From the NCBI RefSeq assembly GCF_029948125.1, contig NZ_JASAMB010000002.1, positions 326,479 through 390,478 on the forward strand: a DNA stretch of 64,000 bases. The letters run 5' to 3'. The notes beneath the pieces were generated by a model. The model had not been told where the DNA came from. It ran no database searches and saw only the letters and a list, made by a program, of their open reading frames with translations. Shown here in pieces: positions 1 through 64,000 of the stretch (its first letter is position 1; every line of letters begins with the position of its first letter). The DNA is from Catellatospora sp. KI3 (GTDB lineage Bacteria > Actinomycetota > Actinomycetes > Mycobacteriales > Micromonosporaceae). A program made the translations under genes and the position numbers.

Positions 1-315
1 GGTGGCCGTGCCGCCGATCATGAGGCGCTTGGCCGGGGCGTCCACCCCGACGCTGTGGTACGCCTGGAACAGCACCAGCGCCACCACCAGCACCGTGCCG
101 GCGGTGTTGAGCAGGTGCGGCGGGGCGAAGTCGTCGCGCAGCCACTTGAAGTGCCAGGACATGTCCCAGGTCGAGCCCAGCATCTTCAGCGTGAATGCGA
201 GCAGCCACAGCCGGTAGACGGCGGTGACCACGGCCGGGGCCTGATCCGGGGCGGGTCCGGAGCGTACGATCCCCACCCAGGCCTCGGGGGATCGAGGAAG
301 CGTCTGCGTCGTCAC
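1..315 (-). CDS. Membrane protein, C-terminus cut by the window edge
   Basis: I read this reverse-strand frame directly: it stays open for 105 codons from a GTG at 315 to the left edge. The visible part has a short polar N-terminus, then a hydrophobic stretch near residues 28-48 and a second near residues 73-93, so it is an integral membrane protein. A Trp/His-rich segment (WDMSWHFKW) lies between the two. No strong Shine-Dalgarno precedes 315; an in-frame GTG at 276 is an alternative start. It is divergent from the lipoprotein gene at 440. I do not recognise the family. Confidence 0.6.
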   Translation of the reverse strand, partial: MTTQTLPRSPEAWVGIVRSGPAPDQAPAVVTAVYRLWLLAFTLKMLGSTWDMSWHFKWLRDDFAPPHLLNTAGTVLVVALVLFQAYHSVGVDAPAKRLMIGGTAT

Positions 316-439
316 GGCCGGAATTCTGCCGTGTCAGGACTACTTTCGGACCCCCCGAACACCTGAATCCACCCTGAGATCTCCCGGATCCCGCACCCGT
401 GAGAGAGTTGGGACCGTACGCCCGTCACAGGAGGACCTC

Positions 440-1105
440 GTGCGCCGTCTGACCGCCGCCGCCGGAATCGCGACCGCTCTGCTGGCCCTGGCCGCCTGCC
501 GTTCGAACCCGGACGTCGCCGCGTACGTCGGTGACCGGCAGTTCACCGAGGCTCAGGTGACGCAGCTGCTCGACGATCTGAAGAAGCAGCAGGGCGCGGG
601 TGCGGACCCGTCCAGCCTGCCCAACCGCACCCAGGTGGTGCAGCTGCTCGTGCTCGACCAGCTCTGCCAGCGGGTCAACAAGGCCGCGGCGCCCGCCCCG
701 GCCGGCCCGGAGGACCTGGGGACGATCAGCCAGCGGGTGCAGACCTGCAACGAGTCGCTGCAGGCCGCGCCGGTCCAGCCCACCGAGGCCGACCTGCGCG
801 AGGTGTACGACAACGGCGTGGCCGTCGGTGCGATCGTGCCCGCCGACCCGGAGCAGTCGTTCGAGAAGCTCAAGGACCGGCTCGGCGCGGGCGGCGAGGT
901 CGCCACGGCGCTGGGCAAGCGCAAGGTGCTGACCGACGCGGCCAAGGCCGCCGACGTGTCGGTCAACCCCCGCTACCGCTCGCTGCAGTTCCCGCTGCTG
1001 TCGTTCCAGCAGGGCCCGGCGATCAGCGCGATCCTCGGTCAGCCCGCCTCCGAAGCGGTGGTGGACCGGATCGCCGAGCCGAGCCCGGAGGCGCTGCCGC
1101 AGTGA
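440..1105 (+). CDS. SurA N-terminal-domain-like lipoprotein
   Basis: A 221-residue exported protein. The N-terminus is a lipoprotein signal peptide with the lipobox LAAC at residues 17-20, so it should be anchored on the outer face of the membrane. The mature part reads like the SurA N-terminal chaperone domain (VAAYVGDRQFTEAQV, then a helical region), without a recognisable PPIase domain. The GTG start is fixed by a GGAGG at 430-434. It overlaps mazG by 4 bp (GTGA), so the two are probably translationally coupled. A lipoprotein next to mazG and eno is also found in mycobacteria (lpqU, from memory). The role is inferred to be folding of exported proteins. Confidence 0.8.
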   Translation: MRRLTAAAGIATALLALAACRSNPDVAAYVGDRQFTEAQVTQLLDDLKKQQGAGADPSSLPNRTQVVQLLVLDQLCQRVNKAAAPAPAGPEDLGTISQRVQTCNESLQAAPVQPTEADLREVYDNGVAVGAIVPADPEQSFEKLKDRLGAGGEVATALGKRKVLTDAAKAADVSVNPRYRSLQFPLLSFQQGPAISAILGQPASEAVVDRIAEPSPEALPQ

Positions 1106-2055
1106 CGGCGGCCGCACCCGTACGCCGGATCGTCCTGCTCGTCACCTCTCCGCGCATCCCGGCGGGCCTGCTCACCGCGCCCGCCTGGGATCTCGTCCGC
1201 GCGCACCCGGTGCTCGCGCCCGCCGACGGCGAGGCGGTGGCCGCGCTGCGCGCCAACGGCGCGGACGTGCGCGTGCTCGACCGGCCCGTGGCCCAGGACC
1301 TGCTGGACGCCGCGCTGGCCGCCCCCGACGGCACCGTGGTGTGGCTGTCCGGCCCCGCCGGCGACGAGCACCTGGCCCGCGAGCTGGGGCTGCGCCTGGC
1401 TCGCGAACCGGGCCTGGCCGAGCTGGAGCTGATGTACGGCTCCTGGGACCCGCGCGGTGCCCGCCTGCTCGACGCGGTCGCCGTCACCGACCGGCTCCAG
1501 GCGCAGGACCCGTGGCGCCGCGAGCAGACCCACCGCACCCTGGCCAAGTACCTCCTGGAAGAGGCGTACGAGGCGTACGACGCGATCGTCGCGGGCGACC
1601 ACGCCGCCCTGCGCGACGAGATGGGCGACGTGCTGCTGCAGGTGCTCTTCCACGCCCAGCTGGCCCAGGAGCTGCCCGAGGACGAGCGCTGGGACGTCGA
1701 CGACGTCGCGGGCGACTACGTGGCGAAGATGATCCGCCGCAACCCGCACGTGTTCGCCGACACGCCGGTCGCCGACATCGACGAGATCATCGCCAACTGG
1801 GAGCTGGTCAAGAGCCAGGAGCGGGTCCGGCGGTCGCCGATCGAGGGCGTGAGCTGGTCGCTGCCGGCGTTGGCGCTCGCGGCGAAGCTGCTGGTCAAGG
1901 CGCGCCGCCATGGCCTGCCCGAGCCGCGGCCCTCGGACACGCTGGGCGGGCGGCTGCTGGCGCTGGTCGCCGGGGCCGGGCCGGACCCCGACCCGGAAGC
2001 GGCCCTACGCGCGGAACTGCACCGCTACGCCGAGTCCCTCGATCCGTCTGCCTGA
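1102..2055 (+). CDS. mazG: Nucleoside triphosphate pyrophosphohydrolase MazG
   Basis: 317 residues. MazG hydrolyses (d)NTPs to NMP and pyrophosphate and is thought to clear damaged nucleotides. The catalytic MazG fold is visible: LEEAYEAYDAI begins near residue 150 (ExxE metal motif), LRDEMGDVLLQVLFH near 172 (ExxD motif), then RRNPHVFAD and NWELVKSQER, all typical. The first about 130 residues are a less conserved N-terminal domain, as in actinobacterial MazG. The GTG start overlaps the previous stop codon. The 3' end is followed by a repeat-family-B hairpin that probably ends transcription. Confidence 0.92.
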   Translation: MTAAAPVRRIVLLVTSPRIPAGLLTAPAWDLVRAHPVLAPADGEAVAALRANGADVRVLDRPVAQDLLDAALAAPDGTVVWLSGPAGDEHLARELGLRLAREPGLAELELMYGSWDPRGARLLDAVAVTDRLQAQDPWRREQTHRTLAKYLLEEAYEAYDAIVAGDHAALRDEMGDVLLQVLFHAQLAQELPEDERWDVDDVAGDYVAKMIRRNPHVFADTPVADIDEIIANWELVKSQERVRRSPIEGVSWSLPALALAAKLLVKARRHGLPEPRPSDTLGGRLLALVAGAGPDPDPEAALRAELHRYAESLDPSA

Positions 2056-2100
2056 CCCGGTCGACCGGCGACGCGCACCTCGGTGCTCCGTTCGTCCATG

Positions 2101-2159
2101 GACGTTGGCCTATTACGTAGAAGATGATCTACGTTTTTTCTTCGTCATAGGCCAACGTC
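2101..2159. repeat. Family-B hairpin repeat, copy 1
   Basis: The arms GACGTTGGCCTAT (2101-2113) and ATAGGCCAACGTC (2147-2159) are perfect complements. The interior contains a smaller hairpin (CGTAG...CTACG) and a T6 run. Related copies lie at 17072-17130 and 53775-53835, each after the 3' end of a gene. The interior of this copy is more diverged than in the other two. It could serve as a terminator for mazG. Confidence 0.8.
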
Positions 2160-2207
2160 TATAAAAAGGTGGGGGCCGCGATGCGGTGGACAGGGCGGGT
2201 GGCAGGG

Positions 2208-2213
2208 TAACGT
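2208..2213 (+). promoter_or_regulatory. -10 box (TAACGT) for a leaderless DUF885 gene
   Basis: TAACGT fits TANNNT and ends 8 nt before the ATG at 2222. No Shine-Dalgarno is present there, so transcription probably starts at or beside the start codon. This favours 2222 over an in-frame upstream start at 2186. Confidence 0.5.
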
Positions 2214-2221
2214 CTGGGCGC

Positions 2222-3838
2222 ATGACGCTGGAGTTCGCGCCGCTGGCTGAGCACATCGCCGATGCGCTGCTGGAATCGTCCCCGGAACTGGCCGCCGACG
2301 CGGGGGACCACCGGTTCGACGACCGGCTGCCGGACCTGTCGCCCGACGGCGTCACCGCCGACGTGAACATGCTGCGCGACGCGGCCGGAGCCCTGTCCCA
2401 GGTGGACGCCGACGACCTCGACGAGGCCGAGCGGGTCGACCACGCCATCCTCAGCGCCCTGGTCGACCGGCAGCTGTTCGAGCTGACCGAGCTGAAGACG
2501 CACCAGTGGAGCCCGCTGCGGTACAACCCGGGCGCGCTGCTGCACGCCCTGCTGGCCCGGCCGTTCGCCCCCGCCGAGCAGCGGCTGCACGCGCTGGCCG
2601 GACGGCTGGCGCAGGTGCCGGACATGCTGGCGACCGCGCGCGGCGTGCTGCGCGACTGCCCGCGGATCCACCTGGAGACCGCGGCCGGCCAGTTCGCGGG
2701 CACGGCCGCGCTGGTCCGCGCCGAGCTGCCGCGGCTGCTGGCCGAGGAGCCGGGGCTGGCCGACCAGGTGCAGCCGCTGGCGGCGACCGCGGTGCTGGCG
2801 CTGGACGACTTCTCGGCCTGGTGCGCGCGGCAGGCCGAGCAGGGTGAGGGCCGCAGCCCCCGACTGGGGCGCCGCCTGTGGGAGGCCAAGCTCTGGTACG
2901 CCCTGGACACCGAGCTGAGCGCGGCCGAGGTGCTCAAGCGGGCGCAGGAGAACCTGCGCCGGGTCACCGAGGAGCTGCGCGAGGTGGCGGTGGCGCTGGA
3001 GGGCGGCGCGGCCGACGACGCCACGGTGCGCCGGGCGCTGGACCGGCTGGCCGACAGCCACCCCGACGACACGACGGTGCTGGCCGCGGCGCGGGCGGCG
3101 GTCACCGAGACGACCGCGTTCGTACGCGAGCACGACCTGGTCACTCTCATCGACGATCCGCTGGTGATCGAGGAGATGCCGGAGTTCGCCCGCGGCGTGG
3201 CGGTGGCGTACTGCGACCCGCCGGGCAAGCTGGAGACCGCCGAGCTGCCGACGTTCTACTGCATCTCGCCGACCCCGGCGGGCTGGTCGCCGGAGCGGGT
3301 GCGCTCGTTCTACCGCGAGTACAACCACCACTCGATCAAGAACTTGACCGTGCACGAGGCGATGCCGGGGCACTTCCTCCAGCTCGCGCACGCCCGCCGG
3401 TACCGGGGCAGCACCCGGGTCCGGGCCCTGGGCCACTCGGGCACGTTCACCGAGGGCTGGGCGGTGTACGCCGAGGAGCTGATGGTGGCCAACGGCTACG
3501 GCGGCCTGGCGGTGCGCGCCCAGCAGCTCAAGATGCAGCTGCGGATGAGCATCAACGCGATCCTGGACCAGCTCGTGCACTGCGAGGACCTGTCCGAGGC
3601 CGACGGCATGGCGCTGATGCTGGAGCAGGGCTTCCAGGAGGACGGCGAGGCGGCGGGCAAGTGGCGCCGGTCACTGCTCAGCTCGGCGCAGCTGTCGACG
3701 TACTTCGTGGGCTGGGCGGAGGTGTCGGAGATCGGACGGGCGCGCCCGGCCGGTGTCGGCGTACGCGACTGGCACGACCGGATGCTGTCGTTCGGCTGCC
3801 CGCCGCCGCGCCACCTGCGCACCCTGCTCGGCCTGTAG
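2222..3838 (+). CDS. DUF885-family metallopeptidase-like protein
   Basis: 538 residues. DUF885 proteins are cytoplasmic M32-like metal-dependent peptidases of largely unknown substrate. The zinc-site motif HEAMPGH is visible near residue 378, followed about 30 residues later by FTEGWAVYAEELM with the probable third ligand Glu. The ending LSFGCPPPRHL is also typical. There is no signal peptide. It stands alone between two hairpins or promoters. The start is chosen from the leaderless promoter signature and the usual family length. Confidence 0.88.
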   Translation: MTLEFAPLAEHIADALLESSPELAADAGDHRFDDRLPDLSPDGVTADVNMLRDAAGALSQVDADDLDEAERVDHAILSALVDRQLFELTELKTHQWSPLRYNPGALLHALLARPFAPAEQRLHALAGRLAQVPDMLATARGVLRDCPRIHLETAAGQFAGTAALVRAELPRLLAEEPGLADQVQPLAATAVLALDDFSAWCARQAEQGEGRSPRLGRRLWEAKLWYALDTELSAAEVLKRAQENLRRVTEELREVAVALEGGAADDATVRRALDRLADSHPDDTTVLAAARAAVTETTAFVREHDLVTLIDDPLVIEEMPEFARGVAVAYCDPPGKLETAELPTFYCISPTPAGWSPERVRSFYREYNHHSIKNLTVHEAMPGHFLQLAHARRYRGSTRVRALGHSGTFTEGWAVYAEELMVANGYGGLAVRAQQLKMQLRMSINAILDQLVHCEDLSEADGMALMLEQGFQEDGEAAGKWRRSLLSSAQLSTYFVGWAEVSEIGRARPAGVGVRDWHDRMLSFGCPPPRHLRTLLGL

Positions 3839-3879
3839 GGGTTTGCGCGAGGTCGGGCCGATGGGGGAGGCTGTCCGGC

Positions 3880-4575
3880 ATGCGTGCCGCCCTCGCCTCC
3901 CTCATGTGCGCGTCAGTGCTGCTCACGACGGGTTGCCAGGTGATCCCCGATGGCGGCGCGCCGATGGATCGCGGCCGCCTGGTGAGCGACATGATCGCCC
4001 AGGTGCACCGCGCGGGCGAGCGGACCTACCACGCGGAGTACCTGCTCGACGAGGGGGTGCGGGGCGAGATCTCGCAGCATGCCCGGCCCAGCCAGGCGGC
4101 GTACGGCTACCCGGGCGGCCGGCTGGTGGCCGCCGCCGACGGGCTGACCTCGTGCGTGACCGCGGTGCGCCCGGCCCGCTGCCAGATCCGGCCGGTGCCC
4201 AAGCCGGGCCCGCTGGGGCTGGCGCCGTACACCGAACTGGTCAAGCACGGGCTGGTCACCGCCCCGGTGCTGGACGAGCTGCTGGGCGTGGTCGAGGTGC
4301 AGACCCAGGCGACCGTCGAGGCGCACGACACGACCGTGGCCGGGCGGCAGGCGACCTGCCTGGAGGTGTCGGGGCTGATCGAGACCGCCGCGGCCGGGTT
4401 CACCGTCTGCGTCACGTCCGACGGGGTGCTGGCCAGCTTCACCGGGGTGCTCGACGGGGTGGAGATCGATCAGGCGCTGCTGCGCCTGTCGGCGGCCCCG
4501 CCCGCCGACGCGTTCGCGGTGCCGAGCGGCGCGCGCGTGGTGGATCGCAGGCCGAACGCCACGCCGAAGCCGTGA
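3880..4575 (+). CDS. Putative lipoprotein, LppX/LprAFG-like size
   Basis: 231 residues with a clear lipoprotein signal peptide (lipobox LTTGC at residues 15-19). The mature part is about 210 residues and has a Cys pair pattern (TSCVTAVRPARC and a later CLEV...CVTS), suggesting disulfides in an extracytoplasmic beta-rich domain. Size and layout recall the mycobacterial LprG/LppX group, but I see no decisive motif. A GAGGCT box ends 6 nt before the ATG and may allow leaderless expression. It is followed after 150 bp by eno. The function is unknown. Confidence 0.75.
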   Translation: MRAALASLMCASVLLTTGCQVIPDGGAPMDRGRLVSDMIAQVHRAGERTYHAEYLLDEGVRGEISQHARPSQAAYGYPGGRLVAAADGLTSCVTAVRPARCQIRPVPKPGPLGLAPYTELVKHGLVTAPVLDELLGVVEVQTQATVEAHDTTVAGRQATCLEVSGLIETAAAGFTVCVTSDGVLASFTGVLDGVEIDQALLRLSAAPPADAFAVPSGARVVDRRPNATPKP

Positions 4576-4635
4576 CCTGCCCTTAGCGAGCGTTCAACCC
4601 GGCGGGGACGTGGCGCGGCGGGTCCGGGCACTCGT

Positions 4636-6018
<1,383 letters not shown>

Positions 6019-6104
6019 GGATCGTTCCGGCGGGCCGTTGAAAAGGACTCATCTGCGGTTTGACGTCGGAATATGACGCGAAGGCGCGGTAGCGCCTAGC
6101 ATGT

Positions 6105-6153
6105 GGTCGAAGCTCCTTTCAGCCGTGGCAACGGTTTGGAGGGGGCTTCGACC
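6105..6153. other. Inverted repeat between eno and the ftsB-like gene
   Basis: GGTCGAAGC (6105-6113) and GCTTCGACC (6145-6153) can form a 9-bp stem that extends imperfectly inward. It lies in the eno/ftsB gap, just before the FtsB-like ribosome site. It may be a processing or attenuation structure; no U-run follows, so a classic terminator is less likely. Confidence 0.4.
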
Positions 6154-6185
6154 ATCGCGGGAGGGTCATCCGCGGGACGGGAGGG

Positions 6186-6740
6186 GTGGTGCAGCGGCGA
6201 CAGCCTGGCGGGCAGGGACCGGTGCGGCGGCCCCGGGACGGTGCCCGCGGCGCCCGCGGCAGCGCGGGTGCGCGCGCGGTCCGCGAAGGCGACCGCTCCC
6301 TGAGCCGCCCCGCGGCCGCCCGGCGGGCCGCCGCGGCGGGTGCCGCGAAGCGGACCACCGCCCCGAACCCGAACGGGCTGACCGGCCGGGCCACCGTGCT
6401 GCTGATCGTGCTGGCCGTGCTCGCCCTGGGCTACGCCTACCCGGTGCGGGTCTACCTGACCCAGCTCGCCGAGATCGACGCGCTGCAGCAGTCGCAGCTG
6501 GAGCAGGCCGACCGGATCACGGGGCTGGAGCGCCAGGCCGAGAAGTGGAAAGACGACGAGTACATCAAGGCGCAGGTGCGGCGCCGGTTCTTCTGGGTCC
6601 ACCCCGGGCAGACGCCGCTCGTGCCGGTCTGGGACGAGCACGCCGCCGACCATGACGCCGGGCGGCAGCCCGCGCCGCCGCCGCAGCCGACCACCTGGTA
6701 CGGCAGCGTCTGGTCCCGCCTGGACCCGGCCGCCCCGTAG
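6186..6740 (+). CDS. FtsB/DivIC-family septum formation initiator
   Basis: 184 residues. FtsB/DivIC proteins are single-pass membrane proteins that work with FtsL and FtsQ in the divisome. A long basic, Ala/Arg-rich cytoplasmic tail (about residues 1-68) precedes one TM segment (VLLIVLAVLALGYAYPV, about 70-88). An extracellular coiled coil with LAEIDALQQSQLEQADRI follows, then KDDEYIKAQVRRRFFWVHPG, which is diagnostic for the family. The GTG start has GGGAGGG directly upstream; a second GTG follows at 6189. It sits between eno and DUF501 as in other actinobacteria. Confidence 0.9.
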   Translation: MVQRRQPGGQGPVRRPRDGARGARGSAGARAVREGDRSLSRPAAARRAAAAGAAKRTTAPNPNGLTGRATVLLIVLAVLALGYAYPVRVYLTQLAEIDALQQSQLEQADRITGLERQAEKWKDDEYIKAQVRRRFFWVHPGQTPLVPVWDEHAADHDAGRQPAPPPQPTTWYGSVWSRLDPAAP

Positions 6741-6844
6741 CACTCCACCGTGCGCTCTCCTCGTCAGCTGATGGAGTGAGTCCGCGCGCCGTGCCCGCAG
6801 CCGCCTGAACCATCGATACGTCCACCGAGCCACAGGAGGCTGAC

Positions 6845-7369
6845 ATGGAACGCGAGCTGGTGCCGCCACCGGTGCGGGAACCGGCCGAGCAGGCCGACCT
6901 CGACGCCGTACGCGCGCAGCTGGGCCGCCCGACGCGCGGCACCGCGATGGTGGCGCACCGGTGCCCGTGCGGCAAGCCCGACGTGGTGGAGACGGTGCCC
7001 CGACTGCCCGACGGCACCCCCTTCCCGACGCTGTTCTACCTGACCTGCCCCCGGGCGACCGCGGAGTGCAGCAGGCTGGAGTCGTCGGGGCTGATGCGCG
7101 AGATGAACGACCAGCTGCGCAACGACCCGCAGCTGCGCGCCGACTACCTGCGCGCGCACGAGGAGTACCTGGCCCGCCGGGAGGCGGTCGGCCACGTGGC
7201 CGAGATCGAGGGCGTGTCGGCCGGGGGCATGCCCGACCGGGTCAAGTGCCTGCATGTGCACCTGGGGCACGCGCTGGCGGTCGGCCCGGGGGTGAACCCG
7301 TTCGGCGACGAGGTGATCGCGCTGGTCGAGCCGTGGTGGACGGCCGGTCCTTGCGTCGAGACCGAGTGA
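6845..7369 (+). CDS. DUF501 domain-containing protein
   Basis: 174 residues, an actinobacterial family of unknown function always found near eno and ppx. Conserved stretches are visible: VAHRCPCGKPDVVET, FPTLFYLTCP, and KCLHVHLGHALAVGPGVNPFGDE cut by few changes, with Cys and His residues that could bind a metal. There is no signal peptide or TM segment. The ATG has a strong AGGAGG 6 nt upstream. It overlaps the next gene if that starts at GTG 7366. Confidence 0.9.
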   Translation: MERELVPPPVREPAEQADLDAVRAQLGRPTRGTAMVAHRCPCGKPDVVETVPRLPDGTPFPTLFYLTCPRATAECSRLESSGLMREMNDQLRNDPQLRADYLRAHEEYLARREAVGHVAEIEGVSAGGMPDRVKCLHVHLGHALAVGPGVNPFGDEVIALVEPWWTAGPCVETE

Positions 7370-7887
7370 GGGGGCAGGCGGCGTTGGGTGAGATCGAGGT
7401 TCGTAAGGCGCGTACCGCCGACGTGCGCGGCATCCGGCGGCTGATCGACACGTACAGCGGGGAGCGGCGGCTGCTGAGCAAGGCCACCGTCGCGATCTAC
7501 GAGGACGTGCAGGAGTTCCGGGTCGCGGTGCGCGAGGACGGCACCGTGGTCGGCTGCGGCGCGCTGCACGTGCTCTGGGAGGACCTGGCCGAGATCCGCA
7601 CGGTCGCCGTGGACTCCACCTGCCGGGGGCAGCGCATCGGCCACCGCATCGTGGCGTCGCTCCTGGACGACGCCCGCGAGCTGGGCGTGCGGCGCATCTT
7701 CGTGCTCACCTTCGAGACCGCGTTCTTCGGCTCGTTCGGCTTCGCCGAGATCGACGGCGCCCCGGTCCCGCCCCCGGTGTACGAGCAGCTGCTGCGCTCG
7801 TACGACGAGGGTGTGGCGGAGTTCCTGGGCTTGGAGCGGGTCAAGCCGAACACCCTCGGCAACACCCGCATGCTCGTGCACCTCTGA
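7366..7887 (+). CDS. argA: GNAT amino-acid N-acetyltransferase (ArgA type)
   Basis: 173 residues. It matches the short actinobacterial N-acetylglutamate synthase (M. tuberculosis Rv2747 type), which acetylates glutamate or glutamine in arginine synthesis. Seen in order: RKARTADVRGIRRLIDTY, VVGCGALHVLWEDLAEIRTVAV (core strand), the acetyl-CoA loop CRGQRIGH, RIFVLTFET, and the C-terminal VKPNTLGNTRMLV. The GTG at 7366 overlaps the DUF501 stop (GTGA). A TTG at 7384 with a GGGGGCAGG site upstream is an alternative. A family-A repeat follows. Confidence 0.85.
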   Translation: MRGQAALGEIEVRKARTADVRGIRRLIDTYSGERRLLSKATVAIYEDVQEFRVAVREDGTVVGCGALHVLWEDLAEIRTVAVDSTCRGQRIGHRIVASLLDDARELGVRRIFVLTFETAFFGSFGFAEIDGAPVPPPVYEQLLRSYDEGVAEFLGLERVKPNTLGNTRMLVHL

Positions 7888-7900
7888 GCCGGCCCCGCGT

Positions 7901-7950
7901 TAAGAAGGGGCCCTTCTGCTACGGAAAGCGATAACAAGGGGCCCTTCCTT
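7901..7950. repeat. Family-A hairpin repeat, copy 1
   Basis: Two arms, each itself containing the palindrome AAGGGGCCCTT, flank a core of about 18 nt with CGGAAAGCGATAA. Close copies lie at 18620-18665, 45735-45783 and 49546-49595. Here it separates the acetyltransferase from ppx and immediately precedes the ppx promoter, so it probably terminates upstream transcription. Confidence 0.85.
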
Positions 7951-7957
7951 GCGGGCG

Positions 7958-7963
7958 TAGGGT
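7958..7963 (+). promoter_or_regulatory. -10 box (TAGGGT) for leaderless ppx
   Basis: TAGGGT ends 7 nt before GTG 7971, the spacing expected if the transcript begins at the start codon. This decides the start against GTG 7962, which lies inside the -10 box. Confidence 0.55.
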
Positions 7964-7970
7964 GAGCGGC

Positions 7971-8876
7971 GTGGGGAACCCTGTCGCCGCCATCGACTGC
8001 GGCACCAACTCGATCCGCCTGCTGATCACCGACGACGGCCGCGACCTCGAACGCGAGATGCACATCGTGCGGCTGGGCGCCGGGGTGGACCGCACCGGCC
8101 GCCTCGACCCCGCCGCGATCGAGCGCACCCGGGTCGCGCTGGCCGAGTACGTCGAGCTGATCAAGCGCCATGACGTGGACCGCGTACGCATGGTCGCCAC
8201 CAGCGCCACGCGCGACTCGGCCAACGCCGCCGACTTCCACGAGATGGTGCGCGCCACGCTGGGCCGCCCCGCCGAGGTGATCAGCGGGGACGAGGAGGCG
8301 GCGCTGTCGTTCCGGGGTGCGGTCGACGGGCTGCCTGACGGCGGCGAGCGCCTGGTCATCGACATCGGCGGCGGTTCGACCGAGTTCGTCCGGGGCACCC
8401 GCGAGGTGCTGGCCGCCATCAGCATGGACATCGGTTCGGTCCGGATGACCGAGCGTCACCTGCGCACGGATCCGCCGACCGCCGATGAGCTGGCCGCGGC
8501 GACGGCCGACATCGACGCGGCGGTGCGGCACGCGCTGGGGGTCGTCGGGACCGGGCCGGTCACGCTGGTCGGCGTCGCGGGCACGGTGACCACGGTGGCG
8601 GGCATCGCGCTGGGGCTGGAGTCGTACCGGCCGGAGCTCACCCACCACGCGGTGGTGCCGCTGGCCGCCGTCGAGGAGATCGCGCAGCGGCTGACCTCGC
8701 TGGACCACGCCGGGCGCGCCGCGATCAAGGCGATCCACCCGGGCCGGGTCGACGTGATCGGAGCCGGGGTGCTGATCCTGCGGCAGATCATGCGGCATAC
8801 CGGCAGCGCGGAGCTGGTGGTGTCGGAGCACGACATCCTCGACGGCATCGCCACCTCGCTGGCCGACCCGGCGTAA
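7971..8876 (+). CDS. ppx: Ppx/GppA family exopolyphosphatase
   Basis: 301 residues. The Ppx/GppA family hydrolyses polyphosphate or pppGpp. The sugar-kinase/Hsp70-fold motifs are visible: AAIDCGTNSIRLLI at the N-terminus (phosphate 1), a GDEEAALSF segment near 106, DIGGGSTE near residue 130 (phosphate 2), and VAGTVTTVAGIALG near 200 (adenosine-type loop). The length of about 300 matches the single-domain actinobacterial Ppx2/MTH type rather than the two-domain E. coli enzyme. The leaderless promoter supports the chosen start. Confidence 0.93.
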   Translation: MGNPVAAIDCGTNSIRLLITDDGRDLEREMHIVRLGAGVDRTGRLDPAAIERTRVALAEYVELIKRHDVDRVRMVATSATRDSANAADFHEMVRATLGRPAEVISGDEEAALSFRGAVDGLPDGGERLVIDIGGGSTEFVRGTREVLAAISMDIGSVRMTERHLRTDPPTADELAAATADIDAAVRHALGVVGTGPVTLVGVAGTVTTVAGIALGLESYRPELTHHAVVPLAAVEEIAQRLTSLDHAGRAAIKAIHPGRVDVIGAGVLILRQIMRHTGSAELVVSEHDILDGIATSLADPA

Positions 8877-8938
8877 CCGCAGGTCCACGCGGTGCCGAGG
8901 GCGCCCGGGCGGCACCTCGTTGCACTACTGCGCATAAG

Positions 8939-8948
8939 ACAGTACTGT
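8939..8948 (+). promoter_or_regulatory. Palindrome over the padR promoter, probable operator
   Basis: ACAGTACTGT is a perfect 10-bp palindrome. It contains the -10 box TACTGT (8943-8948), which ends 7 nt before the padR GTG. An operator overlapping the -10 of a PadR gene is the usual autorepression layout. Confidence 0.5.
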
Positions 8949-8955
8949 TCAGTGC

Positions 8956-9279
8956 GTGGATACCACGCAGCTCCTGAAGGGCGTGCTCGACCTCGCCGTG
9001 CTCGCGGTGCTGCGCGAGGACGACGCCTACGGGTACGACATCCTGCGCCGCCTGCGCACCGCCGGGCTCTCCGAGATCGGCGACGCGTCGGTCTACGGCA
9101 CCCTGCGCCGCCTGTTCGCCGCGGGCTACCTCAACACCTACGTGGTGCCGTCCGAAGAGGGACCGCACCGCAAGTACTACGCGCTCAACCCGGCCGGCCG
9201 GTCCCAGCTCAAGCAGGGCGGCGAGGTCTGGCGCGAGTTCGCGTCCACCATGGAGTCGCTGCTACGGGAGCCGGCATGA
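8956..9279 (+). CDS. PadR-family transcriptional regulator
   Basis: 107 residues, the size of the short PadR class. The winged-helix fold is clear: QLLKGVLDLAVLAVL, then YGYDILRRL, SVYGTLRRL (recognition helix) and the wing EGPHRKYYALNPAGR. It probably represses itself and the overlapping downstream membrane-protein gene (ATGA overlap), since a palindrome covers its -10 box. PadR-HAAS pairs are common in Gram-positives. The inducer cannot be told from sequence. Confidence 0.92.
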   Translation: MDTTQLLKGVLDLAVLAVLREDDAYGYDILRRLRTAGLSEIGDASVYGTLRRLFAAGYLNTYVVPSEEGPHRKYYALNPAGRSQLKQGGEVWREFASTMESLLREPA

Positions 9280-10355
9280 CCATCGAACAGGCTGACCTCG
9301 ACAGATACGTCGCCGCGGTAGGCGCGGCCCTGGCCGACCTGCCCGAGCAGGCGCGCGCGGAACTGCTGGAGGACCTGCCCGCGCACCTGGCCGAGGTGGC
9401 CGCCGAGATCGAGGCGGAGGGCGGCGGCGCAGACCTCGCGGACCGCCTGGGCGCCCCGACGGCGTACGCGGCGGAGCTGCGCGCCTCACTGGGACACACG
9501 GGGGGTCCCAGTGGCGCCGCGCTGCGCGCGTCCCGCCTGGTGGCGGGGGCGCGCCGGCGGCTGCGCGGACTCGACGGCAGGCTCGGGCCGGTGCTCGGCT
9601 ACGAGCGGCTGGCCGAGTTCCTGCGGCTGCTGCGCCCGGCCTGGTGGGTGCTGCGCGGCTGGCTGGCGGCCGTCTTCCTGGCCCAGCTCGGCACCGGGTC
9701 CCGGTTCGGCCTGGTGCCGCGCGTGGGCGGCGAGGTGGTCATCGGACTGCTCCTGCTGGCCGGCTGCGTGATCGCCTCGGTCCGGCTGGGCCGCGGCGGC
9801 CGGGTGCGGCGGCGTCCGGCGCGGCTGGCGCTGCTGGCCGTGTCGCTGTTCCTGGCCGGGTTCGGGTTCGTGTACTACGGCATCGCCGACGGCGAGCTCA
9901 GCGGCCGCGACTACCAGCCGATGGCCGACTACAGCAACCCGTACGCCCACATCCGCGACGTCTGGGCGGTCGGCCCGGACGGGCAGGTCATCCCGGGAGT
10001 GCGCCTGATCGACCAGAACGGCGACCCGGTGCTGCTCGGCGACTGCGCCCAGCTGCGGGCCAACCCCAATGCGGCCTTGTACCAGATGGGGCTCGGCGGC
10101 GACCAGCGCACCGTCGTGACCTGGCACCCCGAGGACTACTACGACGTCGGCGACTACAGCCGGCTCGCCTGGCGGGTCGACTACCCGTCCTGCGAGGACG
10201 GCTCCGTGCCGCCGGTCGGCTGGCTGCCGGGGCAGCCCCAGCCGCTGCCGTGGGCGAAGCCGACGGCGACGCCCGCAGCGACGGCGACCGCCGCGCCGAC
10301 GGCGACTGCCGGGGCCGCCGGCACGCCGACGCCCCGGCCCTCCTCGACACGCTGA
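9276..10355 (+). CDS. HAAS-domain membrane protein, partner of PadR
   Basis: 359 residues. The first about 75 residues look like a HAAS signalling domain (YVAAVGAALADLPEQARAEL, LADRLGAPTAYAAELRAS), the domain that typically follows PadR genes. A linker and about three TM segments follow (near residues 128-145, 152-170 and 185-205). A C-terminal extracytoplasmic region holds VWAVGPDGQVIPGVRLIDQNG and ends in a Thr/Pro/Ala-rich tail. It overlaps padR by 4 bp, so both are co-transcribed. It is likely a membrane sensor or modulator linked to PadR; the function is unknown. Confidence 0.8.
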   Translation: MTIEQADLDRYVAAVGAALADLPEQARAELLEDLPAHLAEVAAEIEAEGGGADLADRLGAPTAYAAELRASLGHTGGPSGAALRASRLVAGARRRLRGLDGRLGPVLGYERLAEFLRLLRPAWWVLRGWLAAVFLAQLGTGSRFGLVPRVGGEVVIGLLLLAGCVIASVRLGRGGRVRRRPARLALLAVSLFLAGFGFVYYGIADGELSGRDYQPMADYSNPYAHIRDVWAVGPDGQVIPGVRLIDQNGDPVLLGDCAQLRANPNAALYQMGLGGDQRTVVTWHPEDYYDVGDYSRLAWRVDYPSCEDGSVPPVGWLPGQPQPLPWAKPTATPAATATAAPTATAGAAGTPTPRPSSTR

Positions 10356-10463
10356 GCGATCGGACGCGAGCGGGGCGTATCAATATAAGTCCTGCTCGCG
10401 TCCCAGTTGCTGGACCTTCGGATGATCGGCAAATCCGGTTTTCCCAACGCGTACAGCAAACGC

Positions 10464-10469
10464 TAAGGT
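10464..10469 (+). promoter_or_regulatory. Probable -10 box (TAAGGT)
   Basis: TAAGGT sits 85 bp before the start of the LppU-like gene at 10555, in a 199-bp gap. No clear -35 is visible. A CGGAT-N9-ATCCG inverted pair lies just upstream, near 10420-10438, and could be a regulator site. Confidence 0.35.
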
Positions 10470-10554
10470 GTGCCGGTCTCCGCGCCAGCGTGAGAACTCT
10501 TCGCCTGCGGGGGCCGATGTGCGCCAGCGGGCGCACCCCTGGAGGAAGAAGCAC

Positions 10555-11040
10555 ATGAGCGAGCAGGACAACCCCAACCAGCAGCCCTCGGCCTCGGAGC
10601 CCCCGGCCTACCAGGCGCCGGCTGCCGGCGAGGGTGTCGCGCCGGTCCCGGCCGTTCCGCCGGTCGCCGAGGAGCCCAAGAAGGGCGGCAAGATCGCCGG
10701 CATCCTCGGTGTGATCCTGGTCGGCGCGATCATCCTTCTCTGCAAGTTCGGGGCCGGCTGGGGCCTGGGCAGCATCTGGGACAACCTCACCGGCGCCGTG
10801 CAGACCGCCGAGGTCGGCGACTGCCTCAACAGCTACAAGAACGTCGATGACGCCAAGGTCGTGGACTGCGCCGACCCGGACGCGGCCAACAAGGTCGTCG
10901 GCATCGTGGAGGACAAGTACACGAGCGCCTCGTTCGAGTCGACCGAGAACCCCTGCACCGAGTTCACCGACGCCCAGAGCGCGATCTGGGTGGGCGACAC
11001 CGGCACCGGCGACGTGTGGTGCCTGAAGCCCACCAAGTGA
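10555..11040 (+). CDS. LppU/SCO3897-like membrane-anchored protein
   Basis: 161 residues. The N-terminal about 45 residues are Pro/Ala-rich and cytoplasmic. One TM segment follows (IAGILGVILVGAIILLCKFG, about 46-65), then an extracellular domain of about 95 residues with four cysteines: VGDCLNSY, VVDCADPDA, NPCTEF, DVWCLKP. The pattern GDC-x-VDC-DP-A-KVVG is the LppU-like fold common in actinomycetes, usually after a short TM anchor. A TGGAGGAAG ribosome site fixes the ATG. The function is unknown. Confidence 0.8.
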   Translation: MSEQDNPNQQPSASEPPAYQAPAAGEGVAPVPAVPPVAEEPKKGGKIAGILGVILVGAIILLCKFGAGWGLGSIWDNLTGAVQTAEVGDCLNSYKNVDDAKVVDCADPDAANKVVGIVEDKYTSASFESTENPCTEFTDAQSAIWVGDTGTGDVWCLKPTK

Positions 11041-11067
11041 CGCTGCTCACCTGAGGGTTCGTTACGC

Positions 11068-11116
11068 GGCGGTGTGGCGAGTTACGGCGATAAGTCGTAA
11101 CTTTCGCCACGCCGCC
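11068..11116 (+). terminator. Hairpin terminator after the LppU-like gene
   Basis: GGCGGTGTGGCGA (11068-11080) pairs with TCGCCACGCCGCC (11104-11116). The inner AGTTACG/CGTAACT also pairs. It begins 27 bp after the stop codon. No long U-run follows, as usual for actinomycete terminators. Confidence 0.65.
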
Positions 11117-11211
11117 GTTGTCTTCCCCGGTACCGTCCGGTGTGGTTGGCTACCCCGAACGCCACGACTGTGCGACCAGCCAATGACGACTGACCGACAG
11201 GAGGACGACCG

Positions 11212-11892
11212 ATGGGTGAAATGGTTAGCTTCCCCAGCAACGGGGGTACGAGCGAGGGGTACCTCGCATTGCCCAAGGAAGGCAGCGGGCCTGCGGTCAT
11301 CGTGATCCAGGAGTGGTGGGGCCTGGTCCCGCACATCGTCACGCTGGCCGACCGCTTCGCCGACGCCGGGTTCGTCGCGCTCGCGCCCGACCTCTACCAC
11401 GGCGTGCAGACCACCGAGCCCGACGAGGCGCAGCGCCTGATGATGGGCCTGGCCATGGAGCAGGCAGCCCGGGACATCGCGGGCGCGGCCGACTACCTGT
11501 CGCAGCGCCCGGAGACGGCCGGCGGCATCGGCGTCGTCGGCTTCTGCATGGGCGGCAGCCTGGCCCTGTGGTCCGCCATGGTCAGCGACAAGATCTCCAC
11601 CGCGGTCGGCTTCTACCCGGCCCTGCCGTGGGAGCGGATGGCGCCGCAGTGGGGCAGCTACGCGGGCAAGACCGCGATGATCCACTGCAGCGAGGAGGAC
11701 GGCACCTCCGCGGCGCCGGGCATCCGCACCGCCCAGTCGGCGATCGAGGCCGCGGGCGGCACCTGCGTGGTGTACGACTACCCCGGCACCAAGCACGCCT
11801 TCGTCAACGACGACCGGCCCGAGGTGTTCAACGCCCACGCCACGTCCAGCGCCTGGGCCCGCACCGTCGAACTGCTGCGCCGCCCCCGGTGA
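11212..11892 (+). CDS. Dienelactone hydrolase family protein
   Basis: 226 residues, the standard single-domain length. It is an alpha/beta hydrolase that opens dienelactones or related esters. Seen are [10 protein letters not shown] (Glu of the active site), the Cys nucleophile elbow GFCMGG near residue 110-115, an acid residue in the HCSEEDG region near 163 and the catalytic His in [10 protein letters not shown] near 195. The nucleophile is Cys, as in true DLH. A CAGGAGG site lies 8 nt before the ATG. It overlaps the next gene by 4 bp (GTGA). Confidence 0.92.
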
Positions 11893-12602
11893 CCGCGGCC
11901 GAGCTGGCCGCGCTCGACGCAGAGATCTCCGCCTGCCGGGCCTGCCCCCGGCTCGTGGCCTGGCGGGAGGAGGTCGCCGCGGTCAAACGGGCGGCCTTCC
12001 GCGACCAGGACTACTGGGGCCGCCCCGTGCCCGGGTTCGGTGCCGCCGACGCGCGCATCCTGGTGCTCGGGCTGGCCCCGGCCGCGCACGGCGGCAACCG
12101 CACCGGGCGCATCTTCACCGGCGACCGCAGCGGCGACGTGCTGTTCGCCGCGATGCACCGCACCGGCCTGGCCAACCAGCCCACCAGCGTGTCCCGCGAC
12201 GACGGTCTGGCCCTGCGGCACGTGCGCATCGCCGCCGCGGTCCGCTGCGCCCCGCCGGACAACAAGCCCACCCCGGTCGAGCGGGACACCTGCGCGCCCT
12301 GGCTGCATCGCGAGGTCACGCTGCTGAAGCCGACACTGCGGGTGGTGATCGCGCTCGGCGCGTTCGCGTGGAGCGCGTGGTGGCCTACGCTGTCCACGGT
12401 GTACGGCGTCCGCCCCCCGGTGCCGCGCCCGGCCTTCGGGCACGGCGCGCTGTTCCGGATGGGCGAGACCGGCGGCGGAGCAGTTCCGGCGCTGCTCGGG
12501 TCGTACCACGTCAGCCAGCAGAACACCTTTACCGGGCGGCTCACACCGGCCATGCTGGACGACGTGTTGCGCCACGCCCGGGAGCTGGCCGGGCTCGACT
12601 GA
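11889..12602 (+). CDS. Family 5 uracil-DNA glycosylase (UDGb)
   Basis: 237 residues. It removes uracil and other deaminated bases from DNA. The Fe-S cluster cysteines are visible: CRACPR at 16-19, then [10 protein letters not shown] and RDTCAPWL. Motif 1 is [19 protein letters not shown], which has Ala instead of the catalytic Asp/Asn seen in families 1-4 and is typical of family 5. The second motif is [12 protein letters not shown]. The start GTG overlaps the hydrolase stop. An operon with a hydrolase has no obvious repair meaning. Confidence 0.93.
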
Positions 12603-12647
12603 CCGGGCACCGGCCGATACGCAAGACGTTCGCACGAGCGGGGAACC

Positions 12648-13352
12648 ATGGAAGCACTGCGTCGCTGGTGGCCACTGTTGGCCGTGGCCGTGCTGCTCAC
12701 GGTGGCGGCGGCGGCCGCCTCCGTCTCCGTGCTGCCGATCGGCCCCGCGGTCGACGGGCCGCAGGCGCAGCCGGTGGCCTCGGCCAGCGCCTCACCCACC
12801 CCGAGCCCGTCCGCGCCGTCACCGTCCGCCTCCACCCAGGCCGTGGCCGAGAGCGGCTCCGGCTGGCTGGGCCTGGCCGCGGTCGGGGTGCTGCTGGCGA
12901 TCGGCGTCGTGGTGCTGGTCGTGCTGCTCGGTGCGGCCGCCCGGTCGACCACCCGGTTCCGCCGCCGCGCCATCCGCGAGCGGCCCGCCGTCAAACTGCC
13001 GCAGGCCGCCGCCGAGGCCGAGGTGATGGCCGCGCTCGACGCCGGCCTGCTCGACCTCGACGACGACGCCGCCGATCCGCGTACCGCCGTGATCGCCTGC
13101 TGGGTGCGGCTGGAGCAGGCGGCCGCGGCCGCCGGCGTGGCCCGGCTGCCCGGCGACACCGCCACCGACCTGGTCGTGCGGATGCTGGCCGGCCGCCGCC
13201 TCAGCTCCGACGTGCTCAACGGCTTCGCCGACGTGTACCGCCGGGCCCGCTTCGCGACCCACCGCGTCGACGCGGGCATGCGCGAGCAGGCCCGCTCCGC
13301 CCTGCGCCGCCTGCGCGCCGAACTCGCCGAATCCGGGCAGGTGGTGGCATGA
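12648..13352 (+). CDS. DUF4129 domain-containing membrane protein
   Basis: 234 residues. It has an N-terminal TM segment (about 8-28), a Pro/Ser-rich outer linker, a second TM (about 77-100), and a C-terminal cytoplasmic DUF4129 region with ACWVRLEQAAAAAGVARLPG, TATDLVVRML and FADVYRRARFATH. DUF4129 proteins accompany MoxR-DUF58 systems, as here. It is the first gene of a tightly overlapping operon (12648-16961). The ATG follows a GGGGAA site. Confidence 0.87.
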   Translation: MEALRRWWPLLAVAVLLTVAAAAASVSVLPIGPAVDGPQAQPVASASASPTPSPSAPSPSASTQAVAESGSGWLGLAAVGVLLAIGVVVLVVLLGAAARSTTRFRRRAIRERPAVKLPQAAAEAEVMAALDAGLLDLDDDAADPRTAVIACWVRLEQAAAAAGVARLPGDTATDLVVRMLAGRRLSSDVLNGFADVYRRARFATHRVDAGMREQARSALRRLRAELAESGQVVA

Positions 13353-13923
13353 CCGACGAGGGATCCATCGAGGACCTGCTCGGGCTCGGGCGCGAGCCCG
13401 CCCCGGAGCGGTCCGAGCGGCCCGCCCGGCCCCGGTCCGTACGCTGGCTCACCCTGATCGCGTTCGCGCTGGTCTGGACGGGAGCGGGCTGGGCGGCGCT
13501 GCAGGTGTTCAACCTGGCCATGCCGCTGCCGCTGCTGTTCGCCGTCGCGGTGACCATCGTGGCGGTGTGGCGGATGGTCCGCACCCTCAAGGCGCCGCTG
13601 CCGCCGCGCCAGGCCGGCCGCCGTACCCATGACGAGGACGCCTCCGCCGTCGACGACGGCATCCGGCTCGCGGTGATGCGGTGGGCCACCATCCTCGAAT
13701 GGGGCCACGCCGACGGGGCCCGCTACCAGCGGCGCGTCCACGCCCGGCTGGCCGAGCTGGTGGACGAGCGGCTGCGCCAGCGGCACGGCGTCAGCCGCAC
13801 CACCGAACCGGACCGCGCGCGTAGGCTGCTCGGCGACCAGCTCTGGACGTTCCTCACGGTGCCGTCCAAGCGGCTGCCCAGCCCTCGCGAACTCGATGTG
13901 ATCGTCACTGCGTTGGAGAGACT

Positions 13924-13927
<4 letters not shown>
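13349..13927 (+). CDS. Two-TM hypothetical protein in the MoxR operon
   Basis: 192 residues starting at the ATG that overlaps the previous stop (ATGA). A charged N-terminus is followed by two adjacent TM helices (about 30-48 and 52-70). A soluble C-terminal region of about 115 residues contains MRWATILEWGHADGARYQRRV, read with breaks, and the ending SPRELDVIVTALERL. It corresponds in position to the small membrane protein usually found between DUF4129 and MoxR in actinomycetes. The function is unknown. It overlaps moxR by 4 bp. Confidence 0.82.
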
Positions 13928-15015
<1,088 letters not shown>

Positions 15016-15016
15016 C

Positions 15017-16390
15017 ATGCGGCCGGGAGCCCCCGAAACCGGCGACCCGGGTGACAGCGCGCCGCGCCACGACGACTGGGTGCCCACCCGGGCGCTCGGC
15101 CGCGCCGTGCTGGTCACCGGCGCGCTGCTGGTCGCGGCGGTGCTGCTGGGGCGGACCGACCTGATCGTGCTCGCCCTGCCGCTGGCGCTCAGCGTGGCGT
15201 TCGCGCTGGCCAAGCGCCCGCGCGACCTGCCCGGCCTGCGGCTGTCCACGGTGGAGTCGTTCCCCGTCGAGGGCGGCGAGCTGGGCGCCACCGCCGAGGT
15301 GGAGAACCGCGACGTCACCGGCTACGACCTGACCGTGGTACGGGTGCAGCACTCGCCCTGGCTGCGCCTGGACGACACCGGCGCGCAGGGGCGCCACGTC
15401 GGCGGCAGCCGCCCCTACGTGACGCTGGTGCCGCGCGGGGTGGCCGCCGCGATCGAGCTGGCCGGTCCCGCCGTCCGCTGGGGGCGGCACTCGCTCGGCC
15501 CCGCCTCGGCGTACGCCGTGGCCGCCGACGGGCTGCTGGTCAGCCGGGCCGTGGTGACCGGGGCACTGGGCGTCAAGGTGTACCCGCTGACCGACCCGTT
15601 CAAAGCCGACGAGGCCATGCCGCGCGCGGCCGGGCTGGTCGGCCAGCACCGCTCGCGGCGGCCCGGCGAGGGCGGCGAGCTGGCCGGCGTACGCCAGTTC
15701 GGCCCCGGCGACCGGCTGCGCCGCATCGACTGGCGGGTGTCGCTGCGTACCGAGCGGCTGCACGTGGCCGCGACGCTGTCCGACCGCGACGCCGAGGTCG
15801 TGGTGCTGCTCGACCTGCTCGCCGACGCGGGCCGCTCCGGCGGCATCGACGGCACCGCCTCGGTGCTGGACCGCACCGTCCGCGCCGCCGCCGCCATCGC
15901 CGAGCACTACCTGCACCGCGGCGACCGCGTCTCCGTCCTGGAGTACGGCGCCGCCGCGCGGCGCCTGCGCCCGGCCAGCGGCCGCCGGCAGTACCTGACC
16001 GTGCTGGAGTGGCTGCTCGACGCCCACCCCAGCCCCACCGCGCAGGAGCGCGGCGGCGCCCAGCTCGCCGCGGGCATCTCCGCGGCCGCGCTGGTCGTGG
16101 TGCTGACGCCGCTGCTGGACGCGCGCTCGGCGGCGATGCTGGCCGGGCTGGCCCGCTCCGGCCGCTTCGTCGTGGCCGTGGACACCCTGCCCGAGGACCT
16201 GGCCGTGCCCGCCACCAACAACTGGGGCGAGGTGGCGTACCGGCTGTGGCGGGCCGAGCGCGAGAACACCATCGGGCAGCTGCGCGAGCACGGCGTGCCC
16301 GTGGTCGCCTGGGCCGGCGCGGGCACCCTCGACGCGGTGCTGCGCGACGTGTCCCGGCTGGCTTCGGCCCCGAAGGCCACCCTGCGATGA
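15017..16390 (+). CDS. DUF58 domain-containing protein
   Basis: 457 residues. DUF58 proteins are MoxR partners with a vWA-like fold. Two close TM segments lie near residues 30-65. A beta-rich region follows, then the DUF58 motif around residue 232 (GDRLRRIDWRVSLRTERL) and a vWA-like domain with VVVLLDLLADAG. The start is one base after the MoxR stop. The C-terminus has a long Rossmann-like part with LVVVLTPLLDARSAAML. It probably forms a functional pair with the preceding ATPase. Confidence 0.93.
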   Translation: MRPGAPETGDPGDSAPRHDDWVPTRALGRAVLVTGALLVAAVLLGRTDLIVLALPLALSVAFALAKRPRDLPGLRLSTVESFPVEGGELGATAEVENRDVTGYDLTVVRVQHSPWLRLDDTGAQGRHVGGSRPYVTLVPRGVAAAIELAGPAVRWGRHSLGPASAYAVAADGLLVSRAVVTGALGVKVYPLTDPFKADEAMPRAAGLVGQHRSRRPGEGGELAGVRQFGPGDRLRRIDWRVSLRTERLHVAATLSDRDAEVVVLLDLLADAGRSGGIDGTASVLDRTVRAAAAIAEHYLHRGDRVSVLEYGAAARRLRPASGRRQYLTVLEWLLDAHPSPTAQERGGAQLAAGISAAALVVVLTPLLDARSAAMLAGLARSGRFVVAVDTLPEDLAVPATNNWGEVAYRLWRAERENTIGQLREHGVPVVAWAGAGTLDAVLRDVSRLASAPKATLR

Positions 16391-16412
16391 CGAGGTACGT
16401 GAGGACACGGCG

Positions 16413-16961
16413 ATGAGGCAGCTCACGGAGCGGGTGCGGGCGGTCGGGCGGATCACCGGCGGGCCGCTGCTGGTGCGTACGGCGGTGTTCGTCGCGGCGT
16501 TCGTCGGGCTGGTCGTGGCCGCCCCGTCGGGCACGCTGCAGTCCCGGCTGCTCGTCGGGCTGCTGCTGGCGGCGGCGCTGCCCGCGCTGGCCCCCCGCTC
16601 GATCGCGGTCGTCGGGGTGATGCTGGCGATGATCGGGCTGTGGCTGGTGGACACCATGGCGTTCGGGGCACCGGTGACGCTCACCCGGCTGCTCGCGCTG
16701 GCAGTGGCGCTGTACCTGACGCACACCGCGGCGGCGCTGGCAGCGGTGCTGCCGTACGACGCGATCGTGGACAGCCAGGTGATCATCCGCTGGGCGGCGC
16801 GGGCCGTGCTGCTCGTCACGGTCTCCGGTGGGCTCACCATCGCCCTGGCCGAGTTCCTGCCCGGCCGCCACATCGCCGCCCCGAACGTGGCCCTGGTCCT
16901 GGGCCTGGCCGCCACCGCCCTCACCATCGGCCTCCTCACCCAGCTCGGCCGCCGCCCCTGA
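16413..16961 (+). CDS. Polytopic membrane protein at the end of the MoxR operon
   Basis: 182 residues, almost entirely hydrophobic, with about five TM helices (near 24-41, 46-60, 64-82, 95-115, 130-175). No catalytic motif is visible. It is 22 bp downstream of DUF58 in the same direction, so it is probably the last gene of that operon. A family-B hairpin follows 110 bp later. I do not recognise the family. Confidence 0.75.
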   Translation: MRQLTERVRAVGRITGGPLLVRTAVFVAAFVGLVVAAPSGTLQSRLLVGLLLAAALPALAPRSIAVVGVMLAMIGLWLVDTMAFGAPVTLTRLLALAVALYLTHTAAALAAVLPYDAIVDSQVIIRWAARAVLLVTVSGGLTIALAEFLPGRHIAAPNVALVLGLAATALTIGLLTQLGRRP

Positions 16962-17071
16962 CCCGCCGCACCGTTCCCCGCGGCACCCGCGCCCACCGCC
17001 ATCCGGCGCGGCCCAGCGCTCCGCGCCCGTCCCGCGCCCGGACGCGCCCCGGACGCGCCTCGCCTTGAATC

Positions 17072-17130
17072 GACGCTGGCCTATCTAGAAGACGATTCTC
17101 CGAAATCCGTCTTCTAGATAGGCCGGCGTC
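17072..17130. repeat. Family-B hairpin repeat, copy 2
   Basis: The 23-bp arms 17072-17094 and 17108-17130 have one mismatch and contain TGGCCTATCTAGAAGACG. The loop is 13 nt. It follows the MoxR operon and precedes the NDH-2 promoter. The rest of 16962-17240 shows no gene. Confidence 0.85.
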
Positions 17131-17240
17131 AATGGAAAGGAGGAGGTGGCCAGGGGTGATCGAGCCGGTGAGCTGGACGTGATGGGCGTCGCTGTCCGGG
17201 ATCACAGGTTTCTCAGCTGATTGTCAGCCGCGGGCGGCGG

Positions 17241-17246
17241 TAGCGT
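17241..17246 (+). promoter_or_regulatory. ndh: -10 box (TAGCGT) for leaderless ndh
   Basis: TAGCGT ends 7 nt before GTG 17254. This spacing and the lack of a ribosome site argue for the start at 17254 rather than 17221. Confidence 0.55.
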
Positions 17247-17253
17247 GAAATAC

Positions 17254-18579
17254 GTGAAGCCACTGCGGATTCTGGTGGTGGGCGCGGGCCACGTAGGCCT
17301 ATACGCCGCCCTCCGCCTGTCCAGGAAACTGCGCGCGACCGAGGCTGAGGTGGTCGTCGTCGACCCGCAGCCGCACATGACCTACCAGCCGTTCCTGCCC
17401 GAGGCGGCGGCCGGCAACATCTCCCCGCGGCACACGGTGGTGCCGCTGCGCCGGGAGCTGCGCCGCTGCACGGTGGTCCAGGGGGCGGTGACGAAGGTCG
17501 AGCACTCCCGGAAGGTCGCGACGGTGCAGCCGGTGGTGGGGCCGTCCCGCGAGATCCCGTACGACCACATCCTGGTCGCGCCCGGCAGCGTCTCGCGGAC
17601 CCTGCCCATCCCGGGTCTGCGTGAGCACGCGGTCGGCTTCAAGACCATCGGTGAGGCGATCTGGCTGCGCAACCACGTGCTGGAGTGCCTGGACATCGCG
17701 GCGGCCACGACCGACGAGCAGACCCGCAGGCGGGCGCTGACGTTCGTGGTGATCGGCGCGGGCTTCGCCGGCGTCGAGGCGCTGGGCGAGATGGAGGACA
17801 TGGCCCGCGACGCGCTGCGCTACTACCCGGAGCTGAAGGCCGACGACATGCACTGGGTGCTGGTCGAGGCGACGCAGCGGGTGCTGCCCGAGGTCGGGCC
17901 GCAGATGGGGGCGTACACGGTCGAGGCGCTGCTCAAGCGCAACATGGACCTGCGCCTGGGCACCCGGCTGGAGTCCTGCGTCGACGGCGTGGTGAAGCTG
18001 TCCGACGGCGGCGAGTTCGGGGCGGACACCATCGTGTGGACCGCGGGCGTGAAGGCGCACCCGATGGTGGCCGCGACGGACTTCCCGCTCAACCCGCAGG
18101 GGAAGATCACCTGTGACGCGACGCTGCGGGTGGTCCGCGACGGGCAGGTCGTCGAGGGCGCCTGGAGCGCGGGCGACTGCGCGGCGGTGCCGGACCTGAC
18201 CGCGGCGGCGGGGGAGCTGTGCTCGCCGAGCGCCCAGCACGCGGTGCGCCAGGCGACCCGGCTGGCCGACAACCTGGTCGCGGAGCTGCGCGGCAGGCCG
18301 GTCAAGGAGTACCGGCACAAGCACGTCGGCTCGGTGGCCAGCCTCGGCCTGCACAAGGGCGTGGCGCACGTGTACGGCGTGAAGGCCAAGGGCCTGCCGG
18401 CCTGGTTCATGCACCGGACCTACCACATGAGCCGGATCCCGTCGTTCAACCGCAAGGTACGCGTGGTGGTGGACTGGACCCTGGCGCTGTTCCTCAAGCG
18501 CGAGGTGGTCTCGCTGGGCGCCCTGCACCAGCCCATGGACCCCTTCGCGCAGGTCACCGCCCCCACCAAGCAGGACTGA
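17254..18579 (+). CDS. ndh: Type II NADH dehydrogenase / FAD-dependent oxidoreductase
   Basis: 441 residues. It passes electrons from NADH to the quinone pool without pumping protons, on the inner face of the membrane. The FAD-binding GxGxxG is at residues 8-15 (VVGAGHVG), and the NADH-binding one near 166 (VVIGAGFAGVE). VWTAGVKAHPMV and the second FAD motif GAWSAGDCAAVPD near 307 follow. The C-terminal part (FMHRTYHMSRIPSFNRKVRV) is the amphipathic membrane-contact region of NDH-2. It converges on the gene at 18671 with a family-A repeat between. Confidence 0.9.
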   Translation: MKPLRILVVGAGHVGLYAALRLSRKLRATEAEVVVVDPQPHMTYQPFLPEAAAGNISPRHTVVPLRRELRRCTVVQGAVTKVEHSRKVATVQPVVGPSREIPYDHILVAPGSVSRTLPIPGLREHAVGFKTIGEAIWLRNHVLECLDIAAATTDEQTRRRALTFVVIGAGFAGVEALGEMEDMARDALRYYPELKADDMHWVLVEATQRVLPEVGPQMGAYTVEALLKRNMDLRLGTRLESCVDGVVKLSDGGEFGADTIVWTAGVKAHPMVAATDFPLNPQGKITCDATLRVVRDGQVVEGAWSAGDCAAVPDLTAAAGELCSPSAQHAVRQATRLADNLVAELRGRPVKEYRHKHVGSVASLGLHKGVAHVYGVKAKGLPAWFMHRTYHMSRIPSFNRKVRVVVDWTLALFLKREVVSLGALHQPMDPFAQVTAPTKQD

Positions 18580-18619
18580 CCACCCCGCTCGCGGCGGCGC
18601 CGTCCGCCTCCGGCGGTTT

Positions 18620-18665
18620 GGAAGGGACCCTTCTTCTACGGAAACCGATAAGAAGGGTCCCTTCC
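18620..18665. repeat. Family-A hairpin repeat, copy 2
   Basis: The arms GGAAGGGACCCTTCTT (18620-18635) and AAGAAGGGTCCCTTCC (18650-18665) are perfect complements around a core of CTACGGAAACCGAT. It lies between the convergent ndh and the reverse-strand membrane protein, an ideal place for a bidirectional terminator. The GACCC/GGGTC change appears in both arms, a compensatory change that keeps the stem. Confidence 0.88.
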
Positions 18666-18670
18666 TTACA

Positions 18671-20485
18671 TCACCAGTTGCGGGGCCAGATGAGGACGTC
18701 GGCGACGGGGGTGCCGGGGCCGAGGAGCTGCTCCAGGGTGAGTTTCAGTTCGGCGTGGCGCGGGTGCGGGGTGAGCACCACGCAGGCGGCGTCCCAGCGG
18801 GTCAGGTCCTTGCGGGCGTCGAGCCGGTGGTCGTCGTTGATCTTCGGGACGACACCGGTGCGGATGACCTCCGACAGCACCCACGAGGTGGGCAGCTTGC
18901 CGATGCCCATGGTGGCGTGCCCGTTCTTGCCGTGCGGCCCGATGAAGAAGCCTTCCGGCAGCGCGAACGCGGTCTGCGCGGCGGTGGCGTTGCGCATCGG
19001 CTCGGGCTGCTCCGGGGTGGGTAGCGGCACGGTCACGATGGTCTGCCCCTCGGCTGCGCACTGGCGCCACAGGCCCTGCGTGAAGAACGGCGACACCGGC
19101 GCGCGGTCGGCGGTCGGCAGCGGGGTCGGCACCAGCGGCAGCAGCGCCGCGCCCACCAGCACCGGCACCGCGATCCGCACCGGCTGCCGGGTCGACACCC
19201 GCGCCCGCTCCAGCGCCCGCACCAGCAGGATCGCCACCAGCGGGATGGCGGCCAGCGCGAACCGCATCGGCAGCGCGCCGTCGACCACCGGGACCTTCAG
19301 CAGCAGCCAGAACGGGCCGGGCACGCCGGTGCGGTGACCGGCCACGACCAGCTCGGGGCCGAGCGACAGCAGGCTCATCACCAGCGCGGCGACACCGCAG
19401 GCCAGCGCGATCGCGTCGCGGCGCAGCCACCACACCAGCGCCACCGCCAGCGCCAGCAGCGGCCAGCCGAGGAAGGTGTTGTACTCGGCCGGGCCGGTGG
19501 TCAGCGCCGCCGCCGACTCGTCGCCGGCCAGCGACAGCGGCGAGAACGCCGCGAACCCGGCCAGGTCGGCGGAGAAGTAGTGCGGGCTGAAGACGCCGTC
19601 CGAGACCGACTGCGGGCCCTTGAACTGCATCCAGAGGGGGTACGCCAGCAGCACCACCGCCGTGCCCACGGCCACCGCCAGCCCCGCCGCGAAGCGGCCC
19701 AGCTCGGGCAGGGGCGGGCGGGTGCGGATCGCGTACACCCCGGTGAAGACGGCCAGGGTGAGCGCGGTGAGGAACAGGGTCTCCTCGCCGATGAACAGCT
19801 GCAGGCTCACCAGCGCGCCGAACAGCGCGCCGAAGCCGGCCATGCGCCGCCAGGACGGCACCGGCTGCCGGGCGCAGCGGGCCAGCTCGACCACGCACCA
19901 CAGCATCAGCGGGATGAGGAACTGCGCCGTCATGTGCAGGTGGCTGTTGGACTGCGACACCATGCCGGGCGCGAATCCGCAGAAGGCGGCGCCGACCCCG
20001 GCGGCCAGCGGCCGGGCGCGCAGGCTACGGCGCAGCAGCACGTACCAGGAGATGGCGGTCAGGGCCAGGTTGAACGCGATCAGCAGCGAGAACGTGGTGG
20101 CGGCGCCGTAGTGGGCGGTGATCGGGGCGAACAGCCCGCCCAGCGCGATCACGGTGGTGTTGGCCAGCAGATTCACCCCGTAGGGTGCGTTGAGGCGGTC
20201 GCTGACCAGGGAGAAGTCGCCGCTCCACAGGGTGGTGTCGTGGGCCAGGAACCACTCGTAGAGGATCTGGTCCGGCGGGTTGAGCGCCAGCGTGCGGGTG
20301 TCCGGGTCGGGCCACAGGCCGAGGGTGAGCCAGGCCGCCAGCGCGACGTACGACACACCGATGGCGACGTCCAGCAGCACGCGCCGCCGACCGGATCCGG
20401 GGGCGGCCGAGGGCGCCTCGGCGCTCCGCTGTTCGGGCGGGGCGGAGCTCTCTGTCGATCCCAGGGCGGGCGCGGTGCTCGTCAC
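18671..20485 (-). CDS. Large polytopic membrane protein, GT-C glycosyltransferase-like
   Basis: 604 residues. A charged, Ser/Pro-rich N-terminus of about 35 residues is followed by about ten TM helices. The first outer loop carries EWFLAHDTTLWSGDF and DRLNAPYGVNLLANT, a pattern I associate with actinobacterial GT-C-type mannosyl- or arabinosyltransferase-like proteins. A C-terminal outer domain of about 150 residues holds the short motif GFFIGPHGKNGHATMG. A substrate cannot be named. The GTG is preceded 7 nt upstream by TAGGGT (reverse strand), so it is probably leaderless. Confidence 0.75.
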   Translation of the reverse strand: MTSTAPALGSTESSAPPEQRSAEAPSAAPGSGRRRVLLDVAIGVSYVALAAWLTLGLWPDPDTRTLALNPPDQILYEWFLAHDTTLWSGDFSLVSDRLNAPYGVNLLANTTVIALGGLFAPITAHYGAATTFSLLIAFNLALTAISWYVLLRRSLRARPLAAGVGAAFCGFAPGMVSQSNSHLHMTAQFLIPLMLWCVVELARCARQPVPSWRRMAGFGALFGALVSLQLFIGEETLFLTALTLAVFTGVYAIRTRPPLPELGRFAAGLAVAVGTAVVLLAYPLWMQFKGPQSVSDGVFSPHYFSADLAGFAAFSPLSLAGDESAAALTTGPAEYNTFLGWPLLALAVALVWWLRRDAIALACGVAALVMSLLSLGPELVVAGHRTGVPGPFWLLLKVPVVDGALPMRFALAAIPLVAILLVRALERARVSTRQPVRIAVPVLVGAALLPLVPTPLPTADRAPVSPFFTQGLWRQCAAEGQTIVTVPLPTPEQPEPMRNATAAQTAFALPEGFFIGPHGKNGHATMGIGKLPTSWVLSEVIRTGVVPKINDDHRLDARKDLTRWDAACVVLTPHPRHAELKLTLEQLLGPGTPVADVLIWPRNW

Positions 20486-20492
20486 GCGCTTG

Positions 20493-20498
20493 ACCCTA
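20493..20498 (-). promoter_or_regulatory. -10 box (TAGGGT, reverse strand)
   Basis: Reverse-strand TAGGGT lies 7 nt upstream of the GTG at 20485, the same spacing as several leaderless genes on the forward strand. Confidence 0.5.
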
Positions 20499-20595
20499 GC
20501 GCTTCACCCGCCCGAACACCTCCGCTGATCGAGCGGGGCACGGGGTGATGTGCCGCATTGCCGGATCGCAGGTGCCCCGCGGCGGGTCGAACCGC

Positions 20596-20601
20596 TAACG
20601 T
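20596..20601 (+). promoter_or_regulatory. Probable -10 box (TAACGT) of the tRNA-Leu gene
   Basis: TAACGT lies 26 bp before the mature 5' end of the tRNA, so the primary transcript would start about 20 nt upstream. No clear -35 is seen. Confidence 0.4.
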
Positions 20602-20627
20602 GACAGGGCACAGCGCGAGCGGTGCCA

Positions 20628-20711
20628 GCCCGGGTGGTGGAACGGCAGACACGGTTGCCTTAAAAGCGACTGCCGAAAGGCGTGCGGGTTCGAGTCCCGC
20701 CCCGGGCACCA
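20628..20711 (+). tRNA. tRNA-Leu(UAA), bldA type
   Basis: Read by hand as a full cloverleaf. The acceptor GCCCGGG/CCCGGGC is followed by A and an encoded CCA. The D arm holds TGGTGGAACGGCAGACACG. The anticodon stem is GTTGC/GCGAC with the 7-nt loop CTTAAAA, giving anticodon TAA. A long variable arm (TGCCGAAAGGCGT) marks the leucine class II type, and the T arm is GCGGGTTCGAGTCCCGC. It decodes UUA, the rarest codon in these genomes. In Streptomyces this tRNA (bldA) controls development and antibiotic genes through TTA codons. I found a single TTA codon in the window's genes (at 52206). Confidence 0.96.
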
Positions 20712-20741
20712 CAGGTTCCATGAGGTCGAACCGGCGCGGCC

Positions 20742-20770
20742 CGGAGCCGGTCGACTCGCGACCGGCTCCG
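20742..20770 (+). terminator. Hairpin terminator after tRNA-Leu
   Basis: CGGAGCCGGTCG (20742-20753) and CGACCGGCTCCG (20759-20770) form a perfect 12-bp stem with a 5-nt loop, 31 bp after the tRNA end. It also lies beyond the stop of the convergent regulator at 20864, so it could serve both. Confidence 0.75.
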
Positions 20771-20863
20771 CACCCGACTATATGATCTTGGCGAAGGGGT
20801 CGGGGCGGCTGCCTGGCCCTAGGGCTCCTCCGGCGCCGGCGGTGGACGCCGCCGTGGGTCGGA

Positions 20864-21610
20864 CTAAGGGCCGGACTGTGCGGGGGCGCAGTCCGCGGAC
20901 TCTCGGAAGGCGGAGACGTCTTCCTGGGTCACGAGGCCGACGTCGATCGCATGGCGGACGAGCAGCTGCTTGCGCCAGGGGCCGCGGCGCCTGACGTCGG
21001 TACGGGTGTGCAACGCCAGCCTTTTGATCAAGTAGTTGATGTGTGCGTCCACGGCACTCTTGCCGATGGGATGCCCGAGTCTCGTCATGGTCTCGGCGAT
21101 CGACGAGGAGGTGGGCGGAACGGCGAGGAGCGTGTTGAGCTGCGGCGCGCAAAGCAGGACGAGGACCTGGTAGTACAGCGCGGCCTTGTCGATGCAGGAG
21201 GCCGGGTCCTCGGCCGGCGCGAGGCTGCAGCCCGGAGCGATCTGGCTTTCCAGGGGCTCAGGACCGAACACGTTGAGGCCCGCGGTGTCTTCGCCGAGCG
21301 CGCCGATCGACGCCAGGTCGAACGGGATGGGGACGCTGACGCGGCCCCCTGCGACGGTGATGGCCTCAGCGCGCTCGAGATGCCGTACGCGGATGATTGA
21401 ACTGCCCAGATTGTCCAGCCGCCAGTGATCGGCGAAGGCGGTGATACGCCCGCGGATAGGGGCGCCTTCCGATCTCGGGATATGCAGGTCATGGCCGCAT
21501 GTTTCGCAACTGCAGGTGCCGAAGGTGGCGCTTGCTCCGCTGGCCAGGTGCACCGCCCGCGAAGAGTATTCCTCGCGGGAAAGGATGTGGGCGCTGAGGA
21601 CGACTTCCAC
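20864..21610 (-). CDS. FHA-like / winged-helix regulator-like protein
   Basis: 248 residues. The N-terminal about 105 residues resemble a degenerate FHA phosphothreonine-binding domain: a Gly-Ser-containing strand (HLASGASATFG), then EGAPIRGRITAFADHWRLDN, LGSSIIRVRHLE and an AGGRVSVPIPF end. The extra CSCETCGH at 33-40 is a possible metal site. The C-terminal part (about 145-235) reads like a winged helix, with SSSIAETMTRLGHPIGKSAV and INYLIKRLALHTRTDV. The GTG at 21610 has CAGGAGC upstream. It is divergent from the secreted-protein/ABC genes and is a candidate regulator or sensor of them. The assignments rest on pattern only. Confidence 0.7.
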   Translation of the reverse strand: MEVVLSAHILSREEYSSRAVHLASGASATFGTCSCETCGHDLHIPRSEGAPIRGRITAFADHWRLDNLGSSIIRVRHLERAEAITVAGGRVSVPIPFDLASIGALGEDTAGLNVFGPEPLESQIAPGCSLAPAEDPASCIDKAALYYQVLVLLCAPQLNTLLAVPPTSSSIAETMTRLGHPIGKSAVDAHINYLIKRLALHTRTDVRRRGPWRKQLLVRHAIDVGLVTQEDVSAFRESADCAPAQSGP

Positions 21611-21800
21611 TAGAAGCTCCTGAACGTATACGCGGGATCCCCCGTGAATCCGCGCACCAGCACGTTACGTATCCCACCGGCCGACGTCAATGCCTTGATC
21701 GGACGGCCCGCCAGCAGCGGTTCTATATCCATGCAGATTGCGGGCACTGCGATCTGCTGCCAGTCTCCGTGCAGCATCGATCGATTGATGGAGGTGTAAG

Positions 21801-22241
21801 TTGAACACTCGGTCTCGTATGCTGAGCATCGGGGTTGCCACGGCGACGGCGATCCTGGGATTCGGCGCCTCGGCGCTGGCGTCCCACGGCACCAGCCCGG
21901 CGCCCCTCAACCTCAAGACGAGCAGCGCCAACGAGGGGTCCACCAGCGGCACCTGGAAGTTCAACGCGGTAGGCGTCGGCCACGGTGGATTCCAGGTCGC
22001 AGTCAGTGTCTGCGACAACGTGAACGACGGCAACGGCGTCTACGGTCAGGGGCGCGTCGAGGGGTACGGCTGGTCGTCGAGCATCGGTGACGGCAACGGC
22101 TCTGCCGCCGGCTGCGGCTGGGACGGTCGAGAGATCTACGACCCCCAGGCGACGTGGGTGAACCGCGGCCAGTACCAGGTGTGCGTAGACGATTTCGGCG
22201 CCGACACCTGCGGTGTTTCGCAGTGGTTCTACCGGCACTAA
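21801..22241 (+). CDS. Small secreted four-cysteine protein
   Basis: 146 residues. It has a Sec signal peptide (hydrophobic 8-22) with likely cleavage after ALA at residues 25-27. The mature part is about 119 residues, Gly/Asn/Asp-rich and beta-prone, with four cysteines at 71, 105, 128 and 137, suggesting two disulfides. Repeated NDGNG / GDGNG turns resemble small extracellular actinomycete proteins of unknown function. The start is a TTG with a strong GGAGG 8 nt upstream. It is 9 bp before the ABC ATPase gene, so probably in the same operon. Confidence 0.8.
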   Translation: MNTRSRMLSIGVATATAILGFGASALASHGTSPAPLNLKTSSANEGSTSGTWKFNAVGVGHGGFQVAVSVCDNVNDGNGVYGQGRVEGYGWSSSIGDGNGSAAGCGWDGREIYDPQATWVNRGQYQVCVDDFGADTCGVSQWFYRH

Positions 22242-22250
22242 GGTAGAAGT

Positions 22251-22910
22251 GTGCTGATCGCTGAGAAGTTGAGTCTGACCTTCGGCGACACGGTGGCGCT
22301 CGCGGAAGCGAGCGCCACTGTTGGTGCTGGCGAAGTCGTCGCATTGGTGGGAGCCAGCGGATCCGGAAAGTCGACCATGCTGCATTGCATGGCGGGTCTG
22401 CTGCGGCCCGCGTCAGGTCGCGTCCTTTTCGACGGGCACGAGATCACAAATCTCGATGACGACTCGCGATCGGACGTCAGACGCAGCAGGTTCGGATTCG
22501 TGTTCCAATTCGCGGAACTGGTTCCGGAATTGACATTGCGGGAGAACATCGCGCTGCCTCTGGAGCTCATCGGCGTCAAGCGCAAGGACCGCGATGCCCG
22601 GGTCGAAGAACTCGTCGAGGCGCTCGGGCTCAGGGAGCACGCTGATCGGCGCGCCGCTCAGGTCTCCGGGGGCCAGGCGCAGCGTGCGGCGATCGCCCGG
22701 GGGATCGCCCACAAACCGAAGGTCGTCTTCGCTGACGAGCCGACCGGCGCTCTCGACTCAGACAACGGCAAGTTGGTGCTCGACGCCTTCTTGGCGCTTG
22801 CCCGTCACAACGGGACCGCCATTCTTCTGGTCACGCACGACCACACGGTCGCTGAATGGGCTGACCGTGTGCTGACGATGCGCGACGGACGAACCGTGGA
22901 GTCGTCATGA
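22251..22910 (+). CDS. ABC transporter ATP-binding protein (LolD/MacB type)
   Basis: 219 residues, one nucleotide-binding domain. Walker A is GASGSGKST (near 34-42), the Q-loop FQFAELVPELTLRENIALP, the signature SGGQAQRAAIARG, Walker B VVFADEPTGALD, and the H-loop LLVTHDHTVAEWAD. The ALD after DEPTG and the short length place it with the LolD/FtsE/MacB-type exporters that work with FtsX-fold permeases, which fits the next gene. Third codon positions are visibly richer in A/T than in the flanking housekeeping genes. It overlaps the permease gene by 4 bp. Confidence 0.95.
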   Translation: MLIAEKLSLTFGDTVALAEASATVGAGEVVALVGASGSGKSTMLHCMAGLLRPASGRVLFDGHEITNLDDDSRSDVRRSRFGFVFQFAELVPELTLRENIALPLELIGVKRKDRDARVEELVEALGLREHADRRAAQVSGGQAQRAAIARGIAHKPKVVFADEPTGALDSDNGKLVLDAFLALARHNGTAILLVTHDHTVAEWADRVLTMRDGRTVESS

Positions 22911-25207
22911 TGCTCAGACTCGCCCTGCGGTTGATGCGGGGCGGCGGCAGGTCCGGCATGGTGCGGCTGGCCCTCATGATCGTGGGGATCGCGGTCGGTG
23001 TCATCGCGGCCGCGCTGGTCGCCGCGATGCCAGGCGTGCTGGCCGACCGGGAGCAGGTGCTGGCGGCCCGGGCGCCGCTGCTGGTGGAGAACCCGGACGC
23101 GGTCCGCTTCCTCTTCGCGCAGTACGACGATGTCTGGCGCGGCGAGCGGCTGGGCCGCATCTTCCTTGCCCAGGTGGCCGGCGACGCTCCCGCGCCACCC
23201 GGGCTCAAGGCGCTTCCGCAGCCCGGTGAGATCATGGTGTCGCCCGCTCTGGCACGCCTGCTGACCACCGACCGCGACCTCGCGGAGCTCGTGCCGGGTC
23301 GCGTGGTGGCCACGATCGAGGCGCCCGGCCTGCTCGGGCCGGATGAGCTGTACGCCTATGTGGGTACGACCAAGGATGCGATCGGCGACCCGCACCAGGG
23401 CCTGGCCTTCGGCAGCCGGGACGGGTTCGCGCTGGAGAAGCAGCACGCCGGCCTTCCCCAGGGCCTCGCCCTGCTCGTCCTGCCGCCCGTCGCCCTGTAC
23501 CTGGTCGTCTGCGGCCGCCTGGCGGCCACGACGCGTGCCCGCCGGTACGCGGCCCTGCGGCTGTTGGGGCTGCGGCGCGACCGGACACTGGCACTGGCGG
23601 CCACCGAAGCAGCGATCGCCGGCGGCATCGGGGCGGTGCTCGGGCTCGCCGGATTCGCCGTGGCGCAGCCTGTGCTCGCAGGGTCGGGTGTGCTCGGCTT
23701 CACCTGGTACCCCGAACGCGCGGCGATGGGGCCGGTCGTCAGCATTCTCGTGTTCATCGTCGTCGCGGCCGCTGCGGCGGCGCTGGGCGCGATGGGTCTG
23801 CGGGAGAGCCTGCGCCGCCCGCTGAGCGGGCGGCGGGGACTGGTCGAACCGCGTGCCAGATGGTGGTTGGTACTGCCGCTGATACTCGGTCTGGGCATGC
23901 TCGCACAGCCGATGATGATGCGACCGGACCGCATCGGCGAGGCTACCCGGCTGCCGATGCCGGATGCGTCCGCGTGGCTGGCGATGGCGGGTATCGCACT
24001 GGCGATCGGCGGCGCCCTGCTGGCGATCCGGCCCCTGCTGGCGGCCACCTCCCGAGTGCTGTCCCATGCCCGGCTGCCGTACCCGCTGCGCCTGGCCGGT
24101 CGCCAGCTCGCCGTCGAGCCCGGATCCACGATCCGCCTGGTCGCCGGACTGTCCCTCATCGTCCTCGTGGCGGGTGTCGGGTCAGGCCTGCTGGAGGACC
24201 TGGGGCGGCGAGCCGCTCCCACGCTCACCAGCTATGAGGCGTCCGTCATCGGTGCGCAGATCGCCGATCCCGGCAGTAGGGAGAAAATCGGCGACCTTCC
24301 TGCGGAGTACCGCTGGACGATGCAGCGGAGCCAGGTCGTGGACAACGTCTCCGTCGTCACCGAACCGACCGTGTCGCAGAGCATCGACATGATCGGTGTG
24401 GAACTGGTCGTCGTCGAGTGCGCGCACCTGCGGGCGATCACGCAGCAGCCGCTGTCGAACTGCCGGGACGGGAGCCTCTACCGTCTGCTGCCCCAACATC
24501 TCGTCGGCACACCGTACGAGATTCCGGCCGGCAAGACGATCTCGTTCGGCACTGAGTCGGCCGGCCCCTTCAATCTCCAGACGCCACAGGATGCCCTGGT
24601 GATTCCCCAGGACAATCCGTTCGCTGTCGACACCTTCGGCGGCCTGGTGCTGACGGGCTCGCAGTCGCCCACCGGCTGGAACCACGATGTGCGCATGCAC
24701 TTCCTCATCTCCGGCAGTCCGGGCAAGGTCGAGGAGTTCAAGGCCGCGGCCGCCGCGATCGCGCCGTCCGCGCCGGTCAAGATCTACGCCGAGAACCTGC
24801 AGATGCTGGAGGCGGCTCGCAATCAGCGCGGGGTGCTCGACTTCGGCGTCATGGTCGGGTTCGTGCTCGCCGCGCTCGCTTTCGCGATCGCCGCCGTCGA
24901 CCGCGGCATGGAGCGGCGCCGCAGCGTCACCTCGCTGGTCGTGCTGGGTATGCGGATACAGGCGATCCGGGTGACCCAGGTCGTTCAGGTGTGCGTTCCC
25001 GTCGTGGTGACCCTGACTCTCGTCATGCTGATCGGGCATCTCGGCGGGAATGTCGCCCTGCGCCTCAACGACATGCAGCGGGAATGGTATTCCGGCACGA
25101 TCGGGGCGATGGCGCCGCTGCTCCTGGTCGCATTCGTCACGGCCCTCGTCGCCGCGGCGATGGTGGTGGGCCGCCGACTCAGACCGGAAGATCTACGCCA
25201 GGAATGA
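22907..25207 (+). CDS. FtsX/MacB-type ABC transporter permease
   Basis: 766 residues. The topology is a first TM helix near residues 22-42, an outer loop, TM clusters near residues 185-330 (with ARRYAALRLLGLRRDRTLAL, a cytoplasmic turn typical of FtsX proteins), and one at about 345-420. A large outer domain (about 430-640) follows, then a last three-helix group with RGMERRRSVTSLVVLGMRI. This duplicated FtsX arrangement fits mechanotransmission-type exporters. The outer domain could contact the secreted protein. The substrate is unknown. It overlaps the ATPase (ATGA) and ends 40 bp before the signal-peptidase-like gene. Confidence 0.9.
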   Translation: MMLRLALRLMRGGGRSGMVRLALMIVGIAVGVIAAALVAAMPGVLADREQVLAARAPLLVENPDAVRFLFAQYDDVWRGERLGRIFLAQVAGDAPAPPGLKALPQPGEIMVSPALARLLTTDRDLAELVPGRVVATIEAPGLLGPDELYAYVGTTKDAIGDPHQGLAFGSRDGFALEKQHAGLPQGLALLVLPPVALYLVVCGRLAATTRARRYAALRLLGLRRDRTLALAATEAAIAGGIGAVLGLAGFAVAQPVLAGSGVLGFTWYPERAAMGPVVSILVFIVVAAAAAALGAMGLRESLRRPLSGRRGLVEPRARWWLVLPLILGLGMLAQPMMMRPDRIGEATRLPMPDASAWLAMAGIALAIGGALLAIRPLLAATSRVLSHARLPYPLRLAGRQLAVEPGSTIRLVAGLSLIVLVAGVGSGLLEDLGRRAAPTLTSYEASVIGAQIADPGSREKIGDLPAEYRWTMQRSQVVDNVSVVTEPTVSQSIDMIGVELVVVECAHLRAITQQPLSNCRDGSLYRLLPQHLVGTPYEIPAGKTISFGTESAGPFNLQTPQDALVIPQDNPFAVDTFGGLVLTGSQSPTGWNHDVRMHFLISGSPGKVEEFKAAAAAIAPSAPVKIYAENLQMLEAARNQRGVLDFGVMVGFVLAALAFAIAAVDRGMERRRSVTSLVVLGMRIQAIRVTQVVQVCVPVVVTLTLVMLIGHLGGNVALRLNDMQREWYSGTIGAMAPLLLVAFVTALVAAAMVVGRRLRPEDLRQE

Positions 25208-25247
25208 CGGGCGGCCAAAACCTGGACAAGCCAAGGAGAACTTCAAC

Positions 25248-25961
25248 ATGAACGACAATGTGTCAACCCCCGCCCGCAGTCGCCGGTTCGGTCCGCTGGC
25301 CGTTGTGGCGGCGGTGGGGCTGGTGCTGTTCGCGGTCGGCGCCGTTCTTCTCGCTACCGGGTACAGCTGGCAGCCGGTCCGGACGTCTGTCATGTCCCCA
25401 CAGGTCACGCGTGACGAAACCGTGCTGGTCGAGTCGGCCGAGGCCGCCGGGATCCGACGCGGAGACGTGATCGCCATGTCCAGTGGAGCCTGGGCGGGCG
25501 AGCCGAGTGGTGCGACCTACATTCTGCGCGTCGTGGGGATGCCGGGCGAGACCGTCGAGTGCTGCGATCCGCAGGGTCGGATTCTCGTCGACGGGGCTCC
25601 GCTGACCGAAGCGTACGCCGGTCCGGGCAATGACGCTTTCGGGAAGTTCTCGGTGCCTGTGGCGGCTGGCCATTTCTTCGTGCTTGGGGACCGGCGTGAC
25701 GCCGCCCGCGACTCGAGGGCCCACCTCGACGCCGGCGGCGGAGCCATCGCCGCGGCAGCCGTCGAGGGCCGCGTGGTGGCTGTGGCGCTCCCGCTGTCCG
25801 CGGTTCGTACCGTGCGGACCGATACCGGACCTGGCCTGGTCATCGCGGCGGCCGTGACCGGCATCGGTGCCGTCCTGCTGATCGGCGCAGGCGTGTTCGG
25901 GGCAGGGCGGCTGATTCGGGTGCTGCGTCGGCGGAAGCCCCAGACGGCCGACACCTGGTAG
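25248..25961 (+). CDS. Signal peptidase I-like protein, catalytic dyad apparently lost
   Basis: 237 residues with TM helices near 17-37 and 197-218 and an outer S26-fold domain between. Boxes of signal peptidase I are recognisable: TSVMSP at 46-51 (box B), RRGDVIAM at 70-77, YILRVVGMPGETVE at 91-104 (box D), and FVLGDRRDAARDSR at 144-157 (box E). In box B the catalytic Ser position before Met is Val48. In box D the catalytic Lys position is Leu93. Box E is intact. An inactive, scaffold-like S26 protein is therefore likely, unless Ser47 shifts register. A strong AAGGAGAA site precedes the ATG. Confidence 0.82.
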   Translation: MNDNVSTPARSRRFGPLAVVAAVGLVLFAVGAVLLATGYSWQPVRTSVMSPQVTRDETVLVESAEAAGIRRGDVIAMSSGAWAGEPSGATYILRVVGMPGETVECCDPQGRILVDGAPLTEAYAGPGNDAFGKFSVPVAAGHFFVLGDRRDAARDSRAHLDAGGGAIAAAAVEGRVVAVALPLSAVRTVRTDTGPGLVIAAAVTGIGAVLLIGAGVFGAGRLIRVLRRRKPQTADTW

Positions 25962-26006
25962 CGGATGTCGTCGGCGCACCCCGAAAAGTCGGAGGGGGCG
26001 GCAGCG

Positions 26007-26043
26007 CCTGGCCGGGCCGGACACGTCACAGGGCCCGGCCAGG
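26007..26043 (+). terminator. Hairpin terminator closing the ABC cassette
   Basis: CCTGGCCGGGCC (26007-26018) pairs perfectly with GGCCCGGCCAGG (26032-26043), and the flanking GGCA/TGCC extends the stem with mismatches. It lies 45 bp after the signal-peptidase-like gene. Confidence 0.75.
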
Positions 26044-26161
26044 TGATGCCACGCTGGCGGCTTGGCATCAGGTCAGGTGGCAGTGCCGCAGATCACCACT
26101 GAACCGCTGGGCTGGCTTTTGCCTGATGTGGCGCTGGAGTGCCGAAGCTGATCTTCGGTCT

Positions 26162-26176
26162 GAAAGTCGGACTTTC
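26162..26176. promoter_or_regulatory. Palindrome upstream of the Bax-inhibitor-like gene
   Basis: GAAAGTC-G-GACTTTC is a perfect 7+1+7 inverted repeat. It lies about 20 bp before a possible -10 (TACGCT, 26195-26200), a place fit for a regulator. Confidence 0.4.
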
Positions 26177-26235
26177 CAGCATGCGTTGATCCGCTACGCT
26201 GACGCCACCATCCATGGAGGAGGCGAGGAAGCGCA

Positions 26236-27033
26236 GTGAAGAGTTCCAATCCGGTCCTCAGCCGGATCGGCGCGGCGGCGCAGCAGCCCCGGTACACCGT
26301 GCCGGGCCAGGACGTGCCGACCAGCTACACCCCGGGCGGCTACCCGGAGGTCGTGCAGACCGGCCACCGCGACGTGATGACCCTCGACGACGTGGTGGTC
26401 AAGACCATCACGCTCCTCGGCCTGACCGCGGTGTCGGCTGCGGCGACCTGGGCGGTCCTGCCGTACGAGATGCTGCGGCCGGTCTGGATCGGGGCGGCGC
26501 TCGTCGGCCTGGTCGTCGGCATGATCATCTCGTTCGCGCAGGTGACCAACGCACTCGTCGTGTGCGGCTACGCCCTCATCGAGGGCGTGTTCCTCGGCGC
26601 GGTGAGCAAGTTCTACAACTACTTCTTCGACGGCATCGTGGTCAACGCCGTCATCGCCACGCTGGGCGTCTTCGTCACCATGGCGCTGCTCTACAAGACC
26701 AAGGTGATCCGGGCCACGCCCACGTTCATGCGCGTGGTCATGGGCGCCGCCGTCGGTCTCGGCGTGATCATGCTGATCAACCTCGGGATCTGGCTGATCA
26801 CCGGGGAGGCGAGCCCGCTGCGCAGCGGCGGCCCGCTGGCCATCGGCTTCAGCCTGGTCTGCATCGTGGTGGCCGCGCTGATGTTCGTGGTCAACTTCAA
26901 GCAGATCGAGGACGGCATCGCCGCCGGGCTGCCCCGCAAGTACGGCTGGATCGGCGCGTTCGGCCTGCTGGTCGAGCTGGTCTGGATGTACCTGGAGTTC
27001 CTGCGCCTGCTGTCGTACCTGCAGGAAGACTAG
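26236..27033 (+). CDS. Bax inhibitor-1/YccA family membrane protein
   Basis: 265 residues with seven TM helices after a polar N-terminus of about 50 residues (Pro/Gly/Tyr-rich). The family's typical composition is seen: VTNALVVCGYALIEGVFLGAVS in helix 3-4 and MLINLGIWLITGE, with acidic residues near the C-terminal end (VELVWMYLEFLRLLSYLQED, read as two pieces). Bacterial members are suspected pH-sensitive calcium leak channels. The GTG is preceded by a GGAGGAGG-containing stretch about 10-15 nt upstream. A perfect hairpin follows. Confidence 0.9.
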   Translation: MKSSNPVLSRIGAAAQQPRYTVPGQDVPTSYTPGGYPEVVQTGHRDVMTLDDVVVKTITLLGLTAVSAAATWAVLPYEMLRPVWIGAALVGLVVGMIISFAQVTNALVVCGYALIEGVFLGAVSKFYNYFFDGIVVNAVIATLGVFVTMALLYKTKVIRATPTFMRVVMGAAVGLGVIMLINLGIWLITGEASPLRSGGPLAIGFSLVCIVVAALMFVVNFKQIEDGIAAGLPRKYGWIGAFGLLVELVWMYLEFLRLLSYLQED

Positions 27034-27060
27034 TCCGGCCGCCGGTCGCCGGATCGACAC

Positions 27061-27088
27061 GCCGCCGCGGGCACCAGCCCGCGGCGGC
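27061..27088 (+). terminator. Perfect short hairpin after the Bax-inhibitor-like gene
   Basis: GCCGCCGCGGGC and GCCCGCGGCGGC form a 12-bp stem with a 4-nt ACCA loop, 27 bp after the stop codon. Confidence 0.75.
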
Positions 27089-27120
27089 GTCGCGCATTCC
27101 GGGGCGGCACAATCCACTGC

Positions 27121-27420
27121 GTGAGCACCGAGCAGCTGAGGCGAGCGGCCGATCTCCTCGCCAACCAGGTCGGCCACTGGACGCCCGCCCGCTGGGCGGG
27201 CCGCGGCGAGTCGATGCACCTGCTGGTGCAGCGGGTGGCCGACCAGGCCGCCGACGCGGGCGGCACACCCCGCCGGACGGTGCCGCGCCTGCCCGACCCG
27301 GCCCTGGCCGACCAGCTGCGGGTCGTCGTGAGCGAGCTGATCTCGCTGGCCCCCGCAGCCGAGCTCCTGGCCCAGACCACCGCCGAGATCGCCGCCCTCC
27401 GCCGCGACCTCGACGCCTGA
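27121..27420 (+). CDS. Small hypothetical protein, about 99 residues
   Basis: 99 residues, soluble and helical, with no signal peptide or TM. It opens with LRRAADLLANQVGHWTPARW and ends in an Ala/Leu-rich helix (LLAQTTAEIAALRRDL). The start GTG is 32 bp after the preceding hairpin and has no ribosome site, so it may be leaderless. It converges on the thiolase with a strong hairpin between. The composition and good codon bias suggest a true gene; the function is unknown. Confidence 0.65.
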   Translation: MSTEQLRRAADLLANQVGHWTPARWAGRGESMHLLVQRVADQAADAGGTPRRTVPRLPDPALADQLRVVVSELISLAPAAELLAQTTAEIAALRRDLDA

Positions 27421-27436
27421 CTGCGGGCCCGTCGAC

Positions 27437-27511
27437 GATCGCGCAAGTTGCCCGGCAATCGGGGGTATGTGGACCCCACTTTCGCCCCATTGCCGGGCAA
27501 CTTGCGCGATC
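27437..27511. terminator. Long bidirectional hairpin between convergent genes
   Basis: The 23-bp arms 27437-27459 and 27489-27511 (GATCGCGCAAGTTGCCCGGC core) are perfect complements around a loop of about 29 nt. It lies between the 99-residue ORF and the thiolase. I found no second copy in the window. Confidence 0.8.
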
Positions 27512-27572
27512 TTGGCCCGGCCCGCGGGCCGGGCCCCGGCCCGGGAGGGCCGGGCGGGGAGGGCTGGGCAGG

Positions 27573-28820
27573 TCAGCTGAGGCGTTCGATGACCATGGCC
27601 ATGCCCTGGCCGCCGCCGACGCACATGGTCTCCAGGCCGATGGTCTTGTCGTGCCACTGCAGCGCGTTGATCAGGGTGCCGGTGATGCGGGCGCCGGTCA
27701 TGCCGAACGGGTGGCCGACCGCGATCGCGCCGCCCATCGTGTTCAGCTTCTCCAGCGGCAGCCCCAGCTGCTGGTATGACGGGATGACCTGCGCCGCGAA
27801 CGCCTCGTTGATCTCGCACAGGTCCACGTCGTCGATGGTCAGGCCGGCCCGGCGCAGCGCCTGGCGGCTGGCCTCGACCGGGCCGATGCCCATGATCTCG
27901 GGGCTCATCGCGGTGACGCCGGTGGACAGGATCCGGGCCAGCGGGGTCAGCCCCAGCTCCCGCGCCCTGCGGTCACTCATGATCACCACAGCGGCGGCGC
28001 CGTCGTTGAGCGGGCAGCAGTTGCCCGCGGTGATCCGGCCGTCGGGGCGGAACACCGGCTTGAGCGAGGCGGTGCCCTCCAGCGTGATGCCGGGGCGCGG
28101 GCCGTCGTCGGTGCTGACCACGGTGCCGTCCGGAGTGGTCACCGGGGTGATCTCGCGGGCCCAGAAGCCGTCCTTGATCGCCTGCTCGGCCAGGTTCTGC
28201 GACCGTACGCCGAACGCGTCCATCTCCTCGCGGGTGACCCCGTGCAGCTGGGCCAGGTTCTCCGCGGTCTGCCCCATGGTGAGGTAGATGTCGGGCAGCT
28301 CGCCGTCGGCGCGCGGGTCGTGCCAGACCGGGGCGCCCGCTTCGGCGCGGCGGGCCGAGCGGGCCTGGGCCGCCGCGAAGCGGGGGTTGTTCCAGGCGCC
28401 GCCGACGGCGGCCGCGGCGTCCGGGGGCAGCCAGTCGGAGTTGCCCCGGGCGTACCGGGACACCATCTCGACGCCGGCCGAGATGAACACGTCGCCCTCG
28501 CCCGCCTTGATCGCGTGGAAAGCCATCCGGCTGGTCTGCAGCGACGACGCGCAGTAGCGGGTGACCGTGGCGGCGGGCAGCGAGTCCAGCCCGAGCAGGG
28601 TGGCGACCACCTTGCCCATGTTGAAGCCCTGCTCGCCACCGGGCAGGCCGCAGCCCAGGTAGAGGTCGTCGATCCCGGCCGGGTCGAGCCCGGGGACTTT
28701 GTCGAGGGCGGCCTGGATGATGGTGGCGGCGAGGTCGTCGGCGCGCAGGTCGCGCAGCGAACCCTTGCCGGCCCGGCCGATCGGAGACCGGGCGGTGGCG
28801 ACGATGACAGCATCTGACAT
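27573..28820 (-). CDS. Acetyl-CoA C-acetyltransferase (thiolase)
   Basis: 415 residues. Thiolases form or cleave beta-ketoacyl-CoA in fatty-acid degradation and related paths. The N-terminal nucleophile Cys90 lies in TVTRYCASSLQ. NEAFAAQ near 326, GGAIAVGHPFGMTGAR near 358 (catalytic His) and the second Cys in TMCVGGGQGMAMVIE near 401 are all present. Order and length match the FadA3-type mycobacterial thiolase, and the next gene upstream is an SGNH hydrolase as in Rv1074c-Rv1075c (from memory). A palindrome overlaps the region just upstream of the ATG. Confidence 0.95.
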   Translation of the reverse strand: MSDAVIVATARSPIGRAGKGSLRDLRADDLAATIIQAALDKVPGLDPAGIDDLYLGCGLPGGEQGFNMGKVVATLLGLDSLPAATVTRYCASSLQTSRMAFHAIKAGEGDVFISAGVEMVSRYARGNSDWLPPDAAAAVGGAWNNPRFAAAQARSARRAEAGAPVWHDPRADGELPDIYLTMGQTAENLAQLHGVTREEMDAFGVRSQNLAEQAIKDGFWAREITPVTTPDGTVVSTDDGPRPGITLEGTASLKPVFRPDGRITAGNCCPLNDGAAAVVIMSDRRARELGLTPLARILSTGVTAMSPEIMGIGPVEASRQALRRAGLTIDDVDLCEINEAFAAQVIPSYQQLGLPLEKLNTMGGAIAVGHPFGMTGARITGTLINALQWHDKTIGLETMCVGGGQGMAMVIERLS

Positions 28821-28821
28821 G

Positions 28822-28831
28822 AACGTACGTT
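28822..28831 (-). promoter_or_regulatory. Palindrome at the thiolase start, probable operator
   Basis: AACGTACGTT is a perfect 10-bp palindrome whose edge is one base before the thiolase ATG (28820). Just upstream, GTTAAC and GTAAC lie inverted across 28829-28845. This is a usual layout for TetR- or GntR-type control of fatty-acid genes; no such regulator is in the window. Confidence 0.4.
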
Positions 28832-28875
28832 AACTCGCGGGTAACTTAGCCCGCCAGGGCGGAGTGACCAGATCG

Positions 28876-29697
28876 TCAGGGCAGTCTCGGGGTCACTCCG
28901 GCGGCGTGCGCGACGGCGGGCAGCAGCGCGTACGCCCAGACCCGGTACCCGTCCGCGGACGGGTGGTAGCGGTCGGCCGACAGCGTGTTCGGGTCGGCCC
29001 GGAACACCGGCCCGGTCTCCAGTGCCAGGTCGACCACGGCGCCCCCGGCCGCGTGCACCGCGCGCACCTGCGCCCGCGACACCCGGCGGCCCAGCCAGCC
29101 CACCACCTGCCGCAGCGGCGGGGCGATCGCCCGCGCCGCGCCCAGGTCGGGGCAGGTGCCCACGACGACCTCGACGCCCGACTCGCGCAGCCGCCGCACC
29201 GCCGCCCCCAGGTACGCCGCCGCGTCCGACGGCCGCCGCAGCGTGATCGCGTCGTTGCCGCCGACCAGGATCACCGCCACGTCCGGCCGGTCGCCGAGCA
29301 GGCACCGGGCCACCTGGGTGGCCAGGTCCGAGGAGCGGGAACCGGCCACGCCGACGCTGGACAGGGCCACCTGCCGGGCCGAGCCGCGCCGGGGCCCCTG
29401 CCCCGGCTCGCCGCTCTCGCCCGCCGCCAGCAGCGTCGCGAGCTGCCCGCCGACGGTGTCGACCACCCGGTCGACACCGACGCCGAGGGCGGCGGAGTCG
29501 CCCAGCAGCACCAGCCGCAGCGGCGGCAGGGTCTCGCCGCCCACGGTCGTGCGCAGCGCCAGGCCGAGCTCGGGCTTGGCGTAGCGGCGGGTGCGGGCGA
29601 TGACCGCCTCGGCGGCCAGCAGCGCCGCCCCACCGACAGTCCCCGCGACCAGGGTGATCACGGCGGCCTTGCCGAGCTTGCGCGCCATCGAACTCAT
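28876..29697 (-). CDS. SGNH/GDSL hydrolase, exported (copy 1)
   Basis: 273 residues. An N-terminal TM/signal anchor (about 10-33) places the catalytic domain outside. SGNH blocks: LVLLGDSAALGVGV (Ser of block I), a Gly in block II, ILVGGNDAI (block III, GxND), and SADRYHPSADGY (block V, Asp/His). It likely acts as an esterase or lipase on cell-wall or extracellular esters. It is 13 bp downstream of a second SGNH gene with the same layout, so the two are probably a tandem duplication. An upstream Met at residue 4 is a possible alternative start. Confidence 0.9.
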   Translation of the reverse strand: MSSMARKLGKAAVITLVAGTVGGAALLAAEAVIARTRRYAKPELGLALRTTVGGETLPPLRLVLLGDSAALGVGVDRVVDTVGGQLATLLAAGESGEPGQGPRRGSARQVALSSVGVAGSRSSDLATQVARCLLGDRPDVAVILVGGNDAITLRRPSDAAAYLGAAVRRLRESGVEVVVGTCPDLGAARAIAPPLRQVVGWLGRRVSRAQVRAVHAAGGAVVDLALETGPVFRADPNTLSADRYHPSADGYRVWAYALLPAVAHAAGVTPRLP

Positions 29698-29710
29698 GCC
29701 CGAACCTCGC

Positions 29711-30805
29711 TCATGCCTGTGCCTCGCTTATGTCCGCAGTCCGCTCAGTGCCCGCGGTCCAGGGCGCCTCAGCGGGGCGGACCACTTCCCACACCCGGCG
29801 GCGCAGCTGCGCCCACCGGCCGGCCGGGCCCCGGTCGCGACCCTCCACGCGTACGCCGCTCACTTCGGTGCCGGCGTGGCGTGCCGCCTCGACCGCGGCC
29901 TGTGGCAGCGACCGTACCCCGTCCGCGGCGGTCTTCGCGCCCTCTTGCGGGGCCTGTGGACCCGACGGGGCGCGCAGCGCCGCCACCACCGTCGGCAGCA
30001 GCACCGACGCGGCCAGTGCATACCCCTCGGCGGACGGATGGAACCGGTCGCGGGCGAACATCCGGTGCGGCTGCGCCGAGAACGTCGGCCCGAGCAGGTC
30101 GCCCAGCGAGACGGTGCGCCCGCCCGCCTCGACCACGGCCACGGTCTGCGCGGCCGCGAGCTGGCGGCTCCACGAGCGGGCCACCCAGCGCAGCGGCGCC
30201 CGGATCGGCTGCACCGCGCCCAGGTCGGGGCAGGTGCCCACGACCACCTCGGCGCCGGTCTCGCGCAGCCGCCGCACGGAGTCGGCCAGGTGCCTGACGG
30301 CCAGCGCGGTGCCCGCCCGGTGGGTGATGTCGTTGGCGCCGATCAGGATCACGGCCAGCTCGGGGTGCAGCTCCAGCGCCTCCTCCACCTGCGGCAGCAT
30401 GCTGAGCGAGGTCGAGCCGACCACGGCCAGGCTGTGCAGCAGCACCGGCCGCCCCAGGCGGCGGGACAGCCCGGTGGCGATCAGCGCCGCCGGGGTCTGC
30501 CGGGCCCGCAGGGCGCCCAGTCCGGCCGCCGACGAGTCGCCGAGCATCACCATCCGCAGCGGTACGCCGCCCTGGCGGCCGCCGTACAGGCCGTCCGAGC
30601 GCGGTGGCGGCGCGATGGCCAGCGGGATCGTGCGCCGGGCCGCCTCGGCCTGCCCGAGCATCACGCCGACCGTGGCCAGCCCCAGCGCGGCCGCCGCCCC
30701 GCCGCCCCAGATCGCGATCCGGGCCGCGCGCCGCCGCCGCTCCATCGGTGCCTCTCGACGGCGTCGACGTGCCGAGACAGGCACCGGCGCAGTAATCTCG
30801 CTCAT
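29711..30805 (-). CDS. SGNH/GDSL hydrolase, exported (copy 2)
   Basis: 364 residues. A basic N-terminus (residues 1-28), a TM segment (about 30-50) and an outer SGNH domain: MVMLGDSSAAGLG (block I), ILIGANDITH (block III) and ARDRFHPSAEGYAL (block V). The segment ETGAEVVVGTCPDLGA is nearly identical in the neighbouring copy (ESGVEVVVGTCPDLGA), supporting duplication. A C-terminal extension of about 90 residues, basic and Ala-rich, is absent from copy 1. The start codon ATG lies inside a long perfect palindrome (30801-30839); an internal Met21 (MERRRRAAR) could be the real start. Confidence 0.88.
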   Translation of the reverse strand: MSEITAPVPVSARRRRREAPMERRRRAARIAIWGGGAAAALGLATVGVMLGQAEAARRTIPLAIAPPPRSDGLYGGRQGGVPLRMVMLGDSSAAGLGALRARQTPAALIATGLSRRLGRPVLLHSLAVVGSTSLSMLPQVEEALELHPELAVILIGANDITHRAGTALAVRHLADSVRRLRETGAEVVVGTCPDLGAVQPIRAPLRWVARSWSRQLAAAQTVAVVEAGGRTVSLGDLLGPTFSAQPHRMFARDRFHPSAEGYALAASVLLPTVVAALRAPSGPQAPQEGAKTAADGVRSLPQAAVEAARHAGTEVSGVRVEGRDRGPAGRWAQLRRRVWEVVRPAEAPWTAGTERTADISEAQA

Positions 30806-30839
30806 GTGGGAACCCCGCTTCGCGCGGTTCCCACATGAG
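30801..30839. repeat. 39-bp palindrome over the start codon of the SGNH gene
   Basis: CTCATGTGGGAACC (30801-30814) and GGTTCCCACATGAG (30826-30839) form a perfect 14-bp stem around CCGCTTCGCGC. It contains the reverse-strand ATG at 30803-30805. Read from the gene, the palindrome would fold in the 5' region and bury the start codon. Just beyond it lie a GGCAC/GTGCC hairpin (about 30840-30858) and a GAGCGTAGTGAGCGAAT-like stretch. Confidence 0.75.
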
Positions 30840-31016
30840 GCACTTTCGCACTGTGCCCCATGATTCGCTCACTACGCTCGTTCATGGCCATACCGTTCCG
30901 CGCGGTGCCGCCGAAGCCATCGGCGCCTGGCGGTGCCGCATCGGGCGGCCGGCTCGCTCGCAACGCTTCATAGGCAAGAAAATAGCGCTCTTCGCGAGCG
31001 CGCGGATGGAGGCGAG

Positions 31017-31415
31017 ATGGGACGCACATTGCGTCGTACCGCGGCGTTCACGGCGCTGTGGAAAGCGGTGGTCACCGGGTCGGGCAGCAACGCGAGCCTG
31101 GGGCGGCGGCTGGGCGCCATGCCCCGGATGCTGGCGGCCACGCTGCGCGGCCGGTACGACGGCTTCGGCCGGCTGGCCCTGATCTCGGCCGCCACGCTGT
31201 ACGTGGTTTCGCCCGTGGACGTCGTGCCCGAGGCGTTCCTGCTGGTTTTCGGCCTGGTGGACGACATGATCGTGGTCGGCTGGATCGCCGGTGCGCTGCT
31301 GAGCGAGACCGACCGCTTCCTGGCCTGGGAGGGTTCGCTCCCGCCGAACGCCGGTGCGGGGTACACCCGGCCGTCGCACGCGCCCGGCTCGGTCATCGAG
31401 GGGGAGGTCGGCTGA
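31017..31415 (+). CDS. DUF1232 (YkvA-like) membrane protein
   Basis: 132 residues. The DUF1232 core is clear: RLALISAATLYVVSPVDVVPEAF, read with LVFGLVDDMIVVGWIAGALL. Its one or two TM helices with a central SPVD...P motif define the family, whose function is unknown. A Gly/Arg-rich N-terminus precedes it. The ATG has GGAGGCGAG 6 nt upstream. It is followed after 50 bp by the promoter of cbs. Confidence 0.88.
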   Translation: MGRTLRRTAAFTALWKAVVTGSGSNASLGRRLGAMPRMLAATLRGRYDGFGRLALISAATLYVVSPVDVVPEAFLLVFGLVDDMIVVGWIAGALLSETDRFLAWEGSLPPNAGAGYTRPSHAPGSVIEGEVG

Positions 31416-31452
31416 GCGCCATGGCCTGAGCCCGGCGGGGGGCTGCCGGCTT

Positions 31453-31458
31453 TAGAGT
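31453..31458 (+). promoter_or_regulatory. cbs: -10 box (TAGAGT) for leaderless cbs
   Basis: TAGAGT ends 6 nt before the ATG at 31465 and no ribosome site is present, so the transcript probably begins at the ATG. Confidence 0.55.
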
Positions 31459-31464
31459 TGACCA

Positions 31465-32838
<1,374 letters not shown>

Positions 32839-32847
32839 CGCGTGCAT

Positions 32848-32883
32848 CGGTTCGGTCTCGCCGGGTGTGGCGGGACCGAACCG
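32848..32883 (+). terminator. Hairpin terminator after cbs
   Basis: CGGTTCGGTCTCGCC (32848-32862) pairs with GGCGGGACCGAACCG (32869-32883), with one G-U. It begins 10 bp after the cbs stop codon. Confidence 0.8.
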
Positions 32884-32898
32884 GTGGCGCGCAAGGGT

Positions 32899-32904
32899 TA
32901 CTGT
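32899..32904 (+). promoter_or_regulatory. -10 box (TACTGT) for the anchored protein at 32911
   Basis: TACTGT ends 6 nt before GTG 32911; there is no ribosome site. This sets the start at 32911, not at the upstream 32842, which lies in the cbs terminator. Confidence 0.55.
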
Positions 32905-32910
32905 GCTCAG

Positions 32911-33879
32911 GTGCGTGCCGCCGTCGCAGCGGTTCTGAGCGTGGTGATCGGACTGGCGCCCTCCCCGAGGCCGTCCGGCGGGGACTTCGCGCACTCCGCC
33001 ACGCTGACCGCCTGCGTGGCGACCGTGCAGCCGACCGGGCCCGCCGGCGAGCCGCTGGCCTCGCCGTACGCGCCGGGCACCCGGGCGGTGGTGCGGCTGG
33101 TGGGCGGCCAGACCAACGTGCTGTGGCTGACCGCCGCCGACCTGAACCAGATCGAGGAGCTGACCTTCGAGCCGAACCCCTCGTTCGGGGCGCCGGTGCT
33201 GGTCAACGTGGACACCCGCGGCGTGGGCTACGACTTCGCCTGGACCGTGCCCCGGCTGCCGTCGCTGCCTGGGCCCAACCGCGACCTGCTGTGGCACTTC
33301 CCGGACGCGATCCGGATCACGCTCAGCGCCCCGGTGCCCAGCGGGCTGGTCTTCGCGCCCCGCGCCGAGGTGATCGACACCTCCGCCGTCCCGTCGCCCG
33401 AGCCGCCACCGGCCGCGCAGGTGGTGCCCGCGCCCCCGGACAGCCGACCCGACGCCCAGGTCGTGCCGAGCCCGAACGCGGAGCGCACGGCCCGCAACGC
33501 CCGGGTCGTCGCCAGCCCGACCCCCAGCCCGTCGGCCAGCACGTCGCCCAGCCCGAGCCCCAGCCCGTCGGCCAGCCCGAGTCCGAGCGCGTCGCCCAGT
33601 CCGAGCCCGTCGCCGAGCGCGGTCCCGGCGACCCGGCGGTACCCGTACCCCCTGGATCTGATCTGCGACGGCAGCCCGCGGCCGGTGGCGACGCCGTCGG
33701 GCGCCGGTGGCACGCCCGATCCCGGCGCGGGCGCCGCCGCGACCGTGTCGCCCGCCTCGGACGCGGGGCGGATGCTGGCGCTGGCGTCACAGCCAGTGAC
33801 CTGGTTCGGGGTGGCGCTGCTGCTGGTCGGGCTGGCCCTGCTGGTCGGTGTCATGGCTGCTAGAGCGGCACGTCGCTGA
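32911..33879 (+). CDS. Secreted protein with Pro/Ser repeat linker and C-terminal TM
   Basis: 322 residues. The N-terminal signal (AAVAAVLSVVIGL) is followed by a globular region of about 110 residues, ending near ITLSAPVPSGLVF. A low-complexity linker (about residues 155-235) is made of PS, PSPSA and SPSPS repeats. One Cys-containing segment follows (DLICDGSPRPV) and then a C-terminal TM (LLLVGLALLVGVMAAR) with basic end residues. It is anchored at the membrane with the globular part outside. I do not recognise the globular domain. Confidence 0.75.
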   Translation: MRAAVAAVLSVVIGLAPSPRPSGGDFAHSATLTACVATVQPTGPAGEPLASPYAPGTRAVVRLVGGQTNVLWLTAADLNQIEELTFEPNPSFGAPVLVNVDTRGVGYDFAWTVPRLPSLPGPNRDLLWHFPDAIRITLSAPVPSGLVFAPRAEVIDTSAVPSPEPPPAAQVVPAPPDSRPDAQVVPSPNAERTARNARVVASPTPSPSASTSPSPSPSPSASPSPSASPSPSPSPSAVPATRRYPYPLDLICDGSPRPVATPSGAGGTPDPGAGAAATVSPASDAGRMLALASQPVTWFGVALLLVGLALLVGVMAARAARR

Positions 33880-33904
33880 TTCGGATGACCGTGTCGGCCG
33901 GCAA

Positions 33905-33921
33905 TCGCACAGTCTGTGCGA
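33905..33921. promoter_or_regulatory. Palindrome between two genes
   Basis: TCGCACAG-T-CTGTGCGA is a perfect 8+1+8 palindrome, 26 bp after the previous stop and 68 bp before the next start. It could be a short terminator or an operator. Confidence 0.45.
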
Positions 33922-33989
33922 CGCGTCTGCTTGCCCCGCAGTTCTACTAAGCGTACGGAAGCGGCACCGCTACCGAAGGAAGTGGGAAC

Positions 33990-34352
33990 GTGGTCACCGT
34001 CGACCATGCACTGTCCGCCGACACCGAACCGACCGAGATAGCCGACCGGCTGCTGTGGCGCGACGCGCAGCAGATCCTGGACCGGCACGACCGACCTGAA
34101 GACGATCACTGCAACTGGTGCGGTCAGCAGTGGCCGTGCCCGCCGCGGCGGTTGGCAGAGCGCGCGCAAGCCGCGGCCAGCCGGCACTGGCGGGAGGCCT
34201 GGACCGCACGGCACGACCTGAACGGGCTGCGCTCGCTGCCCGGCTGGCGTGCCGACCTGGGCGAACGAGGTGGCTCGCACCAGCGCGACGCCGCCACCGG
34301 CACCGGTGGCACGCGCGGCAGCAGCTTCGAGAACCGAGGGTACTTCGACTAG
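33990..34352 (+). CDS. Small hypothetical protein with a CxxC-C motif
   Basis: 120 residues. A helical N-terminus leads to the motif HCNWCGQQWPCPPRRLA near residues 41-57, a Cys-His cluster able to bind zinc (HC-x2-C-x5-C). A helix and a polar Gly/Ser/Arg-rich tail follow. The GTG is preceded by an AAGGAAG site. There is no signal peptide. Similar short HxC..C proteins occur widely in Micromonosporaceae, but I cannot name a family. Confidence 0.65.
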   Translation: MVTVDHALSADTEPTEIADRLLWRDAQQILDRHDRPEDDHCNWCGQQWPCPPRRLAERAQAAASRHWREAWTARHDLNGLRSLPGWRADLGERGGSHQRDAATGTGGTRGSSFENRGYFD

Positions 34353-34568
34353 CCGGATCGTCCCGGCTAGCCGACCTGAGGGTGCTCCGCCCGGCCGGCC
34401 GTCCCCCGGCGCGGGCCGGGCGGGGCATCCGACCCCGCGGCGCCGCCACCGCGCTCCGCCAGCGCCGGCGTGCCGCGTCGCACCTGTACAGCCGACAGCG
34501 GGTCGACAAGCCTCCGTCGACCCGGCGCCTCCGGCCAGGCGTCCGTCGGGCCGTACCGGTGTCGAGTG

Positions 34569-34620
34569 GGCGAGGGTACGTGACAGTCCGGTCCCCGCAG
34601 TCCGGTCACGTACCCTCGCC
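34569..34620. terminator. 16-bp hairpin between convergent genes
   Basis: GGCGAGGGTACGTGAC (34569-34584) and GTCACGTACCCTCGCC (34605-34620) are perfect complements; a short CAGTCCGG direct repeat lies between the arms. It precedes the stop of the reverse-strand gene at 34643. The stretch 34353-34568 shows no gene. Confidence 0.75.
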
Positions 34621-34642
34621 CTTTAGCGTCGGCGGGCCGGGA

Positions 34643-35803
34643 CTACGGCGAGTACTTCCAGATGAGCAGCAGGTAGACGCCGCAGTAGGTCGACACGGCC
34701 GCCAGCGTCGCCACGACGACCGCCATCCGGGCCGGCCTGGTCCGCGCCAGCGCGGTGGCGACCGGCAGCAGCAGCGCGAACGCGGGCAGCAGGAACCGGG
34801 CCTTGGCGTTGAAGTAGCCCGCGCCGGTCAGCGTGATCAGCAGGATCAACCCGCTGAACAGCAGCAGCTGCCACGGCTGCCGGTCCAGGATCGTGAGCGC
34901 GAACAGTGCCACGGCCACCACCAGCACCAGCGACACCAGGTACGTGTTCAGTGAGCTGTTCTCGGTGAGCAGCTTCGCCATGGTCGTGGCGGTGTACCGG
35001 CCGCCGTCGAAGCGCGAGCCCCAGCCGGCGTCCTGCAGGTGGAAGTAGCCGTCGAGGCGCCCGGTGCGCTGCGCCACCCACAGCACGTACCCCAGCCAGC
35101 CCAGCGGGGCCAGCACCAGGGCGGCCCAGGGCCGCCACGCCCGGCCCCGGCCGCGCACCACCGCGAGCAGCGCGGCCAGGCCCACCACCGGGATGAGCGC
35201 CAGCGCGGTGGGCCGGGTGAGCCCGGCCAGCAGCGTCAGCACGCCCGCGGCGACCCAGCGCTCGCGCAGCAGCGCGTACAGCGCCCAGGCGACGAACGCG
35301 GTGAAGATCGCCTCGGTGTAGGCCATCGACTCGACGATCGCGTGCGGCAGCAGCCCCCACAGCAGCGCCAGCAGCACCCCGGTGCGGCGGTCGTGCAGGT
35401 GCGCCCCGATCGCGAACACGCCCCAGGCCGCCGCCAGCGCGGCCAGCCAGCTCACCAGCACGGCGACCGTGTCGACCGGCAGCGGCACGACCGCGTGCGC
35501 GCCCCGCACCAGCATCGGGAACAGCGGGAAGAAGGCCATGTCGTTCTTGTCCAGCGGCTCCGCGCCGGCGTAGCCCTCGACCGCGATCCGCAGGTAGAAC
35601 CCCGCGTCGGTGCGGTGGCCGAGGATCTGCCACCCGTCGCGCCCCGCCATCCGGGCCACGGCCAGGAAGGCGCCGACGCCGACGGCGCGGGCCGCCACGT
35701 ACGCCGCCAGCGCGGGCCACGCCGCCAGGAACGACTGTTTCAACCGCGACCGCGGCGCGCCGCTCGCGGCGGGTGCGGTGCCCGGCTGGCTCAGGGAAGA
35801 CAC
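34643..35803 (-). CDS. PIG-V-like GT-C mannosyltransferase-type membrane protein
   Basis: 386 residues with about eight or nine TM helices. The first outer loop has HRTDAGFYLRIAVEGY, resembling the Asp-centred motif of PIG-V/GT-C mannosyltransferases. AFFPLFPMLVRG, ESMAYTEAIFTAF and LTRPTALALIPVV are also typical. Such enzymes move a sugar from a polyprenyl-phosphate donor to an outer acceptor. The acceptor is unknown. The gene stands alone on the reverse strand, converging on 33990. The N-terminus is Ser/Pro-rich. Confidence 0.82.
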   Translation of the reverse strand: MSSLSQPGTAPAASGAPRSRLKQSFLAAWPALAAYVAARAVGVGAFLAVARMAGRDGWQILGHRTDAGFYLRIAVEGYAGAEPLDKNDMAFFPLFPMLVRGAHAVVPLPVDTVAVLVSWLAALAAAWGVFAIGAHLHDRRTGVLLALLWGLLPHAIVESMAYTEAIFTAFVAWALYALLRERWVAAGVLTLLAGLTRPTALALIPVVGLAALLAVVRGRGRAWRPWAALVLAPLGWLGYVLWVAQRTGRLDGYFHLQDAGWGSRFDGGRYTATTMAKLLTENSSLNTYLVSLVLVVAVALFALTILDRQPWQLLLFSGLILLITLTGAGYFNAKARFLLPAFALLLPVATALARTRPARMAVVVATLAAVSTYCGVYLLLIWKYSP

Positions 35804-35857
35804 AGGTCGGCTCCGATCGGCGGTGCGGCTGGCCGGTGCGAATACTAGGCCGATTCC

Positions 35858-36772
35858 TCAGCGGCGCGTCGGCAGGGGGATTCGGTCCAGCTCCCGCGCC
35901 ACCACGATGTCCCCGTCGAAGTGCTCCGCCGCCTCGTGCCCGAACACGTCGGCGTCCGGGTGCCGCTGCGAGAAGTGCGTCAGCACCAGCGTCCGTACGC
36001 CCGCCTCGGCCGCGATCCGGGCCGCCTGGGCGGCGGTCAGGTGACCGGCCACGGCGGCCAGCTCCGCCTCCGACTCCAGGAACGTCGACTCGATCACCAG
36101 CAGGTCCGCCCCGGCGGCCAGGTCCAGCGCCGCCTGGCACTGCCCGGTGTCCATCACGAACGCGAACACCTGCCCCGGCTTCGGCTCGCTCGCCTGGTCC
36201 AGGGTCACCCGGCGGCCGTCGACCTCGACCGAGCCGTCGCGCAGCAGGGTGCCCACGCCGGGTCCGCGTACGCCCAGGGCGGCCAGGCGCTCCGGCAGCA
36301 TCCGGCGGCCGTCCGGCTCGACCAGGCGGTAGCCGTACGACTCGACGGAGTGGTTCAGGCGCCGCGCCGACAGGGTGCCGAAGCGGCCCGTGGCGATGAC
36401 CCCGCCCTCGCCGATGACCGGCTGCTCGACCGTCCGCGCCCGGTTGTCGAACCAGCTCGCGTTGCGCAGCCGCCGCCAGAACAGCGTGCCCGAGGCGGGG
36501 AAGTGCACCGGCACCTCGTGCGGCACCCGGTCCAGCGACAGCCGCTGCACGATGCCGGGCAGGCCCAGGCAGTGGTCGCCGTGGAAGTGGGTGACGCAGA
36601 TGCGGTTGATGTCGCTCGCGGCCGCCCCGGCCAGCAGCAGCTGGCGCTGCGCGCCCTCGCCCGGGTCGAACAGGATGCCCTCGTCGTCCCAGCGCAGCAG
36701 GTAGCCGTTGTGCGCGCGGTGGCGGGTGGGCACCTGGCTGGAGGTGCCGAGCACGATCAACTCTCGGGTCAC
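35858..36772 (-). CDS. rnz: Ribonuclease Z
   Basis: 304 residues. It is the endonuclease that matures tRNA 3' ends, a metallo-beta-lactamase-fold enzyme. The metal site [13 protein letters not shown] near residue 61 is present, with [15 protein letters not shown] at the N-terminus. The exosite region is the short form ([10 protein letters not shown]). VESTFLESE and [12 protein letters not shown] carry the remaining metal ligands. The usual Asp in FHGDH is there. In this GC-rich genome some tRNA genes (such as the one at 20628) encode CCA, which limits the need for this enzyme. Confidence 0.95.
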
Positions 36773-36900
36773 CGGCGTAGCGTACGGCCGCCGTACCGGA
36801 TGGCTCCCAGGGTTTTCTGAGGGCCCGCGCAGGGTCCGTGCAGCTGTGCCGACCTGGGGTGCCTAGCGCCGGGTGCATCGACGAAGGGATGGAGACCGCG

Positions 36901-37395
36901 ATGCACCACGACCTTGAGGGCCAGCGGATCAGCCGCCGCGCGATCTTCGCGGGGATCAGCTCGCTCGGGCTGGGCAGCCTGCTGGCCGCGTGCGGCCCCG
37001 GCGGCACGCCCCCGGGCGGCGCACCCGGCGGCACCCCGCCCAGCGGCGCGCCGCAGCCCGGGGCCGGCCAGCCCGGCGGCCAGCCCGGCGGCCAGAACGG
37101 GGGCCAGAACGGGGGCGAGGGCGACATGGCCGACCTCCAGCCGCAGGACGACAAGCGCTACCTGCGCGGCGCCCGCGCCGGCGGAAATGATCATGCAGTT
37201 TCGGGGAGAGTGCGCGAATCCGGGTCGAGATTCCTGCACTCTCCCCGAAACTGCGGGCTGCGACGACGACGGCGGAGGCGGGCCGGGTGCGGGCCGGTAG
37301 GGAGAGCGCGGTCCGCACCCGGTGCGACGATCAGGCCAGCTGGTCCTGGAACTGCCCGCGGACCTCGTCGCCGCCGCCCTGGCGCCATTCCTTGA
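36901..37395 (+). CDS. Tat-type lipoprotein leader, short or frameshifted gene
   Basis: The ATG at 36901 opens with SRRAIFAGISSLGLGSLLAAC, a twin-arginine signal and lipobox (Cys about 32). A Gly/Pro/Gln-rich linker of about 45 residues and DMADLQPQDDKRYLRGARAG follow. In this frame the ORF runs on to 37395, across a perfect 19-bp hairpin (37195-37254), which is unlikely for real coding sequence. A TGA in another frame (37188-37190) ends just before the hairpin. The true product may end there after a frameshift or sequencing error, or the gene may be a remnant. Confidence 0.45.
   Translation: MHHDLEGQRISRRAIFAGISSLGLGSLLAACGPGGTPPGGAPGGTPPSGAPQPGAGQPGGQPGGQNGGQNGGEGDMADLQPQDDKRYLRGARAGGNDHAVSGRVRESGSRFLHSPRNCGLRRRRRRRAGCGPVGRARSAPGATIRPAGPGTARGPRRRRPGAIP
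37195..37254. terminator. 19-bp hairpin between convergent genes
   Basis: GCAGTTTCGGGGAGAGTGC (37195-37213) and GCACTCTCCCCGAAACTGC (37236-37254) are perfect complements. It sits between the short lipoprotein gene and the end of the solute-binding protein gene. Confidence 0.8.
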
Positions 37396-38980
37396 CGGCG
37401 TCGTCCCAGGCCGACAGCGGCTTGCGTCCGGACAGGATGTCAGTCTGGTACGTGTTGAGGATGGTGTCGAGGGCCGCGCGCTTGCGCGACCAGGCGTCGG
37501 AGAAGTAGCCGACGGTGGGGTCCTTGACCGAGGTCGGGATGATCGACTTCTGGTACTCGTAGGACTTCCGGGTGGCCGCGGCGTTGCCCGGGATGAAGAT
37601 GGCGTCGGGCGCGTCCACGATGTAGCGGATGCCGAGCGCGGTCTCGGTGATCCCGGCCTGCGTCTGGGCCGGCCCGCCGTTGCTCATGGTGTAGTGGACG
37701 CCCTCGACGCCGAAGCGGCGGAACAGCCACTCCTGCGTGCCGAACGGCGCGGCGAGCCAGTTCGCGATCGCGAGCAGGTCCTTGATCTTCCCGGCGTCGG
37801 CCTTCTTCAGCGCCGTGAAGTTGTTGGTCGGCTCGGACTGCCAGGTCCCGGCGAAGCCGCCGCCGTCGTACCGCGGCGGGCGCATGCCGCCGATGTCGAA
37901 CCCCGGCCCGGCCACGTTCTCGGCGTAGTACTGCGGCCAGGCGGTGTAGCGGTCGGGGTTGAGCACGGTGTTGCCCGCGTTGAACCACTTCTTGACCGGC
38001 GCGTTGGCGATGTTGCTGTCGGGGTGGGCGTACCCGTCCTTGACCAGCTGCAGGACGTCGGCCAGCGCCTTGCGGAACTGCTCGGTCTCGGCGGCGTGGG
38101 TGAGCTTGCCGCCGTCCAGCCGCCAGCGGTTGGGCACGCCGACCATGTGCTGCACGAAGTACATGAGCGCGCCGGTGGTGGCGGCCCAGCGGCTCGCCCT
38201 CGGGTCGGTCACCGCCTTGCACACGTCGCGGAACTCGGCGTACGAGGCGGGGTCCGGGTTGGCCTTGAGCTGTGCGAACAGGTCGTCGCGGCGGAACATC
38301 AGGGTCCCGCCGACCCCGCGCGGCACGGGCAGGCCGTAGATCCCGCCGTTGTAGACGCACTGCTTCCAGGCGGCGCTCGGGATGTTGGCCAGGAACGGGT
38401 ACTCCTTGACCGCGTCCCCGGACAGGTACGGGCTGAGGTCCTGGCACTTGGCCGACAGCCACGCGGGCAGGTTCGCGATGCCCGCGCCCAGGCCGGACGG
38501 GGTGAACAGGGCCGGGACGATGAAGTCGGGCAGGTCGTCGCCCGCGACCAGGGCCGCGAACTTGACCGGCATGTCCCCGCCGGGGGTGATGGTGAGCTTC
38601 AGGTCGACGTTGAGCCGCTTGTTCAGCTCCTGCCAGAACGGGTTCTGGTCGACCGAGGGCGGCACCGGCGCGCCGGTGAGCACGAACGCCGACACCTGGC
38701 CGCCCTTGCCGGGCGGGGCGGGGAACGCCTGCGGCGCCGGGTTCGGGTAGCCGCTGAACGCGTCGAGCAGCCCCTCGGCGTTGCCGGGGAAGTCCGGCTT
38801 CGCCCCGGCGTACGGCGTGTACGTCGGCAGTTTCACGTCGGCGTTGTTCACCGCGGTGTTCGGGGTGCCGCCGCTGTCGGTGCACCCGGCCAGTAGGGAC
38901 GGCCCGGTGGCGGCGAGCGCGGCGGTGGACAGCGCGCCGGACAGCAGTGTCCGGCGCGGGACGGGGTGTTGTTCGAGCAT
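37331..38980 (-). CDS. Extracellular sugar-binding lipoprotein (LplA type)
   Basis: 549 residues, long for a binding protein but normal for the LplA/YtcQ class. It has a signal peptide with the lipobox LLAGC near residues 28-32. The mature part has the two-lobe pattern: PPSVDQNPFWQELNKRLNVD, GIYGLPVPRGVGGTLMFRRD, and near the C-terminus LDTILNTYQTDILSG. It delivers oligosaccharides to the two permeases encoded just upstream. The ATG at 38980 has CCGGAGGAG upstream. No ATPase is encoded here, so it probably shares a MsiK-type ATPase, which is usual in actinomycetes. Confidence 0.88.
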   Translation of the reverse strand: MLEQHPVPRRTLLSGALSTAALAATGPSLLAGCTDSGGTPNTAVNNADVKLPTYTPYAGAKPDFPGNAEGLLDAFSGYPNPAPQAFPAPPGKGGQVSAFVLTGAPVPPSVDQNPFWQELNKRLNVDLKLTITPGGDMPVKFAALVAGDDLPDFIVPALFTPSGLGAGIANLPAWLSAKCQDLSPYLSGDAVKEYPFLANIPSAAWKQCVYNGGIYGLPVPRGVGGTLMFRRDDLFAQLKANPDPASYAEFRDVCKAVTDPRASRWAATTGALMYFVQHMVGVPNRWRLDGGKLTHAAETEQFRKALADVLQLVKDGYAHPDSNIANAPVKKWFNAGNTVLNPDRYTAWPQYYAENVAGPGFDIGGMRPPRYDGGGFAGTWQSEPTNNFTALKKADAGKIKDLLAIANWLAAPFGTQEWLFRRFGVEGVHYTMSNGGPAQTQAGITETALGIRYIVDAPDAIFIPGNAAATRKSYEYQKSIIPTSVKDPTVGYFSDAWSRKRAALDTILNTYQTDILSGRKPLSAWDDAVKEWRQGGGDEVRGQFQDQLA

Positions 38981-39003
38981 GGTGACTCCTCCGGGTCGCG
39001 CGG

Positions 39004-39894
39004 TCAGCCTTTGACCGCGCCGATGAGCACGCCCTTGCTGAAGTGCCGCTGGACGAACGGGTAGACCAGCAGGACCGGCACGATGGAGAGGACGAGGATC
39101 GCCATCTGCACCGCCTCCTGCGGGGGCAGCCCGGCGCCGCCGCCGAGCTGGTCGACGCCGAGCTGCGTCTGGTTGACCACGTACGTGCGCAGCACCAGCT
39201 GCAGCGGCCACATGCCGGAGTCGTTGAGGTACAGCAGCGCGGAGAAGAAGGCGTTCCAGTAGCCGACGGCGTAGAACAGCCCGATCACCGCCAGCGCGGC
39301 CTTGCTCAGCGGCAGCACGATCCGGGTCAGCACGGCCAGGTCGCCGGCGCCGTCGATGCGCGCGCTCTCGATGACCTCCGGCGGCAGCTCCAGGAAGAAC
39401 GACCGCATGATGATCACGTTGAACGCGTTGATCATCGGGGGCAGCAGCAGCGCCCAGTACGTGTCGAGCAGGCCCAGGCTCTTGACCACGAGGTAGCTGG
39501 GGATGAGCCCGGGGCCGAACAGCACCGCGAACAGCACCGTCATCAGCAGCGGGCGGTGCGCGAACGAGCCGGGCCGGCTCAGCCCGTACGCCAGCAGCGT
39601 GGTCGCGACCAGGCTCAGCAGCGTCCCGGCGGCGGTCACGAACAGGCTGACGAGCGTGGCCCGGGTGACCACGCCCCCGCTCAGGATCGCCTCGTACGCC
39701 GCGAAGCTGATCTGCTTCGGGACCAGCACGAACCCGCCCGCCCGGGTGACCTCCGCCCGCGGCGACAGGCTGGTCGCGACGATGCCGACGAACGGCACCA
39801 CCACCGCGGCGCAGCACAGCGTCAGCACCAGCCCCTTGAGCGCCCGCGCGCCCGCCGACGGCGGCCCGAGCGCGGTGATCGAACGTCGGCTCAT
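39004..39894 (-). CDS. Carbohydrate ABC transporter permease (LplC type)
   Basis: 296 residues, six TM helices. The binding-protein-dependent loop is visible near residue 195: ARIDGAGDLAVLTRIVLP, the EAA-type contact for the ATPase. The last helix region ends LVYPFVQRHFSKGVLIGAVKG, typical of LplC/MalG permeases. The start overlaps the previous gene (ATGA), and the stop is 23 bp before the binding protein gene, so all three are one transcript. Confidence 0.93.
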   Translation of the reverse strand: MSRRSITALGPPSAGARALKGLVLTLCCAAVVVPFVGIVATSLSPRAEVTRAGGFVLVPKQISFAAYEAILSGGVVTRATLVSLFVTAAGTLLSLVATTLLAYGLSRPGSFAHRPLLMTVLFAVLFGPGLIPSYLVVKSLGLLDTYWALLLPPMINAFNVIIMRSFFLELPPEVIESARIDGAGDLAVLTRIVLPLSKAALAVIGLFYAVGYWNAFFSALLYLNDSGMWPLQLVLRTYVVNQTQLGVDQLGGGAGLPPQEAVQMAILVLSIVPVLLVYPFVQRHFSKGVLIGAVKG

Positions 39895-40886
39895 CGCTGG
39901 TAGATCCCCCGCTCCCCGAAGCGGTGGGCCAGCTTGTTGGCGCCCAGCACCAGCAGCACCCCCAGCACGCCCTTGACCAGCCCGACGGCGGCGCCCTGGC
40001 CCCAGTCGGCGGCCAGCACCGCATGGTTGAAGACGTACGTGTCCAGCACCTCGCTGGCCTGTCTGCCCACGGCGGGCTCCTGCAGGATGATCTGCTCGAA
40101 GCCGACGCTGAGGGTGTCGCCCAGGCGCAGGATCAGCAGCAGCACGATCAGGCCGCGCAGGCCGGGCAGGGTGACGTGCCACAGCTGGCGCCAGCGCCCG
40201 GCCCCGTCGACGGCGGCGGCCTCGTACAGCTCCAGGTCGATGCGGGCCAGCGCGGCCAGGAACAGGATCGTGGCCCAGCCCGCGTCCTTCCACAGCACCT
40301 GGCTGGTGACCAGCAGCTTGAACAGCTCCGGGTTGCTGATGACGTCGATCGTGGCCAGCCCCTGCGCGCGCAGCGCGCTGTTGAGCAGGCCGGCGTTGCC
40401 GAACATCTGCTGGAAGATCGCCACGACGATGACCCAGGACAGGAAGTGCGGCAGGTACAGGATGCTCTGCGCGAGCCGCTTCAGCCGCTCGGAGATCAGG
40501 CTGTCCAGCAGCAGCGCCAGCGCGATCGGCGCCGGGAACACGATCAGCACCTGGAGCGCGGTGATGAGCAGCGTGTTGGCCAGCGCGTTCAGGAACTGCG
40601 GGTCGCCGTCGACGATGACCGCGAAGTTGGCCAGGCCGACCCACGGACTGTCCAGGATGCCGAGGTACGGCTGGTAGTCCTTGAACGCGATGACGTTGCC
40701 CAGCCAGGGCAGGTAGTGGAACAGCAGCAGCGCCGCCACGCCCGGCAGCGCGGCCAGCACCAGCACCCGGTCGGCGGCCAGCCGCCGCCACCAGGGCGGG
40801 CGGCGGCTGGCCGCCGGTGGGGGAGCGGGTGACCCGTGGGGCGGCGGGCTGGTCCGCCCCACGGGAGTCTGCGTCGGCACGGTCAT
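39891..40886 (-). CDS. Carbohydrate ABC transporter permease (LplB type)
   Basis: 331 residues. A Pro-rich N-terminus of about 35 residues and six TM helices. AAAVDGAGRWRQLWHVTLPGL near 232 is the EAA loop. NVIAFKDYQPYLGILDSPWVGL in the first outer loop is typical of the LplB class. It is the first gene of the reverse-strand transport operon, divergent from the GH3 gene across a gap of 500 bp holding palindromes. Confidence 0.93.
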   Translation of the reverse strand: MTVPTQTPVGRTSPPPHGSPAPPPAASRRPPWWRRLAADRVLVLAALPGVAALLLFHYLPWLGNVIAFKDYQPYLGILDSPWVGLANFAVIVDGDPQFLNALANTLLITALQVLIVFPAPIALALLLDSLISERLKRLAQSILYLPHFLSWVIVVAIFQQMFGNAGLLNSALRAQGLATIDVISNPELFKLLVTSQVLWKDAGWATILFLAALARIDLELYEAAAVDGAGRWRQLWHVTLPGLRGLIVLLLILRLGDTLSVGFEQIILQEPAVGRQASEVLDTYVFNHAVLAADWGQGAAVGLVKGVLGVLLVLGANKLAHRFGERGIYQR

Positions 40887-40934
40887 CGCCTCGCGGTCCT
40901 CTCGATGGGCAAAGCCGTACAGTCGAAAGAATTC

Positions 40935-40947
40935 CGGAACAGTTCCG
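40935..40947. promoter_or_regulatory. Palindrome (CGGAAC-A-GTTCCG), probable sugar operator
   Basis: A perfect 6+1+6 palindrome lies 48 bp upstream of the permease start, in the divergent promoter region. LacI-family operators commonly have this form. GACCCGGAACGG follows as a half site near 40953. Confidence 0.5.
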
Positions 40948-41207
40948 TAACTGACCCGGAACGGTAGGGACGACCGAACGGGATAGTCAACCCCCTATGG
41001 CCGAATTGGGGCCATTGAAAACTTTCGGTCACGCAGTGGAGCGACGTCGATGCCCGCTGGGCCGCGACAAGCTCTCGGCTCTCTGATCCGACCCGCCAAC
41101 CCGGCCACGCAACGTGATGTACCCCGTGCTCCGGCGTCTGGGCGCGGCTGTCCACTGTGCGGCTCCCGACGCGGCCGACGGGCGCCAGCAGCCAGTTCCC
41201 TTGTTTT

Positions 41208-41219
41208 CGGAACTTTCGG
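41208..41219. promoter_or_regulatory. CGGAACTTTCGG motif, candidate operator
   Basis: The sequence shares GGAACTTTC with the motif at 41340-41348 and its halves resemble the palindrome at 40935. A third partial form (GAAAACTTTCGG) lies near 41017. Recurrence in one divergent gap suggests one regulator for both operons. Confidence 0.35.
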
Positions 41220-41275
41220 TGCTCATTGATCGGCGCTTTTGGACGCGGGTACGGCGAAAGTCTGTGCAAGACCTA

Positions 41276-41303
41276 TGGACAGCGGCGAGCGCGGTGCTAG
41301 GGT
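41276..41303 (+). promoter_or_regulatory. Promoter of the GH3 operon
   Basis: TGGACA (41276-41281) and TAGGGT (41298-41303) are spaced 16 bp, a good sigma-70-like pair. The transcript would begin near 41310 and have a leader of about 80 nt. Confidence 0.5.
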
Positions 41304-41343
41304 GCGGAGGCCACTGCCCTCGGGCGAAATCTCCATACCGGAA

Positions 41344-41356
41344 CTTTCCCGGAAAG
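41344..41356. promoter_or_regulatory. Palindrome (CTTTCC-C-GGAAAG) in the GH3 leader, candidate operator
   Basis: A perfect 6+1+6 palindrome lies between the predicted transcript start and the GH3 ribosome site. Bound repressor there would block elongation. It overlaps a GGAACTTTC motif shared with 41208. Confidence 0.5.
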
Positions 41357-41388
41357 CTGTCGTCTTCGTGCCTCGGAGGACCCGCCGG

Positions 41389-43707
41389 ATGTCCAGCCAG
41401 CCCACCCAGCTCGAACCGTGGCGCGACGTCGCGCTGCCCGCCGCCGAGCGAGTCGCCGACCTCATCCGCCGGATGACCCTGGCCGAGAAGCTCGGCCAGC
41501 TCTACTCGGTGTGGCCCGCGGGCGGCGCGACCGGCCAGGACGTGGCCCCGTTCCAGTCGGACATGGCCGACCCGGACTTCGACTGGCGCCGGCTGATCAA
41601 GGACGGCCTCGGCCAGCTCACCCGGCCGTACGGCACCGCGCCCGTCTCCGGCGCCGAGGGCGCCCGCCAGCTCGCCGAGCTGCAGCAGGCCGTCGTCGCC
41701 GCGGGCCGGTTCGGCATCCCGGCCCTGGTGCACGAGGAGTGCCTCACCGGCTTCACCGCGTACGGCGCGACCATCTACCCGACCCCGCTGGCCTGGGGCG
41801 CGAGCTTCGACGCCGCGCTGGTCGAGCAGGTCGGCGCCGCGATCGGGGCGAGCATGCGCGCGCTCGGCGTGCACCAGGGGCTGGCCCCGGTGCTCGACGT
41901 GGCCCGCGACGCCCGCTGGGGGCGCACCGAGGAGACCATCGGCGAGGACCCGTACCTGGTGGCCACGGTCGGCACCGGCTACGTGCGGGGGCTCCAGTCG
42001 GCCGGGATCGTGGCCACGCTCAAGCACTTCGCGGGCTACTCGGCGTCCAAGGCGGGGCGCAACTTCGGACCCGTCGGGCTCGGTCCGCGCGAGCTGGCCG
42101 ACGTGCTGCTGCCGCCGTTCGAGCTGGCCGTGCGCGACGGCCGCGCCGGCTCGGTGATGCACTCGTACGCCGAGATCGACGGCGTGCCCGCCGCGTCCGA
42201 TCCGTGGCTGCTGACCACGCTGCTGCGCGACGCCTGGGGCTTCACCGGCACCGTCGTGGCCGACTACTTCGGCGTCACGTTCCTGCAGACGCTGCACCAC
42301 GTCGCCGCCGACCACGGCGCCGCCGCCGGGCTGGCGCTGGCCGCCGGGGTCGACGTCGAGCTGCCCATGGTCCGCTGCTACGGCCGCCCGCTGCTGGAGG
42401 CGGTCGAGTCCGGCCAGGTCGCGCCGGAGCTGGTCGACCGCGCGCTGCGCCGGGTGCTGCTGCAGAAGTGCGAACTCGGCCTGCTCGACCCCGACTGGAC
42501 CCCGACCGTCCCCGAGACCGTCGACCTCGACCCGGCGCCCGCCCGCGAGCTGGCCCGGCGGCTGGCCGAGGAGTCGGTGGTGCTGCTGGCCAACGACGGC
42601 ACCCTGCCGCTGCGCGCCCCCAGCACGCTGGCCGTGGCCGGGCCGCTGGCCGACCACGCCGACGGCATGCTCGGCTGCTACACGTTCCCGCGCCACGTCG
42701 GCCTGCACCACCCCGGCCTGCCGCTCGGCGTCGAGGTGCCGACCCTGCTCGCCAGCCTGCGCGCCGAACTGCCCGGCACCGCCATCGCGTACGCCCCCGG
42801 CTGCGACGTGCGCGGCGACGACACCGCCGGGATCGGCGCGGCCGCGCAGGCCGCCGCCAGGGCCGAGGCGTGCGTGCTGGTCCTCGGCGACCAGGCCGGG
42901 CTGTTCGGCAACGGCACCTCCGGCGAGGGCTGCGACGTCACCGAGCTGCGCCTGCCCGGCGTGCAGGAGCGGCTGCTGGAGGCCGTGCTGGACACCGGCG
43001 TGCCGGTGGTGCTGGTGCTGCTGTCGGGCCGCCCCTACGCCCTCGGCGCGTACGCCGACCGCCTGGCCGCCGTCGTGCAGGCGTTCTTCCCCGGCGAGGA
43101 GGGCGGGCCGGCCGTCGCGGGCGTGCTCACCGGCCGGGTCGAGCCGTCGGGCCGGCTGCCCGTCAGCGTCCCGCGCCACCCCGGCGGGCAGCCCGCCACG
43201 TACCTCGCCCCGAAGCTGGCGCACCGCAGCGACGTGAGCACGGTCGACCCGACCCCGCTGTACCCGTTCGGGCACGGGGTGGGGTACACCTGCTTCGCCT
43301 GGGAGCCCGATACCGAGGGCCCGCTGAGCTGCGGCACCGACGGCGCGGTCGAGGTCGCGATCCGGATCCGCAACACCGGCGACCGGGCGGGCACCGAGAT
43401 CGTCCAGCTCTACCTGCACGACCCGGTCGCCCAGGTGACCCGCCCCGTGATCCGCCTCATCGGGTACGCCCGCGTGCCGCTGGCGCCCGGCCAGGCGTGC
43501 CGGGTCGTGTTCACCGTGCACGCCGACCTCACCTCGTTCACCGGCCGGTCCGGGCAGCGCGTCGTCGAACCGGGGGACGCCGAGTTGCGGTTCGGGGCGT
43601 CCAGTGCAGACTTCCGCCATACCGTGGCAGCCCGCTTCCACGGTCCGCAGCGGACCGTGGGCCACGGCCGAGTCATGACCTCGGAGGTTGTGCTTGAAGA
43701 CCTATGA
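41389..43707 (+). CDS. Glycoside hydrolase family 3 (beta-glucosidase/xylosidase)
   Basis: 772 residues. There is no signal peptide, so it is probably cytoplasmic and acts on imported oligosaccharides. GH3 domain: LAEKLGQLYSVW, ARDARWGRTEETIGEDPYL, TLKHFAGYSASKAG, and the nucleophile Asp in GTVVADYFGV near residue 292 (the family's usual SDW replaced by ADY). C-terminal domains: ESVVLLANDGTLPL starts the second domain and a fibronectin-type III-like end has NTGDRAGTEIVQLYLHD. The ATG has CGGAGGA about 8 nt upstream. It overlaps the next gene. Confidence 0.93.
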   Translation: MSSQPTQLEPWRDVALPAAERVADLIRRMTLAEKLGQLYSVWPAGGATGQDVAPFQSDMADPDFDWRRLIKDGLGQLTRPYGTAPVSGAEGARQLAELQQAVVAAGRFGIPALVHEECLTGFTAYGATIYPTPLAWGASFDAALVEQVGAAIGASMRALGVHQGLAPVLDVARDARWGRTEETIGEDPYLVATVGTGYVRGLQSAGIVATLKHFAGYSASKAGRNFGPVGLGPRELADVLLPPFELAVRDGRAGSVMHSYAEIDGVPAASDPWLLTTLLRDAWGFTGTVVADYFGVTFLQTLHHVAADHGAAAGLALAAGVDVELPMVRCYGRPLLEAVESGQVAPELVDRALRRVLLQKCELGLLDPDWTPTVPETVDLDPAPARELARRLAEESVVLLANDGTLPLRAPSTLAVAGPLADHADGMLGCYTFPRHVGLHHPGLPLGVEVPTLLASLRAELPGTAIAYAPGCDVRGDDTAGIGAAAQAAARAEACVLVLGDQAGLFGNGTSGEGCDVTELRLPGVQERLLEAVLDTGVPVVLVLLSGRPYALGAYADRLAAVVQAFFPGEEGGPAVAGVLTGRVEPSGRLPVSVPRHPGGQPATYLAPKLAHRSDVSTVDPTPLYPFGHGVGYTCFAWEPDTEGPLSCGTDGAVEVAIRIRNTGDRAGTEIVQLYLHDPVAQVTRPVIRLIGYARVPLAPGQACRVVFTVHADLTSFTGRSGQRVVEPGDAELRFGASSADFRHTVAARFHGPQRTVGHGRVMTSEVVLEDL

Positions 43708-44824
43708 CCTCGCCGTGGTGGGCACCGGCGGCATCGCCGCCGTGCACGCCCGCGGCATCGCCGACTCCGGCGGCCGGGCCCGCATCGGCGCCGTCGTCGA
43801 CGTCGACCCGCAGCGGCTGCGCGACTTCACCACCCACCTGGCCGACCTCGGCCAGCCCGAACCGCGCGGCTACACCAGCCTGGAGGAGCTGCTCACCGCC
43901 GAGCGCCCCGACCTGGTCGACCTGTGCACCCCGCCCGGCCTGCACACCCCGCAGGCGGTCATGTGCCTGAGCCGGGGCCTGACCGTGCTGTGCGAGAAGC
44001 CGCCCGCCCTCAGCCTCGCCGAGTTCGACCGGATCACCGCCGCCGCGCGCGACGGCGGCGGCCACTTCGCCACCGTGTTCCAGCACCGCTTCGGCAGCGG
44101 CGCCCGCACGCTGCGGGAACTCGCCGCCGACGGGCGCCTCGGCGCGCCCATGACCGCCGTCTGCCACACCCTGTGGCACCGGCCCGACGCGTACTTCGAC
44201 GTGCCCTGGCGCGGCCGCTGGGACGTCGAGGGCGGCGGCCCGACCATGGGCCACGGCATCCACCAGATGGACCTGCTGCTGTCGGTGCTCGGCCCGTGGC
44301 GCGAGGTGGTCGCCGTGGCCGCCCGCCGGGCCCGGCCCACCGACACCGAGGACCTGTCCTGCGCCATCGTGACATTCGAGTCCGGTGCCGTGGCCAGCGT
44401 CGTCAACAGCCTGCTGTCCCCGCGCGAGACCAGCCACCTGCGCTTCGACTTCGCCCACGCCACCGTCGAACTGACCCACCTGTACGGCTACGGCGACGCC
44501 GACTGGACCGTCACCGCCACCCCCGAGCACGCCGACACAATCGACGCGGCCTGGGCGGCCGGACCCAAGGGCCGCGACAGTGGCCACGGCGCCCAGCTCC
44601 TCGCCGTGCTCGACGCGCTCGACGCGGGCCAGGCGCCCCCGGTCGGCCCCGCCGACGCCCGCGCCACCATGGAACTGGTCGCCGCCGTGTACCAGTCCGC
44701 CTTCACCGGCCGACCCGTCGCCCGGGGCGAGATCGGACCCGGCTCGCCGTTCTACGGCCGGATGCAGGGCACCGGCGCCCCGTGGCCGACCGTACGCGCC
44801 GTCCCCACCGGAGGTGCCCGATGA
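43694..44824 (+). CDS. Gfo/Idh/MocA family oxidoreductase
   Basis: 376 residues. It is an NAD(P)-dependent sugar or polyol dehydrogenase. The N-terminal Rossmann motif AVVGTGGIAAVHARG is at residues 6-20, CEKPPAL near 102 holds the catalytic Lys, and GHGIHQMDLLLS near 187 the Asp/His region. The start is a TTG at 43694 with TCGGAGG 6 nt upstream, inside the 3' end of the GH3 gene (14-bp overlap); a TTG at 43688 is less well placed. It overlaps the next gene by 4 bp. Likely it oxidises the sugar released by the GH3. Confidence 0.88.
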   Translation: MKTYDLAVVGTGGIAAVHARGIADSGGRARIGAVVDVDPQRLRDFTTHLADLGQPEPRGYTSLEELLTAERPDLVDLCTPPGLHTPQAVMCLSRGLTVLCEKPPALSLAEFDRITAAARDGGGHFATVFQHRFGSGARTLRELAADGRLGAPMTAVCHTLWHRPDAYFDVPWRGRWDVEGGGPTMGHGIHQMDLLLSVLGPWREVVAVAARRARPTDTEDLSCAIVTFESGAVASVVNSLLSPRETSHLRFDFAHATVELTHLYGYGDADWTVTATPEHADTIDAAWAAGPKGRDSGHGAQLLAVLDALDAGQAPPVGPADARATMELVAAVYQSAFTGRPVARGEIGPGSPFYGRMQGTGAPWPTVRAVPTGGAR

Positions 44825-45729
44825 CCGCCCTGCGCCTCACCCAGCCCACCGGCGCCCTGGCCGTCGAGTACGGCGACCAGCTGCTGCTCCGCTACGTCTA
44901 CCAGCCCGACGACGCCCAGCTGGAGTCGCCGCGGCCGTACTTCCACCCGCTGCACACCCTCGGCGGCGACCTGGTCAGCCTGTTCCGGCCGCACGACCAC
45001 GTGTGGCACCGGGGCATCGCGCTGTCGCTGCCCAACGTCGGCACCGAGAACTTCTGGGGCGGGGTCACCTACACCCGCGGCCACGGCTACCGCCAGCTGC
45101 CCAACAACGGCAGCATGCGGCACCTCGAGTTCGACCGGCTCGACGCCGGGCCCGACGCCGTGCGCGTCGCCCACCGCCTGGACTGGATCACCGAGGGCGG
45201 CGAGACCTGGCTGCGCGAGCAGCGCGGCTTCACCGTCACCGTCGCCCCCGACGCCGGTGCCTGGGTGCTCACCTTCAGCACCGAGCTCACCAACGTCAGC
45301 GGGCGCGACATCGTCATCGGCAGCCCCACCACCGAGGGGCGCGACAACGCGGGCTACGGCGGCCTGTTCTGGCGCGGACCGCGTTCGTTCACGGGCGGCA
45401 CCGTGTACACCGAGGGCAAGGTGGGCGGCGACGAGCTGATGGGGGTGCGGGCGCCGTGGCTCGGCTTCACCGGCCGGCACGACGGGAGCGGGCGCTCCTC
45501 GACCCTCGTCTTCGTCGACGCCCCGGGCAACGGTGACCAGCACGTCCAGTGGTTCGTCCGGGCCGAGCCGTTCGCGTGCGTGTGTCCTGCGCCGTTCTTC
45601 TCCACTGAGGTGACGGTGGCGCCCGAGAGCAGCCTGCTGCTCCGATACGCCATCGCCATCGCCGACGGCGATTCGGGCTCGGACGGCACCGCCGCCCTCG
45701 CCGCTCTCGCCCTCGCCGCCCTCGCCTAA
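44821..45729 (+). CDS. PmoA/DUF6807-like protein
   Basis: 302 residues. Members of this family lie with Gfo/Idh/MocA dehydrogenases and are suspected to act in sugar or glycoside degradation. The pattern is clear: RPYFHPLHTLGGDLVSLFRP, HDHVWHRGIALSLPNV, ENFWGGVTY, and GYGGLFWRGPRSF, with a conserved His/Trp-rich pocket. It has an Ala/Leu-rich low-complexity tail ending ALAALALAALA. It is the third gene of the GH3 operon; a family-A repeat follows 5 bp after the stop and probably ends transcription. Confidence 0.85.
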   Translation: MTALRLTQPTGALAVEYGDQLLLRYVYQPDDAQLESPRPYFHPLHTLGGDLVSLFRPHDHVWHRGIALSLPNVGTENFWGGVTYTRGHGYRQLPNNGSMRHLEFDRLDAGPDAVRVAHRLDWITEGGETWLREQRGFTVTVAPDAGAWVLTFSTELTNVSGRDIVIGSPTTEGRDNAGYGGLFWRGPRSFTGGTVYTEGKVGGDELMGVRAPWLGFTGRHDGSGRSSTLVFVDAPGNGDQHVQWFVRAEPFACVCPAPFFSTEVTVAPESSLLLRYAIAIADGDSGSDGTAALAALALAALA

Positions 45730-45734
45730 GGCGA

Positions 45735-45783
45735 AAGGAAGGGCCCCTTCTTATCGGAATCCGATGTAGAAGGGGCCCTTCTT
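45735..45783. repeat. Family-A hairpin repeat, copy 3
   Basis: The arms AAGGAAGGGCCCCTTCTT and AGAAGGGGCCCTTCTT are separated by ATCGGAATCCGATGT. It begins 5 bp after the GH3-operon stop codon and is in the opposite orientation to copies 1 and 2. Confidence 0.88.
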
Positions 45784-45883
45784 AACATCGAGAGCCTCCT
45801 AACGCCTTCTCGGGTGTGGAGAAGGTGTGAAGGCGTGGTGAGGGCGGGCGTTATCCGGGGGGCGCGGCGGCAGAATCAGGGGC

Positions 45884-46354
45884 GTGCGACGGATGCTCGC
45901 GCTGGTGGCGGTACTGGTCATCGGGGGCGGGTGCGTGTTGGGGGAGCTCTTCGTTGACTACGGGGAGCCCGCCGACCCGCGCCCGACCGACCTGTTCGGC
46001 ACCTGGAGCAACGCGGACGGAGGGTCGCTGGTCTTCACGGCGGACGGGAGGTTCACCGCCACGAAGCTGCCGTACTGGGAGTTCCACGACTTCCTGCCCG
46101 ACGGGTGCACCGGGCAGGTCGACGGCGGCGGGGTGTGGGAGCTGCGCCCGGCGCGCAGCGGTGGGCCCGACAGCGTGGTCGGGTTGGACTTCGGGCCGCT
46201 GGCGGGGCAGGCCGACGCGCGGCTGGGCGAGAGTCTGGATGCGGTGGTGCAGGACGGGAAGACGTACCTGGTGTTCTTCATGGGGGCGGGCGGGAACAGC
46301 TGGCACGCGTACGAGAAGACTCCCGCGCCGCTGGGGGGCGGCGGGGGCGACTGA
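45884..46354 (+). CDS. Small exported hypothetical protein
   Basis: 156 residues. A short hydrophobic N-terminus (RRMLALVAVLVIGGGC, a possible lipobox at GGGC) is followed by a soluble domain with DLFGTWSNADGGSLVFTADG, read as two blocks, WELRPARSG and KTYLVFFMGAGG. The pattern of W...GSLxFxxDGxF resembles lipocalin-like proteins that also occur elsewhere in Micromonosporaceae. The GTG has a CAGAAT box 6 nt upstream, so it may be leaderless. No exact function is known. Confidence 0.7.
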   Translation: MRRMLALVAVLVIGGGCVLGELFVDYGEPADPRPTDLFGTWSNADGGSLVFTADGRFTATKLPYWEFHDFLPDGCTGQVDGGGVWELRPARSGGPDSVVGLDFGPLAGQADARLGESLDAVVQDGKTYLVFFMGAGGNSWHAYEKTPAPLGGGGGD

Positions 46355-46388
46355 GCGCGGGTTCACTCACTGGGCGCTTGGTCTGGGT

Positions 46389-46421
46389 GCGGTCCGGGTC
46401 GCGTACGGCGACCCGGACCGC
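46389..46421 (+). terminator. Perfect hairpin terminator
   Basis: GCGGTCCGGGTCGC (46389-46402) and GCGACCCGGACCGC (46408-46421) form a 14-bp stem with a 5-nt loop, 35 bp after the stop of the gene at 45884. Confidence 0.8.
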
Positions 46422-46570
46422 CCTCGTGTCCACCCCGGCCCGCGCCTCTGCGCGCTGCCGCGGTGATGATCGCGATTTGGTGCCACGAAACGGGGCTTCA
46501 GTCGTGTTTCGGGCGCCCGCGTGCCGGATGTGGCTGGTGGGCTCGGTGGCGGTCGGGGCCTCGGACTTCG

Positions 46571-46778
46571 TGATCGCCGTCAGCGGTCAGAACAGCGCGT
46601 TTGGGGCGGCCTTCTGACCGCGGGCGCCGATCATGGCTGCGTAGGGCACCGAAGATCGCGGTCTGTGGTCAGTTTCCGGGCGTCGCGAGTGGCCGAATCC
46701 GAGCTTTCGTCCGCCATCCGCGATCAAGCGCAGGTCCGAGCCACCAAGATCGCCGTCTGCGGTCGTTCTCCGGGCGAC
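46571..46778. repeat. Family-C repeat cluster in a gene-free stretch
   Basis: The 46422-46854 gap holds no convincing gene. It contains TGATCGCCGTCAGCGGTCAGAA (46571-46592, two blocks), its imperfect inverse at 46612-46633, GATCGCGGTCTGTGGTCAG near 46654-46672, and GATCGCCGTCTGCGGTCG near 46748-46766, the last two both followed by TCCGGGCG. All relate to the hairpin at 47614-47676. A possible promoter (TACGCT, 46831-46836) for the next gene lies at its end. Confidence 0.65.
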
Positions 46779-46854
46779 CGGGGCGCCGCAGCCGATCGGA
46801 CGCTGGTTGCCCGGGATCGGTACGCTGCGCGGGCCCTCGATCCTGGAGAAGATC

Positions 46855-47616
46855 ATGCGCTGCCCCCACTGCTCAGCGGAGAACCCCGTCAACAGCAGCC
46901 GCTGCCGCACCTGCGGGCTGGACCGTACGTCCCCGCTGATCTGGCCGCACCTGCCCGCGTACGCGGTGCGGAAGCTGGGTGTCGTGGCGGCCGCGGCGGT
47001 GGCCGTCTGCTCGCTGCTGGCCGTCGTGGCCGGCGCGCTGTCGTTCGAGAGCCTCTGGCTGGCGCGGCTGGGCGCGGCTCAGCGCGATCCGGGCCTGGTC
47101 GAGCGGGCGCACCGGCTGGAGGAGGGGCTGCTGCGGGCCGAGGGCGTCGCCATGCTCGTGGCCGGCGTGCTCGTGATCGCCTGGTTCAGCCGGGCGCGCC
47201 GGAACCTCGACGCGTTCCCCGAGGCGCGGCCGAGCATCTCGGCGGGCTGGGCGATCGGCGGCTGGCTGGTGCCGTTCGCGCACTTCGTGCTGCCGTACCG
47301 GATCATGAAGCAGATCGCCGCCGCCAGCCTGCGCGGCCGCGCCACGGGGCGGCTCGTCGGCTGGTGGTGGGGCGCGTACCTGGTCGGGATGCTCACCACG
47401 CGGCTGATGAGGCGACTGCGGCCCGACGGCGGGTTCCCCGCGCACGTGGAGTACTTCGTGCGGATGCGCGAGGTGCAGCTCGTGGCGGCGGTCGCCATGG
47501 TGGCGGCGGGCGTGCTGCTGGTGCGGCTGATCGTGCTGATCAGCGGGGCGCAGACCGACCGGATCGCCCGCGCCAGAGCGGCGCGGTCGTTGAGCGGAGC
47601 CCGTCTCGGCGGGTGA
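46855..47616 (+). CDS. DUF4328 membrane protein with N-terminal zinc ribbon
   Basis: 253 residues. A zinc-ribbon start (CPHCSAENPVNSSRCRTCG, residues 3-21) is followed by about four to five TM helices. The DUF4328 core is visible: AWFSRARRNLDAFPEARP, AGWAIGGWLVPFAHFVLPYR and a C-terminal GAQTDRIARARA. A paralogue lies at 51768. Its function is unknown. The ATG has CTGGAGAA 5 nt upstream. The stop codon lies within a family-C hairpin arm. Confidence 0.85.
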   Translation: MRCPHCSAENPVNSSRCRTCGLDRTSPLIWPHLPAYAVRKLGVVAAAAVAVCSLLAVVAGALSFESLWLARLGAAQRDPGLVERAHRLEEGLLRAEGVAMLVAGVLVIAWFSRARRNLDAFPEARPSISAGWAIGGWLVPFAHFVLPYRIMKQIAAASLRGRATGRLVGWWWGAYLVGMLTTRLMRRLRPDGGFPAHVEYFVRMREVQLVAAVAMVAAGVLLVRLIVLISGAQTDRIARARAARSLSGARLGG

Positions 47617-47676
47617 TCACCGCCTGCGGTCGGAACCCGGGCCTCTAGCCGAGGTTCCGACCGCAGGCCGTGATCA
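47614..47676. terminator. Family-C hairpin between convergent genes
   Basis: The 24-bp arms 47614-47637 and 47653-47676 have one mismatch (TGATCACCGCCTGCGGTCGG core). The first arm begins at the TGA stop of the DUF4328 gene. It precedes the end of msrA (47710) and is a likely bidirectional terminator built from two family-C units. Confidence 0.8.
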
Positions 47677-47709
47677 ACGCGCTGGGCGTGACCAGGCCGG
47701 CCGCGCCGG

Positions 47710-48366
47710 TCAGGCGTCGGTCTTCGCGACGCCGATCGGGCAGCTCATGCCGTTGGGGCCGATGCCGCAGTACCCGTTGGGGTTCTTGGCCAGGTACTGC
47801 TGGTGGTAGTCCTCGGCGTAGTAGAAGTGGGTCAGCGGCGCGATCTCCGTCGTGATCTCGCCGTACCCCGACGCGTTCACCACCGGCTGGAACGCCTCCC
47901 GCGACGCCTGCGCCCCCGCGGCCTGCTCCGGGCTGGTCGTGTAGATCGCCGACCGGTACTGCGTGCCGATGTCGTTGCCCTGCCGCATCCCCTGGGTCGG
48001 GTCGTGGTTCTCCCAGAAAATCTTGAGGATCTCCTCGTACGAGACGACCGCCGGGTCGAACACGACCAGCACCGCCTCGGTGTGCCCGGTCATCCCCGAG
48101 CACGTCTCCTCATACGTCGGATTGGGGGTGGTCCCACCCGCGTACCCGACCGCCGTCGAGTACACCCCGTCGGTCTTCCAGTACAGCCGCTCGGCTCCCC
48201 AGAAGCAGCCCATGCCGACCACTGCCGTCTGCAGCCCCTCCGGCCAGGGGCCGGTGAGCGGGGTGCCGAGCACGAAGTGGCGGGCGGGCACGTGCATGGA
48301 AGCGTCCCGTCCGGGCAGGGCCTCGGCGGGGGTGGGCAGGTCGAGCTTCTTGTGGCGAAGGAACAT
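47710..48366 (-). CDS. msrA: Peptide methionine sulfoxide reductase MsrA
   Basis: 218 residues. It reduces methionine S-sulfoxide in proteins. The catalytic Cys54 lies in [37 protein letters not shown] and [13 protein letters not shown] are diagnostic. The C-terminal [13 protein letters not shown] has further cysteines for the regenerating disulfide. About 45 residues precede the domain, as in actinobacterial MsrA. It is divergent from metB with only 30 bp between starts. Confidence 0.96.
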
Positions 48367-48384
48367 GTGTCAAGTGTGCTCGCC

Positions 48385-48390
48385 TAGGCT
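48385..48390 (+). promoter_or_regulatory. metB: -10 box (TAGGCT) for leaderless metB
   Basis: TAGGCT ends 6 nt before ATG 48397. The divergent msrA start is 18 bp away on the other strand, so the two promoters overlap. Confidence 0.55.
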
Positions 48391-48396
48391 GTCCTT

Positions 48397-49533
48397 ATGT
48401 CTTACGGGTTTGAAACGCTCGCCATCCACGCGGGTCAGGAACCGGACGAACGTACCGGTGCGGTGATCCCGCCGATATTCCAGACATCAACCTTCAAGCA
48501 GGACGCGGTCGGCGCGCCGCGGCTGGGCTACGAGTACGCGCGCTCGGGCAACCCCACCCGCGACTCGCTCCAGGAGTGCCTGGCGGCGCTGGAGGGCGGC
48601 GCCCGCGGGCTGACCTTCGCCAGCGGCCTGGCCGCCGAGGACACCCTGATCCGTACGGTCTGCGCGCCGGGCGACCACGTGATCATCCCCGACGACGCGT
48701 ACGGCGGCACGTTCCGCCTGTTCGCCCGGGTCGCCGAGCGCTGGGGCCTGACCTGGTCGTCGGCCCGGATCTCCGACGTCGACGACGTGCGCGCCAAGCT
48801 GACCCCGAACACGAAGATGATCTGGGTCGAGACGCCGACGAATCCGCTGCTCAACATCGCCGACATCGCGGGCCTGGCGGCGCTGTCGCGCGACGCGCAC
48901 GCGCTGCTGGTCGTCGACAACACGTTCGCCAGCCCGTACCTGCAGCAGCCGCTGGCGCTGGGCGCCGACGTGGTGGTCCACTCGACCACCAAGTACGTCG
49001 GCGGCCACTCCGACGTGGTGGGCGGCGCGCTGATCCTGAACGACCTGGAGCTGGCGGACTCGCTGAAGTACCACCAGAACGCGATGGGCGCGGTCAACGG
49101 CCCGTTCGACGCGTGGCTGACCCTGCGCGGGGTGAAGACGCTGGCCGTACGCATGGAGCGGCACTGCGACAACGCGGAGAAGGTGGCCGAGTTCCTCGCC
49201 GGGCACCCGAAGGTGACCCAGCTCTACTACCCGGGCCTGCCCGAGCACCCGGGCCACGAGCTGGCGGCCAAGCAGATGCGCCGCTTCGGCGGCATGATCA
49301 GCTTCCGTACCGGCGACCCGGCCGCGGCCGAGCGGGTCTGCAACAGCACGAAGGTGTTCACGCTGGCGGAGTCGCTGGGCGGCATCGAGTCGCTGATCGA
49401 GCACCCGGGCAGGATGACCCACGCCAGCGTCGCGGGCTCGGCCCTGGAGGTCCCGGCCGACCTGGTCCGCCTGTCGGTCGGCATCGAGACGATCGACGAC
49501 CTGCTCGCCGACCTGTCCGCCGCGCTCTCCTGA
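48397..49533 (+). CDS. metB: Cystathionine gamma-synthase
   Basis: 378 residues. This PLP enzyme joins O-succinyl- (or acetyl-) homoserine with cysteine. Features: ETLAIHAGQEPDERTGAVIPPI, YEYARSGNPTRDSL, the PLP-lysine in VVHSTTKYVGGHSDVVGG near residue 199, and the C-terminal LSVGIETIDDLLADL. With cbs it covers both directions of transsulfuration around homocysteine. MetB and cystathionine gamma-lyase cannot be told apart from sequence alone, so the reaction is likely rather than certain. A family-A repeat follows 13 bp after the stop. Confidence 0.93.
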   Translation: MSYGFETLAIHAGQEPDERTGAVIPPIFQTSTFKQDAVGAPRLGYEYARSGNPTRDSLQECLAALEGGARGLTFASGLAAEDTLIRTVCAPGDHVIIPDDAYGGTFRLFARVAERWGLTWSSARISDVDDVRAKLTPNTKMIWVETPTNPLLNIADIAGLAALSRDAHALLVVDNTFASPYLQQPLALGADVVVHSTTKYVGGHSDVVGGALILNDLELADSLKYHQNAMGAVNGPFDAWLTLRGVKTLAVRMERHCDNAEKVAEFLAGHPKVTQLYYPGLPEHPGHELAAKQMRRFGGMISFRTGDPAAAERVCNSTKVFTLAESLGGIESLIEHPGRMTHASVAGSALEVPADLVRLSVGIETIDDLLADLSAALS

Positions 49534-49545
49534 GCCGTCGGCAGT

Positions 49546-49595
49546 GAAGAAGGGCCCCTTCTACATCGCATTGCGATAAGAAGGGGCCCTTCCTT
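49546..49595. repeat. Family-A hairpin repeat, copy 4
   Basis: The arms GAAGAAGGGCCCCTTCT and AAGAAGGGGCCCTTCCTT flank ACATCGCATTGCGAT. It separates metB from the convergent gene at 49607, whose stop is 12 bp away. It is a likely bidirectional terminator. Confidence 0.88.
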
Positions 49596-49606
49596 TCCTC
49601 AGGGGG

Positions 49607-50242
49607 CTAGACGCCTTGGCCGGGTGGGCGGACGCGTTTGGCTTCCATGGCGTAGTTCTCGCCGAACAGGCGCAGGTCGTCGCCCTTGCAGCTGTAGCTG
49701 TCGGGGTCGACCGACATGGTCAGCTTGCGGGAGTTGTTGGTGCTGCCGTTGATCTTCAGTGTCGTCGTCCCGGTCGTCTTCGGGCTGCTGTAGTTGATGG
49801 TCTTCTCGTCGGCCACGTAGTTCATGGTGACGTTGCCCTTGTGGATGACCTGGTACTTGTCGCCGTCGAGGGACCCGGTGCGGGTCGTGTTGTAGACCAT
49901 CCGCAGCACGCCGTCGGCGCCGTAGCTGAACCGGGTGCCCTTGCCGGTCAGCTGCACGGTCCCGGTGGAGAACTCGGTGTTCGACGTGTACGACGTCTCC
50001 AGCCAGTCGCCGATGAGGCAGTCCTGCGGCGCCTTGGTCGGCGCGGGCGCCGGGGCCGAGGGCTGCGGGCTGGCGGCCGCCGCCAGCGGCGACGGGGTGG
50101 GCGACGGGTCCGAGCCGTCGCGGTACAGGAAGTAGTAGCCGGCCGCCCCGCCGGCCAGGCACAGCACCAGCACGCACACCAGCGCTATCACGCCGACGAC
50201 GACAGGCACGGTCCAATCACGACGAGACTGGTTCGGTTGCAT
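49607..50242 (-). CDS. Membrane-anchored hypothetical protein with lipocalin-like C-terminus
   Basis: 211 residues. A short cytoplasmic N-terminus (MQPNQSRRDW) leads to one TM segment (about 11-36), then a Pro/Ala/Ser-rich linker. The outer domain of about 135 residues starts DCLIGDWLETSYTSN and contains repeated beta strands (GTRFSYGADGVLRMVYN, SSPKTTGTTTLKINGS) and ends near SYSCKGDDLRLFGENY. The GDW...-start resembles the lipocalin-like fold. Two Cys could bridge the domain. It converges on metB. The function is unknown. Confidence 0.72.
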   Translation of the reverse strand: MQPNQSRRDWTVPVVVGVIALVCVLVLCLAGGAAGYYFLYRDGSDPSPTPSPLAAAASPQPSAPAPAPTKAPQDCLIGDWLETSYTSNTEFSTGTVQLTGKGTRFSYGADGVLRMVYNTTRTGSLDGDKYQVIHKGNVTMNYVADEKTINYSSPKTTGTTTLKINGSTNNSRKLTMSVDPDSYSCKGDDLRLFGENYAMEAKRVRPPGQGV

Positions 50243-50363
50243 CGGACCAGCATTGCCAACGAACCCCCGCCCCGGCAAGACTCCACTGTCGAGGTGTCGG
50301 CGATCACCTCCATACTGGAACCCCGGTTGCCTGGTCGGCGACAGCCAAGTTGCGGAGGAACTG

Positions 50364-51734
50364 ATGGCGGACACCTGGGTCGGGTCCACCGCGAAGCAGA
50401 TCGCGCGCGCGGTGCGCCGCGGCGACACCTCGGCCACCGCCGTGATCGCCGACCACCTCGAGTACGTGAGCCGGACCGATCCGATCGTGGCCGCCTTCCG
50501 GGTGATCCGCGACGCCGAGGCCGCCGCCGAGGCGGAGAAGGTCGACGAGCAGGGCGAGCTCGGCAACCTGCCGCTGGCCGGGGTGCCCATCGCGGTCAAG
50601 GAGAACACCCCCGTCGCGGGGCTGCCGACCTGGCACGGCTCGGCCGGTGCCCGCTCGGCCGTGGCCGAGGAGGACCACGAGCTGGTCCGGCGCCTGCGCG
50701 GCGCGGGCGCCGTGGTGCTCGGCACCACCCGCATGCCCGAGCTGGGCCTGTGGGGGACCACCGACGACGACACCGCCGTCACCCGCAACCCGTGGTCGCT
50801 GGACCGTACCCCCGGCGGCTCCTCGGGCGGGTCGGCGGCCGCCGTCGCCGCCGGGCTGGTGCCGATGGCCCACGCCAACGACGGGCTCGGCTCGATCCGC
50901 ATCCCGGCGGCCTGCTGCGGCCTGATCGGGCTCAAGCCCGGCCGGGGCGTGCTGCCGGTGAACCTGGGCGCCGAGGACTGGTTCGGCCTGGTCGAGCACG
51001 GGATGCTCGCCACCACCGTGGCCGACGCGGCGCTCGGCTTCGCCGTCCTCGCGGGGCGTACGCCGCAGCCGCTGAACCAGCCGGGGCGGCTGCGCATCGC
51101 GGTGTCGCTGCGCTCGCCGGTCGCCGGGGCGGGCGCCGACGCGGGCAACCGGGCGGCGGTCAGCGCCGCCGAGAAGCTGCTGGTGGAGTGCGGTCACGAC
51201 CTCATCACCGCCGACCCGGCGTACGACACGAAGCTCGGCCTGCGCGGCATGGCGACCTGGTTCGCGGCGGCCTACCGCGACGCCGAGGCGGCCGGGCTGG
51301 AGCGCTGGCGGCTGCAGCCGCGCAGCCGCCGCCACATCGCCATGGGCGCCTGGGCCTGGAAGCGCGGCTACGTCCGCGAGGCCGACCGTACGCGGATGCG
51401 CGAGCAGTCGCTGGAGTTCTTCGCCGGGCACGGCGTCGACCTGCTGCTCACCCCGGTGCTGGCCGGGCCGCCGTTGAAGGCCGCCGACTGGCACCGGCGC
51501 GGGTGGCTGAGCAACCTCGTCGCCAACACCCGCTACGCCCCGTACGCGGCGCCGTGGAACATCGCCGGGTTCCCCGCGATGACCCTGCCCCTGGGCGTAC
51601 GCCCCGACGGCCTGCCCGCGGCGGTGCAGCTCGTCGGCCCGCCCGGCACCGAGCTGCTGCTGCTGGCCGTCGCCGGGCAGATCGAGCTGGCCTCGCCCTG
51701 GCGCCGCCACGCCCCGGGCTACCCGCGCCCGTAG
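50364..51734 (+). CDS. Amidase signature family protein
   Basis: 456 residues. The amidase-signature Ser-Ser-Lys triad is visible: GVPIAVKENTP (Lys near 79), and the Gly/Ser-rich loop TPGGSSGGSAAAVAAGL near residues 150-166, ending SIRIPAACCGLIGLKPG. It cleaves amides in the cytoplasm; the substrate is unknown. FAAAYRDAEAAG and the C-terminal ARYAPYAAPWNIAG-type loop are similar to indoleacetamide or 6-aminohexanoate hydrolase classes. The ATG has GCGGAGGAA just upstream. It is 33 bp before the DUF4328 gene. Confidence 0.92.
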   Translation: MADTWVGSTAKQIARAVRRGDTSATAVIADHLEYVSRTDPIVAAFRVIRDAEAAAEAEKVDEQGELGNLPLAGVPIAVKENTPVAGLPTWHGSAGARSAVAEEDHELVRRLRGAGAVVLGTTRMPELGLWGTTDDDTAVTRNPWSLDRTPGGSSGGSAAAVAAGLVPMAHANDGLGSIRIPAACCGLIGLKPGRGVLPVNLGAEDWFGLVEHGMLATTVADAALGFAVLAGRTPQPLNQPGRLRIAVSLRSPVAGAGADAGNRAAVSAAEKLLVECGHDLITADPAYDTKLGLRGMATWFAAAYRDAEAAGLERWRLQPRSRRHIAMGAWAWKRGYVREADRTRMREQSLEFFAGHGVDLLLTPVLAGPPLKAADWHRRGWLSNLVANTRYAPYAAPWNIAGFPAMTLPLGVRPDGLPAAVQLVGPPGTELLLLAVAGQIELASPWRRHAPGYPRP

Positions 51735-51767
51735 CCGGAGACGGGGCAACGCCCGAGGACGTACGGC

Positions 51768-52529
51768 GTGCGCGGTCTCGGCGTCGCGACGGCGATCGCC
51801 GTCGTCGCGGCGGCCGCGGCGCAGCTGGCGGCGGCGGTGATGACGCCGCTGATCGGCCGGGCCCTGGTGGAGCAGGCGGCGGCCGACGGCGGCGAGGGCG
51901 TCGCCGCGGCGTTCCTCGTCCAGGCGGTGGGCATCTTCGCCGCGCTGGCGGTGCTGCTGGTCGCCGGTGTCCTCGTCATCGTATGGCTGTGGCGGGCGCG
52001 CAAGAACCTCGACGCCTTCCCCGGCGCCTCCGCCGACCTGGGCGCGGGCTGGGCCATCGGCGGCTGGTTCACCCCGATCGCGAACTTCGTCATCCCCTGC
52101 CGGCTGATGCTGCAGGTCGCCCGGGAGAGCGTGCACCGCCGCTGGGTCGGCCCCGTGGTGGCCGTGTGGTGGGCGGCGTTCCTGGTGTACCAGTGCCTCG
52201 GGCGGTTACTGGAGGGGGACGTGCCGGTGGACGGGACCCGCGACTACGGCGCGCTGTCCGCCTACTTCGACCAGGAGCTGCTCAGCGGGGCGGTGTCGGC
52301 GCTGGTGTTCGGCGTGGCGGGCGGCTGCCTCGCCTGGCTCGTGTACGGGGTGAGCCGGGCCCAGACCGACCGCATCGCCCGCGGCGACGTGCTGCACGCG
52401 TACGCGGCGTACGCGCAGGCGGCGTACCTCCAGACGGCGTTCCCGGCGGCCGACCCGTCCGTGACCGGGATCCCCGCCGACGTCCCCGCAGGCGGGCAGC
52501 CCGCCGCAGGTGGCACGATCCAGGTGTGA
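51768..52529 (+). CDS. DUF4328 membrane protein; contains a TTA codon
   Basis: 253 residues. It is a paralogue of the gene at 46855, with the shared core LWRARKNLDAFPGASADLGAGW, read as two blocks, GGWFTPIANFVIPCRL and the C-terminal RAQTDRIARGD, but without the zinc ribbon. About five TM helices; the tail is Ala/Tyr-rich then Pro-rich. Leu147 is encoded by TTA (52206-52208), the only TTA codon I found in a gene of this window. Its translation may therefore depend on the tRNA at 20628. It overlaps ilvA by 4 bp. Confidence 0.85.
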   Translation: MRGLGVATAIAVVAAAAAQLAAAVMTPLIGRALVEQAAADGGEGVAAAFLVQAVGIFAALAVLLVAGVLVIVWLWRARKNLDAFPGASADLGAGWAIGGWFTPIANFVIPCRLMLQVARESVHRRWVGPVVAVWWAAFLVYQCLGRLLEGDVPVDGTRDYGALSAYFDQELLSGAVSALVFGVAGGCLAWLVYGVSRAQTDRIARGDVLHAYAAYAQAAYLQTAFPAADPSVTGIPADVPAGGQPAAGGTIQV

Positions 52530-53743
52530 CACCTGAGCTGGTCAGCCTCGCCGACATCGAACAGGCCCGGGAGCGGCTGCGCTCCGTCGTGCGCACCACC
52601 CCGATCGAGCCGAGCCGGCCCCTGTCGGCCAAGCTCGGCGGGGCGGCCTGGCTCAAGTGCGAGAACCTGCAGCGGGCCGGGTCGTACAAGGTGCGCGGGG
52701 CGTACATGCGGATCTCGGGCCTGAGCGAGCAGGAGCGCGAGCGCGGGGTCGTCGCCGCGAGCGCGGGCAACCACGCCCAGGGCGTGGCCCTGGCGGCGGG
52801 CCTGTGCCGCACCCGGGCCACCGTGTTCATGCCGGTGGGCGCGCCGCTGCCGAAGGTCGCGGCCACCCGGGGGTACGGCGCGAGCGTGCAGCTGGCCGGG
52901 GCGACCGTGGACGAGGCGCTGGTCGCCGCGCAGGAGTTCGCCGACCGTACCGGCGCGGTCTTCATCCACCCCTTCGACCACCCCGCCGTGATCGCCGGGC
53001 AGGGCACGGTGGCGCTGGAGATCCTGGAGCAGGTCCCCGAGGTGCAGACCATCATCACGGGGATCGGCGGCGGCGGGCTCATCTCCGGGATGGCGGTGGC
53101 GGCCAAGGCGCTGCGGCCCGACATTCAGATCATCGGCGTACAGGCGGCGGGCGCGGCGGCGGTGCCCCCGGCGCTGCGAGCGGGGCGCCCGGTGCGGCTG
53201 CCCAGCATCGCCACCATCGCGGACGGCATCGCGGTCGGCCGCTGCGGCGACCTGACCTTCGCCCACATCAGCAAGCTCGTCGACGAGGTCGTGACCGTCA
53301 CCGACGAGGAGATCTCCCGGGCGCTGCTGATGCTGCTGGAGCGCGGCAAGCTGGTCGCCGAGCCGGCCGGGGCGGTGGGGGTGGCGGCGCTGCTGGCGGG
53401 CAAGGTCGAGGTGCGGACGCCGGTCGTGTCGGTGGTGTCCGGCGGCAACATCGACCCGCTGCTGATGGTGCGGCTGATCGAGCACGGGTTGAGCGCGGCC
53501 GGGCGTTACCTGCACCTCGGCGTACGCTGCGCCGACCGGCCGGGGCAGCTGGCGGCGCTGCTGTCGCTGATCGCCGAGCAGCGCGCGAACGTGCTGGACG
53601 TGGCGCACCAGCGGCACGACCCGGGGCTGCACCTGGGCGAGGTGGAGGTCGACCTGTCGGTGGAGACCCGCGGCGCCGAGCACTCCGACCGCCTGGTCAA
53701 CGCCCTCACGGCCGCCGGCTACCAGGTAGAGGTCAACAACTGA
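52526..53743 (+). CDS. ilvA: Threonine ammonia-lyase
   Basis: 405 residues. It turns threonine to 2-oxobutanoate, the first step of isoleucine synthesis. The PLP lysine is in RAGSYKVRGAY near 54. ASAGNHAQGVALAA and the Gly-rich phosphate loop GIGGGGLISGMAVAAK are present, as is SGGNIDPLL near 310. The C-terminal about 80 residues form an ACT-like domain (GVRCADRPGQLAALL), here the single-ACT catabolic/actinobacterial form. The start GTG overlaps the DUF4328 stop. A much longer reading frame upstream is not real coding. Confidence 0.94.
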   Translation: MTPELVSLADIEQARERLRSVVRTTPIEPSRPLSAKLGGAAWLKCENLQRAGSYKVRGAYMRISGLSEQERERGVVAASAGNHAQGVALAAGLCRTRATVFMPVGAPLPKVAATRGYGASVQLAGATVDEALVAAQEFADRTGAVFIHPFDHPAVIAGQGTVALEILEQVPEVQTIITGIGGGGLISGMAVAAKALRPDIQIIGVQAAGAAAVPPALRAGRPVRLPSIATIADGIAVGRCGDLTFAHISKLVDEVVTVTDEEISRALLMLLERGKLVAEPAGAVGVAALLAGKVEVRTPVVSVVSGGNIDPLLMVRLIEHGLSAAGRYLHLGVRCADRPGQLAALLSLIAEQRANVLDVAHQRHDPGLHLGEVEVDLSVETRGAEHSDRLVNALTAAGYQVEVNN

Positions 53744-53774
53744 CCCGGGGCGGGCCCACGACCCGCTCTTTAAT

Positions 53775-53835
53775 TGACAGTGGCCTATCTGGAAGACGAC
53801 TCGCGAATAGTCGTCCTCTGGATAGGCCACTGTCG
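53775..53835. repeat. Family-B hairpin repeat, copy 3
   Basis: The 28-nt arms 53775-53802 and 53808-53835 share GACAGTGGCCTATCT, are nearly perfect complements and have a 5-nt loop. It lies between the convergent ilvA and greA and is a probable bidirectional terminator. Confidence 0.87.
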
Positions 53836-53853
53836 ATGCCAAGTGCTGCCGCG

Positions 53854-53890
53854 CGGGCGCGGCAACGGGCGCGGCACGGGCGCGGCACGG
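53854..53890. repeat. Short tandem repeat, about 11-bp unit
   Basis: About three units of ACGGGCGCGGC in tandem (53854-53890), followed by looser GGGAGCGGTGC repeats to about 53922, lie in the gap beyond greA. It is low-complexity DNA; no gene is seen in it. Confidence 0.45.
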
Positions 53891-53939
53891 CGCGACGCGG
53901 GAGCGGTGCGGGAGCGGTGCTGGCCCGGTCAGGGGCGGG

Positions 53940-54428
53940 TCAGCCGGCGAAGGGCTCGAAGGAGACGATGGTGACCTTGATGTCGGCGCCGCTGGGGGCC
54001 GTGTAGGTGACCGTCTGGCCCTTGCGGGAGCCGAGGATGGCCCGGCCGAGGGCGGACTCGGGGGAGTACACCGTCAGGTCCGTGGTGGTGGCGATCTCGC
54101 GGGAGCCCAGCAGGAACGTCTCGGTGTCGTCGCTGTCGTCGTCGAAGTAGATCGTCACGACGGTGCCGACGGTGATGTTGTCGGTGGTCTTCGCCTCGCC
54201 GACCTTGGCCACCCGCAGCAGCTCCTGGAGCTGGCGGATGCGGGCCTCGGCCTTGCCCTGCTCCTCGCGGGCGGCGTGGTAGCCGCCGTTCTCCTTCAGG
54301 TCGCCCTCTTCGCGGCGGGCGTTGATCTCCGCGGCCATGGCGGGGCGGGCGGCGATCAGCTCGGCGAGTTCAGCCTGGAGCTTGTCGTACGCGTCCTGGG
54401 ACAGCCAGGTGGCGTCAGTCGTGGACAC
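53940..54428 (-). CDS. greA: Transcription elongation factor GreA
   Basis: 162 residues. GreA rescues stalled RNA polymerase by stimulating transcript cleavage through its secondary channel. An N-terminal coiled coil has LSQDAYDKLQAELAELIAARP and the acidic tip REEGDLKENGGYHAAREEQGK, the diagnostic part. The C-terminal FKBP-like globular domain has VTIYFDDDSDDTETFLLGSRE and ESALGRAILGSRKGQTV. The GTG 54428 is preceded by a GAGGAGA site; the longer frame to 54488 has none. Neighbours are DUF4307 and mca, as in mycobacteria. Confidence 0.95.
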   Translation of the reverse strand: MSTTDATWLSQDAYDKLQAELAELIAARPAMAAEINARREEGDLKENGGYHAAREEQGKAEARIRQLQELLRVAKVGEAKTTDNITVGTVVTIYFDDDSDDTETFLLGSREIATTTDLTVYSPESALGRAILGSRKGQTVTYTAPSGADIKVTIVSFEPFAG

Positions 54429-54552
54429 GGGCGTTCTCCTCAGGGTCTTACGGTCGGATTCTTGTGCGATCGTCCACGAGCGCGTCAAGGGCTCGTCAAG
54501 TGGTAACGGCCTCGTTGAGCGCGTTGGGCGAAGTTACAAACTTACCAGCGCT

Positions 54553-54996
54553 TCAGGCCGGACGGCATCCCTTAACCTCGCCGGTGACCGGCCGCCCGCT
54601 GGTGACCAGGCGATGTGTCACCTGGGTACGGGCCGGGTCGGGTCCCGGGCTGACCGTGACGTCCTCGATGCCGACCTGGACGCCCGCGGCGTTCCGAGCC
54701 CGCAGCGTGCACGTGGCGGTGCCGTCGGCGGGCATCCGCACCAGGATCGTGATCACGACCTGGTCGTCGGCCATGTCGGTGAAGCGGGTCACCGAGGCGC
54801 TGTAGTCGCCGTCGCCGTACGCCCGGAAGAGCTGCCAGCCGACCGCCGACATGGCCACCGCGGTCACCGCCGCGAGCGCGACCACCGCCGTGCGCGGCAT
54901 GCTGCGGCGCTCCCGGCGCCGGCCGTACCGCCCCGCGGGCCACGGCGCACGCTCACCGGTGGTGCCGGTGGGCGTGTTCGTCGAGGTCTCGGTCAC
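54553..54996 (-). CDS. DUF4307 family membrane protein
   Basis: 147 residues. A polar N-terminus of about 35 residues with basic end (RRRERRSMPR) leads to one TM helix (about 36-52), then an outer domain of about 85 residues: RFTDMADDQVVITILVRMPA, TCTLRARNAAGVQVGIEDVTV, two cysteines. DUF4307 is restricted to actinobacteria and lies between greA and mca, as here (Rv1081c in M. tuberculosis, from memory). The function is unknown. It is divergent from mca. Confidence 0.88.
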   Translation of the reverse strand: MTETSTNTPTGTTGERAPWPAGRYGRRRERRSMPRTAVVALAAVTAVAMSAVGWQLFRAYGDGDYSASVTRFTDMADDQVVITILVRMPADGTATCTLRARNAAGVQVGIEDVTVSPGPDPARTQVTHRLVTSGRPVTGEVKGCRPA

Positions 54997-55075
54997 CGTG
55001 GGGGGTCCTTCGCTAGCCGTGTCACAGTCGTGAGGAACACTGGTGGGGTTGATTCTCGCACGTGGGGAGTACACG

Positions 55076-55966
55076 GTGACGCAGCGGCTGCGCCTGATGG
55101 CGGTGCACGCCCATCCTGACGACGAATCGTCCAAGGGTGCGGCGACGATGGCTAAGTATGTCCGCGAGGGCGCGGAGGTGCTGGTCGCCACCTGCACCGG
55201 CGGCGAGCGCGGGGACGTGCTCAACCCTAAGCTGGACCGGCCGGAGGTCTGGGAGAACATCGCCGAGATCCGCAAGGCGGAGATGGCGGCCGCCCGGGAC
55301 ATCCTCGGCGTCGACCAGGCCTGGCTGGGCTTCGTCGACTCGGGCTGGATCGAGGGCTTCGACCCGGCCGACCCGTCGGGGCTGCCCGAGGGCTGCTTCG
55401 CCCGGGTGCCGGCGGCGGAGGCGGCCGAGCCGCTGGTCAAGCTGATCCGCGAGTTCCGGCCGCAGGTGCTGCTCACGTACGACGAGGAGGGCGGCTACCC
55501 GCACCCCGACCACATCCAGACCCACGTGATCAGCATGGCCGCGCTCGACCTCGCCGCCGACCCGGCGTTCCGGCCCGAGCTGGGCGAGGCGTGGACCGTG
55601 CAGAAGGTCTACTACCACATCAGCTTCACCAAGCTGAAGTTCACGGCGCTGCACGAGGCGATGCTCGCCGCGGGCATGGAGTCGCCGTACGGTGAGCGCC
55701 TCAACGACGACTGGATCGGCGACAAGTCCCCGCGCATCACCACCCGCGTCCCCTGCGGCGAGTTCTTCGAGCTGCGGGACGACGCGCTGCGCGCCCACGC
55801 CACCCAGATCGACCCCGACGGCCCGTGGTTCCGCGCCCCGCTGACGGTGCAGCGCGCCGCCTGGCCGACCGAGGACTACCAGCTGGTCCGCTCCGTCGTG
55901 CAGACCGCCATCCCCGAGGACGACCTCTTCGCCGGCCTGCGCGAGCCGGCCGTGACCGACAGGTGA
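55076..55966 (+). CDS. mca: Mycothiol S-conjugate amidase Mca
   Basis: 296 residues. It cleaves mycothiol-toxin conjugates so the mercapturic acid part can be exported, a detoxification step specific to actinobacteria. The zinc motif VHAHPDDESSKG is at residues 10-21, TCTGGERGDVLN near 42, and HPDH near 147 is the remaining zinc site. The MSH deacetylase MshB is the nearest relative; the length and VYYHISFTKLKF favour Mca. The GTG 55076 has GGGGAG just upstream. The next gene is 5 bp away. Confidence 0.94.
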   Translation: MTQRLRLMAVHAHPDDESSKGAATMAKYVREGAEVLVATCTGGERGDVLNPKLDRPEVWENIAEIRKAEMAAARDILGVDQAWLGFVDSGWIEGFDPADPSGLPEGCFARVPAAEAAEPLVKLIREFRPQVLLTYDEEGGYPHPDHIQTHVISMAALDLAADPAFRPELGEAWTVQKVYYHISFTKLKFTALHEAMLAAGMESPYGERLNDDWIGDKSPRITTRVPCGEFFELRDDALRAHATQIDPDGPWFRAPLTVQRAAWPTEDYQLVRSVVQTAIPEDDLFAGLREPAVTDR

Positions 55967-55971
55967 GGACC

Positions 55972-56193
55972 ATGCTGCAACTGCTGGCCGACAACAACTT
56001 CGGCGACACCCGCTCCGGCGACGGCCTCGCCGGTCCGATGGCCCTCCTGCTGATCCTTTTGCTGGCTGTGGCCACGGTTTTCCTGATTCGCAACATGAAC
56101 AAGCGAATCAAGCGGTTGCCCGAGACGTTCGATTCCGCCAGCATGGTTGGCGGTGTGCGGCCTGACACGCCCACCTCGCCGGACGCCCGATAG
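55972..56193 (+). CDS. Small single-TM protein downstream of mca
   Basis: 73 residues. A short N-terminus, one TM helix (about 22-41: GPMALLLILLLAVATVFLIR) and a basic cytoplasmic end with MNKRIKRLPETFDS. This pattern matches the small protein that follows mca in mycobacteria (Rv1083, from memory). It starts 5 bp after the mca stop at a site with GAGGACC just upstream; an in-frame GTG at 55963 overlaps mca's end. The function is unknown, but the close link suggests a role beside Mca. Confidence 0.82.
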   Translation: MLQLLADNNFGDTRSGDGLAGPMALLLILLLAVATVFLIRNMNKRIKRLPETFDSASMVGGVRPDTPTSPDAR

Positions 56194-56299
56194 GCGGATC
56201 GGGACTACCACCGGCGGGCGCTGTCACGTCAGGCGGAGGACGCGTCGCCGCACGTCGGCGGCAGCCTCCGCCACGCGTGCGCTCGGACAGGGGGCTGCG

Positions 56300-58852
56300 A
56301 TGAGCGATTCGCTCTCGCGTACGTGGGACCGGTGGCGGCGCTGGTCCGGGGTGGCTACGGCGGCACGCCCGGTGCGGCTGGTGACCGCCGCCCTCGCCGT
56401 GTCCGCCGCGGCCGCCTCGGTCTGCGGGCTGCTGCTGGACAGCGGCGGCCGCCTGGCCGACTTCGGGCTGGTCGCCGGGCTCATCGTGCTGGCGCACCTG
56501 TTCGGCATGCGGATGCGGGTCGGCTCGACCTACATCGACGTCGACTGGGGCGAGGCGGCGCTGATCGTCGGCTTCACGCTGGTGCCCTCGGGCTGGCTGC
56601 TCGCCGCGACGGCCGTGGCGGTGCTGGTCGCCAAGCCGGTGCTGGCCCTGTTCACCGGCAACCGGACCACGGCGTTCGAGGTGGTGCGCGCCTCGGCGTC
56701 GCTGACCCTGTCGGCCGGACTCGCGGTGCTGGTCGTGTCGGCCAGCGGGGTGCAGACCCGCCCGCTGACGCCGTCCTCGGCCGCGGTGGTGGTGCTGGCC
56801 GCGGTCCTGTACCTGCTCTGCAGCGCCCTGCTGCTCGCACTGCACCTGGGCGTACGCGACGGCCAGTCGATGTTCGGCGTGGTGTGGCAGGCCCTGCGCG
56901 GCACCCCCGTCATGATCGTCGGCAACGTGGCGCTGGGCCTGCTCGCGGTCGGGCTGTGGCGCAGCAGCTGGCTGTGGGTGCTGCCGCCGCTGCTGTGGCT
57001 GGTGCACCAGCTCTACGTGCACCGGCTGCGCGAGGACGAGGAGCGGCGGACCTGGGGCGCGTTCGCGGCGGCCAGCCGCTCGCTGCACAAACTGGACGAG
57101 GTCGCGGTCGCGCAGGAGGGGCTGCGGGCGGCGCAGTCGCTGTTCCCGGTACGCGCCGTCGAGCTGACCGTGCTCGCCTCGCACACCCGCTACCACGGTG
57201 CGACCAGGGGCGGGGTGTTCGAACTGGCCGCCGCCGAGCCCGCCGACGTCCAGCCGACCGAGCACGACCGGGTGCCGGTGGTGACCCGGCTGCTGGAGGT
57301 GGCCGGCGGCCCGGTCGGGCTGCTGACGCTGCGCCTGTCCCGGCAGAGCGCGTGGGGCCTGAACGACCAGCACCGCCTGGCCGCGTTCGGCGACGCGCTC
57401 GCGGCCGCCCTGCACGACGCCGCCACCCACAGCGCCCTGCGCGAGCTGCGCGAACGCAACACCTACGACTCGCACCACGACCCGCTGACCCGGCTGCTCA
57501 ACCGCGACGCGCTGCTGGAGCGGGGCGACGCGGTGCTGCGCGGGCTGGACGCGCGCTCGCCGGTGGCGCTGCTGCTGCTGGACATGGACCACTTCAAAGA
57601 GGTCAACGACACCCTCGGGCACCTGGCCGGGGACGAGCTGCTGCAGACCGCCGCGACCCGCCTGGTCGCCGACGCGGGCGAGTCCGAACTGGTCGCCCGC
57701 CTGGGCGGGGACGAGTTCGCGCTGCTCATCACCGAGCTGCCGGCGATGTCCTGGGACCGCGACGCGCCGGAGCCGGACCTGCTGGGCGCGGCGCGGACGG
57801 TCGCCGAACGGCGGGCGCGGGCACTGGCCGCGGCGCTGGCCAGCCCGACCGAGGTGGCCGGGGTGACGCTGTCGTCGGAGGTGTCGGTCGGGGTGGTCGT
57901 GGCGGCCGCGGGCGAGTTCGACCCGACGGAACTGCTGCGCCGCGCCGACATCGCGCTGTACCAGGCGAAGGAGTCGGGGGCGCGGGTCACCTCGTACGAC
58001 CCGGCCCGGGACCGGACCAGCACCGACCGGTTGGCGCTGGTGGCCGAGCTGCGTACCGCGCTGGCCGCCGACGACCAGCTGCACCTGGTGCTGCAGCCCG
58101 CGGTGGACCTGGCCACCGGTGCGCCGACCGGGGTGGAGGCGCTGATCCGCTGGCACCACCCCCGGCGCGGCCTGCTCACCCCGGTGCACTTCGTCCGCGC
58201 GGTCGAGGCCAGCGACCTGCTCGGCCAGTTCACCCGGCACGTGCTCGACCAGGCCCTCGGCTTCGCCGCGCAGTGGGGCGCGCTCGGGATGGAGCTGCCG
58301 GTCGCGGTCAACCTGTCCCCGCGCAGCCTGCTCGACCCGCGCCTGCCCGCCGACGTCGCGGAGCTGCTGAAGAAGCACCGGCTGCCCGCGTCCCGGCTGG
58401 TCCTGGAGATCACCGAGACGGTGGTCCTCAGCCCGCTGCCCGTCACCGACCACGTGCTGCAGGACCTGCGCAAGCTCGGCGTCGGCTTCGCCGTCGACGA
58501 CTTCGGCACCGGCTTCTCGTCGCTGACCTTCCTCACCCGCATCGCGGTGGACGAACTCAAGATCGACCGTACCTTCGTGGCGCGGATGGCGGAGTCCAAG
58601 CAGGCTGCCGCGATCGTGCGGGCTGTGGTCGACCTGGGCCGCCAGCTCGGCATCCGGGTGGTCGCCGAGGGCGTGGAGACCGGCGACCAGCGGGCCGTGC
58701 TGAGCCGGCTCGGCTGCGACGCCGGGCAGGGCTTCCACTTCTCCCGGCCGCTGCCCGGCGACCAGATCATCGAGGCGCTGCGCACCCTCGCCTCGGCAGC
58801 GCGGCCGGCGCGCAAACTGCGGGCCGAGCCGGGTGGTCTGGCCTCCGGATAG
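56300..58852 (+). CDS. Membrane GGDEF/EAL protein (c-di-GMP)
   Basis: 850 residues. Six or seven N-terminal TM helices (about 25-260), a GAF-like linker (about 265-385), a GGDEF domain and an EAL domain. ARLGGDEFAL near 468 is an intact cyclase site; the residues that would form an inhibitory RxxD site are absent (Gly and Glu stand there). The EAL domain has GVEALIRWHHP near 610, EITET, DDFGTGFSSL, ELKIDRTF and VAEGVETGDQ, all the metal and catalytic residues. It could therefore both make and break c-di-GMP. The ATG follows a GACAGGGGG site. Confidence 0.93.
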   Translation: MSDSLSRTWDRWRRWSGVATAARPVRLVTAALAVSAAAASVCGLLLDSGGRLADFGLVAGLIVLAHLFGMRMRVGSTYIDVDWGEAALIVGFTLVPSGWLLAATAVAVLVAKPVLALFTGNRTTAFEVVRASASLTLSAGLAVLVVSASGVQTRPLTPSSAAVVVLAAVLYLLCSALLLALHLGVRDGQSMFGVVWQALRGTPVMIVGNVALGLLAVGLWRSSWLWVLPPLLWLVHQLYVHRLREDEERRTWGAFAAASRSLHKLDEVAVAQEGLRAAQSLFPVRAVELTVLASHTRYHGATRGGVFELAAAEPADVQPTEHDRVPVVTRLLEVAGGPVGLLTLRLSRQSAWGLNDQHRLAAFGDALAAALHDAATHSALRELRERNTYDSHHDPLTRLLNRDALLERGDAVLRGLDARSPVALLLLDMDHFKEVNDTLGHLAGDELLQTAATRLVADAGESELVARLGGDEFALLITELPAMSWDRDAPEPDLLGAARTVAERRARALAAALASPTEVAGVTLSSEVSVGVVVAAAGEFDPTELLRRADIALYQAKESGARVTSYDPARDRTSTDRLALVAELRTALAADDQLHLVLQPAVDLATGAPTGVEALIRWHHPRRGLLTPVHFVRAVEASDLLGQFTRHVLDQALGFAAQWGALGMELPVAVNLSPRSLLDPRLPADVAELLKKHRLPASRLVLEITETVVLSPLPVTDHVLQDLRKLGVGFAVDDFGTGFSSLTFLTRIAVDELKIDRTFVARMAESKQAAAIVRAVVDLGRQLGIRVVAEGVETGDQRAVLSRLGCDAGQGFHFSRPLPGDQIIEALRTLASAARPARKLRAEPGGLASG

Positions 58853-58888
58853 GCCGATGATTCGACCGTTCGCCCTGCTCAACCGCGT

Positions 58889-58894
58889 TATGGT
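58889..58894 (+). promoter_or_regulatory. -10 box (TATGGT) for the leaderless gene at 58901
   Basis: TATGGT ends 6 nt before GTG 58901 in a 48-bp gap, and no ribosome site is seen. Confidence 0.5.
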
Positions 58895-58900
58895 GAGCAG

Positions 58901-60490
58901 GTGCCGGTGGACAGCGGTGGAGCCGATCTCTACTCGGTGCTCTGCTGCCTGCTGACGTTCTTCGTGGCCCTGGCGATCGTCCTGTTCGTCCTGCGCCGCA
59001 GGCGCCCACCCGGCCCCGGCGGCCCCGGCGGCGGTGGCGGCGGCCCGGCAGGACCGTCCGGCCCGCCCGACCCGTACGCGGGAATGTCCACCGACGACCT
59101 GTCCACCCGCGCGAACGGGCAGCTCGTGGCGGTCGACAACGCGGTGCGCACCAGCGAGCAGGAACTCGGCTTCGCCACCGCCCAGTACGGCACCGCGACC
59201 GTCGCGCCGTACGCGCAGGCGGTCGCGGCGGCCAAGGACGAGGTGGCCGCCGCGTTCCGGCTGCGCCAGCAGCTCGACGACGAGATCGAAGAGGACGAGC
59301 CCACCCGGCGGGCGCTGCTCGCCGACATCCTGCGCCGCTGCGCCGCCGTCGACCAGCGGCTGGACGCCCAGGCCGACGCGTTCGAGCGGCTACGGGACAT
59401 GCAGGCCAACGCCGAGCAGCTCAGCGCCGACCTGACCGCCCGCGCGAGCGCGCTGCGCGCCGGGCTGCCCGCCGGCGCGGCCACGCTGACCGGGCTCGGC
59501 ACCCGCTACACCGACGGTGCGCTGGCCGCCGTATCCGGCAACGCCACCGAGGCCGCCGCCCGCCTCGACTTCGCCGACGAGCAGCTGCGGCGCGCCGCGA
59601 CCAGCCTCGCCGCCGCCGACCGGGGACAGGCCGCCGTCGCGCTGCGCGGCGCGCAGCAGGCCCTCGACCAGGCCGGGCAGCTGCTCGATGCGGTTGGCAG
59701 GGCCGCCACCGACCTCGACGCGGCCGCCCAGGCCGCCACCCGGCTGACCGACGAGCTGCACGCCGAGGTCGCGGCGGGTAGGGCGGCGCTGCAGGCGGGC
59801 GGCGGCACCGGCTCGGCCGACCAGGTGAACCTGGCCGCGGCGGTCGCCCGAGCCGAGCAGGTCGCCGCGGACGTACGCGGGCAGCTGGCCGCACCCCGCA
59901 CCGACCCGCTCGGGCTGATGCGCCGCCTGGAGGGCGCCGGCGCCTCGCTCGGTCAGGCGCTGGGTGCGGTACGCGACGCCGCCGAGCGGGCCGGCCAGGC
60001 CCGCGCCCAGCTGGAGCAGGCGCTGTTCGCGGCCCGGTCGGCGGTCGACGCGGCGACCGGGTTCATCGGCACCCGGCGCGGCGCGGTCGGCTCGACCGCG
60101 CGGTCCCGGCTGGCCGAGGCCCAGCAGCAGCTCGCCACCGCGTCGGGAGGTGGCGACCCGGTGCTCGCGCTGACCGCCGCGCAGCGCGCGCACGACCTGG
60201 CCGCCCAGGCCATGGACGCCGCCCGCGACGACGTCGAGCGCTGGTCGTTCCCGTCGGGCTACGGCCGGCCGGGCGGGCAGGTGATCATCGGTGGCGGTGG
60301 CATGGGCGGGTTTGGCATGGGCGGCCTGGGCGGTGCGGTGCTCGGCGGCATCCTGCTGGAGAACGTGCTGTCCGGCGCCGGTGGCGGCGGCATCCGGCTC
60401 GGGCTGGTGCCCGGCGGGGACGACCCGGCGGCCCCCGCGCCGGTGCAGGCGAGATTCGGCGGTCCCAGCACCTGGGCCCGGCAAGGCTGA
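58901..60490 (+). CDS. Coiled-coil membrane protein beside PspA
   Basis: 529 residues. One N-terminal TM helix (about 12-32), a Gly/Pro-rich linker, then about 350 residues of Ala/Gln/Arg-rich helix with heptad-like spacing. A Gly/Met-rich hydrophobic segment follows near residues 465-490 (GGGGMGGFGMGGLGG) and a charged end. It resembles the C-terminal part of the TPM-domain proteins found with PspA in actinomycetes, but the TPM domain is missing. The next gene, 20 bp away, is pspA. It may be a membrane partner of PspA. Confidence 0.75.
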   Translation: MPVDSGGADLYSVLCCLLTFFVALAIVLFVLRRRRPPGPGGPGGGGGGPAGPSGPPDPYAGMSTDDLSTRANGQLVAVDNAVRTSEQELGFATAQYGTATVAPYAQAVAAAKDEVAAAFRLRQQLDDEIEEDEPTRRALLADILRRCAAVDQRLDAQADAFERLRDMQANAEQLSADLTARASALRAGLPAGAATLTGLGTRYTDGALAAVSGNATEAAARLDFADEQLRRAATSLAAADRGQAAVALRGAQQALDQAGQLLDAVGRAATDLDAAAQAATRLTDELHAEVAAGRAALQAGGGTGSADQVNLAAAVARAEQVAADVRGQLAAPRTDPLGLMRRLEGAGASLGQALGAVRDAAERAGQARAQLEQALFAARSAVDAATGFIGTRRGAVGSTARSRLAEAQQQLATASGGGDPVLALTAAQRAHDLAAQAMDAARDDVERWSFPSGYGRPGGQVIIGGGGMGGFGMGGLGGAVLGGILLENVLSGAGGGGIRLGLVPGGDDPAAPAPVQARFGGPSTWARQG

Positions 60491-60510
60491 ACGGGGAGAG
60501 GGGAAGTCCG

Positions 60511-61233
60511 ATGGCGGCACAGTCGATCCTGGGACGGATCACCGCGATGGCCCGCGCCAACATCCACGCGATGCTGGACCAGGTCGAGGATCCGCAGCAG
60601 CTGCTCGACCAGATGGTGCGCGACTACACCGCGAACATCGGCGAGGCCGAGAACGCGGTGGCCACGACGATCGGCAACCTGCGCCTGATGGAGGCCGATG
60701 CGCGGGAGGCGACGAAGACCGCCGCCGACTGGCAGGTCAAGGCCCAGGCCGCCAGCGCCAAGGCCGACCAGATGCGGTCGGCGGGCAGCCAGGCCGAGGC
60801 CGACAAGTTCGACGATCTCGCGCGTATCGCCATCGGCAAGCAGATCGCCTACGAGACCGAGGCGAGCAACTACCAGCCGCTCATCGCCGAGCAGACGCAG
60901 GTCACCGAGCAGCTCAAGCAGGGCGTGGCGCAGCTGCGCACCAAGCTGGAGGAGCTGCGGCGCAAGCGGGACGAGCTGGTCAGCCGGGCGAAGGTGTCCG
61001 AGGCGCGGGGCAGGGTGCAGGAGGCCACGGGCAACATCGACATGCTCGACCCGACCAGCGAGATCAGCCGGTTCGAGGAGATGGTGCGGCGCGAGGAGGC
61101 CCGGCTCAAGGGGCACGAGGAGCTGGCCGCCTCCAGCATCGACAAGCAGTTCGAGCAGCTGGCGGCCGGCGCCCGCGACAGCGAGATCGAGCAGCGCCTG
61201 GCCGCGATGAAGTCGGGGCCGTCCGGGCGCTGA
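60511..61233 (+). CDS. pspA: PspA/IM30 family protein
   Basis: 240 residues. PspA/IM30 proteins form helical rods that support membrane integrity under envelope stress. Nearly all is coiled coil: ILGRITAMARANIHAMLDQV, EDPQQLLDQMVRDYTANIGE, ELRRKRDELVSRAKVSEA and the ending ASSIDKQFEQLAAG. The N-terminal amphipathic helix is short. The ATG has GGGGAGAGGGGAAG upstream. It probably forms one unit with the preceding membrane protein. Confidence 0.93.
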   Translation: MAAQSILGRITAMARANIHAMLDQVEDPQQLLDQMVRDYTANIGEAENAVATTIGNLRLMEADAREATKTAADWQVKAQAASAKADQMRSAGSQAEADKFDDLARIAIGKQIAYETEASNYQPLIAEQTQVTEQLKQGVAQLRTKLEELRRKRDELVSRAKVSEARGRVQEATGNIDMLDPTSEISRFEEMVRREEARLKGHEELAASSIDKQFEQLAAGARDSEIEQRLAAMKSGPSGR

Positions 61234-61240
61234 GCGTCGT

Positions 61241-61246
61241 TAGGGT
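61241..61246 (+). promoter_or_regulatory. -10 box (TAGGGT) for a leaderless methyltransferase
   Basis: TAGGGT ends 7 nt before GTG 61254, directly after the pspA stop. It shows that the methyltransferase has its own promoter. Confidence 0.55.
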
Positions 61247-61253
61247 GAGCCCC

Positions 61254-61988
61254 GTGACCGACCCGAGTTCGCACGCCCGCTCCTTCGGCAGCGCGGCGGA
61301 GCGCTATGACCGCTACCGCCCGTCCTATGCCCCGGAGGCGGTGGTCTGGGCGGTGGGGGAGCGGCCGGTGCGGGTGGTGGACCTGGGCGCCGGCACGGGC
61401 ATCCTCAGCCGCCTGCTGCACCGGCTCGGGCACGAGGTGGTCGCGGTCGAGCCCGACGACCTGATGCGCGAGCACCTGCTCCAGGCCAGCCCGGGGGTGA
61501 TGGCGTACGCGGGGTCGGCGGAGCGGATCCCGCTGCCGGACGGGTCGGTCGACGCGGTGGTGGCCGGGCAGGCGTACCACTGGTTCGATCCGGCGCGGGC
61601 GCATCCGGAGATCGCCCGGGTGCTGCGGCCGGGCGGGGTGCTCGCCGCGCTCTGGAACGACGCGGACCTGGGCACCCCGTGGACGGTCCGGTTCGTCGAG
61701 ATCATCGACGGGGGCGGGGAGGCGGCGGGGGACCGGCCGCGGTCGGACTTCGGGCCGCTGTTCGGGCCGGTCGAGGCGGCCGGGTTCCCGCACGACCTGT
61801 GGCTGACGCCCGACGACCTGGTGGCGCTGGCGACGACGCGCTCGCCGTACCTGGTGGGCACGGAGCACCAGCGCGCGGAGTTGATCGGCGCGGTCCGCGA
61901 GCTGCTGACCAGCCCCGAGCTGGCCGGCCGCACCCGCTTCCCGATGCCGCACCTCACCCGGGTGCACCGCGCGGCCCGGCTCGCGTGA
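61254..61988 (+). CDS. Class I SAM-dependent methyltransferase
   Basis: 244 residues. Motif I VVDLGAGTGILSRLL near residue 41, VVAVEPDDLMREHL (the acid residue of motif II), AERIPLPDGSVDAVVAGQAYHWF and EIARVLRPGGVLAALWN are all typical of the small-molecule class (UbiE/Bsmt type). The N-terminal SFGSAAERYDRYRPSY is also common in this group. The substrate cannot be read from sequence. The promoter is leaderless. Confidence 0.92.
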   Translation: MTDPSSHARSFGSAAERYDRYRPSYAPEAVVWAVGERPVRVVDLGAGTGILSRLLHRLGHEVVAVEPDDLMREHLLQASPGVMAYAGSAERIPLPDGSVDAVVAGQAYHWFDPARAHPEIARVLRPGGVLAALWNDADLGTPWTVRFVEIIDGGGEAAGDRPRSDFGPLFGPVEAAGFPHDLWLTPDDLVALATTRSPYLVGTEHQRAELIGAVRELLTSPELAGRTRFPMPHLTRVHRAARLA

Positions 61989-62031
61989 CCGCTGCGCGGG
62001 CAGCCGCGCCGGGCGAGTAGGTCCGGTACGC

Positions 62032-62073
62032 GGCCACACCTCGTGCGATGTGGCCACACCCTATGCGGTGTGG
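62032..62073. terminator. Two overlapping short hairpins after the methyltransferase
   Basis: GGCCACA/TGTGGCC (62032-62055) and CCACACC/GGTGTGG (62054-62073) share a base pair and cannot form together at full length, so they could act as alternative structures. The rest of 61989-62177 shows no gene. Confidence 0.45.
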
Positions 62074-62177
62074 CGCGTTGCGACGAAACCTCAGCCGGCC
62101 GGGCGGTGGCGCTGGCGCCGGTGAGGAAGGCAACCCGACCGGGCCTGGCGAGATCGTCGGTGTGAGAGAGTGGTCGG

Positions 62178-64000
62178 GTGAATCGGCTCGCCAGCGCGAC
62201 CTCGCCGTACCTGCTCCAGCACGCCGACAACCCGGTGCACTGGTGGCCGTGGAGTGACGAGGCGTTCGAGGAGGCCAGGCGCCGCGACGTGCCGGTGCTG
62301 ATCTCGGTCGGCTACGCCGCGTGCCATTGGTGCCACGTGATGGCGCACGAGTCGTTCGAGGACCAGGCGATCGGTGACCTGGTCAACGCGAACTTCGTCG
62401 CGATCAAGGTGGACCGCGAGGAGCGCCCCGACGTCGACGCGGTGTACATGGCGGCGACGCAGGCGATGACGCGGCAGGGCGGCTGGCCGATGACGGTCTT
62501 CGCGACGCCGGACGGCAAGCCGTTCGTGTGCGGCACCTACTACCCGAAGGCGCAGTTCGGGCTGCTGCTGACCCGGGTGGCCGAGGCGTGGCGGGATCAG
62601 CGCGAGGCCGTGGTCGAGCAGAGCGACCTGGTGGTGGAGGCGATCGGCCAGCGGCCCGGCACGGGCAGCGGCGAGATCACCGACGAGCTGCTGGCGCACG
62701 CGGTGGAGCGGCTGCGCGCCGACTACGACATCGCGCACGGCGGGTTCGGCGGGGCGCCGAAGTTCCCGCCGCACATGATCATGCTGTTTCTGCTGCGGCA
62801 CTACCGGCGCACCGGCGACGAGGAGTCGCTGGAGCTGGCCCGGCACACCGGCGAGGCGATGGCGCGCGGCGGCATCCACGACCAGCTCGGCGGCGGGTTC
62901 CACCGGTACGCGGTGGACGCGACGTGGACCGTGCCGCACTTCGAGAAGATGCTGTACGACAACGCGCTGCTGCTGCGGGCGTACACGGAGATCTGGCGGC
63001 TGACCGGCGACGAGATGGCGCGCCGGGTGGCCCTGGACACCGCCGCGTTCATGCTCGACGAGCTGCAGACGCCGCAGGGCGCGTTCGCCTCGGCGCTGGA
63101 CGCCGACACCGAGGGCGTCGAGGGCACCACCTACTCGTGGACGCCCGCGCAGCTGGAGGCGGTGCTGGGCGCCGACGACGCGGCGTTCGCGGCCGACCTG
63201 TTCGGGGTGACCGAGGCGGGCACGTTCGAGCACGGCAGCTCGGTGCTGGAGCTCAAGCGCGACATCGACGACACCGCCCCGGAGATCCGCGCGCGCTGGG
63301 AGCGGGTGCGGGACCTGCTGATGGCCGCCCGCCGGACCCGGCCGCAGCCCTCCCGCGACGACAAGGTGGTCGCGGCCTGGAACGGGCTGGCCATCACCGC
63401 GCTGTGCGAGCTTTGGCGCCGCTGCGTGGACACCGGCGACGACGCCGAGCGGGTGGAGACGGACTTCCGCCTGGCCGCGATCGAGGCGGGCGAGTTGCTG
63501 GCCCGGACCCACCTGGTCGACGGCAGGCTGCGGCGGGTGTCGCGGGACGGGGTCGTCGGCGAGCCGGCGGGCGTGCTGGAGGACTACGGCTGCGTGGCCG
63601 AGGCGTTCTGCGCGCTGCACCAGGTGACCGGCGACGGGCGCTGGCTGGAGCTGGCGGGCGGGCTGCTGGACTCGGCGGCGCAGCGGTTCCGCGACGGCGA
63701 GGGCGGGTTCCACGACACCGCCGACGACGCGGAGAAGCTCGTGGTCCGCCCGGCCGACCCGACCGACAACGCCACCCCGTCGGGGCTGTCGTCACTGGTG
63801 GCGGCGCTGCTGGCGTACACGGGGCTGAGCGGGGAGCCGCGCTGGCGGGAGATGGCCGAGCGGGCGCTGGGCACGGTGGTGCCGGTGCTGGCGCAGCATC
63901 CGCGCTTCGCCGGGTACGCGGCCGCCGGGGCGGAGGTGCTGCTGTCGGGGCCGTACGAGATCGCGATCGTGACCGCCGACTTCGACACCGACCCGCTGCT
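62178..64000 (+). CDS. DUF255 thioredoxin-domain protein (SSP20/YyaL type), cut by the window
   Basis: 607 residues are visible before the right edge. An N-terminal thioredoxin-like domain carries SPYLLQHADNPVHWWPW and YAACHWCHVM (a CxxC site at about residues 48-51). The rest is an (alpha/alpha)6 glycosidase-like domain: GGFGGAPKFPPHM, GGIHDQLGGGFHRYAVD, and PHFEKMLYDNALL. The family's function is unclear (thioredoxin or N-acylglucosamine epimerase-like). It corresponds to Rv1084, the neighbour of Rv1083, from memory. A GTG start is likely leaderless (GAGAGT box). Confidence 0.93.
   Translation, partial: MNRLASATSPYLLQHADNPVHWWPWSDEAFEEARRRDVPVLISVGYAACHWCHVMAHESFEDQAIGDLVNANFVAIKVDREERPDVDAVYMAATQAMTRQGGWPMTVFATPDGKPFVCGTYYPKAQFGLLLTRVAEAWRDQREAVVEQSDLVVEAIGQRPGTGSGEITDELLAHAVERLRADYDIAHGGFGGAPKFPPHMIMLFLLRHYRRTGDEESLELARHTGEAMARGGIHDQLGGGFHRYAVDATWTVPHFEKMLYDNALLLRAYTEIWRLTGDEMARRVALDTAAFMLDELQTPQGAFASALDADTEGVEGTTYSWTPAQLEAVLGADDAAFAADLFGVTEAGTFEHGSSVLELKRDIDDTAPEIRARWERVRDLLMAARRTRPQPSRDDKVVAAWNGLAITALCELWRRCVDTGDDAERVETDFRLAAIEAGELLARTHLVDGRLRRVSRDGVVGEPAGVLEDYGCVAEAFCALHQVTGDGRWLELAGGLLDSAAQRFRDGEGGFHDTADDAEKLVVRPADPTDNATPSGLSSLVAALLAYTGLSGEPRWREMAERALGTVVPVLAQHPRFAGYAAAGAEVLLSGPYEIAIVTADFDTDPL

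Follow-up and report, generated by a model that had tools for sequence, protein, structure and literature searches.

An ABC transporter cassette with a secreted four-cysteine protein and a signal peptidase I homologue lacking its catalytic dyad, inserted beside tRNA-Leu(UAA) in Catellatospora sp. KI3

The window, i.e. the whole stretch of 64,000 nucleotides analysed here (contig NZ_JASAMB010000002.1, positions 326,479 to 390,478), comes from a soil-type actinomycete, Catellatospora sp. KI3. The locus under study has the following features.

20628–20711, plus strand: tRNA-Leu(UAA) (ARAGORN); the cassette starts directly 3' of it
20712–26117, no strand: accessory insert of ~5.4 kb with the whole cassette inside (empty site in congeners; GC shift)
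20864–21610, minus strand: P0001, regulator gene, 248 aa (ORF listing)
21801–22241, plus strand: P0002, secreted four-Cys protein gene, 146 aa (ORF listing; TTG start)
22251–22910, plus strand: P0003, LolD/MacB-type ABC ATPase gene, 219 aa (PF00005, E 8.5e-36)
22907–25207, plus strand: P0004, FtsX-type permease gene, 766 aa (PF02687, 26.9 bits; hydrophobic segments)
25248–25961, plus strand: P0005, pseudo-signal peptidase I (S26) gene, 237 aa (PF10502, TIGR02227)
26000–26018 and 26032–26050, plus strand: arms of an inverted repeat 3' of the operon, a possible terminator without a T-run

All five open reading frames lay where the original prediction had placed them, and the spacing of the forward genes was as it had given, with 9 bp between P0002 and P0003, a 4-bp overlap of P0003 and P0004, and 40 bp between P0004 and P0005. 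Judged by this layout, P0002–P0005 is one tight operon, from which P0001 diverges. The TTG start of P0002 had GGAGG 6–7 nt upstream (by eye). As for the terminator claimed at 26007–26043, an inverted repeat is indeed there, but it was absent from the output of a consensus terminator scan, which requires a T-run. A promoter scan of the divergent P0001/P0002 intergenic region found none; short palindromes were present in this region.

The cassette is an insertion next to the tRNA gene: it was missing from the homologous site in all six congeners fetched, each of which had tRNA-Leu(UAA) to the left of the empty site, and in the two nearest congeners the points matching window positions 20710/20711 and 26118/26116 were only 32 and 26 nt apart. 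GC content was 0.685 in the insert against 0.727 in the window, and GC3 was 0.76–0.875 in the insert genes against 0.96–0.98 in three flanking genes. We infer that the cassette was acquired horizontally. No integrase was found among the five genes of the insert, no common words of 9–20 bases between 20600–20800 and 25950–26200, and no plasmid-record match for P0004 or one Streptomyces P0002 homologue. In the stretches fetched for nine cassettes of relatives and for two more loci with the regulator and permease, only that of L065 contained a tRNA, so tRNA adjacency is no rule.

P0002 was recovered as the small secreted four-Cys protein that had been predicted, with a Sec-type signal, likely cleaved after ASALA (by eye), and Cys at 71, 105, 128 and 137. 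The mature protein was predicted to fold into an eight-strand beta-sandwich (pLDDT 88; alignment of 50/55 sequences, two of them, L069 and L071, damaged). No Pfam or NCBIfam family matched P0002 at E 1, nor did any PADLOC or PHROGs family at E 0.001, and a Foldseek comparison of the fold with PDB and viral models gave nothing under E 0.001. A lysozyme-inhibitor model was touched by three of 50 family members (best E 0.0031), which we treated as chance. The secreted proteins of Streptomyces units were divergent from P0002 and mostly had two Cys, and in two relatives (L128, L135) the P0002 slot was occupied by an inhibitor-I36-like protein.

The assignment of the next two genes to a LolD-type ATPase and a large FtsX-type permease with an outer part was likewise upheld. 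In addition to PF00005, P0003 matched LolD as its best NCBIfam family (201.1 bits, under the equivalog cut-off of 307.75) and TIGR03608 with 176.9 bits (cut-off 254.85). P0004 exceeded the gathering cut-off of PF02687 (25.5 bits) and has two outer stretches, the second of which holds a Cys pair, 505 and 519, invariant in eight aligned permeases (alignment A1). None of eight permeases matched any NCBIfam family at E 0.1, and P0004 had no PADLOC or PHROGs match. Regarding known anti-phage defence systems in PADLOC, P0003 matched ATPase-type models only (best mad3, E 2.5e-25), and P0001, P0002, P0004 and P0005 had no match.

P0005 is membrane-anchored, with one hydrophobic segment at either end, and has an S26 domain (PF10502, 77.5 bits, cut-off 22.9; TIGR02227, 77.3 bits, cut-off 47), and the catalytic pair is missing, as had been predicted, with Val48 for Ser and Leu93 for Lys. 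The Ser-Lys dyad was intact in none of the 10 cassette S26 proteins, where Val or Ala stood for Ser and Leu, Val, Met or Gln for Lys, versus all 33 other S26 ORFs compared (best-scoring matches from 32 loci, L002–L033, duplicates dropped); three other S26 ORFs of the genome that holds the window also carry it. The dead gene was open and full length in 9/10 loci, the copy in L071 being truncated and left out of the S26 tree. Its dN/dS was 0.31, 0.32 and 0.23 in three pairs and higher for the window gene against L066 (0.64) and L070 (0.42), all five figures being rough at dS near 1; on these ratios, the dead S26 gene looks to be under purifying selection. The recurrence of the S26 set in relatives, with no intact dyad in the copies read, points to a new job for the dead enzyme. 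Of the four proteins compared with PHROGs (P0001, P0002, P0004 and P0005), P0005 alone had a match, to one phage family with unknown function (phrog_15562, E 7.6e-06).

P0001 was predicted to combine an FHA-like fold with a helical, wHTH-like C-terminal part (mean pLDDT 86.5, pTM 0.54). It belongs to a branch of an FHA-like family whose members often adjoin Ser/Thr kinases. In Pfam nothing scored better than E 0.2 and no FHA model was matched, and there was no match of use in NCBIfam, PADLOC or PHROGs; the top Foldseek ranks were FHA (MDC1, Rv0020c) and SMAD MH2 domains, with a best E of 0.012 and none reaching 0.001. The motif FGTCSCETC stands where the family has FGRG. The Arg after FG, which we take to be the phosphothreonine-binding Arg of the FHA domain, was kept in 22/22 aligned kinase-associated relatives, whereas P0001 has FGTC; L218 has FGR though no kinase hit was nearby. 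The alignment was made without L189 and L210, whose cut stretch ran past the stop, and the motif Ser was not used because it varies even in kinase-linked relatives. Sixteen of the 24 kinase-adjacent FHA-like/wHTH relatives belong to genus g4, which holds Couchioplanes, and around the seven relatives with CxCxxC, no Ser/Thr kinase was hit up to three called genes away. Thus, with the Arg gone, CxCxxC in its place and no kinase neighbour in the seven CxCxxC relatives, the label of a phosphopeptide-type regulator was not sustained; P0001 probably no longer reads phosphothreonine, and the CxCxxC branch offers a testable case of a phospho-reader seemingly with a changed input. Nor is the regulator a regular fifth member of the set, as had been supposed: its family was present in 38/354 family genomes, and a permease of the P0004 kind adjoined it in only two (L182, L193) of the 36 relatives placed (L199 and L219 could not be), so that a five-gene unit was rejected.

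The conservation of the four forward genes as a unit across genera, on the other hand, was supported by comparing the neighbourhoods of relatives. A genome-contig scan by one peptide pattern gave 61 loci, which are not a census and include closely related species (shared 60-mer in L087/L091 and L117/L125). Of 71 distinct loci, mostly Streptomyces, 54 carried a P0002-family ORF or fragment no farther than 1.5 kb upstream of the ATPase (L079–L081, the same DNA as L064, L066 and L065, were excluded, and L082 and L083, equal to L070 and L071, were counted once). In the 56 named loci, also mostly Streptomyces, the ATPase was found in 52, the permease in 52 and the secreted family in 42; the next neighbour family was found in 13, and no further family recurred in most loci as read by a simple gene caller that misses low-GC3 genes and truncated P0003. 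Judged from these neighbourhoods, the trio of secreted protein, ATPase and permease is a conserved actinobacterial unit. S26 was present in 9/71 loci and the window, all in a single permease clade (SH-aLRT 99), and in the Streptomyces-type clade 47/50 loci had the secreted gene and 0/50 had S26 in the DNA stretches examined; this tree was searched quickly, has SH-aLRT as its sole branch support and includes long branches (L071, L123). The linkage is beyond chance, since the trio, and in one clade S26 too, recur together. In L067 and L068, S26 lay upstream of the secreted gene and apart from the permease. Among the best 12 candidates per listed genome, the P0002 family occurred in 7 places in 6/354 family genomes, always adjoining the ABC genes. 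The permease was interrupted in L069 and L072; in the 8 S26-clade loci where it was not, the secreted gene was broken or lost in three (L064, L065, L071), and S26 was still full length in L064 and L065.

We tentatively favour, at somewhat less than even confidence, a horizontally acquired unit in which a secreted protein acts on the envelope, the ABC transporter protects the producer, and the dead S26 protein is an accessory of the transporter. By analogy with the lactococcin 972 (Lcn972) cluster, the cassette would serve envelope antagonism and self-protection. P0002 would be secreted by Sec and act outside the cell, its likeliest target being the envelope of competitors; P0003–P0004 would form a Type VII-like (FtsX-type) ABC transporter whose outer domains clear or dislodge P0002 from the producer's membrane surface; the dead S26 protein would be anchored beside the permease, its retained fold perhaps binding a peptide, the secreted protein or the target without cutting, as proposed for SipA; and P0001 may control the divergent promoter region. 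The ABC genes and S26 persisted without the secreted gene at two loci (L064, L065) and the reverse was not found among the candidates scored in the family genomes, a pattern that fits self-protection at least as well as export; the ABC may be an exporter, as named earlier, or a self-protection device. Streptomyces-type units had no S26 in the stretches examined, so the core can do without it. Against the favoured reading, P0002 is without a known activity and without a fold match under E 0.001, neither P0002 nor P0004 is detectably related to its Lcn972 counterpart, S26 stands apart from the permease in L067 and L068, the retention asymmetry amounts to three loci, one of which (L071) also has a truncated S26, and an exporter without cargo could persist by chance. 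If the favoured reading is true, secreted-protein/ABC units form a widespread class without a name in actinomycetes, and in one branch of it a signal peptidase has become a membrane component with no enzymatic role; this would provide a testable case for roles of dead S26 proteins beyond pilus assembly and a place to look for envelope-active proteins that come with their own protection genes.

The dead S26 protein may handle or sense the secreted protein, as the original prediction had proposed. In a rival reading, which we consider doubtful, the cassette is dedicated to maturation and release: S26 would hold the signal-peptide end of P0002 uncut and the ABC transporter would pull P0002 off the membrane, just as LolCDE pulls lipoproteins off the membrane. 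P0003 scores closest to LolD, the secreted gene comes first in the operon at 9 bp from the ATPase, and AyrRABC can functionally replace signal peptidase, with AyrBC likened to LolCDE (PMC5727409, PMC5013292); however, that likeness is one of description, the signal of P0002 ends in what by eye looks like an ordinary AxA site, the genome has three other dyad-bearing S26 ORFs, Streptomyces-type units lack S26 in the stretches examined, and S26 persists with the ABC genes in L064 and L065 where the secreted gene is gone.

A role in envelope sensing or repair, in which the ABC transporter, in the manner of FtsEX/YbbAP-TesA or BceAB, would move P0002 and the dead S26 protein and remodel or detoxify the envelope with no antagonism, appears unlikely. 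YbbAP-TesA reportedly couples a Type VII ABC transporter to a hydrolase (PMC12646458), and the inhibitor-I36-like protein in the secreted slot of L128 and L135 indicates that the partner can be swapped. On the other hand, the sporadic spread in the 354 family genomes, like the decay seen in the secreted gene, speaks more for an accessory role than for a core task in the envelope.

It is quite improbable, in our estimate, that the target of P0002-type four-Cys proteins is signal peptidase I, which is essential and sits on the outer side of the membrane, with the dead S26 protein as the producer's decoy immunity protein and the ABC transporter stripping off bound toxin. Such a target mimic must bind but not cut. 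A decoy would account for the retention of S26 alongside the ABC genes at loci that have lost the secreted gene, for selection on the S26 sequence despite the missing dyad, and for the lack of S26 in Streptomyces units, whose divergent, mostly two-Cys secreted proteins presumably hit other targets. Mere co-location, with S26 a decaying remnant linked by chance or shared ancestry only, could draw on the broken copies (the interrupted permeases of L069 and L072 and the truncated S26 of L071) but is very improbable and largely refuted, as the unit recurs in several genera, 9 of the 10 dead S26 genes are open and full length, and dN/dS was 0.23–0.64 in the five pairs computed.

The original prediction knew of no named system with this composition, and we also found none in Pfam, NCBIfam, PADLOC, PHROGs or the open literature searched. 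Lcn972 clusters (TIGR01653/TIGR01654/TIGR03608) resemble the cassette in having a small secreted protein, a large membrane protein and a LolD-like ATPase; lcn972-orf2-orf3 has the same architecture, with a putative ABC transporter for immunity (PMC4055356). In three actinobacterial Lcn972 clusters, the secreted protein, a permease of ~640–690 aa and the ATPase lay in one gene run, as in the cassette. However, the gene order differs, and no match to P0005 was found among the called genes listed for these three loci. The 50-member P0002 family alignment had no match to TIGR01653 at E 0.1 in NCBIfam, and hhalign gave a probability of 0.4% for the P0002 family against Lcn972 (50 versus 4 sequences) and of 0.5% for P0004 against the Lcn972 permease. 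One actinobacterial Lcn972 permease did hit TIGR01654 at E 6.5e-08, though under cut-off, and the ATPase of an actinobacterial Lcn972 locus had TIGR03608 as its best family with 221.4 bits, also under the cut-off of 254.85. Since neither secreted protein nor permease was detectably related to its Lcn972 counterpart, membership of this family was rejected.

Dead S26 homologues have precedents: SipA of Streptococcus pyogenes pili reportedly lacks the catalytic Ser/Lys and is essential for its process (PMC4049620), and SpsA of S. aureus lacks the catalytic Ser and Lys (PMC12445088). SipA, likened to P0005 by description only, has Asp and Gly at the dyad and belongs to sortase-built pili, whereas the cassette S26 proteins have Val/Ala and Leu/Val/Met/Gln and are tied to an ABC transporter and a secreted protein. 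AyrRABC of S. aureus, which can functionally replace signal peptidase, also links an ABC transporter to signal-peptidase function, again a likeness by description; the excerpts available (PMC5727409, PMC5013292) present AyrBC as speculatively similar to LolCDE in its authors' view, the ABC transporter as of the type 2 family and AyrA as a DUF3169 protein, not S26, and name no secreted gene in the ayr operon. The unnamed kinase-adjacent FHA-like/wHTH proteins are of the same family as P0001, whose branch differs by CxCxxC and by having no kinase neighbour found. Finally, the cassette shares a LolD-type ATPase and an FtsX-type permease with the Type VII ABC transporters YbbAP-TesA, FtsEX and LolCDE (PMC12646458), and differs from them in its permease, a single protein of 766 aa that has two outer stretches, and in its partners, a secreted, predicted beta-protein and a dead S26 protein.

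The cassette under study is a five-gene insert beside tRNA-Leu(UAA), with the following features:

20712–26117, the insert as a whole
P0001, reverse strand, FHA-like/wHTH regulator gene
P0002, forward strand, secreted four-Cys protein
P0003, forward strand, LolD-like ABC ATPase
P0004, forward strand, FtsX-type permease
25248–25961, P0005, forward strand, homologue of signal peptidase I (S26)

ORF calling in the window returned the five ORFs at the positions originally predicted, and the predicted spacing of the forward genes (9 bp, −4 bp and 40 bp) was reproduced. By eye, ribosome sites were observed 5' of the TTG of P0002 and of the ATG of P0005; the S26 ORF could alternatively be read from upstream, from 25050, and the start at 25248 is the one with the ribosome site. 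Two hydrophobic segments of P0005 (residues 11–41 and 193–226) flank most of the S26 domain, and a third (165–186) lies inside it. In P0004, the first outer stretch follows the first membrane segment and the second spans approximately residues 434 to 640; Cys505 and Cys519 were invariant in an alignment of eight permeases. Residues 138–185 of P0005 match one phage protein family whose function is unknown (phrog_15562, E 7.6e-06).

Six of the ten congeners were fetched, and in all of them tRNA-Leu(UAA) was followed by a Bax-inhibitor-like gene without the cassette (6/6). In the two nearest congeners (G090 and G091), where flanking matches are 87–96% identical, the points equivalent to window positions 20710/20711 and 26118/26116 lie just 32 and 26 nt apart, and the remaining four fetched congeners carry 491–847 nt of unmatched sequence at the cassette site. 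S26 or permease matches near the level of cassette relatives were found in none of the ten (best permease E 2.2e-35, best S26 E 2.5e-23). GC of the insert (0.685) is lower than that of the window (0.727), and GC3 of its genes (0.76–0.875) is lower than that of three flanking genes (0.96–0.98). There is no integrase among its five genes, and no word of 9–20 bases common to both insert ends was found.

Close relatives of the permease were present in eight other genomes among the 354 of the family (G076, G314, G328, G311, G211 twice, G012, G123 and G140), and scanning named genomes turned up 61 loci, most of them in Streptomyces. Scanning of 73 loci, 71 of them distinct after removal of two duplicates, located a P0002-family ORF or fragment in the 1.5 kb 5' of the ATPase in 54/71, and secreted protein, ATPase and permease form a conserved trio. 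In L084–L139 (n = 56), the gene caller recovered the ATPase family 52 times, the permease family 52 times and the secreted family 42 times, the next commonest neighbour family reaching only 13. Going by these locus counts (54/71 and 42/56), genes of this ABC are regularly preceded by one for a small secreted protein in two permease groups, an arrangement not confined to the window. At seven other loci (L073–L078 and L134) a gene that by eye is PadR-like takes the place of the secreted gene 5' of the ATPase. At L128:6028-7189 and L135:6863-7183, secreted proteins resembling inhibitor I36 stand directly 5' of ABCs from the same superfamily, an apparent swap of the secreted partner. When the 354 family genomes were searched with a profile, scoring 12 first-look candidates in each genome listed, the P0002 family turned up at seven sites, spread over six genomes and all of them adjoining the ABC. 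The family has no name in Pfam, NCBIfam, PADLOC or PHROGs; it is predicted with good confidence (pLDDT 88, pTM 0.83) to form an eight-strand beta-sandwich, and the model had no significant fold match.

The trio is frequent in Streptomyces (L084–L139), with two sites in some genomes (yr375, DSM 15324 and griseoruber). An Acidimicrobiales MAG (L123:4537-10147) carries a trio with a four-Cys secreted protein and no S26 on the examined contig; its neighbours are, by eye, a pair of secreted CAP-like proteins and a gene resembling a sortase. In the Micromonospora pattaloongensis cassette, the S26 gene is followed by another FtsX-type ABC (L065:11031-14394), made up of an ATPase and a permease of 717 aa with a 178-aa gene 5' of them; tRNA-Arg lies alongside.

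An S26 ORF was located at 9/71 loci in addition to the window and at 0/62 others in the DNA examined, and the ten S26-linked permeases form one group (SH-aLRT 99). At the Ser position of the catalytic Ser-Lys dyad, these ten S26 proteins carry Val (six), Ala (two) or Ser (one, L067), one being truncated (L071); Lys is replaced by Leu (five), Val (two), Gln (two) or Met (one). Both dyad residues are kept in 33/33 other S26 ORFs compared (loci L002–L033 of the same bacterial family). In the S26 tree, which omits L071, nine cassette proteins stand apart from these 33 (support 100/99), and the L067/L068 proteins, whose gene lies 5' of the secreted gene, are the cassette pair nearest ordinary S26. 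Nei-Gojobori dN/dS of S26 was 0.31, 0.32 and 0.23 in three pairs versus 0.15, 0.12 and 0.10 for the ATPase, and 0.64 and 0.42 for the window versus L066 and L070, with 0.31 and 0.21 for the ATPase; the secreted gene gave 0.11 (L067/L068) and 0.46 and 0.70 (window versus L066 and L070). Judging from these sequence comparisons, the dead S26 is maintained under constraint looser than that on the ATPase.

Relatives of P0001 occupy 39 places in 38/354 genomes, counting the one in the window; the neighbourhoods of the remaining 38 were examined, and the homologue was located in 36. In 24/36 placed loci (among L182–L219) a match to Ser/Thr kinases is no more than three called genes away, and Pfam confirmed a Pkinase domain at the single kinase tested. 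P0001 is predicted to fold as an FHA/MH2-like domain with a helical C-terminal part, and its kinase-adjacent family is without Pfam match. Among 34 aligned relatives, FGR was present in all 22 with a kinase neighbour. The original proposal of a phosphopeptide-type regulator was not supported, as G-x-C-x-C-x-x-C stands at the FGR position in the window protein and in seven relatives, and a kinase match lies within three genes of 0/7 of these relatives. The other five kinase-less relatives had neither motif, except L218 with FGR. P0001 is probably an FHA-like regulator in which phosphothreonine reading was lost, because CxCxxC replaces FGR and the branch has no kinase neighbour; the Cys cluster suggests a putative metal or redox input. 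Two of the 36 placed relatives adjoin a cassette-type permease, L182 and L193 (Hamadaea locus). At L182:5166-8762, the P0001-like gene is divergent from genes for a secreted 119-aa four-Cys protein and a 740-aa permease-like protein, which has no Pfam match, with no ATPase gene between the two; we regard L182 as a reduced cassette relative with an unrelated-looking secreted protein.

The secreted gene is intact at 5/10 S26-clade loci (window, L066, L067, L068 and L070). It is damaged by internal deletion in L071 and by a broken frame in L069, and persists as a C-terminal remnant in L065, and as a signal-peptide-like stub in L064; L072 has no recognisable trace of it. The permease is uninterrupted at 8/10 (interrupted in L069 and L072), and ATPase, permease and full-length S26 are all retained in L064 and L065. 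In the Streptomyces-type clade the secreted gene is missing in 3/50 rows, namely L125 at a contig edge, and L100 and L108 without recognisable remnant. Though numbers are small, ABC and S26 outlasting the secreted gene would be the pattern expected of toxin and protection genes, since protection outlives toxin. One genome, G211, has two cassette copies (L069:5908-12282 and L068); one of them has a broken secreted gene and an interrupted permease gene whose parts are separated by an ORF on the reverse strand.

We favour the reading that the secreted protein would be envelope-active and the ABC would act as a self-protection system, of which the dead S26 would be a part. Its main rivals are release or maturation of the secreted protein and envelope sensing; the boldest option is that S26 mimics the target, which would then be signal peptidase itself. 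Self-protection is favoured because of the plan of lactococcin 972 (Lcn972) clusters, the precedent of a dead S26 in SipA, the ABCs of S. aureus and the partners of FtsX-type ABCs. Lcn972 binds lipid II, and its clusters pair the bacteriocin gene with orf2-orf3, which encode a putative immunity ABC (PMC4055356). Three actinobacterial Lcn972 loci, found in 3/246 class genomes, were examined and had the order secreted protein, permease of ~640–690 aa and ATPase. The cassette has this plan of secreted protein, large permease and ATPase in common with Lcn972 clusters, but by the sequence tests for membership its secreted protein and permease fall outside them; the cut-off for an Lcn972-type ATPase is missed by the cassette ATPase and by that of an actinobacterial Lcn972 locus alike. 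SipA is a dead S26 protein required for pilus assembly, which lacks the dyad and keeps the peptide-binding cleft (PMC4049620). Since mutation of the old-dyad residues and one cleft residue left pilus assembly unaffected, cleft binding is a proposed mode of action (PMC4049620). In S. aureus, ABCs are tied to signal-peptide handling (PMC5727409; PMC5013292), and FtsX-type ABCs with outer partners have a precedent as well (PMC12646458).
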